Positions 1 through 64,000 of a stretch of 64,000 nt of DNA are shown here, one piece after another (the first letter of the stretch is position 1; every line of letters starts with the position of its first letter). The position numbers were made by a program, and so were the translations under genes. The DNA is from Halorientalis persicus (lineage in GTDB: Archaea; Halobacteriota; Halobacteria; Halobacteriales; Haloarculaceae), in assembly GCF_900110215.1 (NCBI RefSeq), contig NZ_FOCX01000003.1:62001-126000 (forward strand), written 5' to 3'. The notes under the pieces were generated by a model, which was not told where the DNA came from, made no database searches, and saw nothing but the letters and a program-made list of their open reading frames with translations.

Positions 1-1
1 C

Positions 2-502
2 CGCACCGAGACCCACACCGACTCCCACGTCGGTATCTACACCGAACTCGAAGATCCGCCCCACGGTTATCTGCTCTTTCTGGTCTCACGGACGGAGGCC
101 AAGCGGCTGGCAAACGCCATGCTCGGCCAGGGGGCCGAGGCCGAAGCCGACGGCAGCGGCTTCTCGGATATGCAGAAGTCGGCCATCCAGGAGGTCGGCA
201 ACATCATGACCTCGGCGTTCATCGACGGCTGGGCCAACGTGCTGGGGACGACCATCGCCCACTCGCCGCCCCACTTCGCCTACGGCGACAGCCAGACGAT
301 GCTCGACGAGATCACCGAGTGGCCCGACACCGACATCGTGTTCGTCATCGACTCGCAGATCACCGCCGCCGACGTGGACTTCTCGCTGACCTGTTACACC
401 TTCCCCGAACTCGAACCGCTCGTCGACCTCATCCACGACATCGACGTCGACTCCATCGCCGAGGCCGAGACCTCTCCCTCCGACTTCTCCGAACTCGTCT
501 AG
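2..502 (+). CDS. cheC: CheC-family chemotaxis protein (5'-truncated by window edge)
   Basis: The reading frame is open from the first bases, so the N-terminus lies outside the window and about 166 residues remain. The segment QKSAIQEVGNIMTSAFIDGW carries the Glu and Asn (E-x2-N) that form a phosphatase half-site in CheC/CheX/FliY proteins. The family dephosphorylates CheY-P and, in archaea, also partners CheD and the archaellum switch. I see only one clear E-x2-N site, but the first half of the protein may be missing. The gene implies a chemotaxis cluster to the left of the window. The family is confident; which of the several haloarchaeal CheC paralogues this is cannot be told. Confidence 0.85.
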   Translation, partial: RTETHTDSHVGIYTELEDPPHGYLLFLVSRTEAKRLANAMLGQGAEAEADGSGFSDMQKSAIQEVGNIMTSAFIDGWANVLGTTIAHSPPHFAYGDSQTMLDEITEWPDTDIVFVIDSQITAADVDFSLTCYTFPELEPLVDLIHDIDVDSIAEAETSPSDFSELV

Positions 503-1617
503 ACTGTGGTCGCCGGTGGTTCCCGCGTCGTCCCGTCGCTGAGCCGCGCGACCCGCGCGTGCAGCGGCGGGTGTGCCGCGAAGGGCCCGGCGTGGGGCCC
601 GGGCGTCGTCAGCAGAACCCGCTGGACCGCCAACTCCTCCAGCGCCGACGCCAGCGCCGGCCCGAGTCCCTGTCTGGCGGCGTAGGTGTCGGCCGCGTAC
701 TCCGTGTGCCGGACGACGGCGAACGCGCCGACCGCGCCCGCGGCGGCCAGTCCGACCCCCGCCAACAGCACCGCCGTCCCGCCGATCTCCAGCGCGACCA
801 GCAGCGGGACGACCGCCGCCAGGAACGCCCCGAACCGGAGCGGGACGTGGCCCCCCTCGTGGTGCCCGACCTCGTGGGCGACGACGCCCGCCAGTTCCCG
901 TTCGTCGAGGCTCGAAAACAGCGACTCGGCGACGAAGACGTACCGCTGGCCCGGCAGGACGCCCGCCGCCAGGGCCACCCCGAACCGCGTCCGGTCGTCG
1001 ACGACCCGGAGCTGACAGTCCCCGGGCACCTGCGCGACCTCGCGCTCGCTGTCGGTCGCCGGCCGGTCCCGGACGGTGACACTGATCGCGTAGGGCGCGA
1101 GAACCGTCCCGAGCCCGCCGACGACGACGGCAACCGCGAACCGACCGACCGTCGACTCGGCGGCTGTGACGACCGTCGTCGCCGCCGCGAGCGCCAGCAC
1201 CGTCGCGGCGTACCGGCTGGTGAACCACCCCGTCACGTCCCGGTAGGTCAGGTCGAGTCGACGGGACGCCCGGCGGTGCCGGAGCGTGCCGAGCCGCACC
1301 GCCAGCAATCCCAGCAGGACCGGGCCAAGCAGGAGCACGGCGGCGGCGAGGACACCGACGAGTCCGGCGGGCAGTCCCGGCGAGACTCGCTGGATCGCCG
1401 CCGCGGCCAGCGGCAGGGTCCCGACTCTCACCGCGAGCACGAGCGTGGCGAGGGTGGCGACGACGGAGCCGATTTCCCGGAGCGTGCGGAGCCGTTCGGC
1501 GGTCCGGGCGGGGCCGCCGGTGAGCCGGTGGACGTAGCCGGCCGCGGTCCGCACAGCCAGGAAGACGACCGCCGCCAGCCAGCAGTGGGCGACGACTGCG
1601 ATGGACGGGGAGGGCAT
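499..1617 (-). CDS. M48-family membrane metalloprotease (HtpX-like)
   Basis: A 372-residue integral membrane protein. The zinc-binding motif HEVGHHEGGH lies at about residues 248-257 (HExxH), and a downstream TEYAADTYAA segment matches the third-ligand ExxAD region of M48 peptidases. Several hydrophobic segments occupy the N-terminal half and two flank the catalytic motif. The open frame runs further upstream, but that part overlaps the ferredoxin promoter and gene and looks like random composition, so I start at the ATG giving MPSPSIAVVAHCW. The stop overlaps the cheC stop by four bases (convergent). The likely role is membrane protein quality control; the substrate is unknown. Confidence 0.85.
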   Translation of the reverse strand: MPSPSIAVVAHCWLAAVVFLAVRTAAGYVHRLTGGPARTAERLRTLREIGSVVATLATLVLAVRVGTLPLAAAAIQRVSPGLPAGLVGVLAAAVLLLGPVLLGLLAVRLGTLRHRRASRRLDLTYRDVTGWFTSRYAATVLALAAATTVVTAAESTVGRFAVAVVVGGLGTVLAPYAISVTVRDRPATDSEREVAQVPGDCQLRVVDDRTRFGVALAAGVLPGQRYVFVAESLFSSLDERELAGVVAHEVGHHEGGHVPLRFGAFLAAVVPLLVALEIGGTAVLLAGVGLAAAGAVGAFAVVRHTEYAADTYAARQGLGPALASALEELAVQRVLLTTPGPHAGPFAAHPPLHARVARLSDGTTREPPATTV

Positions 1618-1702
1618 CGGTGTGGACTGCGATCCTGTCAGTGAAAAAAGTGTGGCTGGACCCGTCGTCACACTGAAGCCAGCGTCGGCCGAACGCTCGG
1701 CC

Positions 1703-1948
1703 ATGCGAATCGAGTTCGACCGGGACACCTGTATCGGGATGTTCCAGTGTACCGCCGAGTGGGACGGGTTCGAGGAGGACAACGACGCCGGCAAGGCCAT
1801 TCTCGTCGACGGCGAGGAAGTCGACGAGGACCTGTTCGCCCGCGAGATCCCCGAGGACGCCGAACTGGACGCGAAGTTCGCCGCCCGGTCCTGTCCCGTC
1901 GACGCCATCACGGTCTACGACGACGACGGGGAGCAGATCATCCCCTGA
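1703..1948 (+). CDS. 3Fe-4S-type single-cluster ferredoxin
   Basis: An 81-residue acidic protein beginning MRIEFDRDTCIGMFQC. The cysteine pattern is C-x5-C near the N-terminus and C-P-V near the C-terminus (RSCPVDAI). That is the layout of monocluster [3Fe-4S] ferredoxins of the type that feed cytochromes P450 and other oxidoreductases; the middle cysteine of a standard CxxCxxC motif is replaced by Met. The frame is open further upstream, but the ATG at 1703 starts the conserved fold. It is divergent from the M48 protease gene. No partner redox enzyme is adjacent. Confidence 0.85.
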   Translation: MRIEFDRDTCIGMFQCTAEWDGFEEDNDAGKAILVDGEEVDEDLFAREIPEDAELDAKFAARSCPVDAITVYDDDGEQIIP

Positions 1949-2002
1949 ACTACCGTTCCGCGGTCGAAAACCACAGGGGGCTCCGGTCCGTGGTGGCCGT
2001 AG

Positions 2003-3466
2003 ATGGGTGTCCGCGACGCCGTCCGTGCCGCGTTGTTGCGGTTCCCCGCGCTCCTGGCTCGGCTCGGACTGGTCGACCGCGAGAAGGGGACCGAGGCGTT
2101 CGACCTGGCCGTGCCGGTGATGGTCACCGGCGGGCTCCGGGTCCTGTTGCGAGTCGCGGACTTCCTGATGGTCGGGATCGCCGTCGGGGACACGGCCATC
2201 GCCGCCCTCGAACTGGGGTTTCAGTACTACTTTCTGGGATTCGGGCTGTCGCTGGCGCTGTCCTCGGGGACGATCAGCGTCGTCTCCCGGTTGCAGGGCA
2301 ACGGCGAGTCCGGCCGGGCCGATCTGGCGGTCAAGCAGTCGCTGTGGCTCTCGCTGGCGATCTCGATCCCGCTCACGGTTCTAACGTGGGTGTACGCCGG
2401 CCCGATGCTGGACGTCCTGACCGACGACCCCCGGACGATCGAACTCGGGGCGGTCTACCTCCAGATCGTGATGCTGTCGCTCGCCTTCCGGTTCTGGAGC
2501 ATGATCGCCGCACGGGCGCTGGCCGGCAGTGCCGACACGCGGACGCCGATGTACGTCCGGTTGCTGACCCTGCCGACGAACGTCGTCCTCAACGCCGTCC
2601 TCGTCTTCGGGTGGGGCCCGTTCCCGGAACTCGGCGTGGCGGGCGCGGCCTGGGGGACGGCCGCCGCCAACGCGCTCGCCGCGACGGTCTTTCTCGTCTT
2701 GCTGGCCTCGGGGCGGTACGTCGTCCGGCTCCCCCTCCGTGGTCCACAGATCGACCTCTCGCTGTGTCGGGAGATCGTCCGCGTCGGCCTGCCGCTGGCC
2801 GGGATGCGACTCCTCCAGACGTTCGGCCGGTTCCCCTTTCTGTTCGTGTTGGGTGTGCTTGGAACGCCCGTCGTGGCCGCGTACGCCATCGGGCGGCGGG
2901 TGATGTTGCTGGCGCTGATGCCGGCCTGGGGGTACGCGACGGCCGCCAGTACGCTCGTCGGCCAGGCCGTCGGCGCGGGCGAGGACGCCGACGCCACGGC
3001 CTACGGCTGGCAGACCATGCGGATCGCGCTGGTGACGCAACTGCTCTTCGGCGCGGTGCTGGTGGCCTTCGCTCGCCCGATCGCGCTGGCCTTCGGCACC
3101 GAGTACCCGGATCTGGCGGTGCAGTTCATCCGCGTGTTCGGCGTGATCGTCGCCGGGTTCTCGATCTCGCGGACGATGCGGGGGAGTCTCCGGGGCGCGG
3201 GCGACACGCGCTGGCCGCTCTACGGGACGTTCGCGGGCTCGTACCTCGTCCGGTTGCCCGTCGCGGCGCTGGCGCTGCCCGCGGGCTACGCGGTCACGGT
3301 CGCCGGGTTCTCGGTCGCGCCGGGGCTGGGCTGGGGCCTGCCCGCGATCTTCGTCGCGCTGATCGCCGACTTCTACGTGAAGGCGGCGGTCAACACCGCG
3401 CGCTTCTGGACGGGGAAGTGGCAGGGGGTCGCCCGGCGCGCCGGAGTTGGAACGACGGACGACTAG
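2003..3466 (+). CDS. MATE-family multidrug/sodium antiporter
   Basis: A 487-residue polytopic protein with about 12 hydrophobic segments in two homologous halves, as in MATE (NorM/DinF-type) exporters. An example segment is FDLAVPVMVTGGLRVLLRVA near residue 35, and the SRTMRGSLRGAGDTRWPLY region corresponds to the conserved second-half MATE motif. It is expected to export cationic or organic compounds in exchange for Na+ or H+. The ATG follows the ferredoxin stop by 54 bases. The substrate cannot be predicted. Confidence 0.9.
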   Translation: MGVRDAVRAALLRFPALLARLGLVDREKGTEAFDLAVPVMVTGGLRVLLRVADFLMVGIAVGDTAIAALELGFQYYFLGFGLSLALSSGTISVVSRLQGNGESGRADLAVKQSLWLSLAISIPLTVLTWVYAGPMLDVLTDDPRTIELGAVYLQIVMLSLAFRFWSMIAARALAGSADTRTPMYVRLLTLPTNVVLNAVLVFGWGPFPELGVAGAAWGTAAANALAATVFLVLLASGRYVVRLPLRGPQIDLSLCREIVRVGLPLAGMRLLQTFGRFPFLFVLGVLGTPVVAAYAIGRRVMLLALMPAWGYATAASTLVGQAVGAGEDADATAYGWQTMRIALVTQLLFGAVLVAFARPIALAFGTEYPDLAVQFIRVFGVIVAGFSISRTMRGSLRGAGDTRWPLYGTFAGSYLVRLPVAALALPAGYAVTVAGFSVAPGLGWGLPAIFVALIADFYVKAAVNTARFWTGKWQGVARRAGVGTTDD

Positions 3467-3506
3467 ATACGTCGGATTTAAACCGTTGCTGGCGGTACTC
3501 GCGGGT

Positions 3507-3596
3507 ATGAGTCAGGCAACCAAGATCGTCCTGCTGACGCTCGGCCTCACGGCCGTGCTCGCCGTCGCACAGATCCTCGGCGCCGCACTGGCGTAG
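3507..3596 (+). CDS. 29-residue single-span hydrophobic peptide
   Basis: A small frame begins ATG AGT CAG and encodes MSQATKIVLLTLG followed by a hydrophobic stretch ending in GAALA, then TAG. It consists of a short polar N-terminus and one transmembrane helix. The stop codon is followed immediately by the ATG of the next gene with no gap, which is the main argument that it is translated and coupled. Upstream, TACGTCGGATTTAAACC gives a TATA-like box about 30 bases before the ATG. The function is unknown. Confidence 0.55.
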   Translation: MSQATKIVLLTLGLTAVLAVAQILGAALA

Positions 3597-4391
3597 ATGT
3601 TCGAGACACGTGCGCTCTCCGGAGCCCTCGCGGCGGTCCGCGAGGCCCACGCCCCGGACGCGCTCGTATTGGATACCGAACGGGACTTCGAGACGCTCGA
3701 CCCGGCCGTCGCCGAGGAACTCGGCCTGCTGGTCGACGGTCTCGATCCCGTCTCTTTCCCCGACGAGTGGCTCCCGACCGACGTGCCCGAGCAACTCGCC
3801 CAGTACGCCGGCAGTGACTTCACCGTCGGCCTGCCCGGCGACGGCGGCGTCACCTGGACCCGCCAGACCGAACCCCCGACAGTCTTCGTCAAACCGCGCC
3901 TGCGTACCTCGCCCGACCCCTTCGTGGACTTCCTGCTCGCGGAAGCGCTGGTCGAGGTCGGGCTCGATCTGCCCGAATCGTTTCTTCCGTTCTTCGGGGA
4001 GCGCTACAGCGAACTCGCGGCCGCGGTGCCGCTCGATCCCGCGGGTGTCTACCAGCTGGCCGCCGCCCTCTACACCGCCTACTGCGGCCTGCACACCCGC
4101 GCGGTTTTCGCCGACTGGGCGGGAACCCATCCCGACCTGTTCGACGCGTGGGTCGACGCCGGCGAGCGCCTCGAACCGCGACTGGGTGACCTCTCGACGG
4201 AGGTCGCGCGGGGTCAGACCGAGTTCCCGGCCGCCGCGGAACTGGCCTGTAGCGCGATCAAACACGCCGCGGACGACCGGATCGAGATTCCGACACCCTT
4301 CGCCGCGCTGGAGTCCAGCGCCTACGCACAGGCCGGCCCCGAGTACGCCGTCGAGTGGGCGCGGAAAACGTTCGAGAAGTTGGAAGACTGA
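3597..4391 (+). CDS. Haloarchaeal protein of unknown function, 264 residues
   Basis: An acidic soluble protein starting MFETRALSGALAAVREAHAP. No catalytic motif or transmembrane segment is evident. The middle section (EPPTVFVKPRL, then FVDFLLAEALVEVGLDLPES) is well ordered, and codon use matches its neighbours, so the gene is real. It directly abuts the 29-residue membrane peptide gene, which suggests co-translation, and a T-rich tract follows its stop. I do not recognise the family. Confidence 0.8.
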   Translation: MFETRALSGALAAVREAHAPDALVLDTERDFETLDPAVAEELGLLVDGLDPVSFPDEWLPTDVPEQLAQYAGSDFTVGLPGDGGVTWTRQTEPPTVFVKPRLRTSPDPFVDFLLAEALVEVGLDLPESFLPFFGERYSELAAAVPLDPAGVYQLAAALYTAYCGLHTRAVFADWAGTHPDLFDAWVDAGERLEPRLGDLSTEVARGQTEFPAAAELACSAIKHAADDRIEIPTPFAALESSAYAQAGPEYAVEWARKTFEKLED

Positions 4392-4420
4392 TTTTTGGGG
4401 GTGGCACGGACAGTGGCGGT

Positions 4421-4618
4421 ATGGTCGCTGCTGTCCCTGCCCTCACGGGTCCACTCGAGCCCACACTAAGCCTGACGTTCACCCTCGCACTGGTGGTTCT
4501 GCTAGCTCTCGCTATCCTGGTCGCACTCCTATTCGACATTCGAAACAACACGCGCCGGACCGCCGAGGCGGTCGAACGGCTGGCCGACCAGCGCGAGACC
4601 GACGAGTCCGACCCCTGA
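4421..4618 (+). CDS. Small single-span membrane protein
   Basis: A 65-residue protein, MVAAVPALTGPLEP, then one hydrophobic helix (about residues 20-42), then a charged tail with RNNTRRTAEAVERLADQRE. The predicted topology is N-outside with a short cytoplasmic coiled tail. It lies 29 bases downstream of the unknown 264-residue gene and is convergent with the next gene, with a one-base gap between stops. The longer upstream frame overlaps the previous gene, so the ATG at 4421 is preferred. The function is unknown. Confidence 0.6.
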   Translation: MVAAVPALTGPLEPTLSLTFTLALVVLLALAILVALLFDIRNNTRRTAEAVERLADQRETDESDP

Positions 4619-4619
4619 C

Positions 4620-5198
4620 CTAGAACTCGCTGGTCACGGTGCCGTCCGCCGAGAGTTCGACGACGCCGTCGAACAGGTCGCGATAGCCGTCGACGATGGC
4701 CTCGTCGTGGACCTCCGGTGAGAGATGGAAGAGGCCGACAGCGTCGTGCTCGGCGAGCAGGTCGAGTAAGTCCGCGACGGCCTCGCGGGTGCGGTCGTCG
4801 TCCGCGTAGTAGGCCATCTCGGTGATGGAGTCGACGGTGATGCGGAGTTTGCCGTCGTGGGACTCGATCCACTCGCGGGCGTCCTCGAGGATGCCGTCGA
4901 GGTCGTCCGGCGAGGAGACGTAGTGAACGTTCTCGGAGCGCCGGCGGGTGTACCCGCGTTCGATGGAGAGGGTGTCGAGGATGGTGGCGCGGGTCTCGTC
5001 GACCTCGTAGTACTCCAACTTCTGCTCGACCTCGCGGGCGGTGGTGCGGGTCGAGATGATGAGCATGTGGTCGGTGTCGGTCGCGAGAAAGTCGGTGTCG
5101 ATTCGGTCGGTTTCGCCGGTACTCGGGTGCAAGAGGAGTACGCCCGTCCCCCCGGAGATGGTGTCCGGCGTGTTCTCGACGGCGAGTTCGTAGTCCAT
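4620..5198 (-). CDS. RecA-fold (HTR-like/KaiC-like) protein with degenerate P-loop
   Basis: A 192-residue protein with the alternating strand-helix pattern of the RecA/KaiC core. A strand (GVLLLHP) is followed by STGETDR where a Walker A motif should be, then a hydrophobic strand plus Asp (LRITVDSITEM) resembling Walker B, and a last strand GLFHLSPEVHD. Haloarchaea encode many such short RecA-like proteins related to bacterioopsin/HTR-type regulators. The absent GxxxxGK[T/S] suggests it does not hydrolyse ATP normally. A relative with a nearly complete P-loop is encoded at 35133-35771. The biological role is unknown. Confidence 0.6.
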   Translation of the reverse strand: MDYELAVENTPDTISGGTGVLLLHPSTGETDRIDTDFLATDTDHMLIISTRTTAREVEQKLEYYEVDETRATILDTLSIERGYTRRRSENVHYVSSPDDLDGILEDAREWIESHDGKLRITVDSITEMAYYADDDRTREAVADLLDLLAEHDAVGLFHLSPEVHDEAIVDGYRDLFDGVVELSADGTVTSEF

Positions 5199-5246
5199 GC
5201 GGGCAACACGGAGAGGGCCGGCGTTAAATTTGCGGGTCGGGGAGCG

Positions 5247-5684
5247 TCAAAAGACGCTGTCGGCGGTGGCCGCGCCGACGACGCTGAAGATCGCGCCGAC
5301 GGCGACGGCCCTGATCGTCGTCAGCACGACTGCGGTCCGTGTCGGGCCGGCAAGAATCCCGCCCTCGACGAGAAACGTCTGCGGTGCGGTCAGGGCCACG
5401 GCCAGCACCGCGACCGAACCGTAGGCCACGCCCATCAGCGAGACGAACCGGACGGGAATTCCGGCGACTTCGGCCTCGTGGTCGGGATCGCGGTCGTCGT
5501 CGGCCTTGTACAGCGCGCCGTAGCCGATGCCGAAGACGATGGCGACGACGGCGAGCGTGTGCCACCACGTCATCGCCGCGGCCAGCACCCACACCTCTTC
5601 GGTCACGACGAATGGCCCCGCCAGCAGGAATCCCCCCACCAGCTGCTGGGCGGTGTCCGCGACCTGATAGCGACGGCGTCCCAT
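5247..5684 (-). CDS. Small integral membrane protein (DUF2391-like)
   Basis: A 145-residue protein beginning MGRRRYQVADTAQQLVGG, with four hydrophobic segments separated by an acidic loop (KADDDRDPDHEAEV) in the middle. This resembles the haloarchaeal DUF2391 integral membrane family; that name is from memory of the motif rather than a search. The frame continues upstream into the methyltransferase region on the opposite strand; the ATG at 5684 is preferred because the conserved-looking sequence starts there. The function is unknown. Confidence 0.6.
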   Translation of the reverse strand: MGRRRYQVADTAQQLVGGFLLAGPFVVTEEVWVLAAAMTWWHTLAVVAIVFGIGYGALYKADDDRDPDHEAEVAGIPVRFVSLMGVAYGSVAVLAVALTAPQTFLVEGGILAGPTRTAVVLTTIRAVAVGAIFSVVGAATADSVF

Positions 5685-5769
5685 ATTCCCGAGGGGACAC
5701 CGAGCCCGAAAAGCGTCTCGACTCGTCGGGACCGAATCCGTTATGCCCGCGCCGCCGCTTCGCCCGGCA

Positions 5770-6450
5770 ATGAGCGTCCGCGAGGAGTTCGACCAGTGGG
5801 CCGCCGAGGGCCGCGACAGGGGCATGGAGGAGCGCCACTGGCACACCGCAAAACACGCGCTGGCCCGGATGCCCGTAGCTGACGGCGACACGATCCTCGA
5901 TCTGGGCTGTGGGAGCGGCTACGCCGGCCGCGCGCTCCGGGAGACCGCCGACGCCGGACGCGTGTACGGCCTCGACGCTTCGCCGGAGATGGCGCGCAAC
6001 GCCCGTTCTTACACCGACGACCCCCGGGTGACCTACCTCGTCGGCGACTTCGAACACCTCCCGTTCGCCGACGATTCCATCGACCACTGTTTCTCCATGG
6101 AGGCGTTCTACTACGCGAGCGACCCCCACGCCGCACTCTCGGAACTGGCCCGCGTCCTCCGGCCCGGTGGCACGTTCTACTGCGCCGTGAACTTCTACGA
6201 GGAGAACGTTCACTCTCATCACTGGCCCGAGATGGTCGGCGTCGAGATGACCCGCTGGTCCGAACGCGAGTACCGGCGAGCGTTTCGTGATGCGGGCCTG
6301 TACGTCGCCGGCCAGGACCGTATTCCGGACCGGGAGATCACGATCCCATCGGCCGACGAATTTCCAACCGAAGACTGGGAGTCACGCGATGCCATGGTCG
6401 AGCGCTACCGCACCTACGGCACGCTCCTGACGGTCGGGGTCGCTCCCTAA
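5770..6450 (+). CDS. Class I SAM-dependent methyltransferase
   Basis: A 226-residue protein with the Rossmann methyltransferase signature: motif I ILDLGCGSGYAGRAL (about residues 40-55), an acidic motif II region (VYGLDASPEMARNAR), motif post-I YLVGDFEHLPFADDSIDHCF and motif III LARVLRPGGTFYCAVNFYEE. This is the Methyltransf_11 (UbiE/COQ5-like) layout. The substrate is not evident from context. The start is set at ATG 5770 (MSVREEFDQWAAEG); an earlier in-frame ATG adds nine unlikely residues. It is divergent from the DUF2391-like gene. Confidence 0.9.
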   Translation: MSVREEFDQWAAEGRDRGMEERHWHTAKHALARMPVADGDTILDLGCGSGYAGRALRETADAGRVYGLDASPEMARNARSYTDDPRVTYLVGDFEHLPFADDSIDHCFSMEAFYYASDPHAALSELARVLRPGGTFYCAVNFYEENVHSHHWPEMVGVEMTRWSEREYRRAFRDAGLYVAGQDRIPDREITIPSADEFPTEDWESRDAMVERYRTYGTLLTVGVAP

Positions 6451-6586
6451 CCCACCCTCCAAACCCCCTCATTTCATCTGCAAGTGCCGACTATTGTTGT
6501 GTGATACCGTCTGCCGTATTCTGGTTCCGGCCGGTTGACGTGTTCGGTCACGAAACGTTTAGTCGGGGCGACCGGAAGTGAGTGCC

Positions 6587-7597
6587 ATGGCGGTAGATCG
6601 GCGTCGGCGTCGCGTCTTGCTGGGGGCGTTCGTCGTCCTGGCGATCCTGGCGACGCTCGTCCTCTCGAAGGTCCTCGCGACGGTGTTTTTCGCGGTGACG
6701 GTGGCGTACGTCCTCTATCCCGTCCGCCAGTGGGTCCGTCACCGTGGGTGGGGGCGGCGGGTGTCGGCGGGCGTGGCGACGCTGGTGGGTTTTTTGGCGG
6801 TCGTGATTGCGGCGTTGCCGGTCATCGGTGCGCTGTACGCTCGTCGGCTCGAGTTCATCGCGTTCGTCAGCGAACTCCCTCCGGAGATTCCCGTCTCCGC
6901 GTTTGGCTTCGAGCTCGCCGTGGACGTGAGCGTGGTGCGCACGCGTGCCCAGTCGGTGCTGACGGAGGTGGCAGTCGATCTGGCCGCGGCCGCGCCCGTC
7001 CTCGCGCTGAAGGCGACGCTGTTCGTCCTGCTCGTGTACGCTCTGCTGTGGCGACCTCACGAGATCAGAGCGACGACTTTCGAACTCGTCCCCTCGGTCT
7101 ACCACGACATCGTGGAGGGCTTTCACCGCCGGATCCGGGACACGCTGTACGCGATCTACGTCCTGCAGGCGGCGACGGCCTTTGGCACCTTCCTGATCGC
7201 CTACGGTGTCTTCGCGGTGCTTGGATACGAGTCGACGCTCGTCCTCTCCGTACTGGCCGGGATCCTCCAGTTTATCCCGATCATCGGCCCGAGTGTCCTG
7301 GTGATCGTGCTGGGGATCTACCAGGTGACGCTTGGCAACCCCAGCGGGGCGGTGCTGGTCGTCGCGTTCGGACTGGTGCTCGTCGGATTCCTCCCGGATG
7401 CGCTCATCCGTCCGCAGCTGGCGTCTTACACCGCCGGGATGCCCGGGAGCCTCTATTTCGTCGGGTTCGTCGGCGGCGTCCTCACCATCGGGATCGTCGG
7501 CTTCATCGCCGGGCCCCTGGCCGTCGCCGTCCTGCTGGAAGCCGGCCAGCAACTCTCGACGGAGATGGGCGTCGGACCCGCCAGACCGGACGATTAG
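6587..7597 (+). CDS. AI-2E family (PerM-type) transporter
   Basis: A 336-residue polytopic protein. Features typical of the AI-2E exporter/PerM family are a basic N-terminus, two early helices, a hydrophilic periplasm-side domain (about 80-135), and a C-terminal block of helices containing LAGILQFIPIIGPSVLVI. Some haloarchaeal and bacterial members are Na+(Li+)/H+ antiporters, so a quorum-signal substrate should not be assumed. ATG 6587 is preferred over an upstream GTG nine bases earlier. It converges on the rhodanese gene with a four-base overlap of stop codons. Confidence 0.85.
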   Translation: MAVDRRRRRVLLGAFVVLAILATLVLSKVLATVFFAVTVAYVLYPVRQWVRHRGWGRRVSAGVATLVGFLAVVIAALPVIGALYARRLEFIAFVSELPPEIPVSAFGFELAVDVSVVRTRAQSVLTEVAVDLAAAAPVLALKATLFVLLVYALLWRPHEIRATTFELVPSVYHDIVEGFHRRIRDTLYAIYVLQAATAFGTFLIAYGVFAVLGYESTLVLSVLAGILQFIPIIGPSVLVIVLGIYQVTLGNPSGAVLVVAFGLVLVGFLPDALIRPQLASYTAGMPGSLYFVGFVGGVLTIGIVGFIAGPLAVAVLLEAGQQLSTEMGVGPARPDD

Positions 7598-8418
7598 CTA
7601 CCGGTTTCGAGTGGCCGCCCCTCTCTCTCCCACTCGGTGAGGCTCCCCTCGTAGAACTGCAGGCTCGGGTAGCCGAGGTGCCGGAGGACGGTGTAGGTGT
7701 GGCTGATTCGCCGGGCGGTGTTGCAGTAGAGGACGATCCGCTTCTCGGGCGTGACGCCGCGCGATTCGAGGATCGTCTCCATCTCGTCGCGCGGTTTCAG
7801 CCCCCGGGTCTCGTCGTCGACGAGTTCCCGCCAGTCGAGCCGGACCGCGCCGGGGATGTGGCCCTCTTCGTACTCCCAGTCCTCGCGGGTGTCGACGACG
7901 ACGGCGTCGGGGTCGTCGGCGGCGGCGGCCACCGCGTCGGCGTCGACCAGCGGCGTCTCGATCTCGGTGGGGTCTGCCACCTCGTAGGTCGTCGGTTCCA
8001 CGTCGGTCGCGTCGCTCGTGGTCTCGCGCTCGCGCTGCCAGGCCGAGAAGTCCCCGTCGAGCAGGTGGAGCTTCGCGGGGTCGTGGCCGTACAGTTCGGC
8101 GGTCACGAGCAGGCGCGCGGCGAAGACGCCGTGGTGGTCGTCGTAGGCGACGATGCGGTCGTCCCGGCTGATCCCGGCCGCGCCCATCAGATCGGCGAAG
8201 GCCTCGCCGCCGGGGAGCATCCCGGTCTCGCCGTCGTCGCTGTCCCCGCCCTCGTCCGCCGCGGTGTGTTCGCCCGCCCGGAACGAGTCGAACGGAATGT
8301 TCACCGCGTTCGGGACGTGGCCGATGCCGTCGAACTCCCAGGCGTCGCGCACGTCGACCAGCGCGACCTCGTCGCGTCGGTCGGCCACCCACGCCGCTGG
8401 AACCACTACCTCGCTCAT
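7594..8418 (-). CDS. Two-domain rhodanese sulfurtransferase
   Basis: A 274-residue protein with two rhodanese domains. The N-terminal one starts VALVDVRDAWEFDGIGHVP and lacks a catalytic cysteine loop, as usual for tandem rhodaneses. The C-terminal one has VVVDTREDWEYEEGHIPGAVR and the active loop YCNTARRI, where the cysteine carries the persulfide. The family transfers sulfane sulfur from thiosulfate or mercaptopyruvate to thiols or cyanide. ATG 8418 (MSEVVVPAAWVADR) gives a normal N-terminus. A second tandem rhodanese is encoded divergently at 8685. Confidence 0.88.
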   Translation of the reverse strand: MSEVVVPAAWVADRRDEVALVDVRDAWEFDGIGHVPNAVNIPFDSFRAGEHTAADEGGDSDDGETGMLPGGEAFADLMGAAGISRDDRIVAYDDHHGVFAARLLVTAELYGHDPAKLHLLDGDFSAWQRERETTSDATDVEPTTYEVADPTEIETPLVDADAVAAAADDPDAVVVDTREDWEYEEGHIPGAVRLDWRELVDDETRGLKPRDEMETILESRGVTPEKRIVLYCNTARRISHTYTVLRHLGYPSLQFYEGSLTEWEREGRPLETGS

Positions 8419-8684
8419 ACCACCAGATACGCGAGCGGCCGTTTCAAGGCTTCTCTCTCGCTCTCTCTCAGATAGCGGCAACGCTGGCCGCAACTCGCAC
8501 GCACCGACCGGTCGCCGACGCGGACGGTGGACTGTTGGCCGCGTCGCGCGTCCTGTGGCGTGTGGACAGTTCGCACTGTCTGTGGGGGGTCGAAGGGGAA
8601 AATACTGCCGGCAGGGGGGAGGAGGGGCCGAAAGTGCCGTGAGGTGCAGGACTATATGGGTCGTGGTCGTACAGGTGGACGCAC
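8419..8684. other. Divergent intergenic region between two rhodanese genes
   Basis: This 266-base stretch separates the divergent sulfurtransferase genes. It begins with a CT-repeat-like tract (ctctctctcgctctctctc) just upstream of the left gene. A TATA-like tract (gactatatgggtc) lies about 30 bases before the right gene. No convincing coding frame is present; the small antisense frame at 8468-8686 has random composition. Confidence 0.5.
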
Positions 8685-9542
8685 ATGAGCGATTACGCCA
8701 AGGACGTTCTCGTCTCTGCGGACTGGGTCGAGGACCATCTGGAGGAGTTCCAGAGCGACGATCCGGAGTATCGACTCGCGGAGGTCGACGTGGACACGGA
8801 ACTGTACGAGGAGGAGGGTCACGCCCCCGGTGCCATCGGCTTCAACTGGGAGACGGACCTGCAGGACCAGCAGACCCGTGACATCCTCTCGAAGGAGGAC
8901 TTCGAGAACCTGCTGGGCAGTCACGGCATCACCGAAGACTCGACGGTCGTCCTCTACGGTGACAACTCCAACTGGTTCGCGGCCTACACCTACTGGCAGT
9001 TCAAGTACTACGGCCACGACGACGTGCGCCTGATGGACGGCGGCCGCGACTACTGGGTCGAGAACGACTATCCCCTCTCCGAGGAGGAACCGGACTTCTC
9101 CGTGCAGGACTACGACGCGTCCGGCCCGCGCGAGTCCATCCGCGCCTACCGCGAGGACGTCGAGAACGCCATCGAGCGTGGCGTTCCTCTCGTCGACGTT
9201 CGCTCGCCCGAGGAGTTCTCCGGCGAGATCCTCGCGCCCCCGGGCCTGCAGGAGACCGCCCAGCGCGGCGGCCACATCCCCGGCGCGTCCAACATCTCGT
9301 GGGCTGCGGTGACCGACGACGACGGCACCTTCAAGGACGCAGACGAGATCGAGCAACTCTACGCCGAGGAAGGCATCGACGGTGAGGGGACGACCGTCGC
9401 CTACTGCCGGATCGGCGAACGTTCGTCCGTGGCGTGGTTCGCGCTCCACGAACTGCTCGGCTACGAGGACACCATCAACTACGACGGGTCCTGGACCGAG
9501 TGGGGCAACCTGGTCGGCGCGCCGATCGAGAAAGGCGACTGA
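8685..9542 (+). CDS. Thiosulfate sulfurtransferase (tandem rhodanese)
   Basis: A 285-residue acidic protein with two rhodanese domains. The N-terminal domain (about 8-125) has a DNSNWFAAYTYW loop in place of the catalytic one. The C-terminal domain has PLVDVRSPEEFSGE and the active loop YCRIGERSS with the catalytic cysteine followed by basic residues, a pattern typical of thiosulfate-specific sulfurtransferases. ATG 8685 is about 30 bases from a TATA-like box, so the transcript is probably leaderless or nearly so. Together with its divergent neighbour it forms a sulfurtransferase pair; with SufS/SufU 12 kb away it may feed sulfur trafficking, but that link is inference. Confidence 0.9.
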   Translation: MSDYAKDVLVSADWVEDHLEEFQSDDPEYRLAEVDVDTELYEEEGHAPGAIGFNWETDLQDQQTRDILSKEDFENLLGSHGITEDSTVVLYGDNSNWFAAYTYWQFKYYGHDDVRLMDGGRDYWVENDYPLSEEEPDFSVQDYDASGPRESIRAYREDVENAIERGVPLVDVRSPEEFSGEILAPPGLQETAQRGGHIPGASNISWAAVTDDDGTFKDADEIEQLYAEEGIDGEGTTVAYCRIGERSSVAWFALHELLGYEDTINYDGSWTEWGNLVGAPIEKGD

Positions 9543-9569
9543 CGGGAGCGCTGCCGTCTCGTCCGACTG

Positions 9570-9590
9570 CAATCTCCGATTTTTGCGATC
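9570..9590 (+). terminator. T-run between convergent genes
   Basis: A run of five T (ccgatttttgcg) lies about 40 bases after the sulfurtransferase stop and just before the stop of the converging DUF4010 gene. Archaeal transcription termination uses U-rich tracts without a required hairpin, so this is a plausible site for the + strand. Confidence 0.3.
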
Positions 9591-9594
9591 CGTC

Positions 9595-10848
9595 TCAGAG
9601 GACGACAGCGATGCCGAGGCCGACAGCGGCGACGACGCCGAGGACGGCGGTGACGAGCTTCCCGAGCTGTCGCGTCCCGATGACCCAGGCCAGGCCGGCC
9701 TTGACCAGCGTGTTCGCGGAGGCGGCGATGACGATGCCGGTCGTGGCGACGCCGGGTTCGACCGCCCCCTCGGCGGCGAGTTTGCTCAGCGTGAGCGTCA
9801 TCGCGTCCACGTCGGCCAGCCCGGAGACGAACGCCGTCGCGTAGATGCCCGACGCGCCGAGCCAGGCGTTCGCGTAGTCAGAGAGGAGCAGGACGGCACC
9901 GAACAGCGCGCCGAAAAAGAGCGCGGTCCGCAACTGGAACGGGTTCTCGATCTCGGCGTCGACGGTCGTTTCGACGGCCGAGCGCCAGTAGACGACGACG
10001 GCGACGACCGCGCCGACGGCGGTCATCGCCCCCAGCGGGACGGCGACGTACGGCAGGAGCGCGGGGTTGACGACCGCGACCTCGACCAGCGCGCGCGGGA
10101 ACATCACGACCGCGGCGACGACCGTCGAGAACGCACACAGCTGGTAGAGGCTGGGTGACTCCCGGGTCTGTTCGGCCATCGAGACCGTCGTCGCCGTCGA
10201 GGAGACGAACCCACCGAGGATGCCGGTGAGCGCGATGCCGCGCTCGGTCCCGACGATGCGGCTCAGCACGTACGCGACGAAGCTGAGGCCGGTGACGAAC
10301 ACGACCATCAGCCAGACGAAGCGCGGGTTGAGGCCGAACAGGGCGTCGAGTTCTCGATCCGGGAGGACCGGCAGGACGACGAACACGACGAGGACGAACT
10401 TCACCACGGCGCGCTGTTCGTCGTCGTCGATGCGGTCCGCGAACCGATGGAGCGACCCCTTCACCGAGAGCAAGGCGGTGACCGCCCCGCCGACGACGAT
10501 AGTGACGACGGCACCCCGGCCGGAGTGGGTGGCCAGCGCGCCCAGCAGAACCGTCAGCAACGCTGCCGTCAGTGTAGTGAGGCCTGTATCCCGCTCGATC
10601 CACACCTTGGCCACGTAGGCGACGGTCAGCGGCACGACGATGGCGGCGATGGCGACCGGGAGTGCACCCGGATAGAACGCACCGACCAGTGCCCCGTAGA
10701 GCGCGAACAGGGGAAAGGTGCGACTCCCGGCGAAGATCCCACCGGACTCGCTTTGCTCGCGCTCCAGACCGATCAGCGCCCCGACACCGAATGCGATCCC
10801 CAGCCGGAGCACGAGCGTCGGCAGCGACTCGACGGGTGGCACGGCCAT
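9595..10848 (-). CDS. MgtC/DUF4010 family membrane protein
   Basis: A 417-residue protein with 11-12 hydrophobic segments. The N-terminal part (residues about 8-150) has the MgtC-family signature RLGIAFGVGALIGLEREQSE followed by GIFAGSRTFPLFALYGAL. The C-terminal part is the DUF4010 domain with GGFVSSTATTVSMAEQTRES. The family is linked to Mg2+ homeostasis or membrane-potential effects but has no proven transport activity. The frame stays open 262 codons upstream on this strand, antisense to the next gene; that is a GC artefact, and ATG 10848 (MAVPPVESLPTLVLRLG) is the start. Confidence 0.88.
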   Translation of the reverse strand: MAVPPVESLPTLVLRLGIAFGVGALIGLEREQSESGGIFAGSRTFPLFALYGALVGAFYPGALPVAIAAIVVPLTVAYVAKVWIERDTGLTTLTAALLTVLLGALATHSGRGAVVTIVVGGAVTALLSVKGSLHRFADRIDDDEQRAVVKFVLVVFVVLPVLPDRELDALFGLNPRFVWLMVVFVTGLSFVAYVLSRIVGTERGIALTGILGGFVSSTATTVSMAEQTRESPSLYQLCAFSTVVAAVVMFPRALVEVAVVNPALLPYVAVPLGAMTAVGAVVAVVVYWRSAVETTVDAEIENPFQLRTALFFGALFGAVLLLSDYANAWLGASGIYATAFVSGLADVDAMTLTLSKLAAEGAVEPGVATTGIVIAASANTLVKAGLAWVIGTRQLGKLVTAVLGVVAAVGLGIAVVL

Positions 10849-10959
10849 CTCACCGCCGACTATTCTCGACACCGAAGTGAAGCTTCTGGACGACGCATGA
10901 CACGGACCCGGTCTGCCAGTGTCGATGCTTACAAGCGCCCGCCGGTCGAATCGAGGGCT

Positions 10960-11583
10960 ATGAACGCGGCAGACTTCCTCGACGGCGTCCGCCAGGCACA
11001 GCAGACCGAACTCTCCAGACTCGGCTCCTCGAAGTCGCTGTACGCGGACACCGAGGGCGAGATGGAAGACGACGCAGTGCTCGCGGCCGTCGCCGACACC
11101 TTCCACCACGCGGCGGCCACCTTCGAGGACTGGGCCGACGAGGCGGACGGCCCCGCAGCCGACCGCTTGTCGGCCGCCGCCGACCTGGCCGGCGAGCAGT
11201 ACGGCACCGTCGCCGGCGAACTGGGCGATCACGAGGCCGGCCCGCCGTCCCCGCTCGCCGAGTCCATGCAGGCCCTCGACACCACACCAGAGCGCGTCGC
11301 CGGCGTCCTCGGGTGGGCACTGGTCGTCGAGAACAAGATCTCCCAGGCCGTCGGCTTCTTCGTCGGGCAGGCCGCGCCACAGACTGCCAGCACCTTCCGC
11401 GACGTGCGCGACACCGTCGAATCGCTCGTCGACGACGCCGCCGACACCCTCGTCGACGTGTGTGACACCGACGCCGACAAAGACCTGGCCCACGAGGCCG
11501 CCGTCGACACCATCCAGGCCGCCTACGACGACTACTTCGACACCCTCGAAGAGTTGGGCGTGAACCCGAAACCCGTCTGCTAA
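10960..11583 (+). CDS. Haloarchaeal all-helical protein of unknown function
   Basis: A 207-residue acidic protein starting MNAADFLDGVRQAQQTEL. The predicted structure is nearly all helix, with repeated amphipathic stretches such as FHHAAATFEDWADEA and LADTLVDVCD-like segments, resembling a ferritin-like four-helix bundle. I cannot see a complete set of iron-ligand Glu/His residues. Related haloarchaeal proteins have been labelled transcription antitermination proteins, for which I see no sequence basis. ATG 10960 is 111 bases from the divergent DUF4010 gene. Confidence 0.7.
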   Translation: MNAADFLDGVRQAQQTELSRLGSSKSLYADTEGEMEDDAVLAAVADTFHHAAATFEDWADEADGPAADRLSAAADLAGEQYGTVAGELGDHEAGPPSPLAESMQALDTTPERVAGVLGWALVVENKISQAVGFFVGQAAPQTASTFRDVRDTVESLVDDAADTLVDVCDTDADKDLAHEAAVDTIQAAYDDYFDTLEELGVNPKPVC

Positions 11584-11601
11584 CCCATCTTCTTCCTTCG
11601 T

Positions 11602-11715
11602 CGGGTTGCGCGCCATCGGCGCGCAACCACTCACACCAGAAATCGAAGGTTTCTGGTTTGCTCACGGGACGCCCTGCGTCTCGTGAACCTCGCAAAAACG
11701 TGGGAAACAGGCCGA
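11602..11715. repeat. Palindromic intergenic element D (three hairpins)
   Basis: Three consecutive inverted repeats lie in the gap between two convergent genes. The first is an 11-bp arm (ggttgcgcgcc) with loop atc and its complement. The second is ccagaaa ... tttctgg. The third is a near-perfect pairing around tcacgggacgc ... gcgtctcgtga. The block ends with gcaaaaacgtggg, which is the reverse complement of the CCCACGTTTTT core seen in element B (23239-23364). It therefore looks like an inverted copy of the same element family. Confidence 0.6.
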
Positions 11716-11770
11716 GCGCTCACTCCGCGCGCACTCGGCACAACCGCTTGCTCAAACCGCACTGCACCGC

Positions 11771-12580
11771 CTACAGGAAGGCGAGCGGCACCATCACGGC
11801 AAAGCCGACGACCAGCCCGGTCACCAGTTCGCGATGGCCGCGTCCCGGCAGTCCGCTCCCCTTCTCCAGCGCTTCGGGGACGAACTCCGAGAGGACCAGA
11901 TAGATCATCGCGCCGGCCGCGAAGCCGAAACCGGCCGGCAGGAACTCCTTGGCGATCCGCACGAAATAGAAGGCCAGCACCGCCCCGATGGGCTGGGGAA
12001 GACTGGAGAACACCGCCCACCAGACCATCTTCCAGTTCGAGACGCCCATCGACCGCAGCGGGATCGAGATGGCCAGCCCCTCCGGAACGTTGTGGATCGA
12101 GATCGCGACGGTCATGAAGATCGCCAGCAGCGGCACGACGAAGGGACCGAAAGAGAGGCCACCCGCCAGGTTCAACTCGGCAAAGGAGACGCCGACGGCG
12201 ACCCCCTCCGGAAAGCTGTGGACCGTCAGGATCCCCAGGATCAAGACGAGTTTCTGGAAGTCGGCCTCCTCGTACTCCCGGGGATCGAAGTGGTGATCGG
12301 AGATGATCCGGTTGGCGACGATCACGAGGACGACCCCTGCCGCGAGACCGGCGACCATCAGCAGGTAGTCGCCCCGCCCGTCGGCTTCGGCCATCCCCTC
12401 CAGGATCAACCCGAACGTCGACGCCGAGATCATGATCCCCGAGGCCAGCCCCCAGAGGCCAACCTGCAACCGGTCGCTCACCTCCGAAATGAAAAAGAAC
12501 GGGAGCGCGCCGATCCCGGTCGCCAGGGCTGTAATAAATCCCGCGACGAACACCAGCGTCAGATTCGCGAGCGTTCCCAT
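11771..12580 (-). CDS. ZIP-family divalent metal transporter
   Basis: A 269-residue protein with eight hydrophobic segments. The two metal-site helices of ZIP transporters are clear: HSFPEGVAVGVSF (TM4) and SIHNVPEGLAIS (TM5), each with the conserved H-x2-PEG pattern, and a His-bearing cytoplasmic loop (ISDHHFDPREY) sits between TM3 and TM4. This matches ZupT/GufA-type importers of Zn2+, Fe2+ or Mn2+. The promoter side (12590-12640) is A/T-rich, with aattatcactaacctgat as a possible site for a metal-responsive repressor, though no known operator is recognised. Confidence 0.92.
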   Translation of the reverse strand: MGTLANLTLVFVAGFITALATGIGALPFFFISEVSDRLQVGLWGLASGIMISASTFGLILEGMAEADGRGDYLLMVAGLAAGVVLVIVANRIISDHHFDPREYEEADFQKLVLILGILTVHSFPEGVAVGVSFAELNLAGGLSFGPFVVPLLAIFMTVAISIHNVPEGLAISIPLRSMGVSNWKMVWWAVFSSLPQPIGAVLAFYFVRIAKEFLPAGFGFAAGAMIYLVLSEFVPEALEKGSGLPGRGHRELVTGLVVGFAVMVPLAFL

Positions 12581-12745
12581 ACCTGAACTTCGAACGTCGA
12601 TGGCTTAAGAATTATCACTAACCTGATCGTTTTTTGGGCGGCCTAAAGGGGCGACGGAGTGTGTATCGGGTACTCCTTATATACTCGTAGGGGCTTTCGA
12701 GTGTTCGGGGGACATCCACGCACTTCTATCCCCTAGTACCAAACG

Positions 12746-12752
12746 TTTATCA
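12746..12752 (+). promoter_or_regulatory. TATA box for the 12777 gene
   Basis: The sequence aaacgtttatcactc places a TTTATC box about 28 bases before ATG 12777, the spacing expected for a leaderless haloarchaeal transcript. The A/T content stands out from the GC-rich surroundings. Confidence 0.5.
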
Positions 12753-12776
12753 CTCAATTCCCCATTTTACTATTCG

Positions 12777-13043
12777 ATGTCAACGACGAAGGCGACTGAG
12801 AGTGGAGAAACGGTCACTATCGTATCGGCGATGGACGAGCGCGGCATCTTGACGGTCACGAAGCCGACGACCGGCGAGACGGTCGAGGTGGTCGACTACG
12901 CGGACGAGTTGCTCCGGGAACGCGCGAAGACGCTCTCGCCGGGCGCGACGGCACGGCTGGAGCTGACGCCGGCCGAGGACGGGACGTACTCGCTCACCCG
13001 ACTCCTGCCGGGTGGCCCAACCCTCGGGTTCGGCGCGGACTGA
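12777..13043 (+). CDS. Small haloarchaeal protein, 88 residues
   Basis: A compact predicted beta-rich protein: MSTTKATESGETVTIVSAMD, then ILTVTKPTTGETVEVVDY and a helix LLRERAKTLSPGATARLEL, ending TRLLPGGPTLGFGAD. Alternating strands around a central helix suggest a small barrel-like or OB-like fold, but no family is recognised with certainty. It has its own TATA box and no operon partner. Confidence 0.75.
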   Translation: MSTTKATESGETVTIVSAMDERGILTVTKPTTGETVEVVDYADELLRERAKTLSPGATARLELTPAEDGTYSLTRLLPGGPTLGFGAD

Positions 13044-13116
13044 TCGATACGCCGACACGGCGGCGTCACGGCGGCAGCCAGGGGTGGCACACTGGCGTTC
13101 CTGCACTGTCTCTCGT

Positions 13117-13674
13117 TCACAACTCGAACCGCTCGACCGTCTGGTACTCGGGCCCGGCATCGGTGAGGACGCTCTCGGTGAGCCGAATCTCTTCGACGCG
13201 GAGCCGGCCCGCCGTCGGCTCCTGCTCGCGGACGACCGCCTGTACCAGGTCTTTCCCGCCGGCGTGTTCCATCCGGGCGAGCGTGACGTGGGGCGTAAAC
13301 TCGTGATCCGGCGGTTCGAAGCCCAGTTCGACCAGCCGCGGCGCGACCGCCTCGTGGAGCGCCGTCAACTGGTCGCCGCCGGCGTCGACGCCGAGCCAGA
13401 CGACGCTGATGTACTCCAGTGAGGGGAACACGCCGAGACCACCGAACTCGGCGGTGAAGGGGTCGACGCCCGCCTCGGCGACAGCGGTGTCGAGCGCGGC
13501 CGTAATCTCGTCGATGCGATCGGGGTCGGTGTCGCCGAGAAAAAAGAGCGTGACGTGTGCCTGCGCCGGGTCGATGCGGTTCAGCCCAGATGCGTCCGCG
13601 AACAGGTCCTGGACGGCCGCGACGGCGTCGCCGAGACCGTCGAGATCGACGCTGACGAACAGTCGCTTGCCCAT
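13117..13674 (-). CDS. thpR: RNA 2',3'-cyclic phosphodiesterase (2H superfamily)
   Basis: A 185-residue protein with both catalytic histidine motifs of the 2H phosphoesterases: HVTLFFLG (about residues 40-47) and HVTLARM (about 130-136). The start MGKRLFVSVDLDGL is typical of ThpR/LigT. The enzyme hydrolyses 2',3'-cyclic phosphate RNA ends and can show reversible 2'-5' RNA ligase activity in vitro. The gene is divergent from the JAMM gene with a 109-base shared promoter region. An RtcA cyclase, which makes such 2',3'-cyclic ends, is encoded 12 kb to the right. Confidence 0.9.
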   Translation of the reverse strand: MGKRLFVSVDLDGLGDAVAAVQDLFADASGLNRIDPAQAHVTLFFLGDTDPDRIDEITAALDTAVAEAGVDPFTAEFGGLGVFPSLEYISVVWLGVDAGGDQLTALHEAVAPRLVELGFEPPDHEFTPHVTLARMEHAGGKDLVQAVVREQEPTAGRLRVEEIRLTESVLTDAGPEYQTVERFEL

Positions 13675-13783
13675 GTCGGATCCAGCGCCGCCGGCGAGTT
13701 GAACGTTCGGGCCGGGACTCGGCGTGTGACACGAACGAAATCGTCGTAAGTGATCCACACTAAATCGGTGCGAGGACGATCGC

Positions 13784-14236
13784 ATGGGAGTACTCCTTCC
13801 CGTCGGGCGTGTGACAATTCCACGGCGAATCGTTCACGCCGTCGACGACAACATCGCGACCGAACATCCCCGGGAGGCCGGCGGCTTCCTGGCCTGTGAG
13901 CGGCGCGACGGACGACTCCACGCGACCGGCCACGTCCCCCTGCCGAACGAAGCGGCCGATCCCGAACGGCGGTTCGTCGCCACCGTCGACGAGCGCGCAC
14001 CCTCGGAACCCCGGATCTGCTATCACTCCCACACCTCGGCGTCGACCCCCTCCGGCCTGACCGACATCGACCGCCGGATGATTCCCGAACGGTACGCCCT
14101 CGTCGTGTTCGCCCCCCGTGGCGACCCCCACAGCTACCGACTCTTCCGGCGTGGCTTGCTCCGCTGGCGGGAGCTCCCCGTCGGCCACACCAGGTCCGGC
14201 CCCGGCGAGTGGCATCCACTCCCGCGGCTATCCTAA
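13784..14236 (+). CDS. Small JAMM/MPN metalloprotease (desampylase-like)
   Basis: A 150-residue protein with the JAB1/MPN+ zinc-site pattern: Glu31 in REAGGFLACE, then H81-S-H83 and D94 in CYHSHTSASTPSGLTDIDRR. The H-x-H-x10-D spacing is exact. The canonical serine three residues before the Asp is Gly91 here, with a Ser at position 90. Small stand-alone archaeal JAMM proteins such as HvJAMM1 cleave ubiquitin-like SAMPs from targets, so a desampylase-type role is plausible by family but not proven. Confidence 0.75.
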   Translation: MGVLLPVGRVTIPRRIVHAVDDNIATEHPREAGGFLACERRDGRLHATGHVPLPNEAADPERRFVATVDERAPSEPRICYHSHTSASTPSGLTDIDRRMIPERYALVVFAPRGDPHSYRLFRRGLLRWRELPVGHTRSGPGEWHPLPRLS

Positions 14237-14351
14237 TATTCCTCATATTTACCCTGTCAGGACAGCGTTCACACTGTCTGTTCGTACGTCCAGCGATTCG
14301 CCATGGACGACGGGAGTCGTTGCATCAGTACGTGATTCGATATACAATCAT

Positions 14352-14504
14352 ATGGGAAGTCCTTTCAATAGTGATCGAAATCTGAATTTTGTGGCGAAAA
14401 TGAGCCTGAACGTGGCGCATCTCGGCGATAGAACTGGAAAGATACGATTCCGAGCCCGGTTCGGTGACGAATCGGTCACCGGGAGGCGGGAGGTGGTCGT
14501 ATGA
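14352..14504 (+). CDS. Possible 50-residue upstream peptide overlapping the symporter start
   Basis: A short frame MGSPFNSDRNLNFVAKMSLN ends EVVV with its TGA inside the ATGA that starts the symporter gene, an overlap typical of translational coupling. An alternative start is the internal ATG at 14400. The composition is basic and not haloarchaea-like, and the surrounding DNA is A/T-rich promoter sequence, so it may be a chance frame. Confidence 0.25.
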   Translation: MGSPFNSDRNLNFVAKMSLNVAHLGDRTGKIRFRARFGDESVTGRREVVV

Positions 14505-16066
14505 GCGTCATCCTCTACGGGGTCGGCGGGGCCATCGTGGTGATGTTGGCGGTCGGGCTGTACGTCTCCCAAAAGATCGAGGGCGACAGCATCAACTACA
14601 TCGTCGCGGGGCGGGGGTTGATCCTCCCGCTGGCGGCGGCGACGCTGATGGCCCAGTCGCTGGACGCGAACGCGACGCTTGGCAACACCGACCTGGTCGC
14701 CTCGGCCGGGTTCTGGGCCGGCGCGGCACTGCCGATCGGACTGGCGCTGTGTCTGTTCATCACCGGCCTCTTTTTCGCCAAGCCGATGAACCGGATGAAC
14801 CTCACGACGTTACCGGACTTCTTCCGGCGCAAGTACGGCCGAACCGTCGAGATGATCGCGAGTTTCATCATGGTCATCAGTTACGCTTTCCTGCTGGCGG
14901 GGAACCTCGTGGCCGGTGGCTACCTGTTCCAGACGTTCGTCGGTACCAGCTACGCGGTCGGCGTCGTGTTGATCGCCGCCATCGTGTTCGCCTACACCAT
15001 CGCGGGCGGCCTGTTCGCGGTCGCGTACACCGACGTGATCCAGGCGTTCGTGGCCTTTTTCGGCTCGATCGGTCTGATCGTCTTCGTGGCGACCCAGTAC
15101 GGTATCACCATCCCCGACGGGATGGGGCCGATGGCGCTGGGCCAGCTCACCGACCCGAGCCAGGGCGCGTACATCAACCTCGCGACCATCGTCGCGCTGG
15201 GACTCGGTGACATCGTCGCCATCGACTTCATGGAGCGAGTGTTCGCCGCCGACAGCCCCGAGACGGCCCAGCGGGCCTGTTTCATCGGCGCGGCCGGCAC
15301 GCTGATCATCGGTATCCCCTTCTCCATCGTCGCGCTGTCCTCGGGATCGATCCTGGCGAGTCTGGGGATCGAACCCGGGAGTCAGGCGGTGCTGTACGTG
15401 CTCCTGCAAAACGCCGTGCCGCCGTGGCTCGCGGCCGTCGTCATCGCAGGGATCGTCGCCGCCTCCTTCTCGACCAGTGACGGCGCGATCCTCGGAACGT
15501 CCTCGGTGATGGCCCGCAACATCGTCGGCATCCGGGTCGACGAGGAACACAGTTCCGGCGAGGCCGTGGCGGCCGACGGCGGTTCGAGCGGCTTCTTCAG
15601 CGGCGAGAGCGACAAACTGCTGAAGGTGACGCGGCTGATGGCCGTCCCGATCACGTTGCTGGGCATCTTCTTCGCGCTCCGGGTCTCGGCGACCGGGATG
15701 TTGCTCGTGCTGGCGTTCGACATCATGCTCGCCGGCGCGCTGGTGCCGCTCGTGTTCGGCCTCTACTGGCCGGACCTGGCGAACACGCCGGCCGCACTGA
15801 CCTCGATGGTGGCGGGCTCGGTCACCAGGCTGGTCTTTTTCGTCCTGCTCCCGACGACCTACGCATACGAGAACACGCTGCTGTACATCCCCAACGACAT
15901 CTTCACCGCGGCGTTCGACGGCCTGCCGACGTTCATCGCCGCCGCAGTGAGCCTCGTCGTGTTCGTCGTCGTCGGCTACGCCACCCGCGACAGCTACGGG
16001 AGCCGCCCGCTCGACGACGAGGGTCACCGGACCATCGTCGCCGGCGGTGACGACGGCGACGAATAA
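14501..16066 (+). CDS. Sodium:solute symporter (SSS family)
   Basis: A 521-residue protein with 13 or so hydrophobic segments in the LeuT/SSS arrangement. Recognisable elements are the N-terminal helix after MSVILYGVGGA, the amphipathic YIVAGRGLILPLAAATLMAQ region, MNLTTLPDFFRRKYGR (SSS core loop), AGGLFAVAYTDVIQAFVAF and SFSTSDGAILGTSSVMARN around the Na+ site. A hydrophilic insert (about residues 345-370, Ser/Gly/Glu-rich) separates two helices. The substrate is unknown. The AbrB-PhoU gene and the ureohydrolase follow on the same strand with gaps of 136 and 208 bases, so an amine or guanidino compound is worth considering. Confidence 0.9.
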   Translation: MSVILYGVGGAIVVMLAVGLYVSQKIEGDSINYIVAGRGLILPLAAATLMAQSLDANATLGNTDLVASAGFWAGAALPIGLALCLFITGLFFAKPMNRMNLTTLPDFFRRKYGRTVEMIASFIMVISYAFLLAGNLVAGGYLFQTFVGTSYAVGVVLIAAIVFAYTIAGGLFAVAYTDVIQAFVAFFGSIGLIVFVATQYGITIPDGMGPMALGQLTDPSQGAYINLATIVALGLGDIVAIDFMERVFAADSPETAQRACFIGAAGTLIIGIPFSIVALSSGSILASLGIEPGSQAVLYVLLQNAVPPWLAAVVIAGIVAASFSTSDGAILGTSSVMARNIVGIRVDEEHSSGEAVAADGGSSGFFSGESDKLLKVTRLMAVPITLLGIFFALRVSATGMLLVLAFDIMLAGALVPLVFGLYWPDLANTPAALTSMVAGSVTRLVFFVLLPTTYAYENTLLYIPNDIFTAAFDGLPTFIAAAVSLVVFVVVGYATRDSYGSRPLDDEGHRTIVAGGDDGDE

Positions 16067-16202
16067 GACGTTCGTCGACTGATGTCCACTCTTGGTACTC
16101 TTTCCTGAATCAGTAAGCGCTTAAGCCGCCAACCAAAACCCAGGATAGAGAATAGATGGACGATCATCGAACGCGTGTTCGCAGCCGACGGAGTGAGTTG
16201 CC

Positions 16203-17246
16203 GTGAACCGGGACCCGATCCGGATGAAGCGGAAAGTCCAGCAGTTGGGCTCGTCGACGCTCGGTGTGACGGTGCCGGCGGACTGGGTCCGACACCACGG
16301 CATCGAGAAAGGCGACGAACTCATCATGCAACGCGACGAGAGCGGCGGGTCGCTGCTGCTCGTCCCCGAGGATCCGACGATCTCCGACGAGGAGGCGACC
16401 GTCGACGCGGACTCGTTGGACGCCGACGCCCTGGAGCGGGCGGTCGAGACACAGTACGTGCTGGGTCGACAGCTCATCCGTATCGCCGGAACGGAGCCGC
16501 TGACCGACGCCCAGCGTGACGCCGTCCTCAGCGCCGAGCGCCGGCTCATGGGTCTGGGTATCGTCGAGGAACGCGATACGGAGATCACGGTCCGGTGTTC
16601 GATCGCGCCGACGGACTTCGAACTCGGGACCCTGCTGGGCCGGCTCTACCGGACGGAGACCACGATGCGCCGGGACGCCCTGACCGCTCTCAAGGAGGGC
16701 GACGCCGACGCGGCCGAGCGCGCCATCGACCGGCAGTCACAGGTCCGGAAGCTGTTCTACCTGTTCCTCCGGATCGTCTTCGCGACCTACCGCAACCCCC
16801 GGCTGAACCGGGCGGTCGGCCTCGATACGGGCTTTCCCCTGATCGGCTATCGCTCTGCGGTCCAGGACATCGTGTTGATGGCCGACGCCGCCACCGAGAT
16901 CGCCGCGCTGGTCCGCGACCACGACACGACGGCGCTGGACGAAGAGACCGCCGCCCACATCGACGCGCTCGCGGACACCCTCGATACGGCCGCGGAAGCC
17001 ACTCGCACCGCGGTCGTCACCCCCGACTACGACACGACCTGTGAGTCCCGGACGGCGCTCGAACGCGTCGACGACCACGTGGCGGAGGTGAACGCCTACC
17101 TCCGTGACCGCCGACCGGAACCCCTCCTCGTCCTCCAGCGCGCCGTCGATATGCTCGAACGGAGCGCCCGCCACACTCGGGACACCCTCGCCGTCGCCAC
17201 CCACCTCGCCTTCCGCGAGGACCCCGACCTGGTCACCGCCGAGTGA
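16203..17246 (+). CDS. AbrB-PhoU domain regulator
   Basis: A 347-residue protein. The N-terminus is a SpoVT/AbrB swapped-hairpin domain (MKRKVQQLGSSTLGVTVPAD, WVRHHGIEKGDELIM). The rest is all-helical and resembles the PhoU repeat domain, with long helices around residues 120-200 and 230-340. Archaeal proteins of this type are called phosphate uptake regulators and are thought to couple ligand or transporter state to transcription. The GTG at 16203 is used; the ATG seven codons later (MKRKVQQ) is an equally good start. No pst genes are nearby, so it may serve the adjacent symporter and ureohydrolase genes. Confidence 0.75.
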   Translation: MNRDPIRMKRKVQQLGSSTLGVTVPADWVRHHGIEKGDELIMQRDESGGSLLLVPEDPTISDEEATVDADSLDADALERAVETQYVLGRQLIRIAGTEPLTDAQRDAVLSAERRLMGLGIVEERDTEITVRCSIAPTDFELGTLLGRLYRTETTMRRDALTALKEGDADAAERAIDRQSQVRKLFYLFLRIVFATYRNPRLNRAVGLDTGFPLIGYRSAVQDIVLMADAATEIAALVRDHDTTALDEETAAHIDALADTLDTAAEATRTAVVTPDYDTTCESRTALERVDDHVAEVNAYLRDRRPEPLLVLQRAVDMLERSARHTRDTLAVATHLAFREDPDLVTAE

Positions 17247-17309
17247 CGGCAGCTTCCGTTCCCCCCACACCACCCCGTCGGCGACGGTTACCTCTAGGAC
17301 CTTAATGAC

Positions 17310-17326
17310 CCAGTGACAGTCACTGG
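17310..17326. promoter_or_regulatory. Perfect palindrome, candidate operator
   Basis: ccagtgacagtcactgg is an inverted repeat with 8-bp arms around a single A, located 128 bases before the ureohydrolase start and 64 bases after the AbrB-PhoU stop. It has the size and symmetry of a dimeric regulator site. The regulator is unknown; the AbrB-PhoU protein next door is an obvious candidate. Confidence 0.45.
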
Positions 17327-17454
17327 ACCCAGCCGTACATGGGGTACCGTATTACACATCTCAGGGAACGCTTTTGAATACTGATCGATCACACAGAAAC
17401 GTCGACGAAAACGCGACGAACGATTCACGTTCGAGTTCGCAGATACACAAAACT

Positions 17455-18564
17455 ATGACCGACGACAGATCAGGCCGCGACATCTACGGCGAGGCGTACG
17501 ACGAGGCGAACGAACCCATCTTCTCGGGGATCCCCACCTTCCTGAAGCTTCCGGAGGTAGATCGCGGGGACCTCGACGAGGAGGACGTGGACGTAGGCAT
17601 TCTGGGCGCACCGCTTGACACGGCGACGACGATCCGGCCGGGCACCCGGTACGGCCCCCGTGCGGTGCGGGCCGCCTCCACGGTTCCCTCGCCGCCGTAC
17701 CGGCACTTCAACATCGAGACCGGCGTCGACCCATTCGATCACTTCAGCGTCGCCGACACGGGCGATGCGGCGGTTTCGCCCGGCGACACCCGCCAGAGCC
17801 AGCTCAACATCGAGGACGCCGTCGCCGAGATCAGCGAGCAGGCGACGCCCATCGTTATCGGCGGCGACCACTCGATCAGCTACCCGGACATCAAGGGCTG
17901 GGCCGAGGCCAACGGCTACGAAGACGTTGGCCTGATCCACTTCGACTGTCACGCCGACACCGGCGAGGACGGCCTCACCGGCTTCGAGTACGACCACGGC
18001 GCGTGGGTCGCACGCGTGTTCGACGACGACCTCGTGACCGGCGAGAACTACACGCTGATCGGCCCACGCGGGTTCTGGCCCGGCCCGGACATCTACGAGG
18101 AGATGCGCGAGGAGGGTATGAAGTGGTACACCGCGATGGAGGTCGGGAACATGGATCTCGACGACATCGTGACCGACGCCGTCCAGCGCGCCACCGAGGG
18201 GACCGACGCGGTGTGGGTCTCCTTCGACGTGGACGTGATGGAACCGGCCTTCGCGCCCGGTACCGGCGAACCCGAACCCGGCGGCCTGATGCCCCGCGAG
18301 GCCATCTACATGATCCGCGAGGTCGTCAAGGCCCTGGACCCCGAGGACTTCGGCTTCGACGTGGTCGAGGTTTCGCCGGCCTACGACACCAGCGACACCA
18401 ACTCCTACAACGGCGGCGTCACCAGCGGCTTCGCCAACCGCCTCATCATCGAGGTGCTGGGGAGCATGGCGCTGGCCGACCAGGGTCTGGAGTCGGGCGA
18501 CCCGATCAAGCCCAAGGAACCGCTGGGTCCGACCGGGGAGACGGAAGCGCCCGCGGACGACTAG
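17455..18564 (+). CDS. Ureohydrolase (agmatinase/guanidinobutyrase type)
   Basis: A 369-residue arginase-fold enzyme. The metal-binding motifs are GGDHS (136-140), FDCHAD (163-168) and SFDVDVMEPAFAPGTG, which supply the His and Asp ligands of the binuclear manganese centre. Family members hydrolyse agmatine, guanidinobutyrate or guanidinopropionate to urea plus an amine; specificity cannot be read from sequence. ATG 17455 (MTDDRSGRDIYG) is preferred over an upstream TTG that adds 27 polar residues. The protein is longer than bacterial agmatinases (about 300), mainly through an acidic N-terminus and a C-terminal tail. Confidence 0.88.
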   Translation: MTDDRSGRDIYGEAYDEANEPIFSGIPTFLKLPEVDRGDLDEEDVDVGILGAPLDTATTIRPGTRYGPRAVRAASTVPSPPYRHFNIETGVDPFDHFSVADTGDAAVSPGDTRQSQLNIEDAVAEISEQATPIVIGGDHSISYPDIKGWAEANGYEDVGLIHFDCHADTGEDGLTGFEYDHGAWVARVFDDDLVTGENYTLIGPRGFWPGPDIYEEMREEGMKWYTAMEVGNMDLDDIVTDAVQRATEGTDAVWVSFDVDVMEPAFAPGTGEPEPGGLMPREAIYMIREVVKALDPEDFGFDVVEVSPAYDTSDTNSYNGGVTSGFANRLIIEVLGSMALADQGLESGDPIKPKEPLGPTGETEAPADD

Positions 18565-18658
18565 ACGAGACGAATGCCACGAGGGCGACCCAAGCGCCGT
18601 TTTTCCCGCCTGTCCCGTGGACGTAGCCCTTAACCGCCTGCCCGTCCAATCGGTCGGT

Positions 18659-19414
18659 ATGACAGACAGAGAGCCCGACGACTACGAGTTCTCGGAGGGG
18701 CAGGGGTTCGAGGACCCCTACGACGAGTTCGATATGGACCCGCCGGAACTCGACGTGGACCCGGACAAGGTCGACCCCATCGACTCCCGGGCGCTCACGG
18801 ATATGCTCGACGAGCGCAACCTCGCGAGCGAGGCGGTCGACGCCGAGGAGTTGCTCGACGTGGCGCTGTCGTATATGCAGATCAACCGCTTCGAGCAGGC
18901 CGCCGACGCCTTCGAGCGGGTCGCCCAGTTTTCCGAGGACGACCGGATCGAACAGGAGGCCTGGGTCAACAAGGGCGCGGCCCACGCCCAGCTCGAGGAG
19001 TACGACATGGCCATCGGCGCGTATCGGGAGGCCATCGACATCGACGACGCCAGCGAACACGCGGCCACCGCAGAGACCAACCTGGCGTACGCCCTCTGGG
19101 AGTTCGGCCGTACCGAGGAGGCCCTGGAGCACGCAGAACGCGCCGTCGAGATCGACGAACGGTTCGCCGAAGCCTGGTACAACCGCGGCTTCTTCCTGCT
19201 GGAACGGGGCCTCGCCGAGGACGCGCTGAACGCCTTCGACAACGCGATCCGACTGGGCGAGCGTAACACCCGCATCCTGGAGGAGAAAGCCCGTGCACTC
19301 GAAGAGATGGGCGAGTTCGACAGAGCCGAGGAGGTCGCCCAGGAGGCAGAAGAGATGCGCGAGGAAGCCGAAGCGGATCTGGTCGACGAGCAACAGCAAC
19401 AGCAACTGGAATGA
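18659..19414 (+). CDS. Tetratricopeptide-repeat protein
   Basis: A 251-residue very acidic protein. After a disordered Asp/Glu-rich N-terminus (about 1-60) there are four to five TPR units, for example ALSYMQINRFEQAADAFERV, then AHAQLEEYDMAIGAYREAI, WEFGRTEEALEHAERAVEI and LLERGLAEDALNAFDNAI. It ends with a coiled, Glu-rich segment and a run of glutamines. It should be a protein-interaction scaffold. The stop overlaps the next ATG (ATGA), so it is translationally coupled to the DUF424 gene. Confidence 0.88.
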   Translation: MTDREPDDYEFSEGQGFEDPYDEFDMDPPELDVDPDKVDPIDSRALTDMLDERNLASEAVDAEELLDVALSYMQINRFEQAADAFERVAQFSEDDRIEQEAWVNKGAAHAQLEEYDMAIGAYREAIDIDDASEHAATAETNLAYALWEFGRTEEALEHAERAVEIDERFAEAWYNRGFFLLERGLAEDALNAFDNAIRLGERNTRILEEKARALEEMGEFDRAEEVAQEAEEMREEAEADLVDEQQQQQLE

Positions 19415-19701
19415 TCCTCAACGAGCGCGACACGGACGAGGGACTGCTCGTCTCGGTCTGTGACCCCGACGTGCTCGGGGAGACCTTCGAGAACGGCCAG
19501 GTCTCGCTCACGGTCGACGCGGACTTCTACGACGGCGAGGAAGTCGACGAGGAGGCCGTCGTCGACAGCCTCGCCCGCTGTGCCGTCGCCAACATCGTCG
19601 GCACCCGCGCCGTCGAAGTCGCCATCGAACACGGCTTCGTCGAGGAGGGCAACGTCCTCGACATCGAGGACACGCGCCACGCCCAGCTGTTGCGGATGTG
19701 A
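19411..19701 (+). CDS. DUF424 family protein
   Basis: A 96-residue protein, MILNERDTDEGLLVSVCDPD, with a conserved helix-strand pattern ending ANIVGTRAVEVAIEHGFVEE and IEDTRHAQLLRM, which matches the archaeal DUF424 family. The family is widespread in archaea and often sits with translation-related genes; a biochemical role is not established. It is coupled to the TPR gene by a four-base overlap. Confidence 0.75.
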   Translation: MILNERDTDEGLLVSVCDPDVLGETFENGQVSLTVDADFYDGEEVDEEAVVDSLARCAVANIVGTRAVEVAIEHGFVEEGNVLDIEDTRHAQLLRM

Positions 19702-19763
19702 GCACTACGCACGGCCATCCCGGATCGTAAGGGAAAGGGGTCGGGGTGGACTCGTGTCGACCG

Positions 19764-20174
19764 ATGAGCGAATTCGCATTCACGACGTCGATCCCGATCC
19801 GCTATCGCGATCTGGACCCCTGGGATCACGTCAACAACGCCGTCTACGCGACGTATCTGGAGGAGGCCCGAACGGAGTACCTCGACACCGTCTTCGAGAC
19901 GCCGATGGAGGCACGGGACTTCGTGCTGGCCAATCTGGAACTCGACTACCGCGCACCGATCACCTACGACAGCGGCGGGGTCGAGATCGCTGTCCGGGCC
20001 GCCGAGCTGGGATCGTCGAGTCTGACCCTCTCCTACGAGGTCCGTCGGAGCGATGGGGTCGTCTCGGCCACCGGCGAGACCACACAGGTCCACATGGGTG
20101 AAGACGGCACGCCGACGCCCCTGCCCGAGGAGTGGCGGACGGCCATCGCGGAGTTCGAGCCCGACCTCTCGTAA
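19764..20174 (+). CDS. HotDog-fold acyl-CoA thioesterase
   Basis: A 136-residue protein with the 4-hydroxybenzoyl-CoA thioesterase (4HBT) signature IRYRDLDPWDHVNNAVYATYLEEAR, in which the Asp of DxxxHVNN is the catalytic acid. A long central helix follows, then strands typical of a HotDog (LDYRAPITYDSG, SLTLSYEVRR). It probably hydrolyses acyl-CoA; the chain specificity is unknown. ATG 19764 is preferred over a GTG six codons upstream. Confidence 0.88.
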   Translation: MSEFAFTTSIPIRYRDLDPWDHVNNAVYATYLEEARTEYLDTVFETPMEARDFVLANLELDYRAPITYDSGGVEIAVRAAELGSSSLTLSYEVRRSDGVVSATGETTQVHMGEDGTPTPLPEEWRTAIAEFEPDLS

Positions 20175-20242
20175 CCGCTAACGGCTAGTTCTCGTCGGTC
20201 GGACCGAAGGAGTGTTGGGTCCGGAACCCCTCCATACTGACA

Positions 20243-21487
20243 ATGGAGACCACCGAATCAGCGCCGCTTTCCGTCGAGGATATCCGGTCGGACTTCCCGA
20301 TTCTGGAGCGGGAGTTCGACGGGACGCCCCTGGTTTATCTCGACAACGCGGCGACGAGTCAGACGCCCGAGCCGGTCGTCGACGCTATCGTGGAGTACTA
20401 CCACACGTACAACTCGAACGTTCACCGCGGCCTCCACCAGCTCTCACAGGAGGCCTCGATCGCCTACGAGGACGCACACGACCGCGTTGCGGAGTTCATC
20501 GGTGCCTCCGGCGAGCGCGAGGAGATCGTCTTCACGAAAAACGCCACGGAGTCGATGAACACCGTCGCCTACGCGTGGGGGCTGGAAGAACTCGGGCCGG
20601 GCGACGAGATCGTCCTGACGGAGATGGAACACCACGCGGCGCTGGTCACCTGGCAACAGATCGCCAAGAAGACCGGTGCCACAGTCCGATTCATCGAGGT
20701 CGACGACGAAGGGTACCTCGACATGGACCACGCCCGCGAGCTGATCGGCCCCGACACCGCGATGGTCAGCGTCGTCCACGTCTCGAACACCCTCGGTACT
20801 GTGAACCCCGTCTCGGAACTGACCGATCTGGCCCACGAACAGGACGCGCTGATCTTCGTCGACGGGGCCCAGTCGGTCCCGCATATGCCCGTCGACGTGG
20901 AGGCGATCGACGCCGACTTCTTCGCCTTCTCCGGCCACAAGATGTGTGGCCCGACCGGCGTGGGCGTCCTCTACGGCAAAAAGCACCTGCTCGAGGAGAT
21001 GCAGCCGTACCTCTACGGTGGCATGATGATCGAGAAGGTCACCTTCGAGGACTCGACGTGGCACGAACTCCCCTGGAAGTTCGAGGCCGGCACGCCAGTC
21101 ATCGCGCAGGGCATCGCCCTCGCCGAGGCGTGTGACTACCTCGACGAGATCGGGATGGACAACGTGAAGCGCCACGGCGAGGCCCTGGCCGAGTACGCCC
21201 ACGAGCGCCTCTCGGAGTTCGACGATATCGAGATCCTCGGCCCGCCGGCCGACGACCGCGGCGCGCTGGTCTCGTTCAACCTCGACACCGTCCACGCCCA
21301 CGACGTGTCCGAGATTCTGAACGCTCACGGCGTGGCGGTCCGGGCTGGCGACCACTGCACCCAGCCCCTCCACGACAAACTCGGCGTCCCCGCCTCCGCC
21401 CGGGCATCCTTCTACATCTACAACACGCGGGAGGAAGTGGACAAACTGGTCGAGGGGCTCGAAGACGCGCGGGAGTTGTTCGCCTGA
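20243..21487 (+). CDS. sufS: Cysteine desulfurase SufS
   Basis: A 414-residue PLP enzyme of the class V fold, group II (SufS/CsdA). It has VYLDNAATSQTPEPVVDAI at the N-terminus, the PLP-binding lysine in AFSGHKMCGPTGVGVLYG (about residue 233), and the sulfur-carrying cysteine in VRAGDHCTQPLHDKLGV (about 371). It mobilises sulfur from cysteine as a persulfide for Fe-S cluster assembly, here probably to the SufU scaffold encoded 1.9 kb downstream. In many genomes sufS and sufU are adjacent; here an azlCD block lies between them. Confidence 0.94.
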   Translation: METTESAPLSVEDIRSDFPILEREFDGTPLVYLDNAATSQTPEPVVDAIVEYYHTYNSNVHRGLHQLSQEASIAYEDAHDRVAEFIGASGEREEIVFTKNATESMNTVAYAWGLEELGPGDEIVLTEMEHHAALVTWQQIAKKTGATVRFIEVDDEGYLDMDHARELIGPDTAMVSVVHVSNTLGTVNPVSELTDLAHEQDALIFVDGAQSVPHMPVDVEAIDADFFAFSGHKMCGPTGVGVLYGKKHLLEEMQPYLYGGMMIEKVTFEDSTWHELPWKFEAGTPVIAQGIALAEACDYLDEIGMDNVKRHGEALAEYAHERLSEFDDIEILGPPADDRGALVSFNLDTVHAHDVSEILNAHGVAVRAGDHCTQPLHDKLGVPASARASFYIYNTREEVDKLVEGLEDARELFA

Positions 21488-21605
21488 GCGTCCGCGCGAA
21501 CGAAGTGAGCGCGGTTCCCGCGCCGCGGAGCGAGGGCGCGCCCTTTTTGCTCCAGCTTTTTGCGGCGAGTGGTGCGCTCCGTGCACCCGAGGCCGAAAAA
21601 GGTGG
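21486..21605. repeat. Palindromic intergenic element A
   Basis: The element starts inside the sufS stop codon with gagcgtccgcgcgaacgaag and agtgagcgcggttc, contains CCTTTTTGCTCC and CTTTTTGC tracts, and ends gaaaaaggtgg. The left ~35 bases match element B at 23239 at nearly every position in the same orientation, and the right 11 bases are identical to B. Several short inverted repeats (gcgcgaac/gcgcggttc, gtgcgctccgtgcac) suggest a folded structure. Confidence 0.6.
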
Positions 21606-21607
21606 TC

Positions 21608-21811
21608 TCACAACCGCCGGAACTGGATCGCTGCGTGGGCGAACAACACGACGGCCACCGCGAAGTACGCGACGGCTGGCAGTTGCCAGTCGATAGCGCC
21701 GGTCGTGCGGCCGACACCGTAGGCCAACAGCCCGACACCGAGGACGAACACGACCGCCGCCATCGCCCAGCGAACGCCGGATTCGTCCGTGATGGCGGAG
21801 CGACCGAGCAT
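21608..21811 (-). CDS. Small two-span membrane protein
   Basis: A 67-residue protein, MLGRSAITDESGVRWAMAAV, with two transmembrane helices separated by a short loop (GRTTGAIDWQLP) and ending IQFRRL. ATG 21811 is chosen because a TATA-like gaataaat lies 28 bases upstream on this strand; a GTG seven codons earlier is possible. Its stop lies three bases from element A. The function is unknown. Confidence 0.55.
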   Translation of the reverse strand: MLGRSAITDESGVRWAMAAVVFVLGVGLLAYGVGRTTGAIDWQLPAVAYFAVAVVLFAHAAIQFRRL

Positions 21812-21850
21812 CGTTCGGATAGATGACACCACCCCGAATAAATCGGTCGG

Positions 21851-22192
21851 TCAGAGTACTGGGAGGATCAGGAAACGAACGGCCCAGAGCGCACCCATCC
21901 CGGCGGCCATGGTGGCGAAGACGTTCTCCGTGCGCCAGGCGACGATCGCGGCGAGGCCGCCGGCGACGAGTTTGTCGACCGCGAGGCCGCTCGCGTCGAG
22001 CGTGACGAACGCCGGGAGGACCAGCGCCGCGAGAACGGCCGCTGGGACGTACCGGAGCGGGCGTTCGAGTCGCGGCGGAATCTCGTCGAGGTAGCCGAAG
22101 AGCCCGATAAACGAGAGGCGGATGGCGTAGGTCAGGACGCCGATAACGAGGATGACGCCCCACACCAGCGGGTCGGCGTAGCTAGTGGCCAT
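21851..22192 (-). CDS. azlD: AzlD-type branched-chain amino acid exporter subunit
   Basis: A 113-residue protein with four hydrophobic segments. TYAIRLSFIGLFGYLDEIPP and LRYVPAAVLAALVLPAF match the AzlD family. AzlC and AzlD form a two-component exporter (YgaZH-type in enterics) for branched-chain amino acids or analogues. The ATG at 22192 lies inside the end of azlC (11-base overlap), so the two are translationally coupled. Confidence 0.88.
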   Translation of the reverse strand: MATSYADPLVWGVILVIGVLTYAIRLSFIGLFGYLDEIPPRLERPLRYVPAAVLAALVLPAFVTLDASGLAVDKLVAGGLAAIVAWRTENVFATMAAGMGALWAVRFLILPVL

Positions 22193-22880
22193 CGGTCGCG
22201 TCCACCTCCAGGGGCCGCTCGGCGAGCAGTCCCGCGACGATGCCGACCGACGCGCCGACGAGCAGGCCGAGGTTGAGCGGGAGGCCGGCACCGACGACGG
22301 CGATGGTGCCGCCCGCGAGACCCGCGACCGTGGTCGGGCCGTCCTCCATCGCGGGAACGAGCAGGGCGAGGAAGACGAGCGGGACGGCGAACTCCAGGCC
22401 CCAGGCGTCGGGGACGCCGGTGCCCAGCAGGACGCCGGCGGCGGTCGTGAGTTGCCAGACGACCCACAGCGTGGCGGCGACGCCGAGGTAGTAGGCGACG
22501 CGGTCGACCGACTCTTCGGCCCGGTAGCTGGCGATGGACAGCGCGTAGGCCTGGTCGGTCAGCAGGTAGGCCAGGCCAGCCTTGACGCGGCCGGCGAACG
22601 TCCGGAAGTGGGGGGCAATCGAGGCCGAGTACATCAACATACGGAGGTTGATGACGACGGCGGTGAGGACGACGACCGAGAGCGGTGCGTCCCGGCCGAC
22701 GAGGTCCAGCGCGGCCAGCTGGGAGGCACCGGCGAAGACGATCACCGACATCCCGACGGCCTGCGTGAGGTCGAGGCCGGCGTTCGCGGCCGCGATGCCC
22801 GCGACGAGACCGAAGGGGGCGACGCCGAGCAGGAGGGGAGCCACGTCGCGAACGCCGCGACGGAAGTCTGCGCGGTTCAT
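22182..22880 (-). CDS. azlC: AzlC-family amino acid exporter, large subunit
   Basis: A 232-residue protein beginning MNRADFRRGVRDVAPLLLG, with about five to six hydrophobic segments. VGMSVIVFAGASQLAALDLV, NLRMLMYSASIAPHF and LLTDQAYALSI are the conserved AzlC motifs. It is first in a two-gene operon with azlD. In haloarchaea the substrate is unproven; export of branched-chain amino acids is inferred from the family. Confidence 0.9.
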   Translation of the reverse strand: MNRADFRRGVRDVAPLLLGVAPFGLVAGIAAANAGLDLTQAVGMSVIVFAGASQLAALDLVGRDAPLSVVVLTAVVINLRMLMYSASIAPHFRTFAGRVKAGLAYLLTDQAYALSIASYRAEESVDRVAYYLGVAATLWVVWQLTTAAGVLLGTGVPDAWGLEFAVPLVFLALLVPAMEDGPTTVAGLAGGTIAVVGAGLPLNLGLLVGASVGIVAGLLAERPLEVDATDGH

Positions 22881-22942
22881 GGCTGGGGATATATCTGGTC
22901 GTGTTTACGCGTGACTATCCTCGCTGGAACCCGAGCAGCGGG

Positions 22943-23146
22943 TCAGTCGTCCGCGTCGTCGCCGCGGCGTGAGAACACCCACAGGAGGATGAGGATGCCC
23001 TCGACGCGGGCGACGGTGTAGACCCAGGGACGGAGTTCGACCTCGCTGTCGTCGGTGACGGCGAGGTCCATCCAGAAGTCGACGACTTTGCGGGGGGCGA
23101 GCAGTTCGGCGATACCGAGCAGGGCCAGCGGGAGTTGGAGTGCCAT
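22943..23146 (-). CDS. Small membrane protein, 67 residues
   Basis: MALQLPLALLGIAELLAPRK is followed by an acidic loop (DDSEVELRP) and a second hydrophobic helix near the C-terminus (VARVEGILILLWVF), ending RRGDDADD. It sits upstream of azlC on the same strand with a 62-base gap, so it could be the first gene of that operon. It resembles small haloarchaeal membrane proteins of unknown role. Confidence 0.6.
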   Translation of the reverse strand: MALQLPLALLGIAELLAPRKVVDFWMDLAVTDDSEVELRPWVYTVARVEGILILLWVFSRRGDDADD

Positions 23147-23238
23147 GTGGTCGGCTACGAAGGGGACAATAAAAACAGTTGACCCAAAACCAGGTTTGGT
23201 GTGCGGTCGGCGGTGCGGTTCGCGGTGCGGAAGTTGTC

Positions 23239-23364
23239 GAGCATCCGCGCGAACGGAGTGAGTGCGGTTCTCCGCGAGCGGCTCCGCCGCTCGCGCCTTT
23301 TTCACCCACGTTTTTCAAGGGGCGGTTCGCGCCGCTGGCGCGAACCCGACGCAGAAAAAGGTGG
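23239..23364. repeat. Palindromic intergenic element B
   Basis: The left end, gagcatccgcgcgaacggag, matches element A at 21486. Two perfect hairpins follow: gcgagcgg/ccgctcgc (23274-23294) and ggttcgcgcc-gct-ggcgcgaacc (23324-23346). Between them is cgcctttttcacccacgttt, whose first part recurs in element C at 63440, and the right end is agaaaaaggtgg. The element lies between azlC-side genes and sufU, ending about 44 bases before the sufU ATG. Confidence 0.65.
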
Positions 23365-23407
23365 CTCGGAAGCCTTTTGCGTCGCACTCGTCTATCAATC
23401 AGTAACA

Positions 23408-23833
23408 ATGGTCGGCGGCTCCGATATGTACCGACAGCAGATCCTCGATCACTACAAGAGCCCGCGTAACTACGGGGAGATGGAGGATCCAACGTTCACA
23501 CACGTCGGCGAGAACCCGATGTGTGGCGACACCATCGAGATGCAGGTCCGCCTCGACGACGACGAGGAAGAGATCGAGTACGTCGCCTTCCAGGGCGATG
23601 GCTGTGCGATCTCACAGGCCTCGGCGTCGATGCTTTCCGAGAAACTCCAGGGGATGACGATCGAGGAACTCCGGGAACTGGATCGGGACGACGTAGTCGA
23701 GATGCTCGGCGTCGATATCTCACCGATGCGAATCAAGTGCGCCGTGCTGGCCGAGAAGGTGGCACAGGACGGCGCGGACATCTACTTCGGCGAACTGGAC
23801 GTGGACAAGACCACGACCGAAGACGACGAGTAG
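23408..23833 (+). CDS. sufU: SufU-type Fe-S cluster scaffold/sulfur-transfer protein
   Basis: A 141-residue IscU-fold protein. The three ligand cysteines are present in NPMCGDTIEM, FQGDGCAISQASASML and MRIKCAVLAEKV. The spacing between the second and third cysteine is long, as in SufU rather than IscU, and there is no LPPVK motif. It starts MVGGSDMYRQQILDHYKSPR. It accepts sulfur from SufS (20243-21487). The last 53 bases of its coding sequence are repeated exactly 210 bases downstream (see repeat entry). Confidence 0.92.
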   Translation: MVGGSDMYRQQILDHYKSPRNYGEMEDPTFTHVGENPMCGDTIEMQVRLDDDEEEIEYVAFQGDGCAISQASASMLSEKLQGMTIEELRELDRDDVVEMLGVDISPMRIKCAVLAEKVAQDGADIYFGELDVDKTTTEDDE

Positions 23834-24043
23834 CGCGGCGAGCGCAGCATCTTCTCGCGAGGCGAGACTGCGAGCAAGCGAGCAGTCGAGCCGTTGCGAG
23901 AAGGGGTTTTATACTAAATTTTGCGACGAGCGGTTCCAGAGCGAGCGGAGCGAGCGACGGAACCCGAGGACGTAAAATTTAGGCGTGACATCTACTTCGG
24001 CGAACTGGACGTGGACAAGACCACGACCGAAGACGACGACTGA
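23777..24043. repeat. Duplicated sufU 3' end enclosing a two-hairpin insert
   Basis: Positions 23777-23829 (the last codons of sufU) are repeated base for base at 23987-24039. The downstream copy is still readable as DIYFGELDVDKTTTEDDD and then TGA, but has no start. The 157 bases between copies contain two inverted-repeat structures: cttctcgc/gcgagaag (23851-23903) and ctaaatttt/aaaatttag (23914-23982). The second structure encloses ggttcc/ggaacc. The arrangement looks like a small palindromic element inserted with, or causing, a duplication of the gene end. Confidence 0.85.
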
Positions 24044-24085
24044 GCGGGTGAGGCTGCGAGCGACGGGACGGTTTTCACGGACCGG

Positions 24086-25117
24086 TCACTGTGACGGATA
24101 GCGGATCGTGACGGCGGTGCCGTCCTCGTCGTTCTCGACGACGGCGACGTGGCCGCCGACGCGTTCGACGGCCAGGCGGACCATCCACAGGCCCAGGCCG
24201 GTGCCGTGGACGAGCGGGGTGGTCTCGTCGTCGCGCAGCGCCAGCAGTTCGCTCTCGGGGATGGGCGGGCCGTCGTCGGTGACGGTGAGTTTGATCCAGG
24301 GTTCGTTCGGGGGGACGCCGACGGTGACGACGACCTCGGGGTCGTCGGCGTCGGCGTGCTGGATGGCGTTCTCACAGAGTTCCGTCAGGGCGAGTTCGAC
24401 CTCCGGGCGGATCGTGGCCGCGCCCTCGGAGGGGCGCAACATATGCACGTGGGCGTCCGGGTAGCGGTCGTTGAGGTCGCCCTCGACGCGTTCGAGGACG
24501 GTCGCGAGGTCGGTGGGTCGCCAGTCGTCCTCGGGCGAGAGGACCTGCCGGATGCGCTGGACCTTCTCGACGAGGCGGTCCCAGCGCCGGGCGATGTCCC
24601 GGACCTTCCGTGCGGAATCCTGCTCGGTCTCGTCGAGCGCGTCAGCGAGCAGGCGGGCGTGACTCAACACGACGGTCATGTCGTTGCGCAGGTTGTGCCG
24701 GAGCAGGCGGTTGAGGACGGTCGCCTGCCGGCGGCGTTGCTCGCGCATCGTGATGTCGACGAACAGAAACCGGGTGCCGACGACGCCGTCGCCGTCCGTT
24801 CGCGGGACGGCTCGCACGAGTGTGTGGACGACGGTCCCGTCGGCACACACCAACTTGCGTCGCTCTGTGACCGGATCGTCGTCGGCCGCCGGTCGTGCGT
24901 CGTCGGCCTCCAGCGCCGCCGCCGACTCGGGCGTGAACAGGTCCGCGAGCGGGCGGTCCTCCAGTGACTCGCGGTCGTAACCCAGCGTCTCGACGAACCG
25001 CTCGTTGCACACGTCGATCACCGCCTGCCCGTCCTCGGTTCGTGTGTGGACGTACATCACCGGCAGGTCTTCCAGCAGACACTGCCACTCCCCCGCATCA
25101 TCAGCCCCCTGAGACAT
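24086..25117 (-). CDS. PAS-domain sensor histidine kinase
   Basis: A 343-residue soluble kinase. One PAS domain (about 10-125, with VCNERFVETLGYDRESLEDR and FLFVDITMREQ) is followed by the phospho-acceptor helix NRLLRHNLRNDMTVVLSHAR and a GHKL ATPase domain (N box ELCENAIQHADAD, G boxes TDDGPPIPE and GTGLGLWMVRLAVERVGG). There is no transmembrane segment, so the signal is intracellular. No receiver gene is adjacent, as is common for haloarchaeal kinases. ATG 25117 has an upstream GGTGA; a GTG 13 codons earlier is an alternative. Confidence 0.9.
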   Translation of the reverse strand: MSQGADDAGEWQCLLEDLPVMYVHTRTEDGQAVIDVCNERFVETLGYDRESLEDRPLADLFTPESAAALEADDARPAADDDPVTERRKLVCADGTVVHTLVRAVPRTDGDGVVGTRFLFVDITMREQRRRQATVLNRLLRHNLRNDMTVVLSHARLLADALDETEQDSARKVRDIARRWDRLVEKVQRIRQVLSPEDDWRPTDLATVLERVEGDLNDRYPDAHVHMLRPSEGAATIRPEVELALTELCENAIQHADADDPEVVVTVGVPPNEPWIKLTVTDDGPPIPESELLALRDDETTPLVHGTGLGLWMVRLAVERVGGHVAVVENDEDGTAVTIRYPSQ

Positions 25118-25304
25118 CGTCACCGGTTGTTTTCGAGTACTATTATTTGAAACCACCGCGGATTACGAGCCGTGTGGCACCGGTTTCGGTTGCGCCGGGC
25201 CCCGCGAGTTCGGCGGTTCATGTCATCCTAACTGAAGCATCGTGAGTCGGTCTCTCCAAGCGCGGTAACGGGGCGTTTTTCCTCGATGGCGGGCTACTAC
25301 GTCC

Positions 25305-26342
25305 ATGATCGAACTGGACGGCGGGGACGCAGGCGGGGGATACCTCCGGACCGCCCTCGCGATGGCGGCCCTGACCGAGCGGCCCGTCCGCGTCGAGAAC
25401 GTCCGCGGCGACCGGCCCGAGCCGGGGTTGAAGCCCCAGCACGCCGCGGCCGTCGAGGCGGTCGCGGCGCTCTGTGACGCGACCGTCACTGGTGTGGATC
25501 AGGGTTCCGAGACCGTCATCTTCGAGCCCGGCGGGCGGCCGAGTGGATCGGCGTCGGTCGCGGTCGGAACCGCCGGGAGCATCACGCTCGTGTTCGACAC
25601 GGTGCTCCCGCTGGCGCTGGCGGCGGACGCGCCGATCCGACTGCGTGTGACCGGTGGCACGGACGTGGCGTGGTCGCCACCGCTCACGACGTACCGCCGC
25701 GTGAAGCTCCCGCTCTTGCGACGACTGGGCGTTCCGGTCGCCGTCGACGCCACCCGCCGTGGGTTCTACCCCGTCGGCGGTGGCGCGGCGACGCTCACGC
25801 TCGGCCCGGCCGAACCGGACCCGCTCGCACTCGACGAGCGGGGCGATCCCGAGAGGGTGCGGGTGTACTCGCTCGCGAGCGCGGGACTGGCCGACGCCGA
25901 CGTGGCCAAGCGCCAGGCCGAGGCCGCAGTTGATCGGCTGGAAAGTACAGGGCGGACGATCCACGAACGGGTGGTCGGCTACGTCGAGAGCGACTCGCCG
26001 GGGTCGGTCTGTACCGTACGAGCCGACTACGAGAACGGTATCGCGGGGCTGGACGCGCTGGGCGAGAAGGGCAAGCCGGCCGAAAAAGTGGGACGGGAAC
26101 CGGTCGACGCGCTCGGTACCTTCGAGGAAACCGGTGCCGCGGTGGACCGGTATCTGGCGGATCAGCTGTTGCCGTTCCTGGCGATGGTGGGCGGCGCGGT
26201 GACCGTGCCGGCGGTGACCGATCACGTCGCGTCGGGCGTCGACCTGCTCGCGCGGTTTGGCTGTGACGTGACGGTCGCGGACGAAGCGACGGCGGCGGGT
26301 GGTCGGGCCCGGTTGCGGGTGGACGAACTGGCCGAGAACTGA
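25305..26342 (+). CDS. rtcA: RNA 3'-terminal phosphate cyclase
   Basis: A 345-residue protein. The N-terminus MIELDGGDAGGGYLRTALAM and RPEPGLKPQHAAAVEAVAAL are hallmark RtcA motifs. Another is GFYPVGGGAATL. His307 in VTDHVASGVDLL falls where the adenylylated nucleophile histidine lies in bacterial RtcA (inference from position). The enzyme converts RNA 3'-phosphates to 2',3'-cyclic phosphates using ATP. No rtcB is adjacent. Confidence 0.92.
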   Translation: MIELDGGDAGGGYLRTALAMAALTERPVRVENVRGDRPEPGLKPQHAAAVEAVAALCDATVTGVDQGSETVIFEPGGRPSGSASVAVGTAGSITLVFDTVLPLALAADAPIRLRVTGGTDVAWSPPLTTYRRVKLPLLRRLGVPVAVDATRRGFYPVGGGAATLTLGPAEPDPLALDERGDPERVRVYSLASAGLADADVAKRQAEAAVDRLESTGRTIHERVVGYVESDSPGSVCTVRADYENGIAGLDALGEKGKPAEKVGREPVDALGTFEETGAAVDRYLADQLLPFLAMVGGAVTVPAVTDHVASGVDLLARFGCDVTVADEATAAGGRARLRVDELAEN

Positions 26343-26409
26343 GTGCCCGCGGGCAGTGAGTCTCGGGTAACTCCCCGTTTTATTCGGCGGGCTACCAAAC
26401 TCGGGAGTG

Positions 26410-26796
26410 ATGCCAACGGTCGACCCGCAACCGGACCGGTTCCGCGATCTGATGCTCGACGACCAGCCGGGGTTCGAGGACGTGCTGACCTGTGTGTTCG
26501 ACGTACAGCGCCACGAGGCACGGACGTATCTGGAACTCACCGAGCGCCCCGACAGCACCGTCGCCGAACTGGCTGACGTGCTGGACCGGGACCGCAGCAA
26601 CGTCAACCGGTCGCTGTCGACCCTCCGGGAGAAGGGGCTGGCCAGTCGCAACCGGCGACTGCTAGACGACGGTGGCCACGTCTACCAGTACACTGCGACG
26701 CCCGTCCCGGAGGCCCGCGAGTTGATGCACGAGACCTTAGACGAGTGGTGTGCCTACGTCCACGAACGGATCGACGAGTTCGGCGGCGAGACCTAG
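26410..26796 (+). CDS. Winged helix-turn-helix transcriptional regulator (TrmB-like)
   Basis: A 128-residue protein. The central part has a clear winged HTH: TYLELTERPDSTVAELADVLDRDRSNVNRSLSTLREKGLASRNRRL, then a wing (DGGHVYQYTATP). The short C-terminal helix (ARELMHETLDEWCAYVHERI) may dimerise. This resembles haloarchaeal TrmB/PhiH-type regulators. It lies 49 bases before threonine synthase on the same strand, so it could regulate thrC or itself. ATG 26410 overlaps a GTG at 26407. Confidence 0.82.
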   Translation: MPTVDPQPDRFRDLMLDDQPGFEDVLTCVFDVQRHEARTYLELTERPDSTVAELADVLDRDRSNVNRSLSTLREKGLASRNRRLLDDGGHVYQYTATPVPEARELMHETLDEWCAYVHERIDEFGGET

Positions 26797-26845
26797 CGGA
26801 CGGAAACCACCCCACTTTTGCGCCGCCGCGCCGTCCTGTCAGGTA

Positions 26846-28168
26846 ATGGCAACCCTCGATCTCGATCTCGACGGCCCGCAGACGGTGCCGGAAGACGCCG
26901 ACGACGGCGTCTGGCTGACCTGCATCGAGTGCGGCGAGACCTTCGCCCCCTTCGACGACGTGCGTTACACCTGCGACGACTGCGACGGCCTGCTGGAGGC
27001 CCGCTACGCCGACGCCCCCACCTTCGACGACTTCGAGGGGCGGGGCGTCTGGCGCTACAGCGAGGCCCTGCCCTTCGAGGAGGGGGTCACACTGCCCGAG
27101 GGCGACACGCCCCTGCACTACGCCCCGGATCTGGAGGACGACATCGGCGTGCGCAACCTCCGGATCAAACACGAGGGGATGAACCCCACCGGCTCGTTCA
27201 AGGACCGGGGGATGACGGTCGGCGTCCGGGTCGCACAGGAAGTCGGCGTCGACCGCCTGGCCTGTGCCTCGACGGGCAACACCAGCGCCGCGCTGTCGGC
27301 CTACGGGGCCCGCGCCAACCTCGAAACCCTCGTCCTCCTCCCCGCCGGGAAGGTCGCCGCCGGGAAGGTCGCCCAGGCCAGTCTCCACGGCGCGCGCATC
27401 CTCGAAGTCGACGGCAACTTCGACTCCTGTCTCGACATCGTTCAAGACTTAGCGGGCCGCGGCGAGGCCTACCTGCTGAACTCGCTGAACCCCTTCCGGC
27501 TGGAGGGCCAGAAGACCATCGGCTTCGAGATCCTCGAACGGTTCTACGAGGACGAGGGTCGGTTCCCCGACCGGATCGTCCTCCCCGTCGGGAACGCGGG
27601 CAACACCGCGGCGCTGTACAAGGCCTTCCGCGAACTCGTCCGGTCGGGCGCGCTCGCACCCGGCGACGTACCCAAACTCACCGGCGTGCAGGCCGAGGGG
27701 GCCGCGCCGATGGTCGAGGCCATCGAGAACGACTGGGAGGACACCGAGCGCTGGGACGAGGTCGAGACCCGCGCGACCGCCATCCGCATCGGCAACCCGG
27801 TCAACGCGCCGAAGGCCCTGCCCGGCATCCGCAACACGGGCGGGACCGCCGTCGCCGTCTCCGACGAGCGCATCACCGAGGCCCAGCGCGATCTCGCCGA
27901 GCAGGGCATCGGCGTCGAACCCGCCTCGGCCGCTTCCGTCGCCGGCCTGCGGAAACTCCGGCTGGCCGGCGAGGTCGACCCCGGCGAGGACGTGGTCTGT
28001 CTGACCACCGGCCACCTGCTGAAGGACCCCGAGGCCGCCGCCGAGGCCGGCGCGGATCCCGAACCCGTCCCCAACGACACGGACAAAGTCCTCGACCACC
28101 TCGCGGGCAAGCGGGTCGACGGCAGCGGCGACGGTCTACTCGGGAAGATGCTCGGCAAACTCCGCTAA
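26846..28168 (+). CDS. thrC: Threonine synthase
   Basis: A 440-residue PLP enzyme of fold type II. The N-terminal zinc-ribbon-like region has CIECGE and CDDCD cysteine pairs (about residues 31-55), found in archaeal threonine synthases. The PLP lysine is in NPTGSFKDRGMTVGV, and the glycine-rich phosphate loop is PVGNAGNTAAL. It converts O-phosphohomoserine to threonine. ATG 26846 (MATLDLDLDG) is chosen because upstream codons overlap the regulator gene. Met biosynthesis genes that draw on the same homoserine pool are at 37.8-42.9 kb. Confidence 0.93.
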   Translation: MATLDLDLDGPQTVPEDADDGVWLTCIECGETFAPFDDVRYTCDDCDGLLEARYADAPTFDDFEGRGVWRYSEALPFEEGVTLPEGDTPLHYAPDLEDDIGVRNLRIKHEGMNPTGSFKDRGMTVGVRVAQEVGVDRLACASTGNTSAALSAYGARANLETLVLLPAGKVAAGKVAQASLHGARILEVDGNFDSCLDIVQDLAGRGEAYLLNSLNPFRLEGQKTIGFEILERFYEDEGRFPDRIVLPVGNAGNTAALYKAFRELVRSGALAPGDVPKLTGVQAEGAAPMVEAIENDWEDTERWDEVETRATAIRIGNPVNAPKALPGIRNTGGTAVAVSDERITEAQRDLAEQGIGVEPASAASVAGLRKLRLAGEVDPGEDVVCLTTGHLLKDPEAAAEAGADPEPVPNDTDKVLDHLAGKRVDGSGDGLLGKMLGKLR

Positions 28169-28315
28169 CCAGTCGTCGCGACGACGGACGATCGACCGGC
28201 ACGTGTGTGTCGGTCGGTACGGTTCTCGCTGGGCCGTGTCTCGACTGCTTGGGCGAGTGAGTCGCTCGGCGGATTCAAGTGGGTGAGACGCGGTGTGTGT
28301 GACTAGAGCTCACGG

Positions 28316-30961
28316 ATGACAGATCCCGGAGAGACAGCGTCGCCGGAGCGAGACCGCGAGTGGTACCGGCGGCTCGTCGAGAGATCGGCGGCCGTCACCC
28401 TGGTCGTCGACACCGACGGGACGGTGACGTACGCGAGCCCTGCGGTCGACTCCGTTCTCGGTCACGAAGCCGATGGCGTACTCGGTGAAACCCTCGAAGA
28501 CTTCGTTCACCCCGACGACCGGGAGACGCTCGCCGAGACACTCACGACGCTTGGGGACACCGCGGACTCCCGGACGATCGAGGCCAGGGTGGGGCGGGCC
28601 GACGAGTCCTGGGGCTGGCTCGAGATGACGGTACAGGACCACCGCGACGACGAGGTACTCGGCGGCGCCCTCGTCACCGGCCGGGACATCACCGACCGCA
28701 AGGAGCGGGAGGCGGACCTGCAGACCACGAAAGAGCGTATGCAGCTGGCGCTCGAGGGGGCGAATCTCGGGATCTGGGACTGGGACATGGAGACCGACGA
28801 GGTGCGGCGTGACGAGTTGTTGACCGACATGCTCGGGTACACGCAAGCGGAGATGGGAGATCACCTCCGTGACTGGGAGCGAGTCGTCCACCCGGAGGGC
28901 AAGACACGGCACGACGAGGCGTTGGCCGAACACGTCGAGAACCGGACGCCGTACTACCGGTGTGAGTACCGCCTGAAGACGAAGGCGGGTGACTGGAAGT
29001 GGGTCCGAACCATGGGCAAAGTCGTCGAGCGCGACGAAGACGGGGAGCCAGTCCGGGCGGTCGGCATCCATCAGGACATCGACGACCGCAAGCGGGCCGA
29101 ACTGGCACTCCAGGAGGAGCGGGATATGTTCAGAGAGGGGCCGGCGGTCGTCTTCAAGTGGGAAGACGAGGAGGGATGGCCGGTCACGTACGCCTCGGAG
29201 AACGTCGAGGACGTGCTGGGGTACACGCCCGAGCAACTCCAGTCCGACACGATGGTCTTTGCCGACATCGTACACGAGGACGACCTGGATCGGGTCGTTC
29301 AGGCAGTCGCCGATGCCGCCGGAGAAGAGGGCCGCCATCTCGACATCGAACCCTACCGAGTCCGCACCGCGGACGGTGAGATCCGGTGGGTGAAAGAGTA
29401 CACTAGGGACCTCCGGGAGGACGGCCAGAACAACCATCTCCTGGGGTATCTCGTCGACGTCACCGAGCAGAAACGACACGAGCGCGAACTCGCGGCCCGC
29501 GAGGAGAAGTACCGCAACCTGTTCGAGGACTCTCGCGACGCCCTCATGCTGATGGACCGTGAGGGCTACCGCGACTGCAACGAACAGGCGCTCGACCTGT
29601 TCGGCGTCGAGTCGGTCGCGGAGTTCGTCGAGTATACGCCCTGGGCGCTCTCCCCGCCGACACAGCCGGACGGGCGGGGCTCGAAGGACGCGGCACTGAA
29701 CCGGATCGACGAGGCCTTCGCGGAGGGAGCGGCGTTCTTCGAGTGGACCCACCAGCGTGTCGACGGCAGCGAGTTCCCCGCCGAGGTGAAACTCAGCCGG
29801 TTCGAACACGACGGCGAGCCCGTCGTCCACGCGCTGGTACGTGACATCAGCGAGCGCAAAGCACAGAAACGTGCACTGACTGCCCGCGAGGAGAAGTACC
29901 GCAACCTGTTCGAGGACACCCGCGACGCTCTCATGTTGCTCGATCGGGACGGCTTTTTCGACTGCAACGAACAGGCACTCGACCTGTTCGGCGTCGAGTC
30001 GGTCGCGGAGTTCGTCGAGTATACGCCCTGGGATCTCTCCCCGTCGACACAACCTGACGGGGCCGACTCGAAAGAAGCGGCGCTGGCACACGTCGAGACG
30101 GCCTTCGCGGAGGGAGCGGCGTTCTTCGAGTGGACCCACCAGCGTGTCGACGGCAGCGAGTTCCCCGCCGAGGTGAAACTCAGCCGGTTCGAACACGACG
30201 GCGAGCCAGCGTTACACGCCCTGGTGCGGGACATCACCGAGCGCAAGGAGTACGAACGGCGACTCGAAGAGCAACGCGACAACCTCGACGTCCTCAATCA
30301 GGTCCTCCGGCACGACATCCGCAACGACTTGCAACTGGTGACGGCCTACGCCGAACTGCTCGCCGACGAGTGTGAGGAGCCGACGGAAGAGGAGTACATC
30401 GAGACGGTGATGGAGAACGCCGACCACGCGGTCGAACTCACGAAGTCGGCGCGCCAGATGGCCGACGTGATGCTGTCGGCCAAGGAGGACCTCCAGCAGG
30501 TCGGCCTCAGAGAGGTCCTCAAAAGCGAGATCGCGGAGGTGCAGTCGAGCTACTCGGAAGCGGTCGTCACGAACGAGGGCACGATTCCATCGGTGGGGGT
30601 CCAGGCGAACGATATGCTGGCGTCGGTGTTCCGGAACCTGTTGAAAAACGCCATCCAGCACAACGACAAGGAAGTCCCGAGAGTGAACGTGAGGGCGACC
30701 GAGCAACAGGCAGCCGCCGTCGTGCGCGTCGTGGACAACGGCCCGGGCATACCCGACGCCCAGAAAGCGGATATCTTCGGGAAAGGCGAGAAGGGACTCG
30801 ACAGCGAGGGCACCGGCATCGGCCTGTACCTGGTCAAGACACTCGTCGAGAGTTACGGTGGCGACGTCCGGGTCGAGGACCGGACGGAGCGAGACGCCGC
30901 CGCCAGCCCGGCGGGAACCGAGGGTGCCACGTTCGTCGTGGAACTCCCGAAAGCCGAGTGA
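28316..30961 (+). CDS. Multi-PAS sensor histidine kinase with duplicated PAS
   Basis: An 881-residue cytoplasmic kinase. Five PAS units lie in order at about 10-130, 131-258, 262-393, 394-522 and 523-651, the second and third ending in PAC-like motifs (YRLKTKAGDWKWVRTMGK). The dimerisation helix then has His666 in NQVLRHDIRNDLQLVTAYAE, and the ATPase domain has NLLKNAIQHNDKE, DNGPGIPD and GTGIGLYLVKTLVESYGG. PAS4 and PAS5 are near-identical tandem copies. No membrane segment or partner receiver gene is visible. Its input is unknown, probably redox or small-ligand sensing through the PAS domains. Confidence 0.92.
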   Translation: MTDPGETASPERDREWYRRLVERSAAVTLVVDTDGTVTYASPAVDSVLGHEADGVLGETLEDFVHPDDRETLAETLTTLGDTADSRTIEARVGRADESWGWLEMTVQDHRDDEVLGGALVTGRDITDRKEREADLQTTKERMQLALEGANLGIWDWDMETDEVRRDELLTDMLGYTQAEMGDHLRDWERVVHPEGKTRHDEALAEHVENRTPYYRCEYRLKTKAGDWKWVRTMGKVVERDEDGEPVRAVGIHQDIDDRKRAELALQEERDMFREGPAVVFKWEDEEGWPVTYASENVEDVLGYTPEQLQSDTMVFADIVHEDDLDRVVQAVADAAGEEGRHLDIEPYRVRTADGEIRWVKEYTRDLREDGQNNHLLGYLVDVTEQKRHERELAAREEKYRNLFEDSRDALMLMDREGYRDCNEQALDLFGVESVAEFVEYTPWALSPPTQPDGRGSKDAALNRIDEAFAEGAAFFEWTHQRVDGSEFPAEVKLSRFEHDGEPVVHALVRDISERKAQKRALTAREEKYRNLFEDTRDALMLLDRDGFFDCNEQALDLFGVESVAEFVEYTPWDLSPSTQPDGADSKEAALAHVETAFAEGAAFFEWTHQRVDGSEFPAEVKLSRFEHDGEPALHALVRDITERKEYERRLEEQRDNLDVLNQVLRHDIRNDLQLVTAYAELLADECEEPTEEEYIETVMENADHAVELTKSARQMADVMLSAKEDLQQVGLREVLKSEIAEVQSSYSEAVVTNEGTIPSVGVQANDMLASVFRNLLKNAIQHNDKEVPRVNVRATEQQAAAVVRVVDNGPGIPDAQKADIFGKGEKGLDSEGTGIGLYLVKTLVESYGGDVRVEDRTERDAAASPAGTEGATFVVELPKAE
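29495..30268 (+). repeat. Tandem duplication of a 387-base PAS-encoding unit
   Basis: Two in-frame copies, 29495-29881 and 29882-30268, each 129 codons, begin gcccgcgaggagaagtaccg. The 3' third (about 105 bases from gccttcgcggagggagcggc) and a long central block are identical at the base level, including third codon positions. That indicates recent duplication or ongoing gene conversion. The first 40 codons after the start block are more diverged (SRDALMLMDREGYRD against TRDALMLLDRDGFFD). Confidence 0.9.
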
Positions 30962-30994
30962 GCGACTCCGCTTCGATCGCTCTCGGAGAAGGCC

Positions 30995-32731
30995 TCACTT
31001 CTCGTGCCGTCGATCGGACGAGTGGTGTCTCGACGCGTCCGGGTCCCGACCGGCTCGCGACTCCGTCGCCTCCCGATAGGCCGCCGACCGGTGAACGGCG
31101 AGTTCGCGGGCCAGTCCGCGATAGATCGTGTACACCATCACCAGAATGACCACCGCGAACGGGAGCCCAGCCGTGACGACGGCAGTCTGGAGTGCATCCA
31201 GGCCGTTCCCGACGAGCAGGACGGTCGCGGTCAGGCCGATGATGATCGGCCACAGGACACGCTGGCGGGTCGCGGGGGTCTCGTCGCGGGTCCCGCCGGC
31301 GGTCAGGTAACTGACGACCAGCGATCCCGAATCGGCCGACGTGACGAAAAACGTGACCAGGGTCGCCGTGGCGATCAGTGCCGTGAGGAGGGTGAACGGA
31401 TAGAACGAGAGCATCTGAAACAGCGCGACGCCGCGGCCCTGCTCCTGAAGCGGGCCGACGATGCCGCCACTCCGAACGTGCAGTTCGACGAACAGCGCGG
31501 CGCCGTTGAACGCCGCCATCCAGAGCAGGGAAAACAGCGTCGGCACCAGCAGGACACCGGCCACGAATTCGCGGACGGTCCGCCCCTTCGAGATGCGAGC
31601 GACGAACAGACCGACGAACGGCGCCCAGCTGATCCAGAACCCCCAGAAGAAGATCGTCCAAGCGTGTTGCCAGCCGGCCGCCGTACCGGCGAAGGCTTCC
31701 GTGTAGAAACTCAGTTCGAGGAAGTTCCCCAGGTAGACACCGATTGCGCTGTCGAAGGCGTCGAGGAGGAAGACGGTCGGGCCGGCGACGAAGACGAACA
31801 GGAGCAACAGCCCCATCAGGACGACGTTGGCCTTCGCGAGGCGTCTGATACCGTCTTCGAGACCCGCCAAGACCGAGAGGGTCGTACAGCCAACGAGTAT
31901 CGCGATGACGAGGACCGATGTCCCGATCCCAGCGGGGACGCCCATCGCGACCGTGTTCCGGGCGAGGAAGTCGACGCCAGCGGTGATCTGTATCGCCCCG
32001 AGTCCCGTGGTCGTCGCCAGCCCGAATACCGTCGCCACGACGGCCGTGAGGTCGACGACGTGTCCCGGCCAGTCGTAGATCCGGGCACCGAGAACCGGGT
32101 AGAAAACCGATCGAAAAGCGAGTGGGAGGTTCCGGTTGTAGGCGAAGAAGGCGAGTCCGAGGCCGACCACGCCGTAGATGGCCCAGGGGTGAAACCCCCA
32201 GTGGAACATCGTGATGGCCATCGCTGCACGGCCGGCGGCGGGCGAGCGTGGCGCAGCGTCGAAAAACGACCCGCCGCCCGAGAGGAAGTGGTACATCGGT
32301 TCGGCGACGCCGAAGAACAGGAGCCCGATCCCCATCCCGGACGTGAACAGCATCGCCAGCCAGGCCGGCCGGGAGAACTCCGGTTCGGCGTCGGGCCCAC
32401 CCAGCCTGACGGCACCGAACCGACCGAATCCGAAAACCAGCAACGCGAGCAGAAAGACGTTCACGGCGAGGACGTAGAGCCAGCCGAACCTCGCGTTGAC
32501 GGCCGCCGAAACGGCCTGGTACGTGTCCGCTGCTTGCTCACCGAGTCCGAGCGTGAGTGCGACGAACGCCACGAGAACGGCCAGCGACAGGGGGAACACG
32601 ATCCGATGCACGGCGATCCCGAACCGCCTGACGGTGACGTCACTCGGGTCCCGGTCGAAATCGGCGTGGAACAATCGTTCCCGGACCGTCCGTTCGCCCT
32701 CGTCCGCCGTGTGATCCGTGTCCCCTGACAC
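30995..32731 (-). CDS. BCCT-family betaine/choline/carnitine transporter
   Basis: A 578-residue protein with 12 hydrophobic segments. Family motifs include SGMGIGLLFFGVAEPMYHF, MFHWGFHPWAIYGVVGLGLAF and the tryptophan-rich WTIFFWGFWISWAPFVGLF with the following RISKGRTVREF. It is expected to import glycine betaine or a related osmolyte with Na+, useful in a halophile. GTG 32731 is preferred because GGAGGGAAGAC lies just upstream as a Shine-Dalgarno; the frame is open for 26 more codons to another GTG. The C-terminal tail is basic and His/Ser-rich. Confidence 0.92.
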   Translation of the reverse strand: MSGDTDHTADEGERTVRERLFHADFDRDPSDVTVRRFGIAVHRIVFPLSLAVLVAFVALTLGLGEQAADTYQAVSAAVNARFGWLYVLAVNVFLLALLVFGFGRFGAVRLGGPDAEPEFSRPAWLAMLFTSGMGIGLLFFGVAEPMYHFLSGGGSFFDAAPRSPAAGRAAMAITMFHWGFHPWAIYGVVGLGLAFFAYNRNLPLAFRSVFYPVLGARIYDWPGHVVDLTAVVATVFGLATTTGLGAIQITAGVDFLARNTVAMGVPAGIGTSVLVIAILVGCTTLSVLAGLEDGIRRLAKANVVLMGLLLLFVFVAGPTVFLLDAFDSAIGVYLGNFLELSFYTEAFAGTAAGWQHAWTIFFWGFWISWAPFVGLFVARISKGRTVREFVAGVLLVPTLFSLLWMAAFNGAALFVELHVRSGGIVGPLQEQGRGVALFQMLSFYPFTLLTALIATATLVTFFVTSADSGSLVVSYLTAGGTRDETPATRQRVLWPIIIGLTATVLLVGNGLDALQTAVVTAGLPFAVVILVMVYTIYRGLARELAVHRSAAYREATESRAGRDPDASRHHSSDRRHEK

Positions 32732-32961
32732 GTCTTCCCTCCGTGGGTGGCCGCCGGCCCATTGGCGCACCGGACGAGTCACCCGATCGCTGAACCGGAG
32801 CGGACACACAAGTGTGTCCGCTGTGGGAGAAAGTCACATATCGAGAAGATAAAACCCCGGAGTGGTTCGGAGAGCGGAAGCGAGTGTATCGTCGGCCGCC
32901 CGTGTGCCGAGCGTCTGACTGATCTTTACGTGACTCGGTGACACAGTTACACGCCCGCGAG

Positions 32962-33333
32962 ATGACTTCCGACACCACACACGCCGCCCCCGGGGGATCG
33001 GCCGAAAACCGGGCCGAGGACGGGAACGCGGCCGCGCCGCCGCCCGATCCAGCGGTGCGCCCCACCGCCGGTCGGTTCCCGCGCGCCGACACCGCTCGCC
33101 TGCGGGCGACCGAACGCGAGATTCTGCGGACGCGGGTCGCCCTGCTCGAACAGCGCGTCGCCCGGAAAGAACGCGAACTGGACGCGGTGATCGACCGCTA
33201 CGAGGAGATTCTGACTGCGGAAAACCCCCGTACACACGTCGACGACGGGGCCGTCGAGATCGAGTTCGAGAGCGACGAGTCCGAGCCAGGAGTGGGCACG
33301 CGGCTCCGTGACGCGCTGTCCCGACTGTTCTGA
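32962..33333 (+). CDS. Coiled-coil haloarchaeal protein, 123 residues
   Basis: The N-terminal third is a disordered Ala/Pro/Gly-rich tail (MTSDTTHAAPGGSAEN onward). The middle is a strong coiled coil (LRATEREILRTRVALLEQRV, ARKERELDAVIDRYEEIL, about residues 48-92). The end is acidic with a short amphipathic helix (TRLRDALSRLF). No enzyme motif is present. ATG 32962 is preferred to a GTG eight codons upstream. The function is unknown. Confidence 0.65.
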   Translation: MTSDTTHAAPGGSAENRAEDGNAAAPPPDPAVRPTAGRFPRADTARLRATEREILRTRVALLEQRVARKERELDAVIDRYEEILTAENPRTHVDDGAVEIEFESDESEPGVGTRLRDALSRLF

Positions 33334-33349
33334 AAAATCGAGTGCCGAG

Positions 33350-34951
33350 TTACTCGTCGTCTTCGGCCGCGCCGTTGAGGCTGATATAGCTCACGTCGAT
33401 GACCCGCTCGTCGTCGAGGATGGCGTCGAACACCTCGTCGCTCGGCGGGTCGTCGAGGTTGTAGACCGAGAGGGCTTCGCCGCCGATGGTCTCGCGGGCG
33501 TTGAACATCGCCGCGATGTTGACGTCGTGGTCGCCGAGCGTCGAGCCGATGAAGCCGATGACGCCGGGCACGTCGTCGTTGCGCGCGACGAGCATGTGGC
33601 CGTGGGGAATGGCGTCGACGCGGTAGCCGTCGATCCGAACGATGCGGGGGTCCTCGCCGGCGAACTGGGTCCCACAGACGCTGACCTCGTTTTCGCCGTT
33701 GCGGACCGTCACCGTCACCAGGCTCTGGAAGTCCTCGGAGGTGCGGCTCTTGGTCTCGGTCACGTCGATGCCCCGCTCGTCGGCGATCCGGGATGCGTTG
33801 ACGGCGTTGACCTGCCACTCCAGGGGCTCGAAACAACCCTTCAGGGCGCTTGCCGTCACGAGGTCGAGTTCTTCCTCGGCGATGTCACCCTCGTAGGAGA
33901 TCTCGACTTCCTCAACACGGTCGTCGAACAGCTGGACGGCGATCTTGCCGGCGGTTTCGGCGAGGTCGATGTAGGGGCGAACGCGGGGGAACGCCGACTC
34001 GTCCATCGACGGGGCGTTCAGCGCGTTCATGACTGGCTCGCCGCGGAAGGCGGCCAGCACCTGATCGGCCGTCGCGGTCGCGACGTTTTCCTGTGCGGCC
34101 TCCGTGCTCGCGCCGAGGTGGGGCGTGACGATCACGTCGTCCACGTCCAGTAGCGGGTTGTCCTGGTCGACCGGTTCCTCGGCGAACACGTCGATCGCGG
34201 CTCCCTTCAGCCGGCCGTCTTCGACGGCCTCGGCGAGCGCGGGTTCGTCGATGATGCCGCCGCGGGCGCAGTTGACGACGTACCCATCGTCCAGTCTGGC
34301 GAGTTCCTCCTCGCCGATCATGTTCTCGGTCTCGGGCGTCAGCGGCGTGTGGATCGTGATGAGGTCGGCGCGGTCGAGACACTCCTCCAGGTCGTCCGCG
34401 AGGTCGGCCCCGAGCTGGTCGGCCCGCTCCTCGGAGATGTACGGGTCGAAGGCGACGAGGTTCATGCCCAGGCCACCCAGACGCTTGGCGACCTCCTGGC
34501 CGACGCGGCCGAGGCCGACGATACCGAGGGTCTTGCCGTTGAGTTCCGTCCCGAGGAACTCGCCTTTGGCCCACTCGCCGCCCCGGAGGCGAGCGTGGGC
34601 CTGCGGGATCGAGCGGGCGGTGGCGAAGGTCATCGCGACCGTGTGTTCGGCGGCCGCGCGGACGTTGCCCTCGGGGGCGTTGGCGACGATGACGCCGTGT
34701 TCGGTCGCGGCGTCGATGTCGATGTTGTCGACGCCGATGCCGGCGCGGCCGACGATGACGAGGTCGTTCCCGGCGGCGAGCACCTCGTCGGTGACCTCGG
34801 TGCCCGAGCGGACGATCAAGGCGTTCGCGTCGGCGACGGCGTCCAGCAGTGCCTCACCCTCCACGTCGTAAGCGGTCTCCACGTCGTGGCCCGCCGCGCG
34901 CAGGCGTTGCATCCCCGCGTCGGCGATCGGGTCCGTGACGAGTACCTTCAT
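33350..34951 (-). CDS. serA: D-3-phosphoglycerate dehydrogenase
   Basis: A 533-residue enzyme. The catalytic/NAD domain shows GRAGIGVDNIDIDAATEHG, the Rossmann motif LGIVGLGRVGQEVAKRLGGLG, and the catalytic region with VNCARGGIIDE and HLGASTEAAQENVA (His with upstream Arg and Glu). The C-terminus carries the intervening ASB domain and an ACT domain (GHMLVARNDDVPGVIGFIGS), so serine feedback is possible. It catalyses the first step of the phosphorylated serine pathway. The start MKVLVTDPIADAG at 34951 is standard. The downstream-pathway phosphatase serB is 1.4 kb away on the other strand. Confidence 0.94.
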   Translation of the reverse strand: MKVLVTDPIADAGMQRLRAAGHDVETAYDVEGEALLDAVADANALIVRSGTEVTDEVLAAGNDLVIVGRAGIGVDNIDIDAATEHGVIVANAPEGNVRAAAEHTVAMTFATARSIPQAHARLRGGEWAKGEFLGTELNGKTLGIVGLGRVGQEVAKRLGGLGMNLVAFDPYISEERADQLGADLADDLEECLDRADLITIHTPLTPETENMIGEEELARLDDGYVVNCARGGIIDEPALAEAVEDGRLKGAAIDVFAEEPVDQDNPLLDVDDVIVTPHLGASTEAAQENVATATADQVLAAFRGEPVMNALNAPSMDESAFPRVRPYIDLAETAGKIAVQLFDDRVEEVEISYEGDIAEEELDLVTASALKGCFEPLEWQVNAVNASRIADERGIDVTETKSRTSEDFQSLVTVTVRNGENEVSVCGTQFAGEDPRIVRIDGYRVDAIPHGHMLVARNDDVPGVIGFIGSTLGDHDVNIAAMFNARETIGGEALSVYNLDDPPSDEVFDAILDDERVIDVSYISLNGAAEDDE

Positions 34952-35102
34952 GATCGATCCATTCCAGCCTGCCGGCATAACCCTTTCTTCATCGGCTCGC
35001 GCCGTATCGGGAGCGAGCGCCCGCCACGCGTGGGATTCGTCCGCACGATCGCCCGAGTGCAGGCGGCCGGATCGACGGTCACGGCTCGACGTTTGGAGAG
35101 GG

Positions 35103-35111
35103 TTGATATAC
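35103..35111 (+). promoter_or_regulatory. TATA box for the GTG-started gene at 35133
   Basis: ttgatatac lies about 26 bases before the GTG at 35133, the distance for a leaderless transcript. This supports choosing the GTG over in-frame codons further upstream. Confidence 0.5.
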
Positions 35112-35132
35112 CGGGCGTCCCTGAGCGGTGGT

Positions 35133-35771
35133 GTGAGCGACGGGACCGACACGCCGCTCGACCCAGCGGCGCTCCCGACGGGGGAGAGTGTGCTGATCGC
35201 TGGACCGGCGATGACTGGCAAGCGCCGGCTGTTGTTCGACCTGGTGGGGGCCAGTCCGGACCGGGCCGCCCTGCTCGTCACGACCAAACGCGGGGCCGAC
35301 CGCTTTCGGGGGAGCTTTCTGACGGGCCGTGATCCCGACGACTGGACCATCCGGTCGGTCGACTGCGTCTCCCGGAACCGGGGATTCACCCAGCACCGGG
35401 ACAGCGACAGCGTGAAGTACGTCACCAGCGCCGGCGACCTCACGGGTGTCGGGATCGCCGCCACGGGCTTTCTGCGGGAGTTCTACCACGCCGACCGCGA
35501 GGCCCGTGTCGGCCTGCACTCGCTGTCGACGATGCTGATGTACGCGGACCTCCGGCGGGTCTACCAGTTCGCCCACGTCATGACCGGGCGCATCGAGTCG
35601 TCGGGCTTCGCCGGCGCGTTCACGCTCGATACGACCGCGCGCAACACCGAGTCACTGGACGTGTTGACCCAGGTGTTCGACGCGCTGGTCGAGGTGCGCG
35701 ACGAGGGGGACGGTCCGGAACTCAAAGTCAGGGGCGGCGACTTCGGCCCCCGGACGTGGACGACGTTCTGA
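35133..35771 (+). CDS. RecA-fold (HTR-like/KaiC-like) protein with altered Walker A
   Basis: A 212-residue protein. Near the N-terminus SVLIAGPAMTGKRRLLFDLV has the Walker A layout GxxxxGK but Arg replaces the following Ser/Thr. Later strands include ALLVTTKRGAD and VGLHSLSTMLMYADLRRVYQ, and GAFTLDTTARN ends the core. The fold matches the short haloarchaeal RecA-like family that also includes 4620-5198. The GTG start fits a TATA box at 35103. It may bind nucleotide and act in signalling or regulation; no direct evidence. Confidence 0.6.
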   Translation: MSDGTDTPLDPAALPTGESVLIAGPAMTGKRRLLFDLVGASPDRAALLVTTKRGADRFRGSFLTGRDPDDWTIRSVDCVSRNRGFTQHRDSDSVKYVTSAGDLTGVGIAATGFLREFYHADREARVGLHSLSTMLMYADLRRVYQFAHVMTGRIESSGFAGAFTLDTTARNTESLDVLTQVFDALVEVRDEGDGPELKVRGGDFGPRTWTTF

Positions 35772-35775
35772 TCGG

Positions 35776-36213
35776 CTACTCCAGGTGTTCGTGTACGAGA
35801 TCGACCAGCGGCGCCTCCGTCCGGTCGAAAGTGAACACGATCCCCGACCACTCCCGGTAGGGGAAGTGTGACACCAGGACGTTGTCGTAGAACCGCATCG
35901 TCGCGTCGAGCGTCCCGAAATCGAACAGCGCGCCCTCCTGTGGTGGATCGCTCAACCCCTTCATGATGAGCGTCTCGGCCCGTTCCTCGCGTTCGGCGGT
36001 CGAGAGCGTCTCGGCCACGTCCTCGCGGAGAAAGAGGACGTCGTAGTCGTCGGCGGTGTACCGGATCGCGGAGCGAAGTGAGGCGTCGGACTCGGCTTGC
36101 AGATCGTCGATGAGGTCGCGAACGTCCTCGTCGACGCCGTCGAGTTCGCCCTCGTCGATCGCCGCCATCTCGTCCGAGGGGGCATCGAGGTCGTCCGGCG
36201 GGGTGTCGGCCAT
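35776..36213 (-). CDS. Haloarchaeal protein of unknown function, 145 residues
   Basis: An acidic protein beginning MADTPPDDLDAPSDEMAAID. After a disordered N-terminal 30 residues there is a helix-strand region with IRYTADDYDVLFLREDVAET and a C-terminal strand-rich part (MRFYDNVLVSHFPYREWSGI), ending LVHEHLE. It is convergent with the RecA-fold gene with a four-base gap. An ATG nine codons upstream is possible, but a TATA-like ctttatg overlaps it, favouring 36213. No family is recognised with confidence. Confidence 0.7.
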   Translation of the reverse strand: MADTPPDDLDAPSDEMAAIDEGELDGVDEDVRDLIDDLQAESDASLRSAIRYTADDYDVLFLREDVAETLSTAEREERAETLIMKGLSDPPQEGALFDFGTLDATMRFYDNVLVSHFPYREWSGIVFTFDRTEAPLVDLVHEHLE

Positions 36214-36344
36214 GCCGCGTACGTGGTCACGCGCGGACATAAAGCACAGGGGACGGTTCAGGGTCGACGGGCCCGGTCGGCCCGACGGGTCGGCGATCGA
36301 CGGAAACCACCGCGTTTGAAGCCCCCGGCCGCGAACGGGGGAGT

Positions 36345-36980
36345 ATGACACTCGTCGCCTTCGACTTCGACGGGACGCTCTCGGACTCCGAGATGACCGT
36401 GCTGCTGGGTGAGCAGTGTGGGGTTGCCGACCAGATGGAGGAGATCACCCAGCGGGCGATGAACGACGAGATCGGCTACGCCGAGAGCCTCCGCAGTCGG
36501 TGTGACCTGCTGGAGGGACTCGCCCAGGATAAGGCCGAAGCCGCCTTCGACCAGGTCGTCCTCCGGGAGGACGCCGCCATGGTCATCGAGAACCTCAACG
36601 AGGCCGGCATTCACACCGCCATCCTGACCGGCGGGTTCGAGCGCGGCGTCGAGCGCGCCCTCGAGAAGGCCGACGTGACCGTCGACTCCATCGTCGCGAA
36701 CCGACTTCCCATCGAGGACGGCGAACTGACGGGTGAGGTCGAGGGCCCGCTCATCGAGGGGACCAAAGACGACGCCCTCGAGGACCTGGCCGGGACGGTC
36801 GGCGTCGACATGGCCGACACCATCGCCGTCGGCGACGGGGCCAACGATATGCCGATGCTGGAAGTCGCGGGCCTGTCGGTCGGGTTCGACCCGAAACCGG
36901 CCGTCGAACCCGCGTGTGACACGATCGTCCTCTCGATGGCCGAACTCCACGGCCTGCTCGAAGCCGAAGGCGTCCTCTAA
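36345..36980 (+). CDS. serB: Phosphoserine phosphatase
   Basis: A 211-residue HAD phosphatase. Motif I is VAFDFDGTLSDSE (nucleophile Asp and acid Asp), motif II AILTGGFERGVERAL (Thr/Gly in place of the usual Ser-Gly) and motif IV AVGDGANDMPML. The cap helices and the sequence LLEGLAQDKAEAAF are SerB-like. It makes serine from phosphoserine, completing the pathway begun by SerA (33350-34951). The two genes are separated by two unrelated genes. Promiscuous activity on other phosphomonoesters cannot be excluded. Confidence 0.87.
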   Translation: MTLVAFDFDGTLSDSEMTVLLGEQCGVADQMEEITQRAMNDEIGYAESLRSRCDLLEGLAQDKAEAAFDQVVLREDAAMVIENLNEAGIHTAILTGGFERGVERALEKADVTVDSIVANRLPIEDGELTGEVEGPLIEGTKDDALEDLAGTVGVDMADTIAVGDGANDMPMLEVAGLSVGFDPKPAVEPACDTIVLSMAELHGLLEAEGVL

Positions 36981-37079
36981 CGGTCGCGCTCGGCGACAAG
37001 CGCCAGGAGCGTCCCGATCTCCGACAAACATCCTTCCCCACCGAACCGCATTTCAATTTACGTCATATTAGCCGGTGGC

Positions 37080-37088
37080 CTTTTATGT
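37080..37088 (+). promoter_or_regulatory. TATA box for the 37112/37118 gene
   Basis: ccttttatgtag gives a T-rich TATA element about 28 bases before the first possible start (TTG 37112) and 34 before the GTG at 37118, consistent with a leaderless or near-leaderless transcript. Confidence 0.45.
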
Positions 37089-37117
37089 AGGCGGCGTATA
37101 CCGCTACTGTCTTGAGT

Positions 37118-37831
37118 GTGAGTCTGTTTCCCACGCGCCAGTGGCTCGACGCATACCGGCATGAGATCAACGAGAGCACCGCCCTGGACGACGTCGGTGT
37201 CGGCTGGGGAGTGGGATCGAACGGTGACGTGCTGATCGTCGTCGAGGACCTGCCGCTTTCGGCGACGCGGCTCGGGGACCTGCCCGACGTGGTGTTCGAC
37301 GGCGTGCCGGAGGCCGTGGAGGAAGATCTCGTAGACGTGACACTCGACGACGCGCCGGAGCTGATGGATCGGACGGTCCGTCAGCACTTCCCGCCGGTGG
37401 CTCAGCGCCTCCTCGATCAACTCGAAACCTGCGTCGTCGACGGGAACATCTACTGTTACATCGGGCTGGAGAACGGCAACTGTCCCGCGGTCGAGATCCT
37501 GCAGGATCCCGGAGAGCGCGAGGTCGGCGCGGTACTCGAAGCGCCCTGGAACGTCTGGCAGGGAATCATCGATGGGCGGCCGGCGACCTCGGCGGTACTG
37601 AGCGGTGACCTGTCCGTCGAGACCGACGGGCCGCTGGGTCCACAGACCCTGACGATACTGCAGTTGCTCGGCGACGTGGCCGCCGACGTGGAGACGACGT
37701 TCCTGTTCGAGCAACCGCGCCGGTCGATGCCCGATCTGGTCCTCGACGAAGCAGTGCGGCAACCGGCCGCCGTCCAGAAGCTAGCTTACCGACAGGCCGC
37801 GTTGACCAGTCGGCTGTTCAGTCTCTTCTAG
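37118..37831 (+). CDS. Haloarchaeal protein with SCP2-like C-terminal region
   Basis: A 237-residue acidic protein. The N-terminal half (LFPTRQWLDAYRHEINEST, VLIVVEDLPLSAT) has no recognised motif. The segment from about 140 to 200, VLEAPWNVWQGIIDGRPATS, then a Gly-Asp-hydrophobic strand and LTILQLLGDVAADVETTFLF, resembles the sterol-carrier-protein 2 fold, which binds lipids or fatty acids. That is inference from pattern. There is no ATG; GTG 37118 and TTG 37112 are the options. A pair of cysteines (CVVDGNIYCYIGLENGNC) is unusual in a haloarchaeal protein. Confidence 0.6.
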   Translation: MSLFPTRQWLDAYRHEINESTALDDVGVGWGVGSNGDVLIVVEDLPLSATRLGDLPDVVFDGVPEAVEEDLVDVTLDDAPELMDRTVRQHFPPVAQRLLDQLETCVVDGNIYCYIGLENGNCPAVEILQDPGEREVGAVLEAPWNVWQGIIDGRPATSAVLSGDLSVETDGPLGPQTLTILQLLGDVAADVETTFLFEQPRRSMPDLVLDEAVRQPAAVQKLAYRQAALTSRLFSLF

Positions 37832-39120
37832 GTCGACTGGGCGATGGCCTGATCGAGGTCGGCTTTGATGTCCTCGACGCCCTCCAGACCCACGGAGAGC
37901 CGGATCAGGTCGTCGGTGACGCCTGCGGCTTCTTTCTCCTCGTCGGTGAGTTGCTGGTGGGTCGTGCTGGCGGGATGGATGATGAGCGTCTTGGCGTCGC
38001 CGACGTTGGCCAGCAGGCTGGCGACCTCGGTGGACTCGACGGTGCCGCGAGCGGCATCGTAGCCGTCTTCCAGTCCGAACGTGATCATGCCGCCGTACCC
38101 CCCGTCGAGGTACTCGCTGGCGTTGTCGTGGGTCTCGTGATCCTCGAGTCCGGGGTAGGTAACCCACGAGACCTCGGGGTGGTCCTGGAGGAACTCCGCG
38201 ACGGCCATCGCGTTCTCACAGTGGGCGCTCATGCGCTGGGGGAGCGTCTCGACGCCCTGGAGGGTCTGCCAGGCGTCGAAGGGTGACTGCTGGTTGCCCA
38301 GGTCACGCAGCCCGCGGGCGATCGCGGTGTAAGTGAACGCCTGCTCGCCCATCGCCTCGGCGAAGTTGACGCCGTGGTAGGCGGGGTTGTCCTTGGCGAT
38401 CTCGGGGTAGTCCTCGGCGTGGGCGCTCCAGTCGAAGTTCCCCCCGTCGACGACGACGCCGCCGACGGTCGTGCCGTGGCCGTGGATCCACTTGGTGGTG
38501 GAGTTCCAGACGAGGTTCGCGCCGTGCTCGATGGGATTGCACAGGTACGGTGTCGCGAAGGTGTTGTCCATGAACAGCGGGATGCCGTGATCGTCGGCGA
38601 TGTCGGCCAGGCGATCGATGTCCGGCGTCACCAGCGCCGGGTTGCCGATGGTCTCGCAGTGGATGTACTTCGTGTTCTCGTCGATGGCTTCCTCGTAGGC
38701 CTCGTAGTCGAGGGTGTCGACGAAGCGAGCCTCGACGCCCTGCCGGGGGAGCGTGTGGGTGTAGTAGGTGTAGGTCCCCCCATAGAGCGAGGAGGCGGTG
38801 ACGATGTTGTCGCCGGCGTCGGCCAGCACGAAGTCGGTGAGGTTCAGCGCCGCCATCCCCGAGGACGTGGCGACCGCGCCGACGCCGCCCTCCAGCGCCG
38901 CGATACGCTCCTGCAGGGTCTCGACGGTCGGGTTCATCAGCCGCGAGTAGATGTAGCCCGGTTTCGCCAGCGCGAACTGGTCGGCGGCGTCCTCGGCGTC
39001 CTCGAACACGTAACTCGTGGTCTGGTAGATCGGCGGTGCGCGCGCCCCCGTGGCCGGGTCGGGGTCTTCCTGGCCGACGTGGAGCGACTGCGTCTCGATC
39101 TGATCGTCGTCTTCTGTCAT
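37828..39120 (-). CDS. O-acetylhomoserine sulfhydrylase-type PLP enzyme (paralogue 1)
   Basis: A 430-residue Cys/Met-metabolism PLP enzyme (MetY group, class I fold). Signature parts are [57 protein letters not shown] and the PLP lysine in [20 protein letters not shown]. It probably makes homocysteine (or methionine or cysteine) from an O-acylated homoserine and sulfide or a thiol. A close paralogue lies at 41643-42935 beside metX. Having two suggests different sulfur donors. It starts [20 protein letters not shown]. Confidence 0.88.
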
Positions 39121-39254
39121 GGCTGAGGGAGGGGTTCTCACGCCCCGGAGAAATAGCTGTCCACTCGGGGGGACAGCGGCCGAATACGTTCGCAACAGGG
39201 CCCGGAGCCCTCGTGTGGACAGGTTCATATTCACCCACCGAGACGTGCGTGGTG

Positions 39255-39515
39255 ATGAGTGGTCGCGTCGGTCGAACCGGAAGTGTCGTACTCGAACGAC
39301 TCAGCGACAATCCACTCGCAGTCGCCGGGTTCGTCGCCGCTCTCGGAGCCGCCGTGATCGTCCTCGCGGCGGCCAGCGAACGGAGCGGCGCGGCGCTGAC
39401 CGACCCCGCGCAGGCGGCGATGGTACTCGCTGCCGTGCCGGACGTGGCGATCGCGCAACCGGCCTACGTCGCGGCGTTTCTGGTTGGCGTGGCCGCGACC
39501 GTCTACGCGCGGTGA
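39255..39515 (+). CDS. Small two-span membrane protein, 86 residues
   Basis: MSGRVGRTGSVVLERLSDNP is followed by two hydrophobic helices (AGFVAALGAAVIVLAAA and AQPAYVAAFLVGVAATVY) with a short polar loop, ending AR. A longer open frame upstream runs antisense to the MetY gene and is spurious. The gene precedes the mntA-hepT pair on the same strand with a 63-base gap. The function is unknown. Confidence 0.55.
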   Translation: MSGRVGRTGSVVLERLSDNPLAVAGFVAALGAAVIVLAAASERSGAALTDPAQAAMVLAAVPDVAIAQPAYVAAFLVGVAATVYAR

Positions 39516-39578
39516 GTGGGGGCCGAGAGTATCCGGCCGAACAAGATTAAGTGCCGGGGCGCGCTATCTACGGACAGG

Positions 39579-39992
39579 ATGCGGGAGCCGTCGAAACCGG
39601 TCACGGACGCCATCGAAACGGCACTCGAAGAGGCTCCCGTGACGCTCGGTGTCCTCTACGGTTCTCACGCCAGAGGGGAGGCCAGCGAGCGAAGCGACGT
39701 GGACCTCGCCGTCGCGTTCGCGGACGGACTCTCCTCGGCCGAGAGAACCCGCGCTCGACTCGAAGTGATCGAACGACTGAGCGCGGCGCTGGGCACCGAC
39801 GACGTGGACGTGACACCGCTCGCTACGGCACCGCCGGAACTCCGACGGGAAATCTGTGCCGACGGCGTCGTCCTCGTCGGCCCCGCGGCGGATTTCGAGA
39901 GGTACTGTGACGACGCTTCGAGAGAGGATTCACACACGGACCGTCTCGCCGAATTCGAGGACCTCCTCACCGAAATCGAGCGGGTCGTCTGA
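39579..39992 (+). CDS. mntA: MntA-type minimal nucleotidyltransferase antitoxin
   Basis: A 137-residue protein with the catalytic signature of MNT nucleotidyltransferases: LYGSHARGEASERSDVDLAV, exactly GS-x10-D-x-D. In type VII toxin-antitoxin systems MntA inactivates its HEPN partner by transferring AMP to a tyrosine. The HEPN gene begins three bases after this stop, on the same strand. The start ATG gives MREPSKPVTDAIETALEEAP; a GTG 21 codons upstream overlaps the previous gene. Confidence 0.88.
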   Translation: MREPSKPVTDAIETALEEAPVTLGVLYGSHARGEASERSDVDLAVAFADGLSSAERTRARLEVIERLSAALGTDDVDVTPLATAPPELRREICADGVVLVGPAADFERYCDDASREDSHTDRLAEFEDLLTEIERVV

Positions 39993-39994
39993 GC

Positions 39995-40426
39995 ATGGAC
40001 GAGCGAACCGAGCGGCGGATTCTCGACAAGGCACGGTACGTCCGCGACGCCGTGACGGTCCTGGCCGAAAAACGGGACGGCCTCTCCTTCGAGGAGTACC
40101 GGGAGAGTCGTGAACAGCGTGACGTGGTCGAGCGGGAGTTCGAAACCGCAATCGAAGCCTGTATCGACATCGGTGAACTGTTGCTCAAAGCCACGGAGAC
40201 AGGCGTGCCGGAGACGAACGCCGCGGTGTTCCGAGCCCTCGGACGCGAGGGCGTTCTCTCCGACGAACTGGCGACCCGGATGGCCCAGGCTGCCGGATTC
40301 CGGAACGTCCTCTCACACCAGTACGGCGACGAAATCGACGACAGAGACGTGTACAACTTCCTCCAGCACGACTTGCCGCTCTTCCGGTCGTATCTCCAGG
40401 CGGTCAGAGCGGTGCTCAAACGGTAG
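39995..40426 (+). CDS. hepT: HepT-type HEPN toxin (RNase)
   Basis: A 143-residue all-helical HEPN-domain (DUF86) protein. The RNase and AMPylation motif R-x4-H-x-Y is intact in FRNVLSHQYGDEI, about residues 103-115. The HEPN histidine and arginine form the RNA-cleaving site; the tyrosine is the residue modified by MntA in characterised pairs. It is separated by two bases from mntA. The stop converges on metX with a nine-base gap. All key residues are present, so the system looks functional. Confidence 0.88.
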   Translation: MDERTERRILDKARYVRDAVTVLAEKRDGLSFEEYRESREQRDVVEREFETAIEACIDIGELLLKATETGVPETNAAVFRALGREGVLSDELATRMAQAAGFRNVLSHQYGDEIDDRDVYNFLQHDLPLFRSYLQAVRAVLKR

Positions 40427-40435
40427 TGAACTGGA

Positions 40436-41641
40436 TCAGGAGAACAGACTCGTGTGGACGGGCGCGAACTGACTCTCGTCCTCGTCGTCCTCGGCGGTGT
40501 CGGTGATCGCCGTCCCGTCGATGCCCTCGCCGAGGAAGTCCGACAGGGGCGGGCCGACCTTCTCCGGTTCGACCAGGAAGGCGTCGTGGCCGTGGTCGGA
40601 CTCGATGACGTGGTGGGCGACCGGGGTGTCGAGGTCGCGGAAGGACTCGGCGACCTGTTCGGACTGTTCGGTCGTGAAGTGCCAGTCGCCGGTGAACGAT
40701 ATCAGCAGGGCCTCGCCCTCGAAGGCGCTGAGGGCGTCGGCGTCGTCCTCGAAGCCCGCGGCGAGGTCGTAGTTGTCCATCGACCGGGTGAGATAGAGGT
40801 AGGCGTTGGCGTCGAACCGCTCGACGAACTTCTCGGCCTGGTAGTCGAGGTACGACTCCACGTCCCGGTAGGGGAAGAACGTGCCCGCGGGGTCGACGGG
40901 GAAGGTCCGCATGGCGTCCCGCCCCGCCGCACGGCGGCCGAACTTCTGTTCCATGGAGGCCTTCGAGAGGTACATGATGTGCCCGATCTGGCGGGCCAGC
41001 GCCAGGCCCTCGGTCGGTTCGTCGTCGGTGCCGTAGTAGTCGCCGCCCTGCCAGGCGTCGTCGGTGGTGATCGCCCGGCGGGCGACGGCGTCCAGCGCGA
41101 GACACTGCGGGTCGAGGCGGGCGGCGGCGGCGATGGACACCACGCGCTCGACGTGGTCGGGGTGGCGTTTCGCCCAGTCCAGGGCGTTCATGCCGCCGAC
41201 GCTGCCGCCGACGACCGCGTGGAGGTGTGGGATCCCGAGCTCGTCCAGCAGGCGGCGCTGGGCCTCGGTCCAGTCGCCGACCGTAACGGCGGGGAAGTCC
41301 GTGCCGTAGGGTTCGCCGGTCTCGGGGTTCTCGCTGGCCGGGCCGGTGGAGCCGTAGCAGGACCCGGGGACGTTGGCACAGACGACGTAGTACTCGGTGG
41401 TGTCGATGGCCTTCCCCGGGCCGACGATGTCGTCCCACCAGGCGCGGGCCTGGCCGCTGGTGTCTTTGCCCGTCCGGTGGCCGGCGACGTGTGAACTGCC
41501 GGTCAGGGCGTGACAGACCAGCACCGCGTTCTCGCCGGTGAACTCGCCGTAGGCCTCGTAGGCGATCTCCAGGTCGGGGATCGACTCCCCGCACTCGAAC
41601 TCGAACTCGCCGACCGAGACCGTGTCGCGTTCGACCTCCAT
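40436..41641 (-). CDS. metX: Homoserine O-acetyltransferase
   Basis: A 401-residue alpha/beta-hydrolase-fold acyltransferase. The nucleophile elbow is [19 protein letters not shown], the oxyanion region is [16 protein letters not shown], and the catalytic histidine is in [19 protein letters not shown]. It makes O-acetyl-homoserine (some members make the succinyl ester). It follows metY with a one-base gap, so the pair is an operon: metY first, metX second. The C-terminal 20 residues are an acidic extension. Confidence 0.93.
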
Positions 41642-41642
41642 G

Positions 41643-42935
41643 TTATGTCGCCGTCCCGATAGCTTGGTCGAGGTCGGCCTTGATATCTTCGACGTCCTCG
41701 ATACCGACCGACAGTCGCAGGAGGTCGGGCGTGACGCCGCTTTTGCGCTGTTCGTCCTCTGTCAACTGCGCGTGGGTGGTGCTGGCGGGGTGGACGACGA
41801 GCGTCTTGGCGTCCCCGACGTTGGCGAGGAACTGGCCGAGTTCGACGGCCTCGCACACGTCGCGACCGGCCTCGTAGCCGTCCTCCAGCCCGAAGGCGAT
41901 CATGCCGCCGTAGCCGCCGTCGAGGTACTTCGAGGCGTTGTCGTGGGTCTCGTGGCTCTCCAGGCCCGGGTAGGTGACCCACGAGACCTCCGGGTGGTCG
42001 ACGAGGTGCTCCGCGACGGCCATCGCGTTCTCGCAGTGGCGCTCCATCCGGACGGCGAGGGTCTCCGAGCCCTGGAGCGTCTGCCAGGCGTCGAAGGGCT
42101 TCTGCCCGTCGCCGAGCACGCGGAGGGCGCGATAGCGGGCGGCGGCGGCGAAGGCGCGGTCGCCGAAGTGCTCGCTAAACGTCGTCCCGTCGAACGCGGG
42201 GTTCGGTCCGCCGAGCTCGGGGTACTTCTCGGGGAACTCACCCCACGGGAACGAGCCACCGTCGACGAGGACGCCGCCGACGGTCGTGCCCGACCCGTGG
42301 ATCCATTTCGTCGTCGACTCCCAGACGATGTCCGCGCCGTGGTCGAGCGGATTACAGAGCGCGGGCGTCCCGAAGGTGTTGTCGACGAACAGCGGCACGT
42401 CGTTGGCCTCACAGACCGCAGCCAGTTCGTCGAAATCCGGCGTGACGAGGGCGGGGTTGCCGATGGTCTCACAGTGGACGTAGGCGGTCGACTCGTCGAT
42501 GGCGTCGTCGTAGGCCGCGTAGTTCAGCGTGTCGACGAAGCGGGCCTCGACGCCGCGCCGGCGGGCGTTGTGCGAGAGGTAGGTGTGGGTCCCGCCGTAG
42601 ATAGAGGAGGCCGAGACCACGTTGTCGCCGGCCCCGGCCAGCACCGACGTGGCGGCGTCCAGCGCCGCCATCCCGGCACCGGTGGCGACGGCGTCGGCCC
42701 CGTTCTCCAGCGACGCGAGGCGCTCCTCCAGCATCTGGACCGTCGGATTGTGAAACCGCGAGTAGATGTTGCCCTCGCCCTCCAGCGCGAACAGGTCCGC
42801 CGCGTGGTCCGCGTCCTCGAAGACGTAGGACGTAGTCTGATAGATCGGCGGCGCGCGTGCCCCCGTCGCCGGATCGGGCTCCTCCTGCCCGGCGTGGACA
42901 CAGCGCGTCCCGAACCGTCGCGTGTCGTTGGTCAT
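41643..42935 (-). CDS. metY: O-acetylhomoserine aminocarboxypropyltransferase
   Basis: A 430-residue PLP enzyme. Motifs include [59 protein letters not shown] and the PLP lysine in [20 protein letters not shown]. The operon with metX shows the route is homoserine to O-acetylhomoserine to homocysteine. It is about 430 residues, as usual for MetY, and highly similar to the paralogue at 37828-39120, with the largest differences in the N-terminal 90 residues. ATG 42935 is used; a GTG three codons earlier is the alternative. Confidence 0.92.
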
Positions 42936-43063
42936 GTACCACACTCATATATCCCAAGCCATCTATAACCGAGAGTTACGGCAATATTTCTGTGAGTGTT
43001 CGTGTCACACACACACACCAGTGTGCGGCCGTAAGCTCGGGAGCGGCGCGCGGAGAAGGATCG

Positions 43064-43438
43064 TCAGGCGTCCGCGTCGTTCGTCGGTGTGGTGGTCCCA
43101 GTCGGGGTGGCGGTCACGTTGTCGGTCGGCGTGGTCGGGGTCGCCGATCCGTTCGGTGCGGGCTCGTTCCCGCAGGGGTCTTCTTCGGCAATCTCGTCGA
43201 TGGCCAGTTCGGCCAGTTTCCGGCCGGTGAGGACGAAGCCGTCGTCTTCGCTCACGTTCTTCCGGGACTCCTCGTAGTCCGAGGCGTTCGTCCGGTTCTG
43301 GAGACGCTCTTTCGAGATGTTCTCGGTCTTGTTCACGGACTCACACTGGCTCGAACCGACCGCACCGGACGCCACCGCGATTCCAGTACCGGCGACGATC
43401 GCGAGCACCACCATCAGGAGTGTACGTTTTCGGACCAT
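43064..43438 (-). CDS. Exported haloarchaeal protein with Thr/Pro-rich tail
   Basis: A 124-residue protein. A signal-type N-terminus (MVRKRTLLMVVLAIVAGTGI, basic then hydrophobic) is followed by SSQCESVNKTENISKERLQN and several N-x-S/T sites that could be N-glycosylated. The last 30 residues are Thr/Pro/Asn-rich (TPTTPTDNVTATPTGTT), as in cell-surface linkers. Two cysteines (residues about 32 and 89) could form a disulfide. The frame continues far upstream antisense to the aminotransferase, which is an artefact; ATG 43438 is chosen for the signal peptide. Confidence 0.72.
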   Translation of the reverse strand: MVRKRTLLMVVLAIVAGTGIAVASGAVGSSQCESVNKTENISKERLQNRTNASDYEESRKNVSEDDGFVLTGRKLAELAIDEIAEEDPCGNEPAPNGSATPTTPTDNVTATPTGTTTPTNDADA

Positions 43439-43834
43439 CGGTGTCGGGGACCTCCGCGGGGGGAGTCGTCTAGTTTCTATTCCTGCATTTCCTATTTGGA
43501 ATTTACGATCCCACAGAACGAGGGTCGCCGCGGTCGAAGGGTCGCGCGCGACACGAGAAGAGTGATTTCGGGCCAGGAGGTGTATCAGTGCAGTCGCGAT
43601 GTCCGCCGAGTTACCTGTCGACACCGGTGACGATCCCCGCCTGCACACCGACCACGTCCGCCACCTGCCGCCTCGGCGCGGCGATCGCCGCTGCGACCGG
43701 CCTCCAACTGGGGGCCGACGACCCGGTGACCCACGGGACGACGCCGGCCGATCCTCCCGAGCGGCCGGTGAGCGCGCCGGTATCAAAACTACCATGGCCC
43801 CCGGCCGAGGAGTAGGGGGTATCAGGTGGTTTCG
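43439..43834. other. Intergenic region without a convincing gene
   Basis: A 396-base stretch between the exported protein and the class V aminotransferase. The left 50 bases (tctagtttctattcctgcat) are A/T-rich and contain the minus-strand promoter. Two overlapping frames (43588-43815 and 43599-43838) read in different phases; one starts MSAELPVDTGDDPRLHTDHV, which looks haloarchaeal, but both become Arg/Pro-rich and neither is supported by composition. It could be a decayed gene with a frameshift. Confidence 0.4.
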
Positions 43835-44944
43835 GTGACCAAGAAACAGGAATACACGGGCGACTATCCCGACAAGACGCTGTATCTCCCGGGTCCGACG
43901 GAGGTCCGCGACGACGTGATCGAGGCGATGGCGGAACCGATGTTCGGCCACCGCATGGATCGGATGACGGACCTCTACACGACCATCGTGGAGGACACCA
44001 AGGAGTTCCTCGGCACCGACAACGAAGTGATCGTCCTCACGGCCTCGGGGACCGAGTTCTGGGAGGCCACGACGCTCAACCTCGTCGAGGACCGGATGCT
44101 GGTGCCGACCTCCGGCAGTTTCAGCGAGCGCCAGGCCAACGTGGCCGAACGGCTGGGCAAAGAGGTCGACCGCATCGAGTACGACTGGGGGCAGGCGATC
44201 AAGCCCGAGGACATCCGCGACGCCCTCGAATCGAGCGACGAGGGCTACGACGCCGTCGGCGTCGTGATGAACGAGACCTCGACGGGCGTTCGCAACCCCG
44301 TCGAGGAGATCGGCGACCTGCTGGGTGACTACCCGGACACCTACTTCGTCGTCGACGCCATCTCCTGTCTCGGCGGGGATCGGATCGACGTCGAGGCCCA
44401 CAACATCGACTGCATCTTCACCTCCACGCAGAAGGCCTTCGCCATGCCGCCCGGCCTGGCCGTCTGTACCGTCAGCGACGACGCGTACGAGCGCGAGGTC
44501 GAGAAGGGTGACTCCTCGTGGTACGGCGGCTTCCGGCGCTGTCTGGACTACTACGACCGGAAGGGCCAGACCCACTCGACCCCGGCGATCCCGATCATGC
44601 TCGCCTACCGCAAACAGATGAAACATATGCTGGAGGAAGGCCACGAGGCCCGCGACCAGCGCCACCGCGAGATGGCCGAGTACACCCGCGAGTGGGCCCG
44701 CGAGCACTTCGGTCTCTACCCCGAGGACGGCTACGAGTCCCAGACCGTCACCTGCGTCGAGAACACGCGGGGCATCGACGTGGCCGAGACCGTCGAGCAG
44801 GTGTCCGAGGAGTACGACATGGTCTTCTCCAGTGGCTACGGCGACATCTCCGAGGAGAGCTTCCGCATCGGGCACATGGGCGAACACACCGTCGAGAGCA
44901 TCAAGGAACTCACCGACGCCATCGAGGACGTGGCCGGGCTCTGA
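43835..44944 (+). CDS. Class V aminotransferase (serine/alanine-glyoxylate or phosphoserine type)
   Basis: A 369-residue PLP enzyme of the AGXT/serine-pyruvate group. LYLPGPTEVRDDVIEAM is the family start, SGTEFWEATTLNLV binds cofactor phosphate, FVVDAISCLGGDRID carries the ring-contacting Asp, and the PLP lysine is in FTSTQKAFAMPPGLA. With serA and serB in the window it is a candidate for the transamination step of serine synthesis, since some archaeal class V enzymes do this; specificity is unproven. GTG 43835 has AGGTGG six bases upstream; GTG 43826 is possible. The last 16 codons have a second copy at 45567-45617. Confidence 0.86.
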   Translation: MTKKQEYTGDYPDKTLYLPGPTEVRDDVIEAMAEPMFGHRMDRMTDLYTTIVEDTKEFLGTDNEVIVLTASGTEFWEATTLNLVEDRMLVPTSGSFSERQANVAERLGKEVDRIEYDWGQAIKPEDIRDALESSDEGYDAVGVVMNETSTGVRNPVEEIGDLLGDYPDTYFVVDAISCLGGDRIDVEAHNIDCIFTSTQKAFAMPPGLAVCTVSDDAYEREVEKGDSSWYGGFRRCLDYYDRKGQTHSTPAIPIMLAYRKQMKHMLEEGHEARDQRHREMAEYTREWAREHFGLYPEDGYESQTVTCVENTRGIDVAETVEQVSEEYDMVFSSGYGDISEESFRIGHMGEHTVESIKELTDAIEDVAGL

Positions 44945-44959
44945 GCGAGCGTCGAACAA

Positions 44960-45345
44960 TCACACTACGTCAGTCGGCTGTTTTGCACCGTGGTCGAGTA
45001 GTTCGCTGTCGAACGAGACCAGCGTCGCGTCGACGGCCTCGGCTGCTGCGAGGACGAGCGCGTCCATCGGGTAGAGGAGTGTTTCCGACTGGAGTCGGTT
45101 CGCTTCGAGCATATCCGATGCGTCCGGAAACGTGACTGTCGTCCGAGTGGTAATACGGTTCTCGATCCGGTCGATCCGATCCCGTTCGAACTGTTTTTTC
45201 TTCGAGAGGACACTCCGGAGTTCCATCAAATTCAGCACCGAGACGTACGGTTCGTCGGCTTCGTTGAGGAGATCGATAGCCAGATCGGATCGTTCGGTAT
45301 CGTTCGTCACTGCGGCCACGAGGACGTTCGTGTCGAGAAGTAACT

Positions 45346-45349
<4 letters not shown>
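44960..45349 (-). CDS. vapC: PIN-domain toxin VapC
   Basis: A 129-residue PIN RNase. The four acidic active-site residues are Asp6 (KLLLDTNVL), Glu43 (LNLMELRSV), Asp96 (LYPMDALVLAAAE) and Asp114 (LVSFDSELL). VapC toxins cleave structured RNA, often tRNA or rRNA. Its start overlaps the antitoxin stop by four bases. The stop lies only 15 bases from the aminotransferase stop, and the whole module is enclosed by two copies of the aminotransferase 3' end. Confidence 0.88.
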
Positions 45350-47751
<2,402 letters not shown>

Positions 47752-47803
47752 GTCTGCCCGTGTCGCTGTCTGTTTTATATCCTCTGGCGGCGTAGTCGAG
47801 CGT

Positions 47804-48172
47804 ATGATCCTCCAGTTCGGTGCGTTCGAGGGCCTCGTCGCACTCGGCATGATATTCGTCGTCTTCGGCCTGGGCCTGGCGCTCGTCCTCGGCATCGCCT
47901 ACATGGACCACCGCAAGGAGATGCGGCTGATCGAGGAAGGCGCCTACGCGGAAGCCGCCGAGGACAGTCGGGCGTGGATCCTCGCGGTCGGTCTCTTGCT
48001 GGTCGCCATCGGCCTGGGCAACGCCATCGAGAGCTACCTCGGTGGAGCAGGAATCGAAGGGATCACTGCCTTCCTCGTCGGACTGGCGGCGCTGGCGTAC
48101 TACGCTATCAAGCGCCGGCAGGGACGGTCTGGGACGGTGGGGGAGGGAGGCGACGACGAGACGAGCGCCTGA
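47804..48172 (+). CDS. Small membrane protein with three spans
   Basis: A 122-residue protein. One helix lies near the N-terminus (GLVALGMIFVVFGLGLALVL), then a cytoplasmic-looking segment YMDHRKEMRLIEEGAYAEAA, two more helices (ILAVGLLLVAIGLGNAI and FLVGLAALAYYAI) and a polar tail. The H-R-K-E-M-R-L-I-E-E-G segment recalls the DUF6249 family of small membrane proteins. It is 52 bases after ligA. The role is unknown. Confidence 0.65.
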   Translation: MILQFGAFEGLVALGMIFVVFGLGLALVLGIAYMDHRKEMRLIEEGAYAEAAEDSRAWILAVGLLLVAIGLGNAIESYLGGAGIEGITAFLVGLAALAYYAIKRRQGRSGTVGEGGDDETSA

Positions 48173-48196
48173 GCCGGTCGGCGCGTCCCGGACCGC

Positions 48197-48460
48197 CTAC
48201 ACCTCGTCGTCGGGATCGTGTTTCTCGGCCATCCGTTCGGCCTCGGTCGCGTAACGCTGTCGGTCCCCGGGATCGACGGCCTCCAGGCGGTCGGGTTCCA
48301 CGTCCAGCCCCGCCGTGACGGTCGAGTCGAACAGCATCCGCGTCGAGCGTTGCTGGACGACCGCCCGTTCCCCCGCCGGCGTGGCGTAGACGAGTTTCAC
48401 CATGTCCTCGTGTTCGTACTCGCGGGCGACCAGCCAGACGCGCACGGTGTCGTCGGACAT
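48197..48460 (-). CDS. Small protein, tandem paralogue 2
   Basis: An 87-residue protein, MSDDTVRVWLVAREYEHEDM, VKLVYATPAGERAVVQQRST, ending KHDPDDEV. It is clearly related to the adjacent upstream gene (shared RVWLV-x-REY, LVYATP-GER, YA-EA-R-AE-DPDDE pattern). The strand-turn-strand start suggests a small beta-sheet domain followed by a helix. The start codon overlaps the previous stop by one base (TGATG), so both are in one operon. Confidence 0.72.
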   Translation of the reverse strand: MSDDTVRVWLVAREYEHEDMVKLVYATPAGERAVVQQRSTRMLFDSTVTAGLDVEPDRLEAVDPGDRQRYATEAERMAEKHDPDDEV

Positions 48461-48726
48461 CAGATCTCGTCGTCGGGGTCGTTGTTCTCCGCGACCCGGG
48501 CGGCCTCGTCGGCGTAGCGCTCCCGCAGGTCGGAATCGTCGACCGGTTGCAACTGGTCGGCTGTGGCCTCCTTGGCAGCGGTGACGCCGCTGCCCTGGAG
48601 CATATTCGACGAGCGGTTGCTCTGCATATAGCGTTCGCCGTCGGGCGTGGCGTAGACGAGCGTGAGCAGCCCCTTGTCGCTGTACTCTCGCTCGACGAGC
48701 CAGACCCGTTCGGTGCCGTCGGTCAT
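48460..48726 (-). CDS. Small protein, tandem paralogue 1
   Basis: An 88-residue protein, MTDGTERVWLVEREYSDKGL, LTLVYATPDGERYMQSNRSS, ending NNDPDDEI. The first gene of a two-gene operon of paralogues. An ATG 13 codons upstream (MSGYKPPGTEPAT) is possible and would give a 101-residue protein. No catalytic residues stand out; the two products could form a heterodimer. Confidence 0.7.
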   Translation of the reverse strand: MTDGTERVWLVEREYSDKGLLTLVYATPDGERYMQSNRSSNMLQGSGVTAAKEATADQLQPVDDSDLRERYADEAARVAENNDPDDEI

Positions 48727-48827
48727 GGTCGCGGGTTCGGTGCCGGGCGGCTTGTATCCACTCATCGCGGCTCCGCGGCCGAGTCGCGCGCCAGATTCAT
48801 GTGCACACCTCGCCAACCGGAGAGCCG

Positions 48828-49562
48828 ATGGCGCGCTGGGAGGCACGGGCGAACGAACGACTCCGGAACGGCGAGACCGTCGAGGCGAGCGTCCCGGTCG
48901 GCGAGAACGGCGTCGTCGTCACCAGCCACCGCGTGTTCGCGTTCACGCCCACGAGCGATGGTCGGAACTTCCGGGCCGTCGAGCGCCCCAACGTCGAGGG
49001 GGTCGGCACGGCGGCCACGAGCGAGATCGACTGGCTCGGTCGTGCCGGCAAGGCCGCCCTGGCCGGGGTCGCGGGCGTCGCGCTCGGCCTGACGGTCGAC
49101 TTCGGGACCCTGCTGGACCTCGGCGAAATCGGCAGTCAGGGTGCCGGTCGCCTCGGCATGGGCGGGATGCTGGCCGTCCTCCAGCGAATCTCGCAGTTGC
49201 TCGGACTGCTCGACGACGCGTTGCTCGTGGGGGGGCTCCTCGCGCTGGCGGGCGCGCTCGGGGCGCTGGGACTGTACCTCCAGAGTCGGACGAAGACGCT
49301 CCGGATCGCGGTCGCGGGCGGGCCGGACCTGCACGTCCCGGCCGCCGACCGGGGCGACGCTGTCGTGCGGTTGCGCCGGCACCTCGTCGACGGCGACTCG
49401 TCGATCCCGGTCGACACGGGAGCGGACTCCTCGGCGGACGAGGGCCCGGCAGTCGACGCGCCGGGAACCGATACCGTGCCGGGAGGCGACGACCCGCCCG
49501 ACCGCGGGACGCTGGGGACGGTGCTGGACTCGTTGCGGGCGGACGGTCCAGACGAAGAGTAA
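48828..49562 (+). CDS. Membrane protein with N-terminal PH-like region
   Basis: A 244-residue protein. The N-terminus [20 protein letters not shown], then [13 protein letters not shown], resembles the first strands of bacterial PH-like domains. Two hydrophobic segments follow (about 70-90 and 120-150, with [20 protein letters not shown]) and a short soluble segment [20 protein letters not shown] returns to the PH-like pattern. The C-terminal 60 residues are disordered and acidic. ATG 48828 is preferred to GTG 48801. It lies 34 bases before uvrC. Confidence 0.65.
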
Positions 49563-49596
49563 TCCACATACCCCGTCGACCCGTACGGCCGCCGAG

Positions 49597-51354
49597 ATGG
49601 ACCCGAGCGAGGTCCGGGCGCGTGCGGCCGACTTGCCCCGCGAGCCGGGGAGCTACCAGTTCCTCGACGAGTCGGGGGCCGTGCTGTACGTCGGCAAGGC
49701 CGTCGACCTGCGCGACCGGGTGCGGTCCTACGCCGATCCGCGGGGCGAGCGGATCCGCCGGATGGTCGAACGGGCCGCCGAGCTCGACGTGGCCGTCACC
49801 GACACGGAGACCCAGGCACTCCTGCTGGAAGCCAACCTCATCAAGCGCCACCAGCCCCGCTACAACGTCCGGCTGAAAGACGACAAGTCCTACCCGCTGG
49901 TCCAGTTGACCGCCCACGCGGTGCCCCGGATCGAGATCACCCGCGACCCCGACGACGACGCGATCGTCTACGGCCCGTTCACCGACAAGGGCCGGGTCGA
50001 GACGGTGGTGAAGGCCCTGCGGGAGACCTACGGCCTCCGGGGCTGTTCGGATCACAAGTACGCCAACCGCGACCGCCCGTGTCTCGACTACGAGGTGGGC
50101 CTCTGCACCGCGCCCTGCACCGGCGAGATCAGTGAAGCAGAATACGCCGAGGACGTCGAGAGCGTCCGGCGGTTCCTCGAGGGCGAGACCGGCGTCCTGA
50201 CCGATCCCATCCAGCGGGAGATGGAGCGTGCGGCCCAGGAGGAGGCGTTCGAGCGCGCCGCGAACCTCCGGGATCGGCTGGCGGCCGTCGAGGCGTTCCA
50301 CGGCGAGGGCGGTGAGGCCGTCAGCGCCGGCGGGAGCGACCGCGGGCGGGCCGTCGACGTGCTGGGCGCGACCGTCGAAGGCGACGAGGCGACCGTCGCC
50401 CGCCTCCACGCCGCCGATGGCCAGCTCGTCGAGCGAGAGCGCCACACGCTGGCCGCGCCGGATGGCGACGGCGGCGAGACCCGGATCGGCGCGGTGTTCG
50501 CCGCGTTCGTCCCGCAGTACTACGCCGAGCGCGAGTTGCCCGACGCCATCCTGCTCTCGGAGCGGCCCGACGACCCCGAACTCGACGCCTGGCTCGCCGC
50601 CGAGGGAGTCGAACTCGGAGTGCCCGGCGCGGGCCGGGAGGCCAAACTGGTCGAGCTGGCGCTGAAAAACGCCCGCCGGGGTGTTGGCGCGCGGGACGAC
50701 GAGGGGGCGGCGCTCGCGGATGCGCTCGGGCTGGACGCGCCCGTCGAGCGCGTCGAGGGGTTCGACGTGAGCCACGCGCAGGGTAGTGCCGTCGTGGGCA
50801 GTAACGTCGTCTTCGTCGACGGGAGCCCCGAGAAGCGCGACTACCGGCGGCGGAAACTCGACGAGCGCAACGACGACTACGCGAATATGCGCGCGCTGGT
50901 CCGCTGGCGGGCCGAGCGTGCCGTCGAGGGCCGGGACGACCGGCCCGACCCCGACCTGCTGCTGATCGACGGCGGCGACGGGCAACTCGGTGCGGCCCGG
51001 GACGCGCTGGCCGAGACCGGCTGGGACCGGCCGGCCATCGCACTCGCCAAGGAAGAGGAACTGATCGTCACCCCGTCGGGAACACACGACTGGGACGACG
51101 ACGCGCCCCACCTCCACCTCTGTCAGCGCGTCCGCGACGAGGCCCACCGCTTCGCCGTCCAGTACCACCAGTCACTCCGTGACGACGTGTCGACGGCACT
51201 CGACGACGTGCCGGGAGTCGGTCCCGAGACCCGCCGGCGACTCCTCCGGCGGTTCGGGAGCGTCGAGAACGTCCGCGGGGCCGACCCCGATCAGCTCCGG
51301 CAGGTCGACGGCGTCGGCGAGAAGACCGCCGAGACCATCGCCTCGCGACTGTGA
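49597..51354 (+). CDS. uvrC: Excinuclease ABC subunit C
   Basis: A 585-residue protein with all UvrC domains: GIY-YIG nuclease ([20 protein letters not shown], about 15-95), a cysteine-containing segment ([20 protein letters not shown]), a UVR motif ([17 protein letters not shown], about 205-225), the RNase H-like 5'-incision domain ([30 protein letters not shown]) and C-terminal helix-hairpin-helix ([20 protein letters not shown]). It makes both incisions in nucleotide excision repair with UvrB, encoded at 57571-59634. uvrA is not in the window. Confidence 0.95.
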
Positions 51355-51649
51355 CCGCGAGCGCACCGACGATCTGATGGGATTCCAACAGGACGGGGTG
51401 GCGGTTCAGTGGCCTCTGTGCGGTTCGTTTCGTTCGCGATGGGCTGGGAAAATTCTAAGGCGTTGCAGAATGATATGAACACGAACATGGGGGAGGGACC
51501 GACCAGCGCGAGCGTCGCGGGTGGTCCGGCGCTCGGAGACAGTACGGCGGGACGGAGGACCGACCGGGAGTCACGGGCGTGTCAGTCCGGGGGGACACGG
51601 CGGGGACGCCGTCGACACGCCTGCGGTCGGTCCGGAGGGGGACCGGGAG
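51355..51649. other. Intergenic region before the cysteine-repeat protein
   Basis: A 295-base stretch. It contains gaaaattctaagg around 51448 as a possible TATA region and a short frame at 51409-51660 (MASVRFVSFAMGWENSKALQ), which turns Arg/Gly-rich and is not convincing. The right half is GC-rich without an evident promoter. Confidence 0.35.
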
Positions 51650-53335
51650 ATGATACCTGACGAGGGCACGCCCTGGCCGGTGATCGGCGGGTTCGTGGTC
51701 ATCCTCGGCGTCGCCGTACTCGGCGGTCTCGCACTCTCGAACGCGGGGCCGGCCGGCACGGCGCTCGCCACGCAGTCCGACGACACCGACTGGAACACGA
51801 CCAACGGGTCCGAGTCGGTCGCCCCGGGCTGTCCGCCCGCCGACGCGCTCCGGCAGGAGGTGTTCGACGGCCTGGAAACCCGCAGCATCGAGGAAGTCAG
51901 GTCGACCATTCCGTCCGAGGCCGTCAGATGCCTCCCCGAGGACGTGCGGGCGGCGCTGAACCTCGGGAACGAGACCGACGGCACCGATTCGACCGACGAC
52001 GCCAACACGACCGAGGAGACGAATTCGACTGACGAGACCGACGACACCGACGACTGTCCGCCAGCCGACGTGACCCGGCTGGAGGTCGACGCGGCACTGG
52101 CTGACAGCTCCAAGGCGGCGGTGCGGTCGGAGTTCAGCGACGAGGAGATCGACTGTCTCCCCGCGGACGTGAAAGACCAGCTGGGTATCGGGGACGACAG
52201 CGACGGAGACGAGAACGGGACCGACGACACCGACGACAGCACGGGCGGGGTCGACTGCCCGTCGGACGAGGAGATCCGCGAGACGGTCGATGCGGCGCTC
52301 GAGAGTGCATCGGCCGCGACGGTGCGCGCACAGATCCCCGACGACTACGACGACTGTCTGCCAGCGGACGTGCAATCGAAATTGAACGAGGGGACCAACG
52401 CGACTGCGGGATCGACGGCCACGGACGACGCGACCGGATCGGGGAGTGACACCCAGACGGAGACGGACGGTGGCGACGTGGACTGTCCGCCGGCCGAAAC
52501 CATCCGGAAGGACGTGAACAGGACCCTCGAGAAGATGTCGGCCGCGCAGTTCCGGACGATGGTGCCCGATCAATACGTCGAGTGTTTCCCGCCGGACGTA
52601 CGCGAACGCCTCGGGCTGACGGCGGAGACGACGGCGACCGACGGCGAGTCGTCGCCGTCGGCCAGCACCGACGGGGCATCGACCGGTTCGTCGACGCCGA
52701 CGGGCGACCCGGAGTCCGAGGTGCTCGACTCCGACGGTGACGGCGTCGTCAACGCGCGCGATCACGCGCCGTACAACGCCAGTGTGCAGTTCGCGGATTC
52801 GGACGGTGACGGCGTCCCGGACCCGTACGACTACGCCCCACACGACCCCGGCGTGCAGGAGAAAGACGACGTGGCTGGGGCCGCCGATCCGGGCGGTGGC
52901 GACGGAAGCGGTGACGGGAGCGGCGACAGTATCCCGGTCGCCGCCGGGTCGGCGTTGCTCCTCGTGCTTGCGGCCGGCACGGGTGTGATCGCCTACCGGT
53001 ATTACGGCGGAAGCGACGGCGACGGCGATGGATTACCGGAGCCAGCCAGCACCGGGCCGGTGGGAACCGGCGGGTCGGGCGCCGAACCACACGACGTGTT
53101 CGGGCAGAGTGCGTTCGAGCCCGACGAGGCGGCCGGCACAGGCGCGGAGTTCACGTTCGACGACCACGACGGCGACGACGGCGGGTTCGTCTTCGACAAC
53201 GATCCGGACGACGAGGACGTGATCACGCTCGACAGCGACGGTTCGGTTCCCGACGAGGAGACCGAGACCGGCTTCGTCTTCGAGGGCGGGCCGAGCCCGG
53301 AACTCGACGACGCGGGTGAACCCGCGGACGATTAG
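51650..53335 (+). CDS. Membrane-anchored surface protein with four two-cysteine modules and TSP3 repeats
   Basis: A 561-residue protein. A hydrophobic N-terminal helix (11-30) is either a signal peptide or an anchor. Four modules follow, each starting CP and ending C[L/F]PxDV; cysteine pairs are 61/94, 136/169, 203/236 and 279/312, always 33 apart. Acidic Thr/Ser/Asp linkers separate them. Two thrombospondin type 3-like calcium repeats (DSDGDGVVNARDHAPYN, DSDGDGVPDPYDYAPHD, about 360-400) come next, then a helix (429-450), then an acidic tail of about 110 residues with GFVFDN and GFVFEG. An extracellular, disulfide-stabilised ectodomain is inferred. It is upstream of an SPFH gene by 60 bases. 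Confidence 0.8.
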   Translation: MIPDEGTPWPVIGGFVVILGVAVLGGLALSNAGPAGTALATQSDDTDWNTTNGSESVAPGCPPADALRQEVFDGLETRSIEEVRSTIPSEAVRCLPEDVRAALNLGNETDGTDSTDDANTTEETNSTDETDDTDDCPPADVTRLEVDAALADSSKAAVRSEFSDEEIDCLPADVKDQLGIGDDSDGDENGTDDTDDSTGGVDCPSDEEIRETVDAALESASAATVRAQIPDDYDDCLPADVQSKLNEGTNATAGSTATDDATGSGSDTQTETDGGDVDCPPAETIRKDVNRTLEKMSAAQFRTMVPDQYVECFPPDVRERLGLTAETTATDGESSPSASTDGASTGSSTPTGDPESEVLDSDGDGVVNARDHAPYNASVQFADSDGDGVPDPYDYAPHDPGVQEKDDVAGAADPGGGDGSGDGSGDSIPVAAGSALLLVLAAGTGVIAYRYYGGSDGDGDGLPEPASTGPVGTGGSGAEPHDVFGQSAFEPDEAAGTGAEFTFDDHDGDDGGFVFDNDPDDEDVITLDSDGSVPDEETETGFVFEGGPSPELDDAGEPADD

Positions 53336-53365
53336 TGCGCGGGTGAACCGACACGCCCACCAACA

Positions 53366-53373
53366 GTTAAATC
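53366..53373 (+). promoter_or_regulatory. TATA box for the SPFH gene
   Basis: caacagttaaatcgc puts gttaaatc about 27 bases before ATG 53396. The SPFH gene can therefore be transcribed on its own, apart from the surface-protein gene. Confidence 0.5.
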
Positions 53374-53395
53374 GCGAGCCGCCGAAGCACCAGTC

Positions 53396-54550
53396 ATGAC
53401 GGACGGGGGCCGGGAGAGTCTCGCGTACAAGCTCGGGCGAGCGACCGCGAGCGGCGGCCCCTCGGCCTCGCCACGCCGAATCGCGGCCTCGCTGGCCGTC
53501 TTCGCGGTCGTGCTGTTCCTCTTCGGCGCGATCGGCGGGACGGAACTCGTTGGGGTTCTCCTGTTGGCAATCGTCGTCGTGGCGGTCAACAGCGCGGTCG
53601 TCATCGTGCAGGCCACCGAGAAACAGGTGCTGACGGTGCTGGGGAGTTACCGACGGACGCTCGAACCGGGAATCAACTTCGTGCCGCCGTTCGTGTCGAC
53701 GACCCACAGCTACGATATGCGAACGCAGACGATGGACGTGCCACAGCAGGAGGCGATCACGCGTGACAACTCGCCGGTGACCGCCGACGCCGTCGTCTAC
53801 ATCAAGGTGATGGACGCGAAGAAGGCCTTCCTCGAGGTCGAGGACTACAAACGCGCCGTCTCGAACCTCGCCCAGACGACGCTCCGGGCGGTGCTGGGCG
53901 ACATGGAACTGGACGACACGTTGAGCAAGCGCAACGAAATCAACGCCGTCATTCGCCGGGAACTGGACGAACCGACCGACGAGTGGGGCGTCCGCGTCGA
54001 GTCCGTCGAGGTTCGGGAGGTGAAACCCTCCGCGGACGTGGAGGACGCCATGGAGCAACAGACCGCCGCCGAGCGCCGCCGCCGCGCCATGATCCTCGAA
54101 GCGCAGGGGGAACGGCGGTCGGCCATCGAACGCGCCCAGGGCGACAAACAGTCCGACATCATCCGCGCCCAGGGTGAAAAGCAGAGCCAGATCCTCGAAG
54201 CCCAGGGCGACGCCGTCTCCACGGTGTTGCGCGCCCGCTCCGCCGAATCCATGGGCGAGCGCGCCATCGTCGACAGGGGGATGGAGACGCTGTCGAGCAT
54301 CGGCCAGAGTCCGTCGACGACGTACGTCCTGCCCCAGGAACTCTCCTCGCTGGTCGGTCGCTACGGCAAACACCTCTCCGGGAGCGACGTACAGACCAGC
54401 GGTGAGGGGACGCTGGAGAGTCTGGAGTTCGACGCGGAGACCCGCGAGATGCTCGGCCTCGACGACATCGCGGCGACCCTGGAGGAACTCGACACCGAGG
54501 CCGAGCGGCCGACGGGCACCGCCGAGGCGGCGGCCGACGGTGACGACTGA
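53396..54550 (+). CDS. SPFH/Band 7 (stomatin-like) membrane protein
   Basis: A 384-residue protein. Two N-terminal hydrophobic segments (about 30-65) precede the Band 7 domain: VIVQATEKQVLTVLGSYRRT, LEPGINFVPPFVSTTHSYDM, SPVTADAVVYIKVMDAKKAF, and YKRAVSNLAQTTLRAVLGDM. After it comes a long coiled coil with repeats of AQGE/AQGD (MILEAQGERRSAIERAQGDK). SPFH proteins oligomerise into membrane microdomain scaffolds and often work with membrane proteases. No NfeD gene is adjacent, but the cysteine-repeat protein is directly upstream. Confidence 0.92.
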   Translation: MTDGGRESLAYKLGRATASGGPSASPRRIAASLAVFAVVLFLFGAIGGTELVGVLLLAIVVVAVNSAVVIVQATEKQVLTVLGSYRRTLEPGINFVPPFVSTTHSYDMRTQTMDVPQQEAITRDNSPVTADAVVYIKVMDAKKAFLEVEDYKRAVSNLAQTTLRAVLGDMELDDTLSKRNEINAVIRRELDEPTDEWGVRVESVEVREVKPSADVEDAMEQQTAAERRRRAMILEAQGERRSAIERAQGDKQSDIIRAQGEKQSQILEAQGDAVSTVLRARSAESMGERAIVDRGMETLSSIGQSPSTTYVLPQELSSLVGRYGKHLSGSDVQTSGEGTLESLEFDAETREMLGLDDIAATLEELDTEAERPTGTAEAAADGDD

Positions 54551-54636
54551 CCGAACGTCCACCGGTTCGAGGGATACGCCGGCGTGCGTTCGGGATCACA
54601 ACTATTGAGCGGCGGGGCGACGTACCGCTCGTCACG

Positions 54637-55440
54637 ATGCCCACGCTCTCCCGCATCACCGTCTTCCCCGTCAAATCCCTGGACGGGCTGACACTCGACA
54701 GCGCCACCGTCGGCCCGCGGGGTGCGCTCGAACTCGACCGCGAGTACGCCCTGTTCGACGCCGACGGCGAGTACGTCAACGGGAAAGCCACCGCGAAGAT
54801 CCACTGGCTCCAGTCGTCGTTCGACCCCGCGACCCACGAACTGACGATCGGTCGATACGGCGACGACGAACGCCACACCTTCGGCCTCCGCGACGAGGCG
54901 GGGCGAGCGGCCTGTGGCGAGTGGCTCACCGACTTCTTCGGCGACCCCGTCACCGTCGAGCGCGACGCCGCGGGCGGCTATCCGGACGACGAGGAGTTAC
55001 ACGGCCCGACGGTGATCAGTACGGGGACCGTTCGGGCAGTGGCGGACTGGTTCGACCTCCCGCCCGAGAACGTCCGGCGGCGGTTTCGGGCCAACGTCGA
55101 GATCGACAGTCCGGAACCGTTCTGGGAGGATCGACTGTTCGCCGACCACGGCGAGGTCGTCGCGTTCACGGTTGGAGACTGCCGCTTCCACGGCGTCAAC
55201 CCGTGCCAGCGGTGTGTCGTGCCGACGCGGGACCCGGACACGGGCGAGGAGATCGCAGACTTCCGCGAACGATTCGCCGAACGTCGGGAGGCGACGCTCC
55301 CGGAGTGGACGCCCTCCGATCGGTTCGACCACCCCTATCGGCTGATGCTCAACACGGTGGTCCCCGAAGCGTCGTGGGACACCGAGATCGCGGTGGGCGA
55401 CGAGGTAGCGGTCGAGGGCGTGCGAGCGGCCGAGGTCTGA
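54637..55440 (+). CDS. MOSC-domain protein
   Basis: A 267-residue protein. The N-terminal beta-barrel domain (LSRITVFPVKSLDGLTLDSA, LELDREYALFDADGEYVNGK) is followed by the MOSC domain with RRRFRANVEIDSPEPFWEDR and the cysteine motif CRFHGVNPCQRCVVPTRDPD. MOSC proteins bind molybdenum cofactor or carry sulfur; mARC and YiiM-type members reduce N-hydroxylated compounds. The cysteine in NPCQRC is where the family ligand lies. It is 86 bases after the SPFH gene. Confidence 0.9.
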   Translation: MPTLSRITVFPVKSLDGLTLDSATVGPRGALELDREYALFDADGEYVNGKATAKIHWLQSSFDPATHELTIGRYGDDERHTFGLRDEAGRAACGEWLTDFFGDPVTVERDAAGGYPDDEELHGPTVISTGTVRAVADWFDLPPENVRRRFRANVEIDSPEPFWEDRLFADHGEVVAFTVGDCRFHGVNPCQRCVVPTRDPDTGEEIADFRERFAERREATLPEWTPSDRFDHPYRLMLNTVVPEASWDTEIAVGDEVAVEGVRAAEV

Positions 55441-55442
55441 AG

Positions 55443-55880
55443 TCAGTCCTCGTCGAGTCTGACGGTCATCACCGGGACCGGGGACTTGCGGACGACTTTC
55501 TCGGCGACGCTGCCGATGAGGTAGTGGTCGATGCCGGTCCGGCCGTGGGTGCCCATGATCACGAGGTCGACCCCGAGGTCCTCGATGGCGTCGAGGATCG
55601 CGGTCTTGGGGACGCCGTCGGCGACGTGGGTCTCGACGGTCACGTCGTCGGGGAGTGCGGCGACGGCGTCCTCGACGGCGGCCTCGGCGCGCTCGTGTTC
55701 GGCCTCGTCCCAGACCTCCGGCGAGAGGCCGCTGCTGGGGCTCTCGAAGCGGTTGCGCGTGTCGGCGACCGAGAGGACGTGGACCGTGGCGTCGAAGCGC
55801 TCGGCGACGGCCGCGGTGTGGTCGGCGGCCGCGGCGAACCCCTCGCTGCCGTCGGTGGGGAGGAGGATGTCCTGATACAT
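55443..55880 (-). CDS. Universal stress protein UspA family
   Basis: A 145-residue single-domain USP. It starts MYQDILLPTDGSEGFAAAAD, and the ATP-binding motif is VIMGTHGRTGIDHYLIGSVAEKVVR, matching G-x2-G-x9-G-S. Members bind ATP and respond to stress; direct targets are unknown. It is convergent with the MOSC gene with a two-base gap and lies downstream of the TauE/SafE gene on the same strand. Confidence 0.93.
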   Translation of the reverse strand: MYQDILLPTDGSEGFAAAADHTAAVAERFDATVHVLSVADTRNRFESPSSGLSPEVWDEAEHERAEAAVEDAVAALPDDVTVETHVADGVPKTAILDAIEDLGVDLVIMGTHGRTGIDHYLIGSVAEKVVRKSPVPVMTVRLDED

Positions 55881-55922
55881 ATCTACCTGCGGTGTGACGC
55901 CCCGGCGTCAAAAGGGGTGGGA

Positions 55923-57032
55923 TCAGAAGCCGCCGGACATCAGGAAGAGCGCGACGGAGATGACGGCGAAGAGGACGCCGACGCCCTTCTGCAGCGTCCG
56001 CGTGTCGAGCGCGCTGGAGACGTAGGGGGCGACCTGTCCCCCGGTGACGGTCGCGGGGACGGTGAACACGACCATGTTCCAGGGCGTCTCCGCGATGCTC
56101 AGCGCGTGGATGCCGGGGATCACGGTGCCGGCGAAGACGTGGACGAGCGACGCCAGCACGGCCGTGACCGCGACGACGATGTGGTTGGTCCCGATGGCCA
56201 CCTTGGTCGGGACGTTCGTCCGGAGCTGGGAGATGATACCGAGTTCGCCGATGCCGAAGCCGGCAAGCCCCTGGAAGGTGCCGCCGACGCTGTAGTTGGC
56301 GAAGCGTTCGAGGTACCCCGACCACGTGTACTGGTAGGTCTCGCCCTGCGTGTCGACGCGCGTGATCTGGCCCTCGTCGTCGGCGTCGACGCCGGCGGGC
56401 CCGAGTTTGCCGGCGTCGTCGGGCAGGTCCCGCTCGGGTCCACCGTCGGTCGTCACTTCCGTCTCGTCGCCGGACGGTTCGTCGTGGCTGAGGTCTGCCT
56501 TGAACATGAGGTACGCGGCCGTCAGGAGGGCCGCGCCCAGCGCCGCGTGGAACAGCCACCCGGGAATGAAAAAGGACAGCAGCGCGCCCCCGATGACGAA
56601 GGGGACGGCCCCGCCGACCAGGGTGAGCGCCAGTCGGCGGTCGACCAGCCCGTGCCGGACGAACGCGATGGCCGAACTGGACAGGCCGAACGACTCGCTG
56701 ATGAGGCTAACTTTCACGATCGTCTCGGTGGTGATCGGCGGCTCTACCAGCGCGTCGGGCGCGAGAAAACCCGCAAACAGCGGGTAGAGGAAGATGAAAA
56801 ACGGCACGAACAGCGCCGAGCCGCTGATGCCGACGGTGTTGACGGTGGTGGCCCCTAGCAGGAAAAACGGGAACAGCCACCAGAACCGGAGCCAGTACTC
56901 CGTGCCGCTCCCAGTGGTCGGGGCGAACAGCAACACGAACGCCACGAAGACGACTGGGGCGATGAACACGAAGAAGTGCTGATACCGCAGGAACGTCTTC
57001 TGGAACCGACTGGACCTTGACGACGCGGTCAT
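55923..57032 (-). CDS. TauE/SafE-family sulfite/organosulfonate exporter
   Basis: A 369-residue membrane protein with about eight hydrophobic segments in two halves. GATTVNTVGISGSALFVPFF and GGTFQGLAGFGIGELGIISQ are the paired family motifs. A hydrophilic loop of about 65 residues (from about KADLSHDEPSGDE to GETYQYTWSGYLERF) separates the halves. Sulfite or another sulfur-containing anion is the usual proposal for the family; other anions are possible. The gene precedes the UspA gene with a 42-base gap. Confidence 0.85.
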   Translation of the reverse strand: MTASSRSSRFQKTFLRYQHFFVFIAPVVFVAFVLLFAPTTGSGTEYWLRFWWLFPFFLLGATTVNTVGISGSALFVPFFIFLYPLFAGFLAPDALVEPPITTETIVKVSLISESFGLSSSAIAFVRHGLVDRRLALTLVGGAVPFVIGGALLSFFIPGWLFHAALGAALLTAAYLMFKADLSHDEPSGDETEVTTDGGPERDLPDDAGKLGPAGVDADDEGQITRVDTQGETYQYTWSGYLERFANYSVGGTFQGLAGFGIGELGIISQLRTNVPTKVAIGTNHIVVAVTAVLASLVHVFAGTVIPGIHALSIAETPWNMVVFTVPATVTGGQVAPYVSSALDTRTLQKGVGVLFAVISVALFLMSGGF

Positions 57033-57212
57033 TGAGTTGTGAGTGCCGGTTTGGGAATTGCTTTACAAAGGCCTTGTCGTTTGCTCGGACAGTGAGCCAC
57101 GAGAACCGGACACAACCGGCAATATTTCTGCCGGCAGTGACAGACCGTTATATTTCCTGCCGGGTTAGTGGCAACAACTGCCGATTCGACCACCGACGAA
57201 TACGTTCCCCGA

Positions 57213-57221
57213 ATCTTTAAT
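57213..57221 (+). promoter_or_regulatory. TATA box before the small gene at 57240
   Basis: gaatctttaatacag gives a clear TATA element about 25 bases before ATG 57240 and 33 before ATG 57249. This supports a short protein rather than the longer GTG-started frame at 57168. Confidence 0.55.
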
Positions 57222-57239
57222 ACAGACCCGAATAAACTA

Positions 57240-57434
57240 ATGGGTGTAATGAGCCTTAAGGAGGGACTTCCAACGGAGAACGAGCAGTCTGCAGAGACCG
57301 AGCGCCGGATGGACTCGGAGTCTCTCCCGCCGACAGCGGAGCCCCCGAAGACGGGACTCCGCGGGAAACTGGCGCGGTTCAGTCGCGAGTGGTCGCGCCG
57401 CTACGTCGAGATGCGCCTCGACGCACGCAGATAA
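57240..57434 (+). CDS. Small basic/polar protein, 64 residues
   Basis: MGVMSLKEGLPTENEQSAET, then a Pro-rich middle (LPPTAEPPKTGLRGKL) and a basic helix (ARFSREWSRRYVEMRLDARR). It has a good TATA box at leaderless distance. An ATG at 57249 is an alternative start. The C-terminal helix with Arg/Trp/Tyr could bind membrane or nucleic acid. No family is recognised. Confidence 0.5.
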   Translation: MGVMSLKEGLPTENEQSAETERRMDSESLPPTAEPPKTGLRGKLARFSREWSRRYVEMRLDARR

Positions 57435-57570
57435 GCGAGCGCACACGGAGCGCCGAGCGAACGCTTGTGTGAATCAGCCGGTACCGGTCAGTTTACGGAC
57501 CGGATGCGGGAGACCGAGTCTTCCGGCACGGTTTCTGTGGTCGCCAACCGATCAGCACCGTCCGTCCCGA

Positions 57571-59634
57571 TCAGAACTCCTCGGCCGGTTCCGGGACGAC
57601 GCCCTCCTCGGCCTCGTCCTGTAGCTCGTACTCCTGTCTGAGTTCGCGGATGCGGTCGCGGATGTCCGCCGCGAGCTCGAACTCCAGGTTGTCGGCGGCC
57701 TCCGCCATCCGTTCCTGCAGGTCGGCGATCAACTGCTCGGCCTCGCCCTCGTCGCTCGGGTCCATCCCCGAGACGCCGCCGGTGTCGGTCTTGGAACCGG
57801 GGAGGTTGGTCTCGCCGACGGGCTTGTCGATGGTCGTCGGCTCGAAGCCGTGTTCCTCGTTGTACTCCTGCTGGATCTCGCGGCGACGGTTGGTCTCCGC
57901 GATGGCCGACTCCATGGCCGAACTCACGTCGTCGGCGTACAGCACCACCTCGCCGTTGACGTTGCGGGCCGCCCGCCCCATCGTCTGGACGAGCGTCGTC
58001 TCCGACCGGAGAAAGCCCTCCTGGTCGGCGTCGAGGATGGCGACGAGGCTCACCTCCGGGATGTCCAGCCCCTCCCGGAGCAGGTTGATGCCGACGAGCA
58101 CGTCGATCTCGCCCAGTCGCAGCGAGCGGACGAGTTCGTGGCGTTCGAGCGTGTCGGTCTCGTCGTGCATATAGGCCACGTCGATCCCGGCCTCTTCGAG
58201 GTACTCGGTGAGGTCCTCGGCCATCCGCTTGGTGAGGGTCGTCACGAGGACGCGCTCGTCGCGTGCGATCCGGTCGTCGATCCGGTCCATGAGGTCGTCG
58301 ATCTGCCCCGTCGCGTCGGCGATCTCGACGGCCGGGTCGACGAGGTGGGTCGGCCGGACGATCTGTTCGACCACCTGCTCGCTGACCTCGCGCTCGTAGT
58401 CCGCCGGGGTGGCGCTCACGAACAGTATCTGGCCGGTCTTTGCCTCGAACTCCTCGAACGTGAGCGGGCGGTTGTCGAAGGCGGTCGGGAGCCGAAACCC
58501 GTTCTCGACCAGACTCTCCTTGCGTGACTTGTCGCCCTCGTACTGCCCGCGGATCTGCGGGACGGTCTGGTGGGACTCGTCGATCACCGTCAGGAAGTCG
58601 TCGGGGAAGTAATCGAGCAGGGTATAGGGAGCTTCGCCGGAGTCCCGATCCGAGAGGTGGACGGAGTAGTTCTCGATGCCCGAACAGTAGCCGGTCTCCC
58701 GGAGCATCTCCAGATCGAAGGTGGTGCGTTCCTCGATGCGCTGGGCGGCGACGGCGTCGCCGTTGCGCTCGAAGTACCGCACGCGCTGGTCCATCAGCTC
58801 CTCGATCTCTTCGATGGCTTCTTCCAGTCGCTGTTCGGGGATGGAGTAGTGTTCCGCCGGGTGGAGCAAGACGGCGGGGTCGGTGCTCTTGACCTCCCCT
58901 TCGAGGGGGTCGATCTTGACCAAGCGGTCGATCTCGTCGCCCCAGAACTCCACGCGGACGGCGTAGCGCCCGTACATCGGGTAGATTTCGAGGGTGTCGC
59001 CCCGCACGCGGAAGGTACCCTGCGTGAAGTCCACGTCGTTGCGTTCGTAGTTGAGGTCCACCAGCCGGCCCAGCAACTCGTCGCGTTCGATCTCCTGGCC
59101 CTGCCGGAGTTCGAGGGACATATCGACGTAGTTGCGCGGGTCACCGAGACCGTAGATGGCCGAGACGGAAGCGACGACGATCACGTCGTCCCGCGTCAGG
59201 AGCGAGCGGGTCGCGGAGTGTCGCAGCCTATCGATCTCGTCGTTGATCGAGGCGTCCTTGTCGATGAAGGTGTCCGTCTGCTCGACGTAGGCCTCGGGCT
59301 GGTAGTAGTCGTAGTAGCTGACGAAATATTCGACGGCGTTGTCCGGGAACAGTTCGCGGAACTCCTCGTACAGTTGCGCGGCGAGGGTCTTGTTGTGGGC
59401 GATGACCAGCGTCGGCTTTTGAATCTCCTCGATCACCCACGACACGGTGTTGGTCTTGCCCGAGCCGGTAACGCCGAGCAGGGTCTGTTCGTCCATGCCC
59501 TGGCGGAACCCCTCGGCCAGCTGTTCGATGGCCTCGGGCTGGTCGCCCGCGGGGTCAAAGGGCGCGTCGACGCGGAAGTCCCGGTCCACGTCGGGACGGT
59601 CGGGCGAGAGGGGGCTCCCGGAGGTGTCGCTCAT
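57571..59634 (-). CDS. uvrB: Excinuclease ABC subunit B
   Basis: A 687-residue DEAD-like helicase-fold protein. Walker A is [20 protein letters not shown]. The beta-hairpin that inserts into DNA is in [20 protein letters not shown] with [20 protein letters not shown]. Later motifs include [39 protein letters not shown] and [19 protein letters not shown], with a C-terminal UVR domain ([20 protein letters not shown]). It loads on damage with UvrA and recruits UvrC (49597-51354). Its presence indicates bacterial-type excision repair. Confidence 0.96.
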
Positions 59635-59679
59635 TGTCGGAGTGGTAGGGCTGGAAGGACTTGGGTGGCTCGCTCCCGG

Positions 59680-60990
59680 TCACCCCTCCACCGCCCCACC
59701 CTCGGCACCCGTCCCCGACCCGCCGGTTCGGAGGTGGAGGTAGCTCACGCAGGCGAGCGAGACGAGGCCGCTGACGGCGGCGAGCGCGAACATGACGCGG
59801 TAGCCGAACATGGTGTAGACCCGGGCACCGGCGAGGGTCTCGCCGGTCCAGTAGGCGTCCAGAATCGCGCCCATCGCGGTCGGGAAGACGGCCGCGCCGG
59901 TGAAGGCGACGGCGTTGACCGCGCCCGTCGCGACGCCGGAGGCACCCGCCCCGTGGCGGTTCTTCACGACGGTGTATCCCAGTGCGTACGACCCGGCGAG
60001 GAAACTCACCGCGAAGAAGGCGACTCCGACGACGAGGAACGGGGGTTTGCCGACCAGCGAGAGGGCGGCGAACGTCGCGGTGTAGAGGACGCCGCCGACG
60101 ACCATCAGCTCCGTGCGTCGACCCAGACCGTCCGAGATGCGGCCGACGACGGGCGGGCCGACGAGCAGGCCGACGCTGCCCAGCAGGGTCAGCGTCGACG
60201 CGGTCGTGATGGACACCTCGTAGACCTGCGAGACGTAAGGGACGCCCCACAGCCCGAGGACGGTGATGTTGAGCCCCGTCGAGGTGAACAGGGCGAGGCC
60301 GGCGAGCCAGGTCTCGCGCTGGCCGAAGACGGTCCGGACGTTCCGGCCGACTTCCCGCAGGGAGAGCGTCGGTGCGGACGGCACGTTGTCCAGCGACCGG
60401 AGACCGGCGTCCTCGGGGGTGTCCCGGGCCAGCACCCAGACGAGGGTGGCGATCAGCAGGCCGACGATACCGATGCCCAGCAGGGTCGTCCGGACACCGA
60501 GTGCGGCCACCGTGATCGCGAGCGGCGTCGTCGCGAGGATACCGCCGAGGCCGGCGACGCCGACGGTGAGGCCGTTCATCGTGGCGAACTCGCCGGGGCG
60601 GAACCAGTTGGCACAGAACCGCAGGATGGCGATGAAGACGACGCTGCCGCCCAGACCGATACAGAGGCGCGCGAGGAAGGCGACGGCGTAGGAGTCCGCG
60701 AGGCCAAAGGCGAGGCCGCCGACGCTCATCACGACGGTGCCGGCGGTCGCGGTCCGGCGGATGCCCAGCCGGTCGGCGAGGACGCCCGCGATCACCTGCA
60801 TCGGTGCGTAGACGTAGAAAAACGCCGAGTGGAGGGTCCCGAGGGCGGTCCCGGTGGTGTCGAACGCGGCCATCAGATCGGCCGAGAGGACCGCCGTCGA
60901 GAGGCGGTGGACGTTCACCAGCAGAAACGCCGTCGCCAGTGCCGTCCACACGATCCAGCGCCGCCGAATCGGATCTGACCAGATGCCCAT
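59680..60990 (-). CDS. MFS transporter, paralogue 1
   Basis: A 436-residue transporter with 12 predicted helices. Starting MGIWSDPIRRRWIVWTALAT, it has LADRLGIRRTATAGTVVMSV (motif A region), a central loop with ARDTPEDAGLRSLDN, and VGRISDGLGRRTELMVVGGV in the second half. It is a Major Facilitator, possibly related to organic-anion or oxalate/formate-type carriers; the substrate is unknown. Two consecutive ATGs (60993 and 60990) are available. A strongly similar gene lies at 61878-63158. Confidence 0.88.
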   Translation of the reverse strand: MGIWSDPIRRRWIVWTALATAFLLVNVHRLSTAVLSADLMAAFDTTGTALGTLHSAFFYVYAPMQVIAGVLADRLGIRRTATAGTVVMSVGGLAFGLADSYAVAFLARLCIGLGGSVVFIAILRFCANWFRPGEFATMNGLTVGVAGLGGILATTPLAITVAALGVRTTLLGIGIVGLLIATLVWVLARDTPEDAGLRSLDNVPSAPTLSLREVGRNVRTVFGQRETWLAGLALFTSTGLNITVLGLWGVPYVSQVYEVSITTASTLTLLGSVGLLVGPPVVGRISDGLGRRTELMVVGGVLYTATFAALSLVGKPPFLVVGVAFFAVSFLAGSYALGYTVVKNRHGAGASGVATGAVNAVAFTGAAVFPTAMGAILDAYWTGETLAGARVYTMFGYRVMFALAAVSGLVSLACVSYLHLRTGGSGTGAEGGAVEG

Positions 60991-61143
60991 CATCGGAGCA
61001 ACCGACACCAGTTCAAAAAACGTTGTGTCGGTTCGGGAAACAGTCCCACGGTCCGAAACAACGTTCGCTTGGCCGTGGTTCCGGGTGGGTCACTTCCGGA
61101 AACGGGGCCAGTGGTTTTTTGAGTGGGTTCCGTGCTCCGGGAC

Positions 61144-61893
61144 ATGGACGCCGCCCTCCCCGTCCAGATCGAGGCGATCGAACCGGGAACGGTTCGTCGT
61201 CGGCCGCGACGCAGTCGCCACGTCCGCCTGCAGGCCGACGGCGCGACCATCGCCGTCTACGATCCCCAGACCGTGGTGACGCCGGACGCCGTCGGCACCG
61301 AGCGGGAAGTGGAACTCTCGGCGGAGGTCCCGTCGGTCGAACCCTGCCCCACGGGTGAGGTCGGCATCGACACTCTGGCGGACGGCGACGCCGTGACCTT
61401 CTACGGTATCGTCGTCACCTTCGACGACCCGGGGACGGCGGCGTTGCTCGACGTGGGCGCGGGAACGGTCCAGTTCGACACGAGTTCGGTCGACCAGCGG
61501 CTCTACGTCGGCGACTTCCTCGAACTGGCCGACCCGGTCGTCCACGTCACCGGAATGTCGCCGACGGGCCAGTCCTACGACGCGTACCTGTCCCAGCTGG
61601 ATAGCGACCACCCGGCCGCGCGTCGCGAAGCGGCGACACACCTCGGCCACCGCGGACGGGAGTGTGCGGTCGACCGACTGGTCGCGCAGTTCCGCGCCGA
61701 GCGCGACCCGAGCGTCCGCCGGGCGGTCGTGACGGCGCTCGGACGGCTCGCGGTGACGGCCCGGCGACCGGACGAACGCCCCGACCCGCGGATTCGCTCG
61801 ACGCTGGAGGCGGCGACGGGTGACGAGGCCCGAGAAGTCAGGGATGCCGCCGACGACTGGCTCGACCGCGTCGCCGACTACTGGTTCCCCTGA
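61144..61893 (+). CDS. HEAT-repeat protein with N-terminal OB-like region
   Basis: A 249-residue protein. The N-terminal half is strand-rich (MDAALPVQIEAIEPGTVRRR, HVRLQADGATIAVYDPQTVV, GDAVTFYGIVVTFDDPGTAA), resembling an OB or similar barrel. The C-terminal half has two to three HEAT/PBS-lyase repeats (HPAARREAATHLGHRGRECA, DPSVRRAVVTALGRLAVTAR). The ATG at 61144 has an MDAALPV start; a GTG seven codons earlier is possible. It lies between the two MFS paralogues and may be functionally linked to them. Confidence 0.75.
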   Translation: MDAALPVQIEAIEPGTVRRRPRRSRHVRLQADGATIAVYDPQTVVTPDAVGTEREVELSAEVPSVEPCPTGEVGIDTLADGDAVTFYGIVVTFDDPGTAALLDVGAGTVQFDTSSVDQRLYVGDFLELADPVVHVTGMSPTGQSYDAYLSQLDSDHPAARREAATHLGHRGRECAVDRLVAQFRAERDPSVRRAVVTALGRLAVTARRPDERPDPRIRSTLEAATGDEAREVRDAADDWLDRVADYWFP

Positions 61894-63158
61894 GTCCGAT
61901 AGAGGGCGACCGAAGCGAGCAGGGCGACCACGCCGGCGGCGGCCGCCAGCCCGAACGCGACCCGGTAGCCAAGCGTCGAGTAGACCTGCGCGCCGTTGAT
62001 CGTCTCACCGGTTCTGTAGGCGTCCAGTACGAGCCCCATCAGCGTCGGGAACAGCGCCGCGCCGGTGAATCCCATCGTGTTGACCGTTCCGGTGGCGACG
62101 CCGCTGGCCCCGCTCGCGTGGCGCTCCTTGATGACGGTGTAGCCCAGCGCGTACCCGCCGGCCAGAAAGCCCGCGGCGAAGAAGGCGACGGCGACGACGG
62201 GCAAGGGCGGCCGGCCCGTGATCGCGAGCAGGGCGAACGAGCCGGCGAAGGCGGCCTGTGCGGCGACCATCAGCCCCAGTCGCCGACCCAGGCGGTCCGA
62301 GAGCCAGCCGACCAGCGGCGGCCCGAGCAGGAGGCCGGCGCTCCCGGCGAGCGTGTACACCGACGCGCCGGTGACGGAGACGCCCTCGTAGGTCTGGACG
62401 ACGTAGGGGACACCCCAGAGGCCGAAGACGGTGATGTTGACGCCGGTGCCACAGAACAGGACGGTGCCGACGAGCCAGGTCTCCCGTTCGCGGAGGACGC
62501 CCGCGGCGTTGGCGGCCACCGCCGACAGCGAGGGCGTCTTCGCCAGTGGCACGCCCTCGATCTCGGCGAGACCGGCGTCGGCCGGTGAGTCCCGGGCCAG
62601 CAGGTAGGCGACGGTCGCCAGCACGAACCCGGCGAGCCCGAGCCCGAACAGCGTCGTCCGCCAGTCGGTCGCCGCGACGACGACCGCCAGTGGCGTGGTC
62701 GCGAGGACGCCGCCGAAGCCGGCGGCGGCGATCGTCAGGCCGCTCATGCGGGCGAACTCGGTCGGTCGGAACCAGTTTGCACAGAAGCGAAGGATGGCGA
62801 TGAACAGCAGACTGCCGCCGAGGCCGATCAGTGCCCGGGCGAGGAAGGCCACCGGATAGGAGTCCGCGACCGAGAAGGCGAGCGCACCGACGCTCATCAC
62901 GACCGTGCCGGCGGTGACGGCACGACGGCTTCCGACTCGATCCGCCACGAAGCCCGCGGGGAGTTGCATCGCCGCGTAGATGTAGAAAAACGAGGCGTGC
63001 AGGGTGCCAAGCGCCGCGCCGGTCGTGTCGAAGGCCGTCGCCAACTGCTCGGCCAGCACCGCCGTCGAGAGTCGGTGGACACTGACCAGAGCGTAGGCCG
63101 CCGCGAGCGCTGTCCAGGCGATCCAGCGACGCTTCGTCGGGTCCGACCAGATGCGCAC
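61878..63158 (-). CDS. MFS transporter, paralogue 2
   Basis: A 426-residue 12-helix transporter aligned along its length with paralogue 1: RIWSDPTKRRWIAWTALAAA, VADRVGSRRAVTAGTVVMSV, LFIAILRFCANWFRPTEFAR, VGWLSDRLGRRLGLMVAAQA. The start is GTG 63158, matching the MGIWSD start of the other copy. The stop overlaps the HEAT gene stop by 16 bases (convergent). The substrate is unknown; duplication suggests two related substrates or expression conditions. Confidence 0.88.
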   Translation of the reverse strand: MRIWSDPTKRRWIAWTALAAAYALVSVHRLSTAVLAEQLATAFDTTGAALGTLHASFFYIYAAMQLPAGFVADRVGSRRAVTAGTVVMSVGALAFSVADSYPVAFLARALIGLGGSLLFIAILRFCANWFRPTEFARMSGLTIAAAGFGGVLATTPLAVVVAATDWRTTLFGLGLAGFVLATVAYLLARDSPADAGLAEIEGVPLAKTPSLSAVAANAAGVLRERETWLVGTVLFCGTGVNITVFGLWGVPYVVQTYEGVSVTGASVYTLAGSAGLLLGPPLVGWLSDRLGRRLGLMVAAQAAFAGSFALLAITGRPPLPVVAVAFFAAGFLAGGYALGYTVIKERHASGASGVATGTVNTMGFTGAALFPTLMGLVLDAYRTGETINGAQVYSTLGYRVAFGLAAAAGVVALLASVALYRTQGNQ

Positions 63159-63409
63159 ACGTCCCGGTGGAACCTACGGGCTGTTAAGTATTTGTAGTCG
63201 AGAGGTAGTCAACGTTCATCCTAGCAGTCGTCGACGAAACATTGTTTGGTAGTGTCTGGCAGGGAAGTGTGGCGGGAGGGCGGTCGCCGTGCAGTCGGGC
63301 ACCAGCATCCGCCGAGCAGGATGGGACCGGCGGTCCCGCTTGCAGTCAGATGTCGACGACTTCGCGCCGGCGACGAAGCGAGGCGGTTCGTGGGCAAGTA
63401 TCCGGCGGC

Positions 63410-63570
63410 CGGCGGTTCACGCGAGCAGCGAAGCCGCTCGCGCCTTTTTCGCCCACGTTCGCGGGAGCATGGCTCCCGCGAGCCCGCCAGAGATCGGAGA
63501 TCTCTGGAGACGTTTTTTGCTCGGGGGGATGCGCTCGCGCTGCTCGCGCACTCCTCCAGGAAAAAGGTGG
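63410..63570. repeat. Palindromic intergenic element C
   Basis: Three or four hairpins in a row: gcgagc/gctcgc (63421-63441), c-gcgggagc-atg-gctcccgc-g (63460-63480, perfect), ccagagatc-gga-gatctctgg (perfect 9-bp arms, about 63487-63507) and a GC-rich one near 63530-63550. It carries ctcgcgcctttttc and gcccacg as in element B, and ends aggaaaaaggtgg. It is placed immediately upstream of the rpl39e TATA box. Confidence 0.6.
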
Positions 63571-63584
63571 GGACGAAAGAACAC

Positions 63585-63593
63585 AAATTTAAG
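63585..63593 (+). promoter_or_regulatory. TATA box for the rpl39e-rpl31e operon
   Basis: acacaaatttaagcgg holds a strong TATA element about 28 bases before ATG 63619, so the mRNA is probably leaderless. The right end of palindromic element C lies 14 bases further upstream. Confidence 0.6.
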
Positions 63594-63618
63594 CGGCGGC
63601 GGGGTAGAAGCGGGCACT

Positions 63619-63771
63619 ATGGGTAAGAAGTCGAAGGCCAAGAAAAAGCGCCTCGCCAAGAAGGACCGACAGAACAGCCGAATTCCGGCGTGGGTCATGC
63701 TCAAGACGGACCGCGAGGTCCAGCGCAACCCCAAGCGCCGCAGCTGGCGTAACAGCGACACCGACGAATAA
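63619..63771 (+). CDS. rpl39e: 50S ribosomal protein L39e
   Basis: A 50-residue basic protein, [50 protein letters not shown]. The R-x-P-x-W-V/M pattern and the N-terminal Lys cluster are diagnostic for L39e, which lines the peptide exit tunnel. It overlaps the next start by one base (TAATG), so it is co-translated with rpl31e. This is the usual first gene of an archaeal ribosomal operon. Confidence 0.95.
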
Positions 63772-64000
63772 TGAGCGCGAGTGACTTCGAGGAGCGGGTC
63801 ATCACCGTCCCGCTCCGTGACGTGAACGCGGAACCGAAACACGAACGCGCCGGCAAAGCGATGACGCTGATCCGCGAGCACCTCGCTCAGCACTTCAGCG
63901 TCGACGGTGACGCCGTTCGGCTGGACCCCTCGATCAACGAGGAGATCTGGGAGCGCGGCCAGAAAAAGCCCCCGAGCAAGCTTCGCGTGCGGGCCGCCCG
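63771..64000 (+). CDS. rpl31e: 50S ribosomal protein L31e (3'-truncated by window edge)
   Basis: The visible 76 residues read [20 protein letters not shown], then HERAGKAMTLIREHLAQHFS and INEEIWERGQKKPPSKLRVR, the conserved L31e sequence. The gene runs off the right end; the family is about 90 residues, so only a short C-terminus is missing. In archaea it is often followed by tif6 and prefoldin genes. Confidence 0.94.
   Translation, partial: MSASDFEERVITVPLRDVNAEPKHERAGKAMTLIREHLAQHFSVDGDAVRLDPSINEEIWERGQKKPPSKLRVRAA

Follow-up and report, generated by a model that had tools for sequence, protein, structure and literature searches.

Why does the 3' end of sufU occur twice in Halorientalis persicus, on either side of two hairpins? 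The window, meaning the whole stretch of 64,000 nucleotides that was analysed, belongs to a genome of 4.87 Mb in the Halorientalis group (G000). The sufU coding sequence lies at 23408-23833 on the plus strand, including its stop codon TAG, and its translation matches Pfam NifU_N (E 9e-30). The final 53 nt ahead of the stop codon region (copy 1, 23777-23829) recur at 23987-24039 (copy 2), on the same strand. An earlier, sequence-only reading of this DNA had reported the repeat as exact, and the identity of 100% over 53 nt was reproduced, with a start-to-start distance of 210 nt. An exact 53-mer present twice inside 1 kb cannot be due to chance. Copy 2 has the codon phase of copy 1 and is followed by CTGA, so that the frame does run to a stop (TGA, 24041-24043) as had been claimed. 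The stop regions themselves are unlike, being GAG TAG for copy 1 and GAC TGA for copy 2.

The 157-nt spacer between the copies is non-coding. The two inverted repeats that had been described in it, with arms of 8 bp and 9 bp, were located by folding and by inspection of the sequence. Hairpin 1 (h1, 23851-23903) has outer arms at 23851-23858 and 23896-23903 (8 bp), and inner arms at 23866-23871 and 23882-23887. Hairpin 2 (h2, 23914-23982) is a palindromic element with inverted ends CTAAATTTT and AAAATTTAG, 9-bp arms at 23914-23922 and 23974-23982, and relatives dispersed elsewhere. Between them is a T-rich stretch, TTTTATA (23907-23913), kept across the family as TTTTATACTAAATTTT, and a filler of 4 nt, GCGT (23983-23986), joins h2 to copy 2; all four features are given on the plus strand. 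When the spacer is folded as RNA, it has z = -5.4 against shuffles. An Rfam search of the sufU region gave no match. Beyond copy 2 there is a PAS/histidine-kinase gene (24086-25156, minus strand; Pfam HATPase_c and PAS), convergent with sufU. A further palindrome, with the ends CCACGTTTTT and AAAAAGGTGG of a sister family described below, is found directly upstream of sufU, at 23306-23364.

The sister species Halorientalis regularis TNN28 (G002) has the same arrangement with diverged hairpin loops, which refutes an artefact of this assembly alone. Copies of the sufU end around a palindrome of the h2 kind are also present in G131, G060 and G061, and the total is 5 genomes with the duplication among 140 genomes of the family with a sufU match. 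The position of the kinase gene as right-hand neighbour provides a shared flank for comparison. Two genomes, G003 and G005, have this neighbouring gene and lack the unit, thus supplying the empty site that had been predicted, and G010 is likewise without it. G058 has a complete h1 at sufU and neither h2 nor copy 2, so some of the unit-free sites may once have had the unit and lost it when copies recombined; the polarity at sufU is uncertain. On account of the same genome, fold-back synthesis of h1 was dropped as an explanation; it had been considered since the right arm of h1 in G061 complements the native flank.

The arrangement of gene end, hairpin and gene end is real and recurrent, and is wider than the sequence-only reading had claimed, extending to other genes and other genera. 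In G000 itself a small membrane protein gene has a duplicated end of 96 nt with 89.6% identity. The end of the Spt5 gene (spt5) is duplicated around a palindrome in G138. Duplicated ends were also found for an ornithine cyclodeaminase gene of the TIGR00300/ArgZ type (G006), a PINA-like ATPase gene (G059), a heme-binding protein gene (G108), the gene of an unnamed protein in G021, with apparently the same protein in G062, and, in another family, the 4a-hydroxytetrahydrobiopterin dehydratase gene (G040). Between the two ornithine cyclodeaminase copies (L060, G006:C1 at about 773,600) there is a palindrome of the AAAAAGGTGG family, and copy 2 continues directly into a palindrome of the 4-T class seen at sufU. 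Repetition can go much further, and one locus in G021 (L223, G021:C1:2702800-2706800) contains about ten near-identical tandem units of 171 bp, each made up of a gene 3' end and both hairpins.

As a control, the C-terminus of EF-2 was examined, and gave no convincing extra copy; second matches had E > 0.3, except in the fragmented assembly G019, where two matches of identical score lie on different contigs. In a sample of 1.25 Mb, consisting of the window and stretches of G000, G003, G006, G061 and G108, sufU and argF were the only gene-end repeats that span an element.

It is worth adding that the window has a second gene-end duplication of the same form around a different cargo (44895-45621). 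Here an aminotransferase-like gene (43826-44944) has its final 54 nt repeated with 93% identity at 45568-45621. What separates the copies is apparently a toxin/antitoxin pair of the PIN-domain type, on the minus strand at 44960-45349 and upstream.

The sequence-only reading had compared the sufU unit with the duplications that integrases leave at gene ends. The resemblance is genuine in that the gene 3' end is restored upstream and a second copy is displaced downstream, and the unit-free species and the dispersed palindromes agree with it. The rest of the analogy was not supported. A Pfam scan around sufU found no integrase and no reverse transcriptase among ten neighbouring proteins, and the spacer does not code for one. 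There is no fixed att core: each locus involves a different gene, and the repeat, which has the sequence of that gene in its own host, is 39-96 nt long with a variable start. Many different genes are affected, and the units form tandem arrays, as at argF. A replication slip around a hairpin, which had been offered as the alternative, fits better.

The position of the breakpoints is the constant feature of these loci. In all 31 extra argF copies, and in all tabulated copies of other genes, the second copy starts 0-9 nt past the outer end of the h2 palindrome, which at these breakpoints has the form [N5]T4-5-hairpin-A4-5[N5']. The start of the copy inside the gene is variable, with 39-96 nt of gene end repeated, and the junctions have a filler of a few nucleotides and microhomology that is weak at best.

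Palindromes with the ends CTAAATTTT and AAAATTTAG are found at many gene ends in G000 and in all eight genomes of the genus, which bears out the suggestion that the same kind of insert would be present at other gene ends. A scan of genome contigs with the strict element pattern matched a single record, from H. regularis. The usual order is gene, h1, T-run, h2. In many members the stop codon of a convergent gene is provided by, or abuts on, the h2 end, as read by eye. The sister family, with ends CCACGTTTTT and AAAAAGGTGG, occurs upstream of sufU and in argF loci. Because Haloferax terminates transcription at T-stretches, some of them accompanied by hairpins (PMC7237163), a terminator role for these gene-end elements is likely. 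Several h2 palindromes (L046, L057, L066, L079, L081, L084 and others) contain an extra conserved pair of hairpins inside, AGTAGTGCGGGACCG..CGGTCCCGCATACCGTGCGAACGGGCG.., as if one hairpin had been inserted into another.

These observations might suggest a mobile miniature element, in which h2, together with h1, is non-autonomous and inserts beside stop codons by means of a putative recombinase, generating a target duplication of variable and unusual length. The inverted ends of h2, its dispersed copies at many gene ends and the absence of the sufU unit in G003 and G005 would all be expected. So would a further result: strict 4-T palindromes number only 8 in 146 genomes, and 6 of the 8 lie between gene-end copies, as an active subfamily would give, while of the roughly 38 5-T palindromes in the genus none is so placed (Fisher p 3e-6, rising to 0.0008 once related loci are collapsed; the two classes were taken from different genome sets, and these values are a guide only). 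However, this association comes in part from related sufU loci, most palindromes of the h2 family have no flanking duplication, and at argF it is the unit itself that is tandemly repeated. To our knowledge no transposase fits target duplications of 39-96 nt and variable length. We consider an origin by transposition unlikely.

The closest known mobile elements are the SMRs and MITEs of Haloquadratum walsbyi, which are dispersed inverted-repeat elements of about 100 nt with no transposase, and the mobilisation of SMRs was termed enigmatic (PMC3119063). The palindromes described here are similarly short and dispersed, with inverted terminal repeats and no transposase gene. SMRs leave the target unduplicated, and their preferred insertion sites are the palindromes of other elements (PMC3119063), whereas the elements at sufU, the membrane protein gene, spt5 and other genes are flanked by duplications of the gene end, 39-96 nt long, and such repeated gene ends can form arrays.

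The gene whose end is most commonly duplicated is argF, encoding ornithine carbamoyltransferase. The argF C-terminus gives at least two matches in 42 of 140 genomes, and at the DNA level 31 extra copies were verified in 24 genomes; some of the matches in the other genomes could be paralogues. Arrays of three occur in G000, G002, G021, G125 and G060. Over a stretch of 36 nt, copy 2 shares 96.6% of its positions with copy 1 from the same genome, against 81% when copies 2 of different genomes are compared. In 20.5 of the 24 genomes, counting ties as half, the sequence nearest to copy 2 is the copy 1 beside it, and none of 10,000 permutations gave a within-genome likeness as high (p below 1e-4). 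A greater likeness within genomes than between them characterises tandem duplication with concerted evolution. The junction GGTGG-CTGCCGGACCAGG is common to species of many genera, and yet the copies track each species' own gene. The argF copies are therefore homogenised inside each genome, and gene conversion is the simplest way to account for it.

Such homogenisation had not been anticipated by the sequence-only reading. That reading had named diverged copies present in all relatives as the finding that would count against it; in fact some relatives lack the unit, and the copies are kept alike within genomes.

Two further observations concern the spacing and the loops. In adjoining argF units of G000 (L122, G000:C50) and G021 (L254), the gene end and hairpin arms are alike and the h2 loops unlike, and the h2 loop therefore appears to evolve far more rapidly than the remainder of the unit. 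In G008 (L228, G008:C1, about 1,474,000-1,475,300) a second, diverged argF 3' end is located about 1 kb beyond the first, with toxin-antitoxin-like genes between them, as read by eye, and in G119, which belongs to that genus, the argF copies are spaced similarly.

A layout in which a gene 3' end and a hairpin are followed by a partial copy downstream is also that of diversity-generating retroelements, where it forms the VR/TR pair. This candidate was rejected: there is no reverse transcriptase among the ten neighbours of sufU, A is involved in 9 of 29 argF differences, and the sufU copies are identical. The genes concerned here are, by contrast, conserved housekeeping genes.

The duplicated copies need no coding function, since the stop codon has been lost from argF copies 2 and 3 of G002. 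The first codon of argF copy 2 also drifts in several species. A translated role for copy 2, using the GTG in AAAAAGGTGG as start, was inconsistent across loci and was discarded.

Copy 2 might instead be selected as a functional device, for example if the transcript of the convergent gene were antisense to the end of its neighbour's mRNA. The sufU and kinase genes are convergent, with copy 2 within the downstream region of the kinase gene, and the argF copy 2 stays like copy 1 across family-level divergence, with a single junction common to species of many genera. The lost stop codons in G002 and the drifting first codon imply, however, that conversion can explain the conservation of the copies without selection, and for the membrane protein gene of G000 the next gene, read by eye, is apparently co-directional rather than convergent. 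Selection of copy 2 appears improbable. A more specific form, a maintained regulatory device in which the 3' UTR of the convergent transcript would be antisense to the neighbour's mRNA end and conversion would keep the match, has to be regarded as more improbable still.

The differences between the argF copies fall mainly at third codon positions (24 of 30, p 2e-7, with the junction codons of G021 removed by hand), as they would if the copies were two functional alleles. This raises the possibility that DNA from a related strain replaced the 3' part of the gene: one side would have been exchanged by homologous recombination, the other joined illegitimately at the end of the terminator palindrome, and the resident gene end would have been left downstream. 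The hairpins downstream of the two copies are often unlike, and toxin-antitoxin-like genes lie between the copies at window positions 44895-45621 and at argF of G008, both of which the joining of two alleles would accommodate. Conversion from the functional copy accounts for the third-position bias equally well, though, and many genomes have copies with few differences or none. In addition, the join is at the palindrome end every time, which random illegitimate joining would not predict. We treat the joining of two alleles as a doubtful explanation.

The flanks of the repeats provide a further comparison. After the last copy, some loci have the same h1 or h1-h2 again, as predicted for tandem duplication of a whole unit. 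This is clear in G061, G002, G085 and the array of G021, and not in most loci. When the flank after the last copy was compared with that after copy 1, 6 of 34 loci lay at or above the 95% level of the null, with G061 and G002 the strongest, and in the other 28 the likeness of the two flanks did not exceed the null. At these 28 loci a simple tandem duplication therefore requires either later loss or a join of two alleles.

With moderate confidence we favour the hairpin slip, in which the palindrome at a gene end acts as a hot spot for duplication, either through a template switch directed backwards or through unequal recombination at its base, followed by conversion, expansion and loss; we give this reading a probability of about 0.5. 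It is supported by the constancy of the breakpoint with a variable start inside the gene, the arrays, the whole-unit repetition at some loci, the concerted evolution of argF with its differences mainly at third codon positions, the negative result for EF-2 and the lack of an integrase or reverse transcriptase among the ten neighbours. The process would start when a DNA strand terminates or stalls at the outer h2 end. Needing little homology or none, this strand would re-engage a short way back in the 3' end of the same gene, whether on its own chromosome, a sister or a related one. The gene end would then be copied again, to give gene-h1-h2-(gene 3' end)-flank. The upstream copy would be complete and the gene intact, which is why such duplications would survive at gene ends. 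Subsequently, gene conversion between adjacent copies would maintain their likeness, unequal crossover would produce arrays, and recombination between copies would remove units. The template switch, the strand and enzymes involved, and the role of conversion as homogeniser are what we infer from the products. Against the hot-spot model are the weak microhomology at the junctions and the unlike flanks at 28 of the 34 loci, and it leaves the recurrence at a few genes, such as argF and sufU, unaccounted for.

In haloarchaea, deletions mediated by repeats have been described (PMC3119063). Rearrangement provoked by palindromes through template switching has been reviewed (PMC7999016), and its breakpoint at a palindrome and short-range duplication resemble those seen here; the haloarchaeal loci differ in recurring at the same natural gene ends in numerous species, with products that stay alike over long periods. 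We found no description of the pattern in the open-access literature searched, and one may exist elsewhere.

What these loci represent is a reaction that recurs in nature at the palindromic gene-end elements of haloarchaea, comprising duplication, long-kept likeness, amplification and probably loss. It accounts for the gene fragments that are found downstream of intact genes, and provides a concrete test of whether the copies act as antisense. More broadly, it offers a natural system in polyploid archaea for studying how hairpins drive duplication and how gene conversion proceeds.
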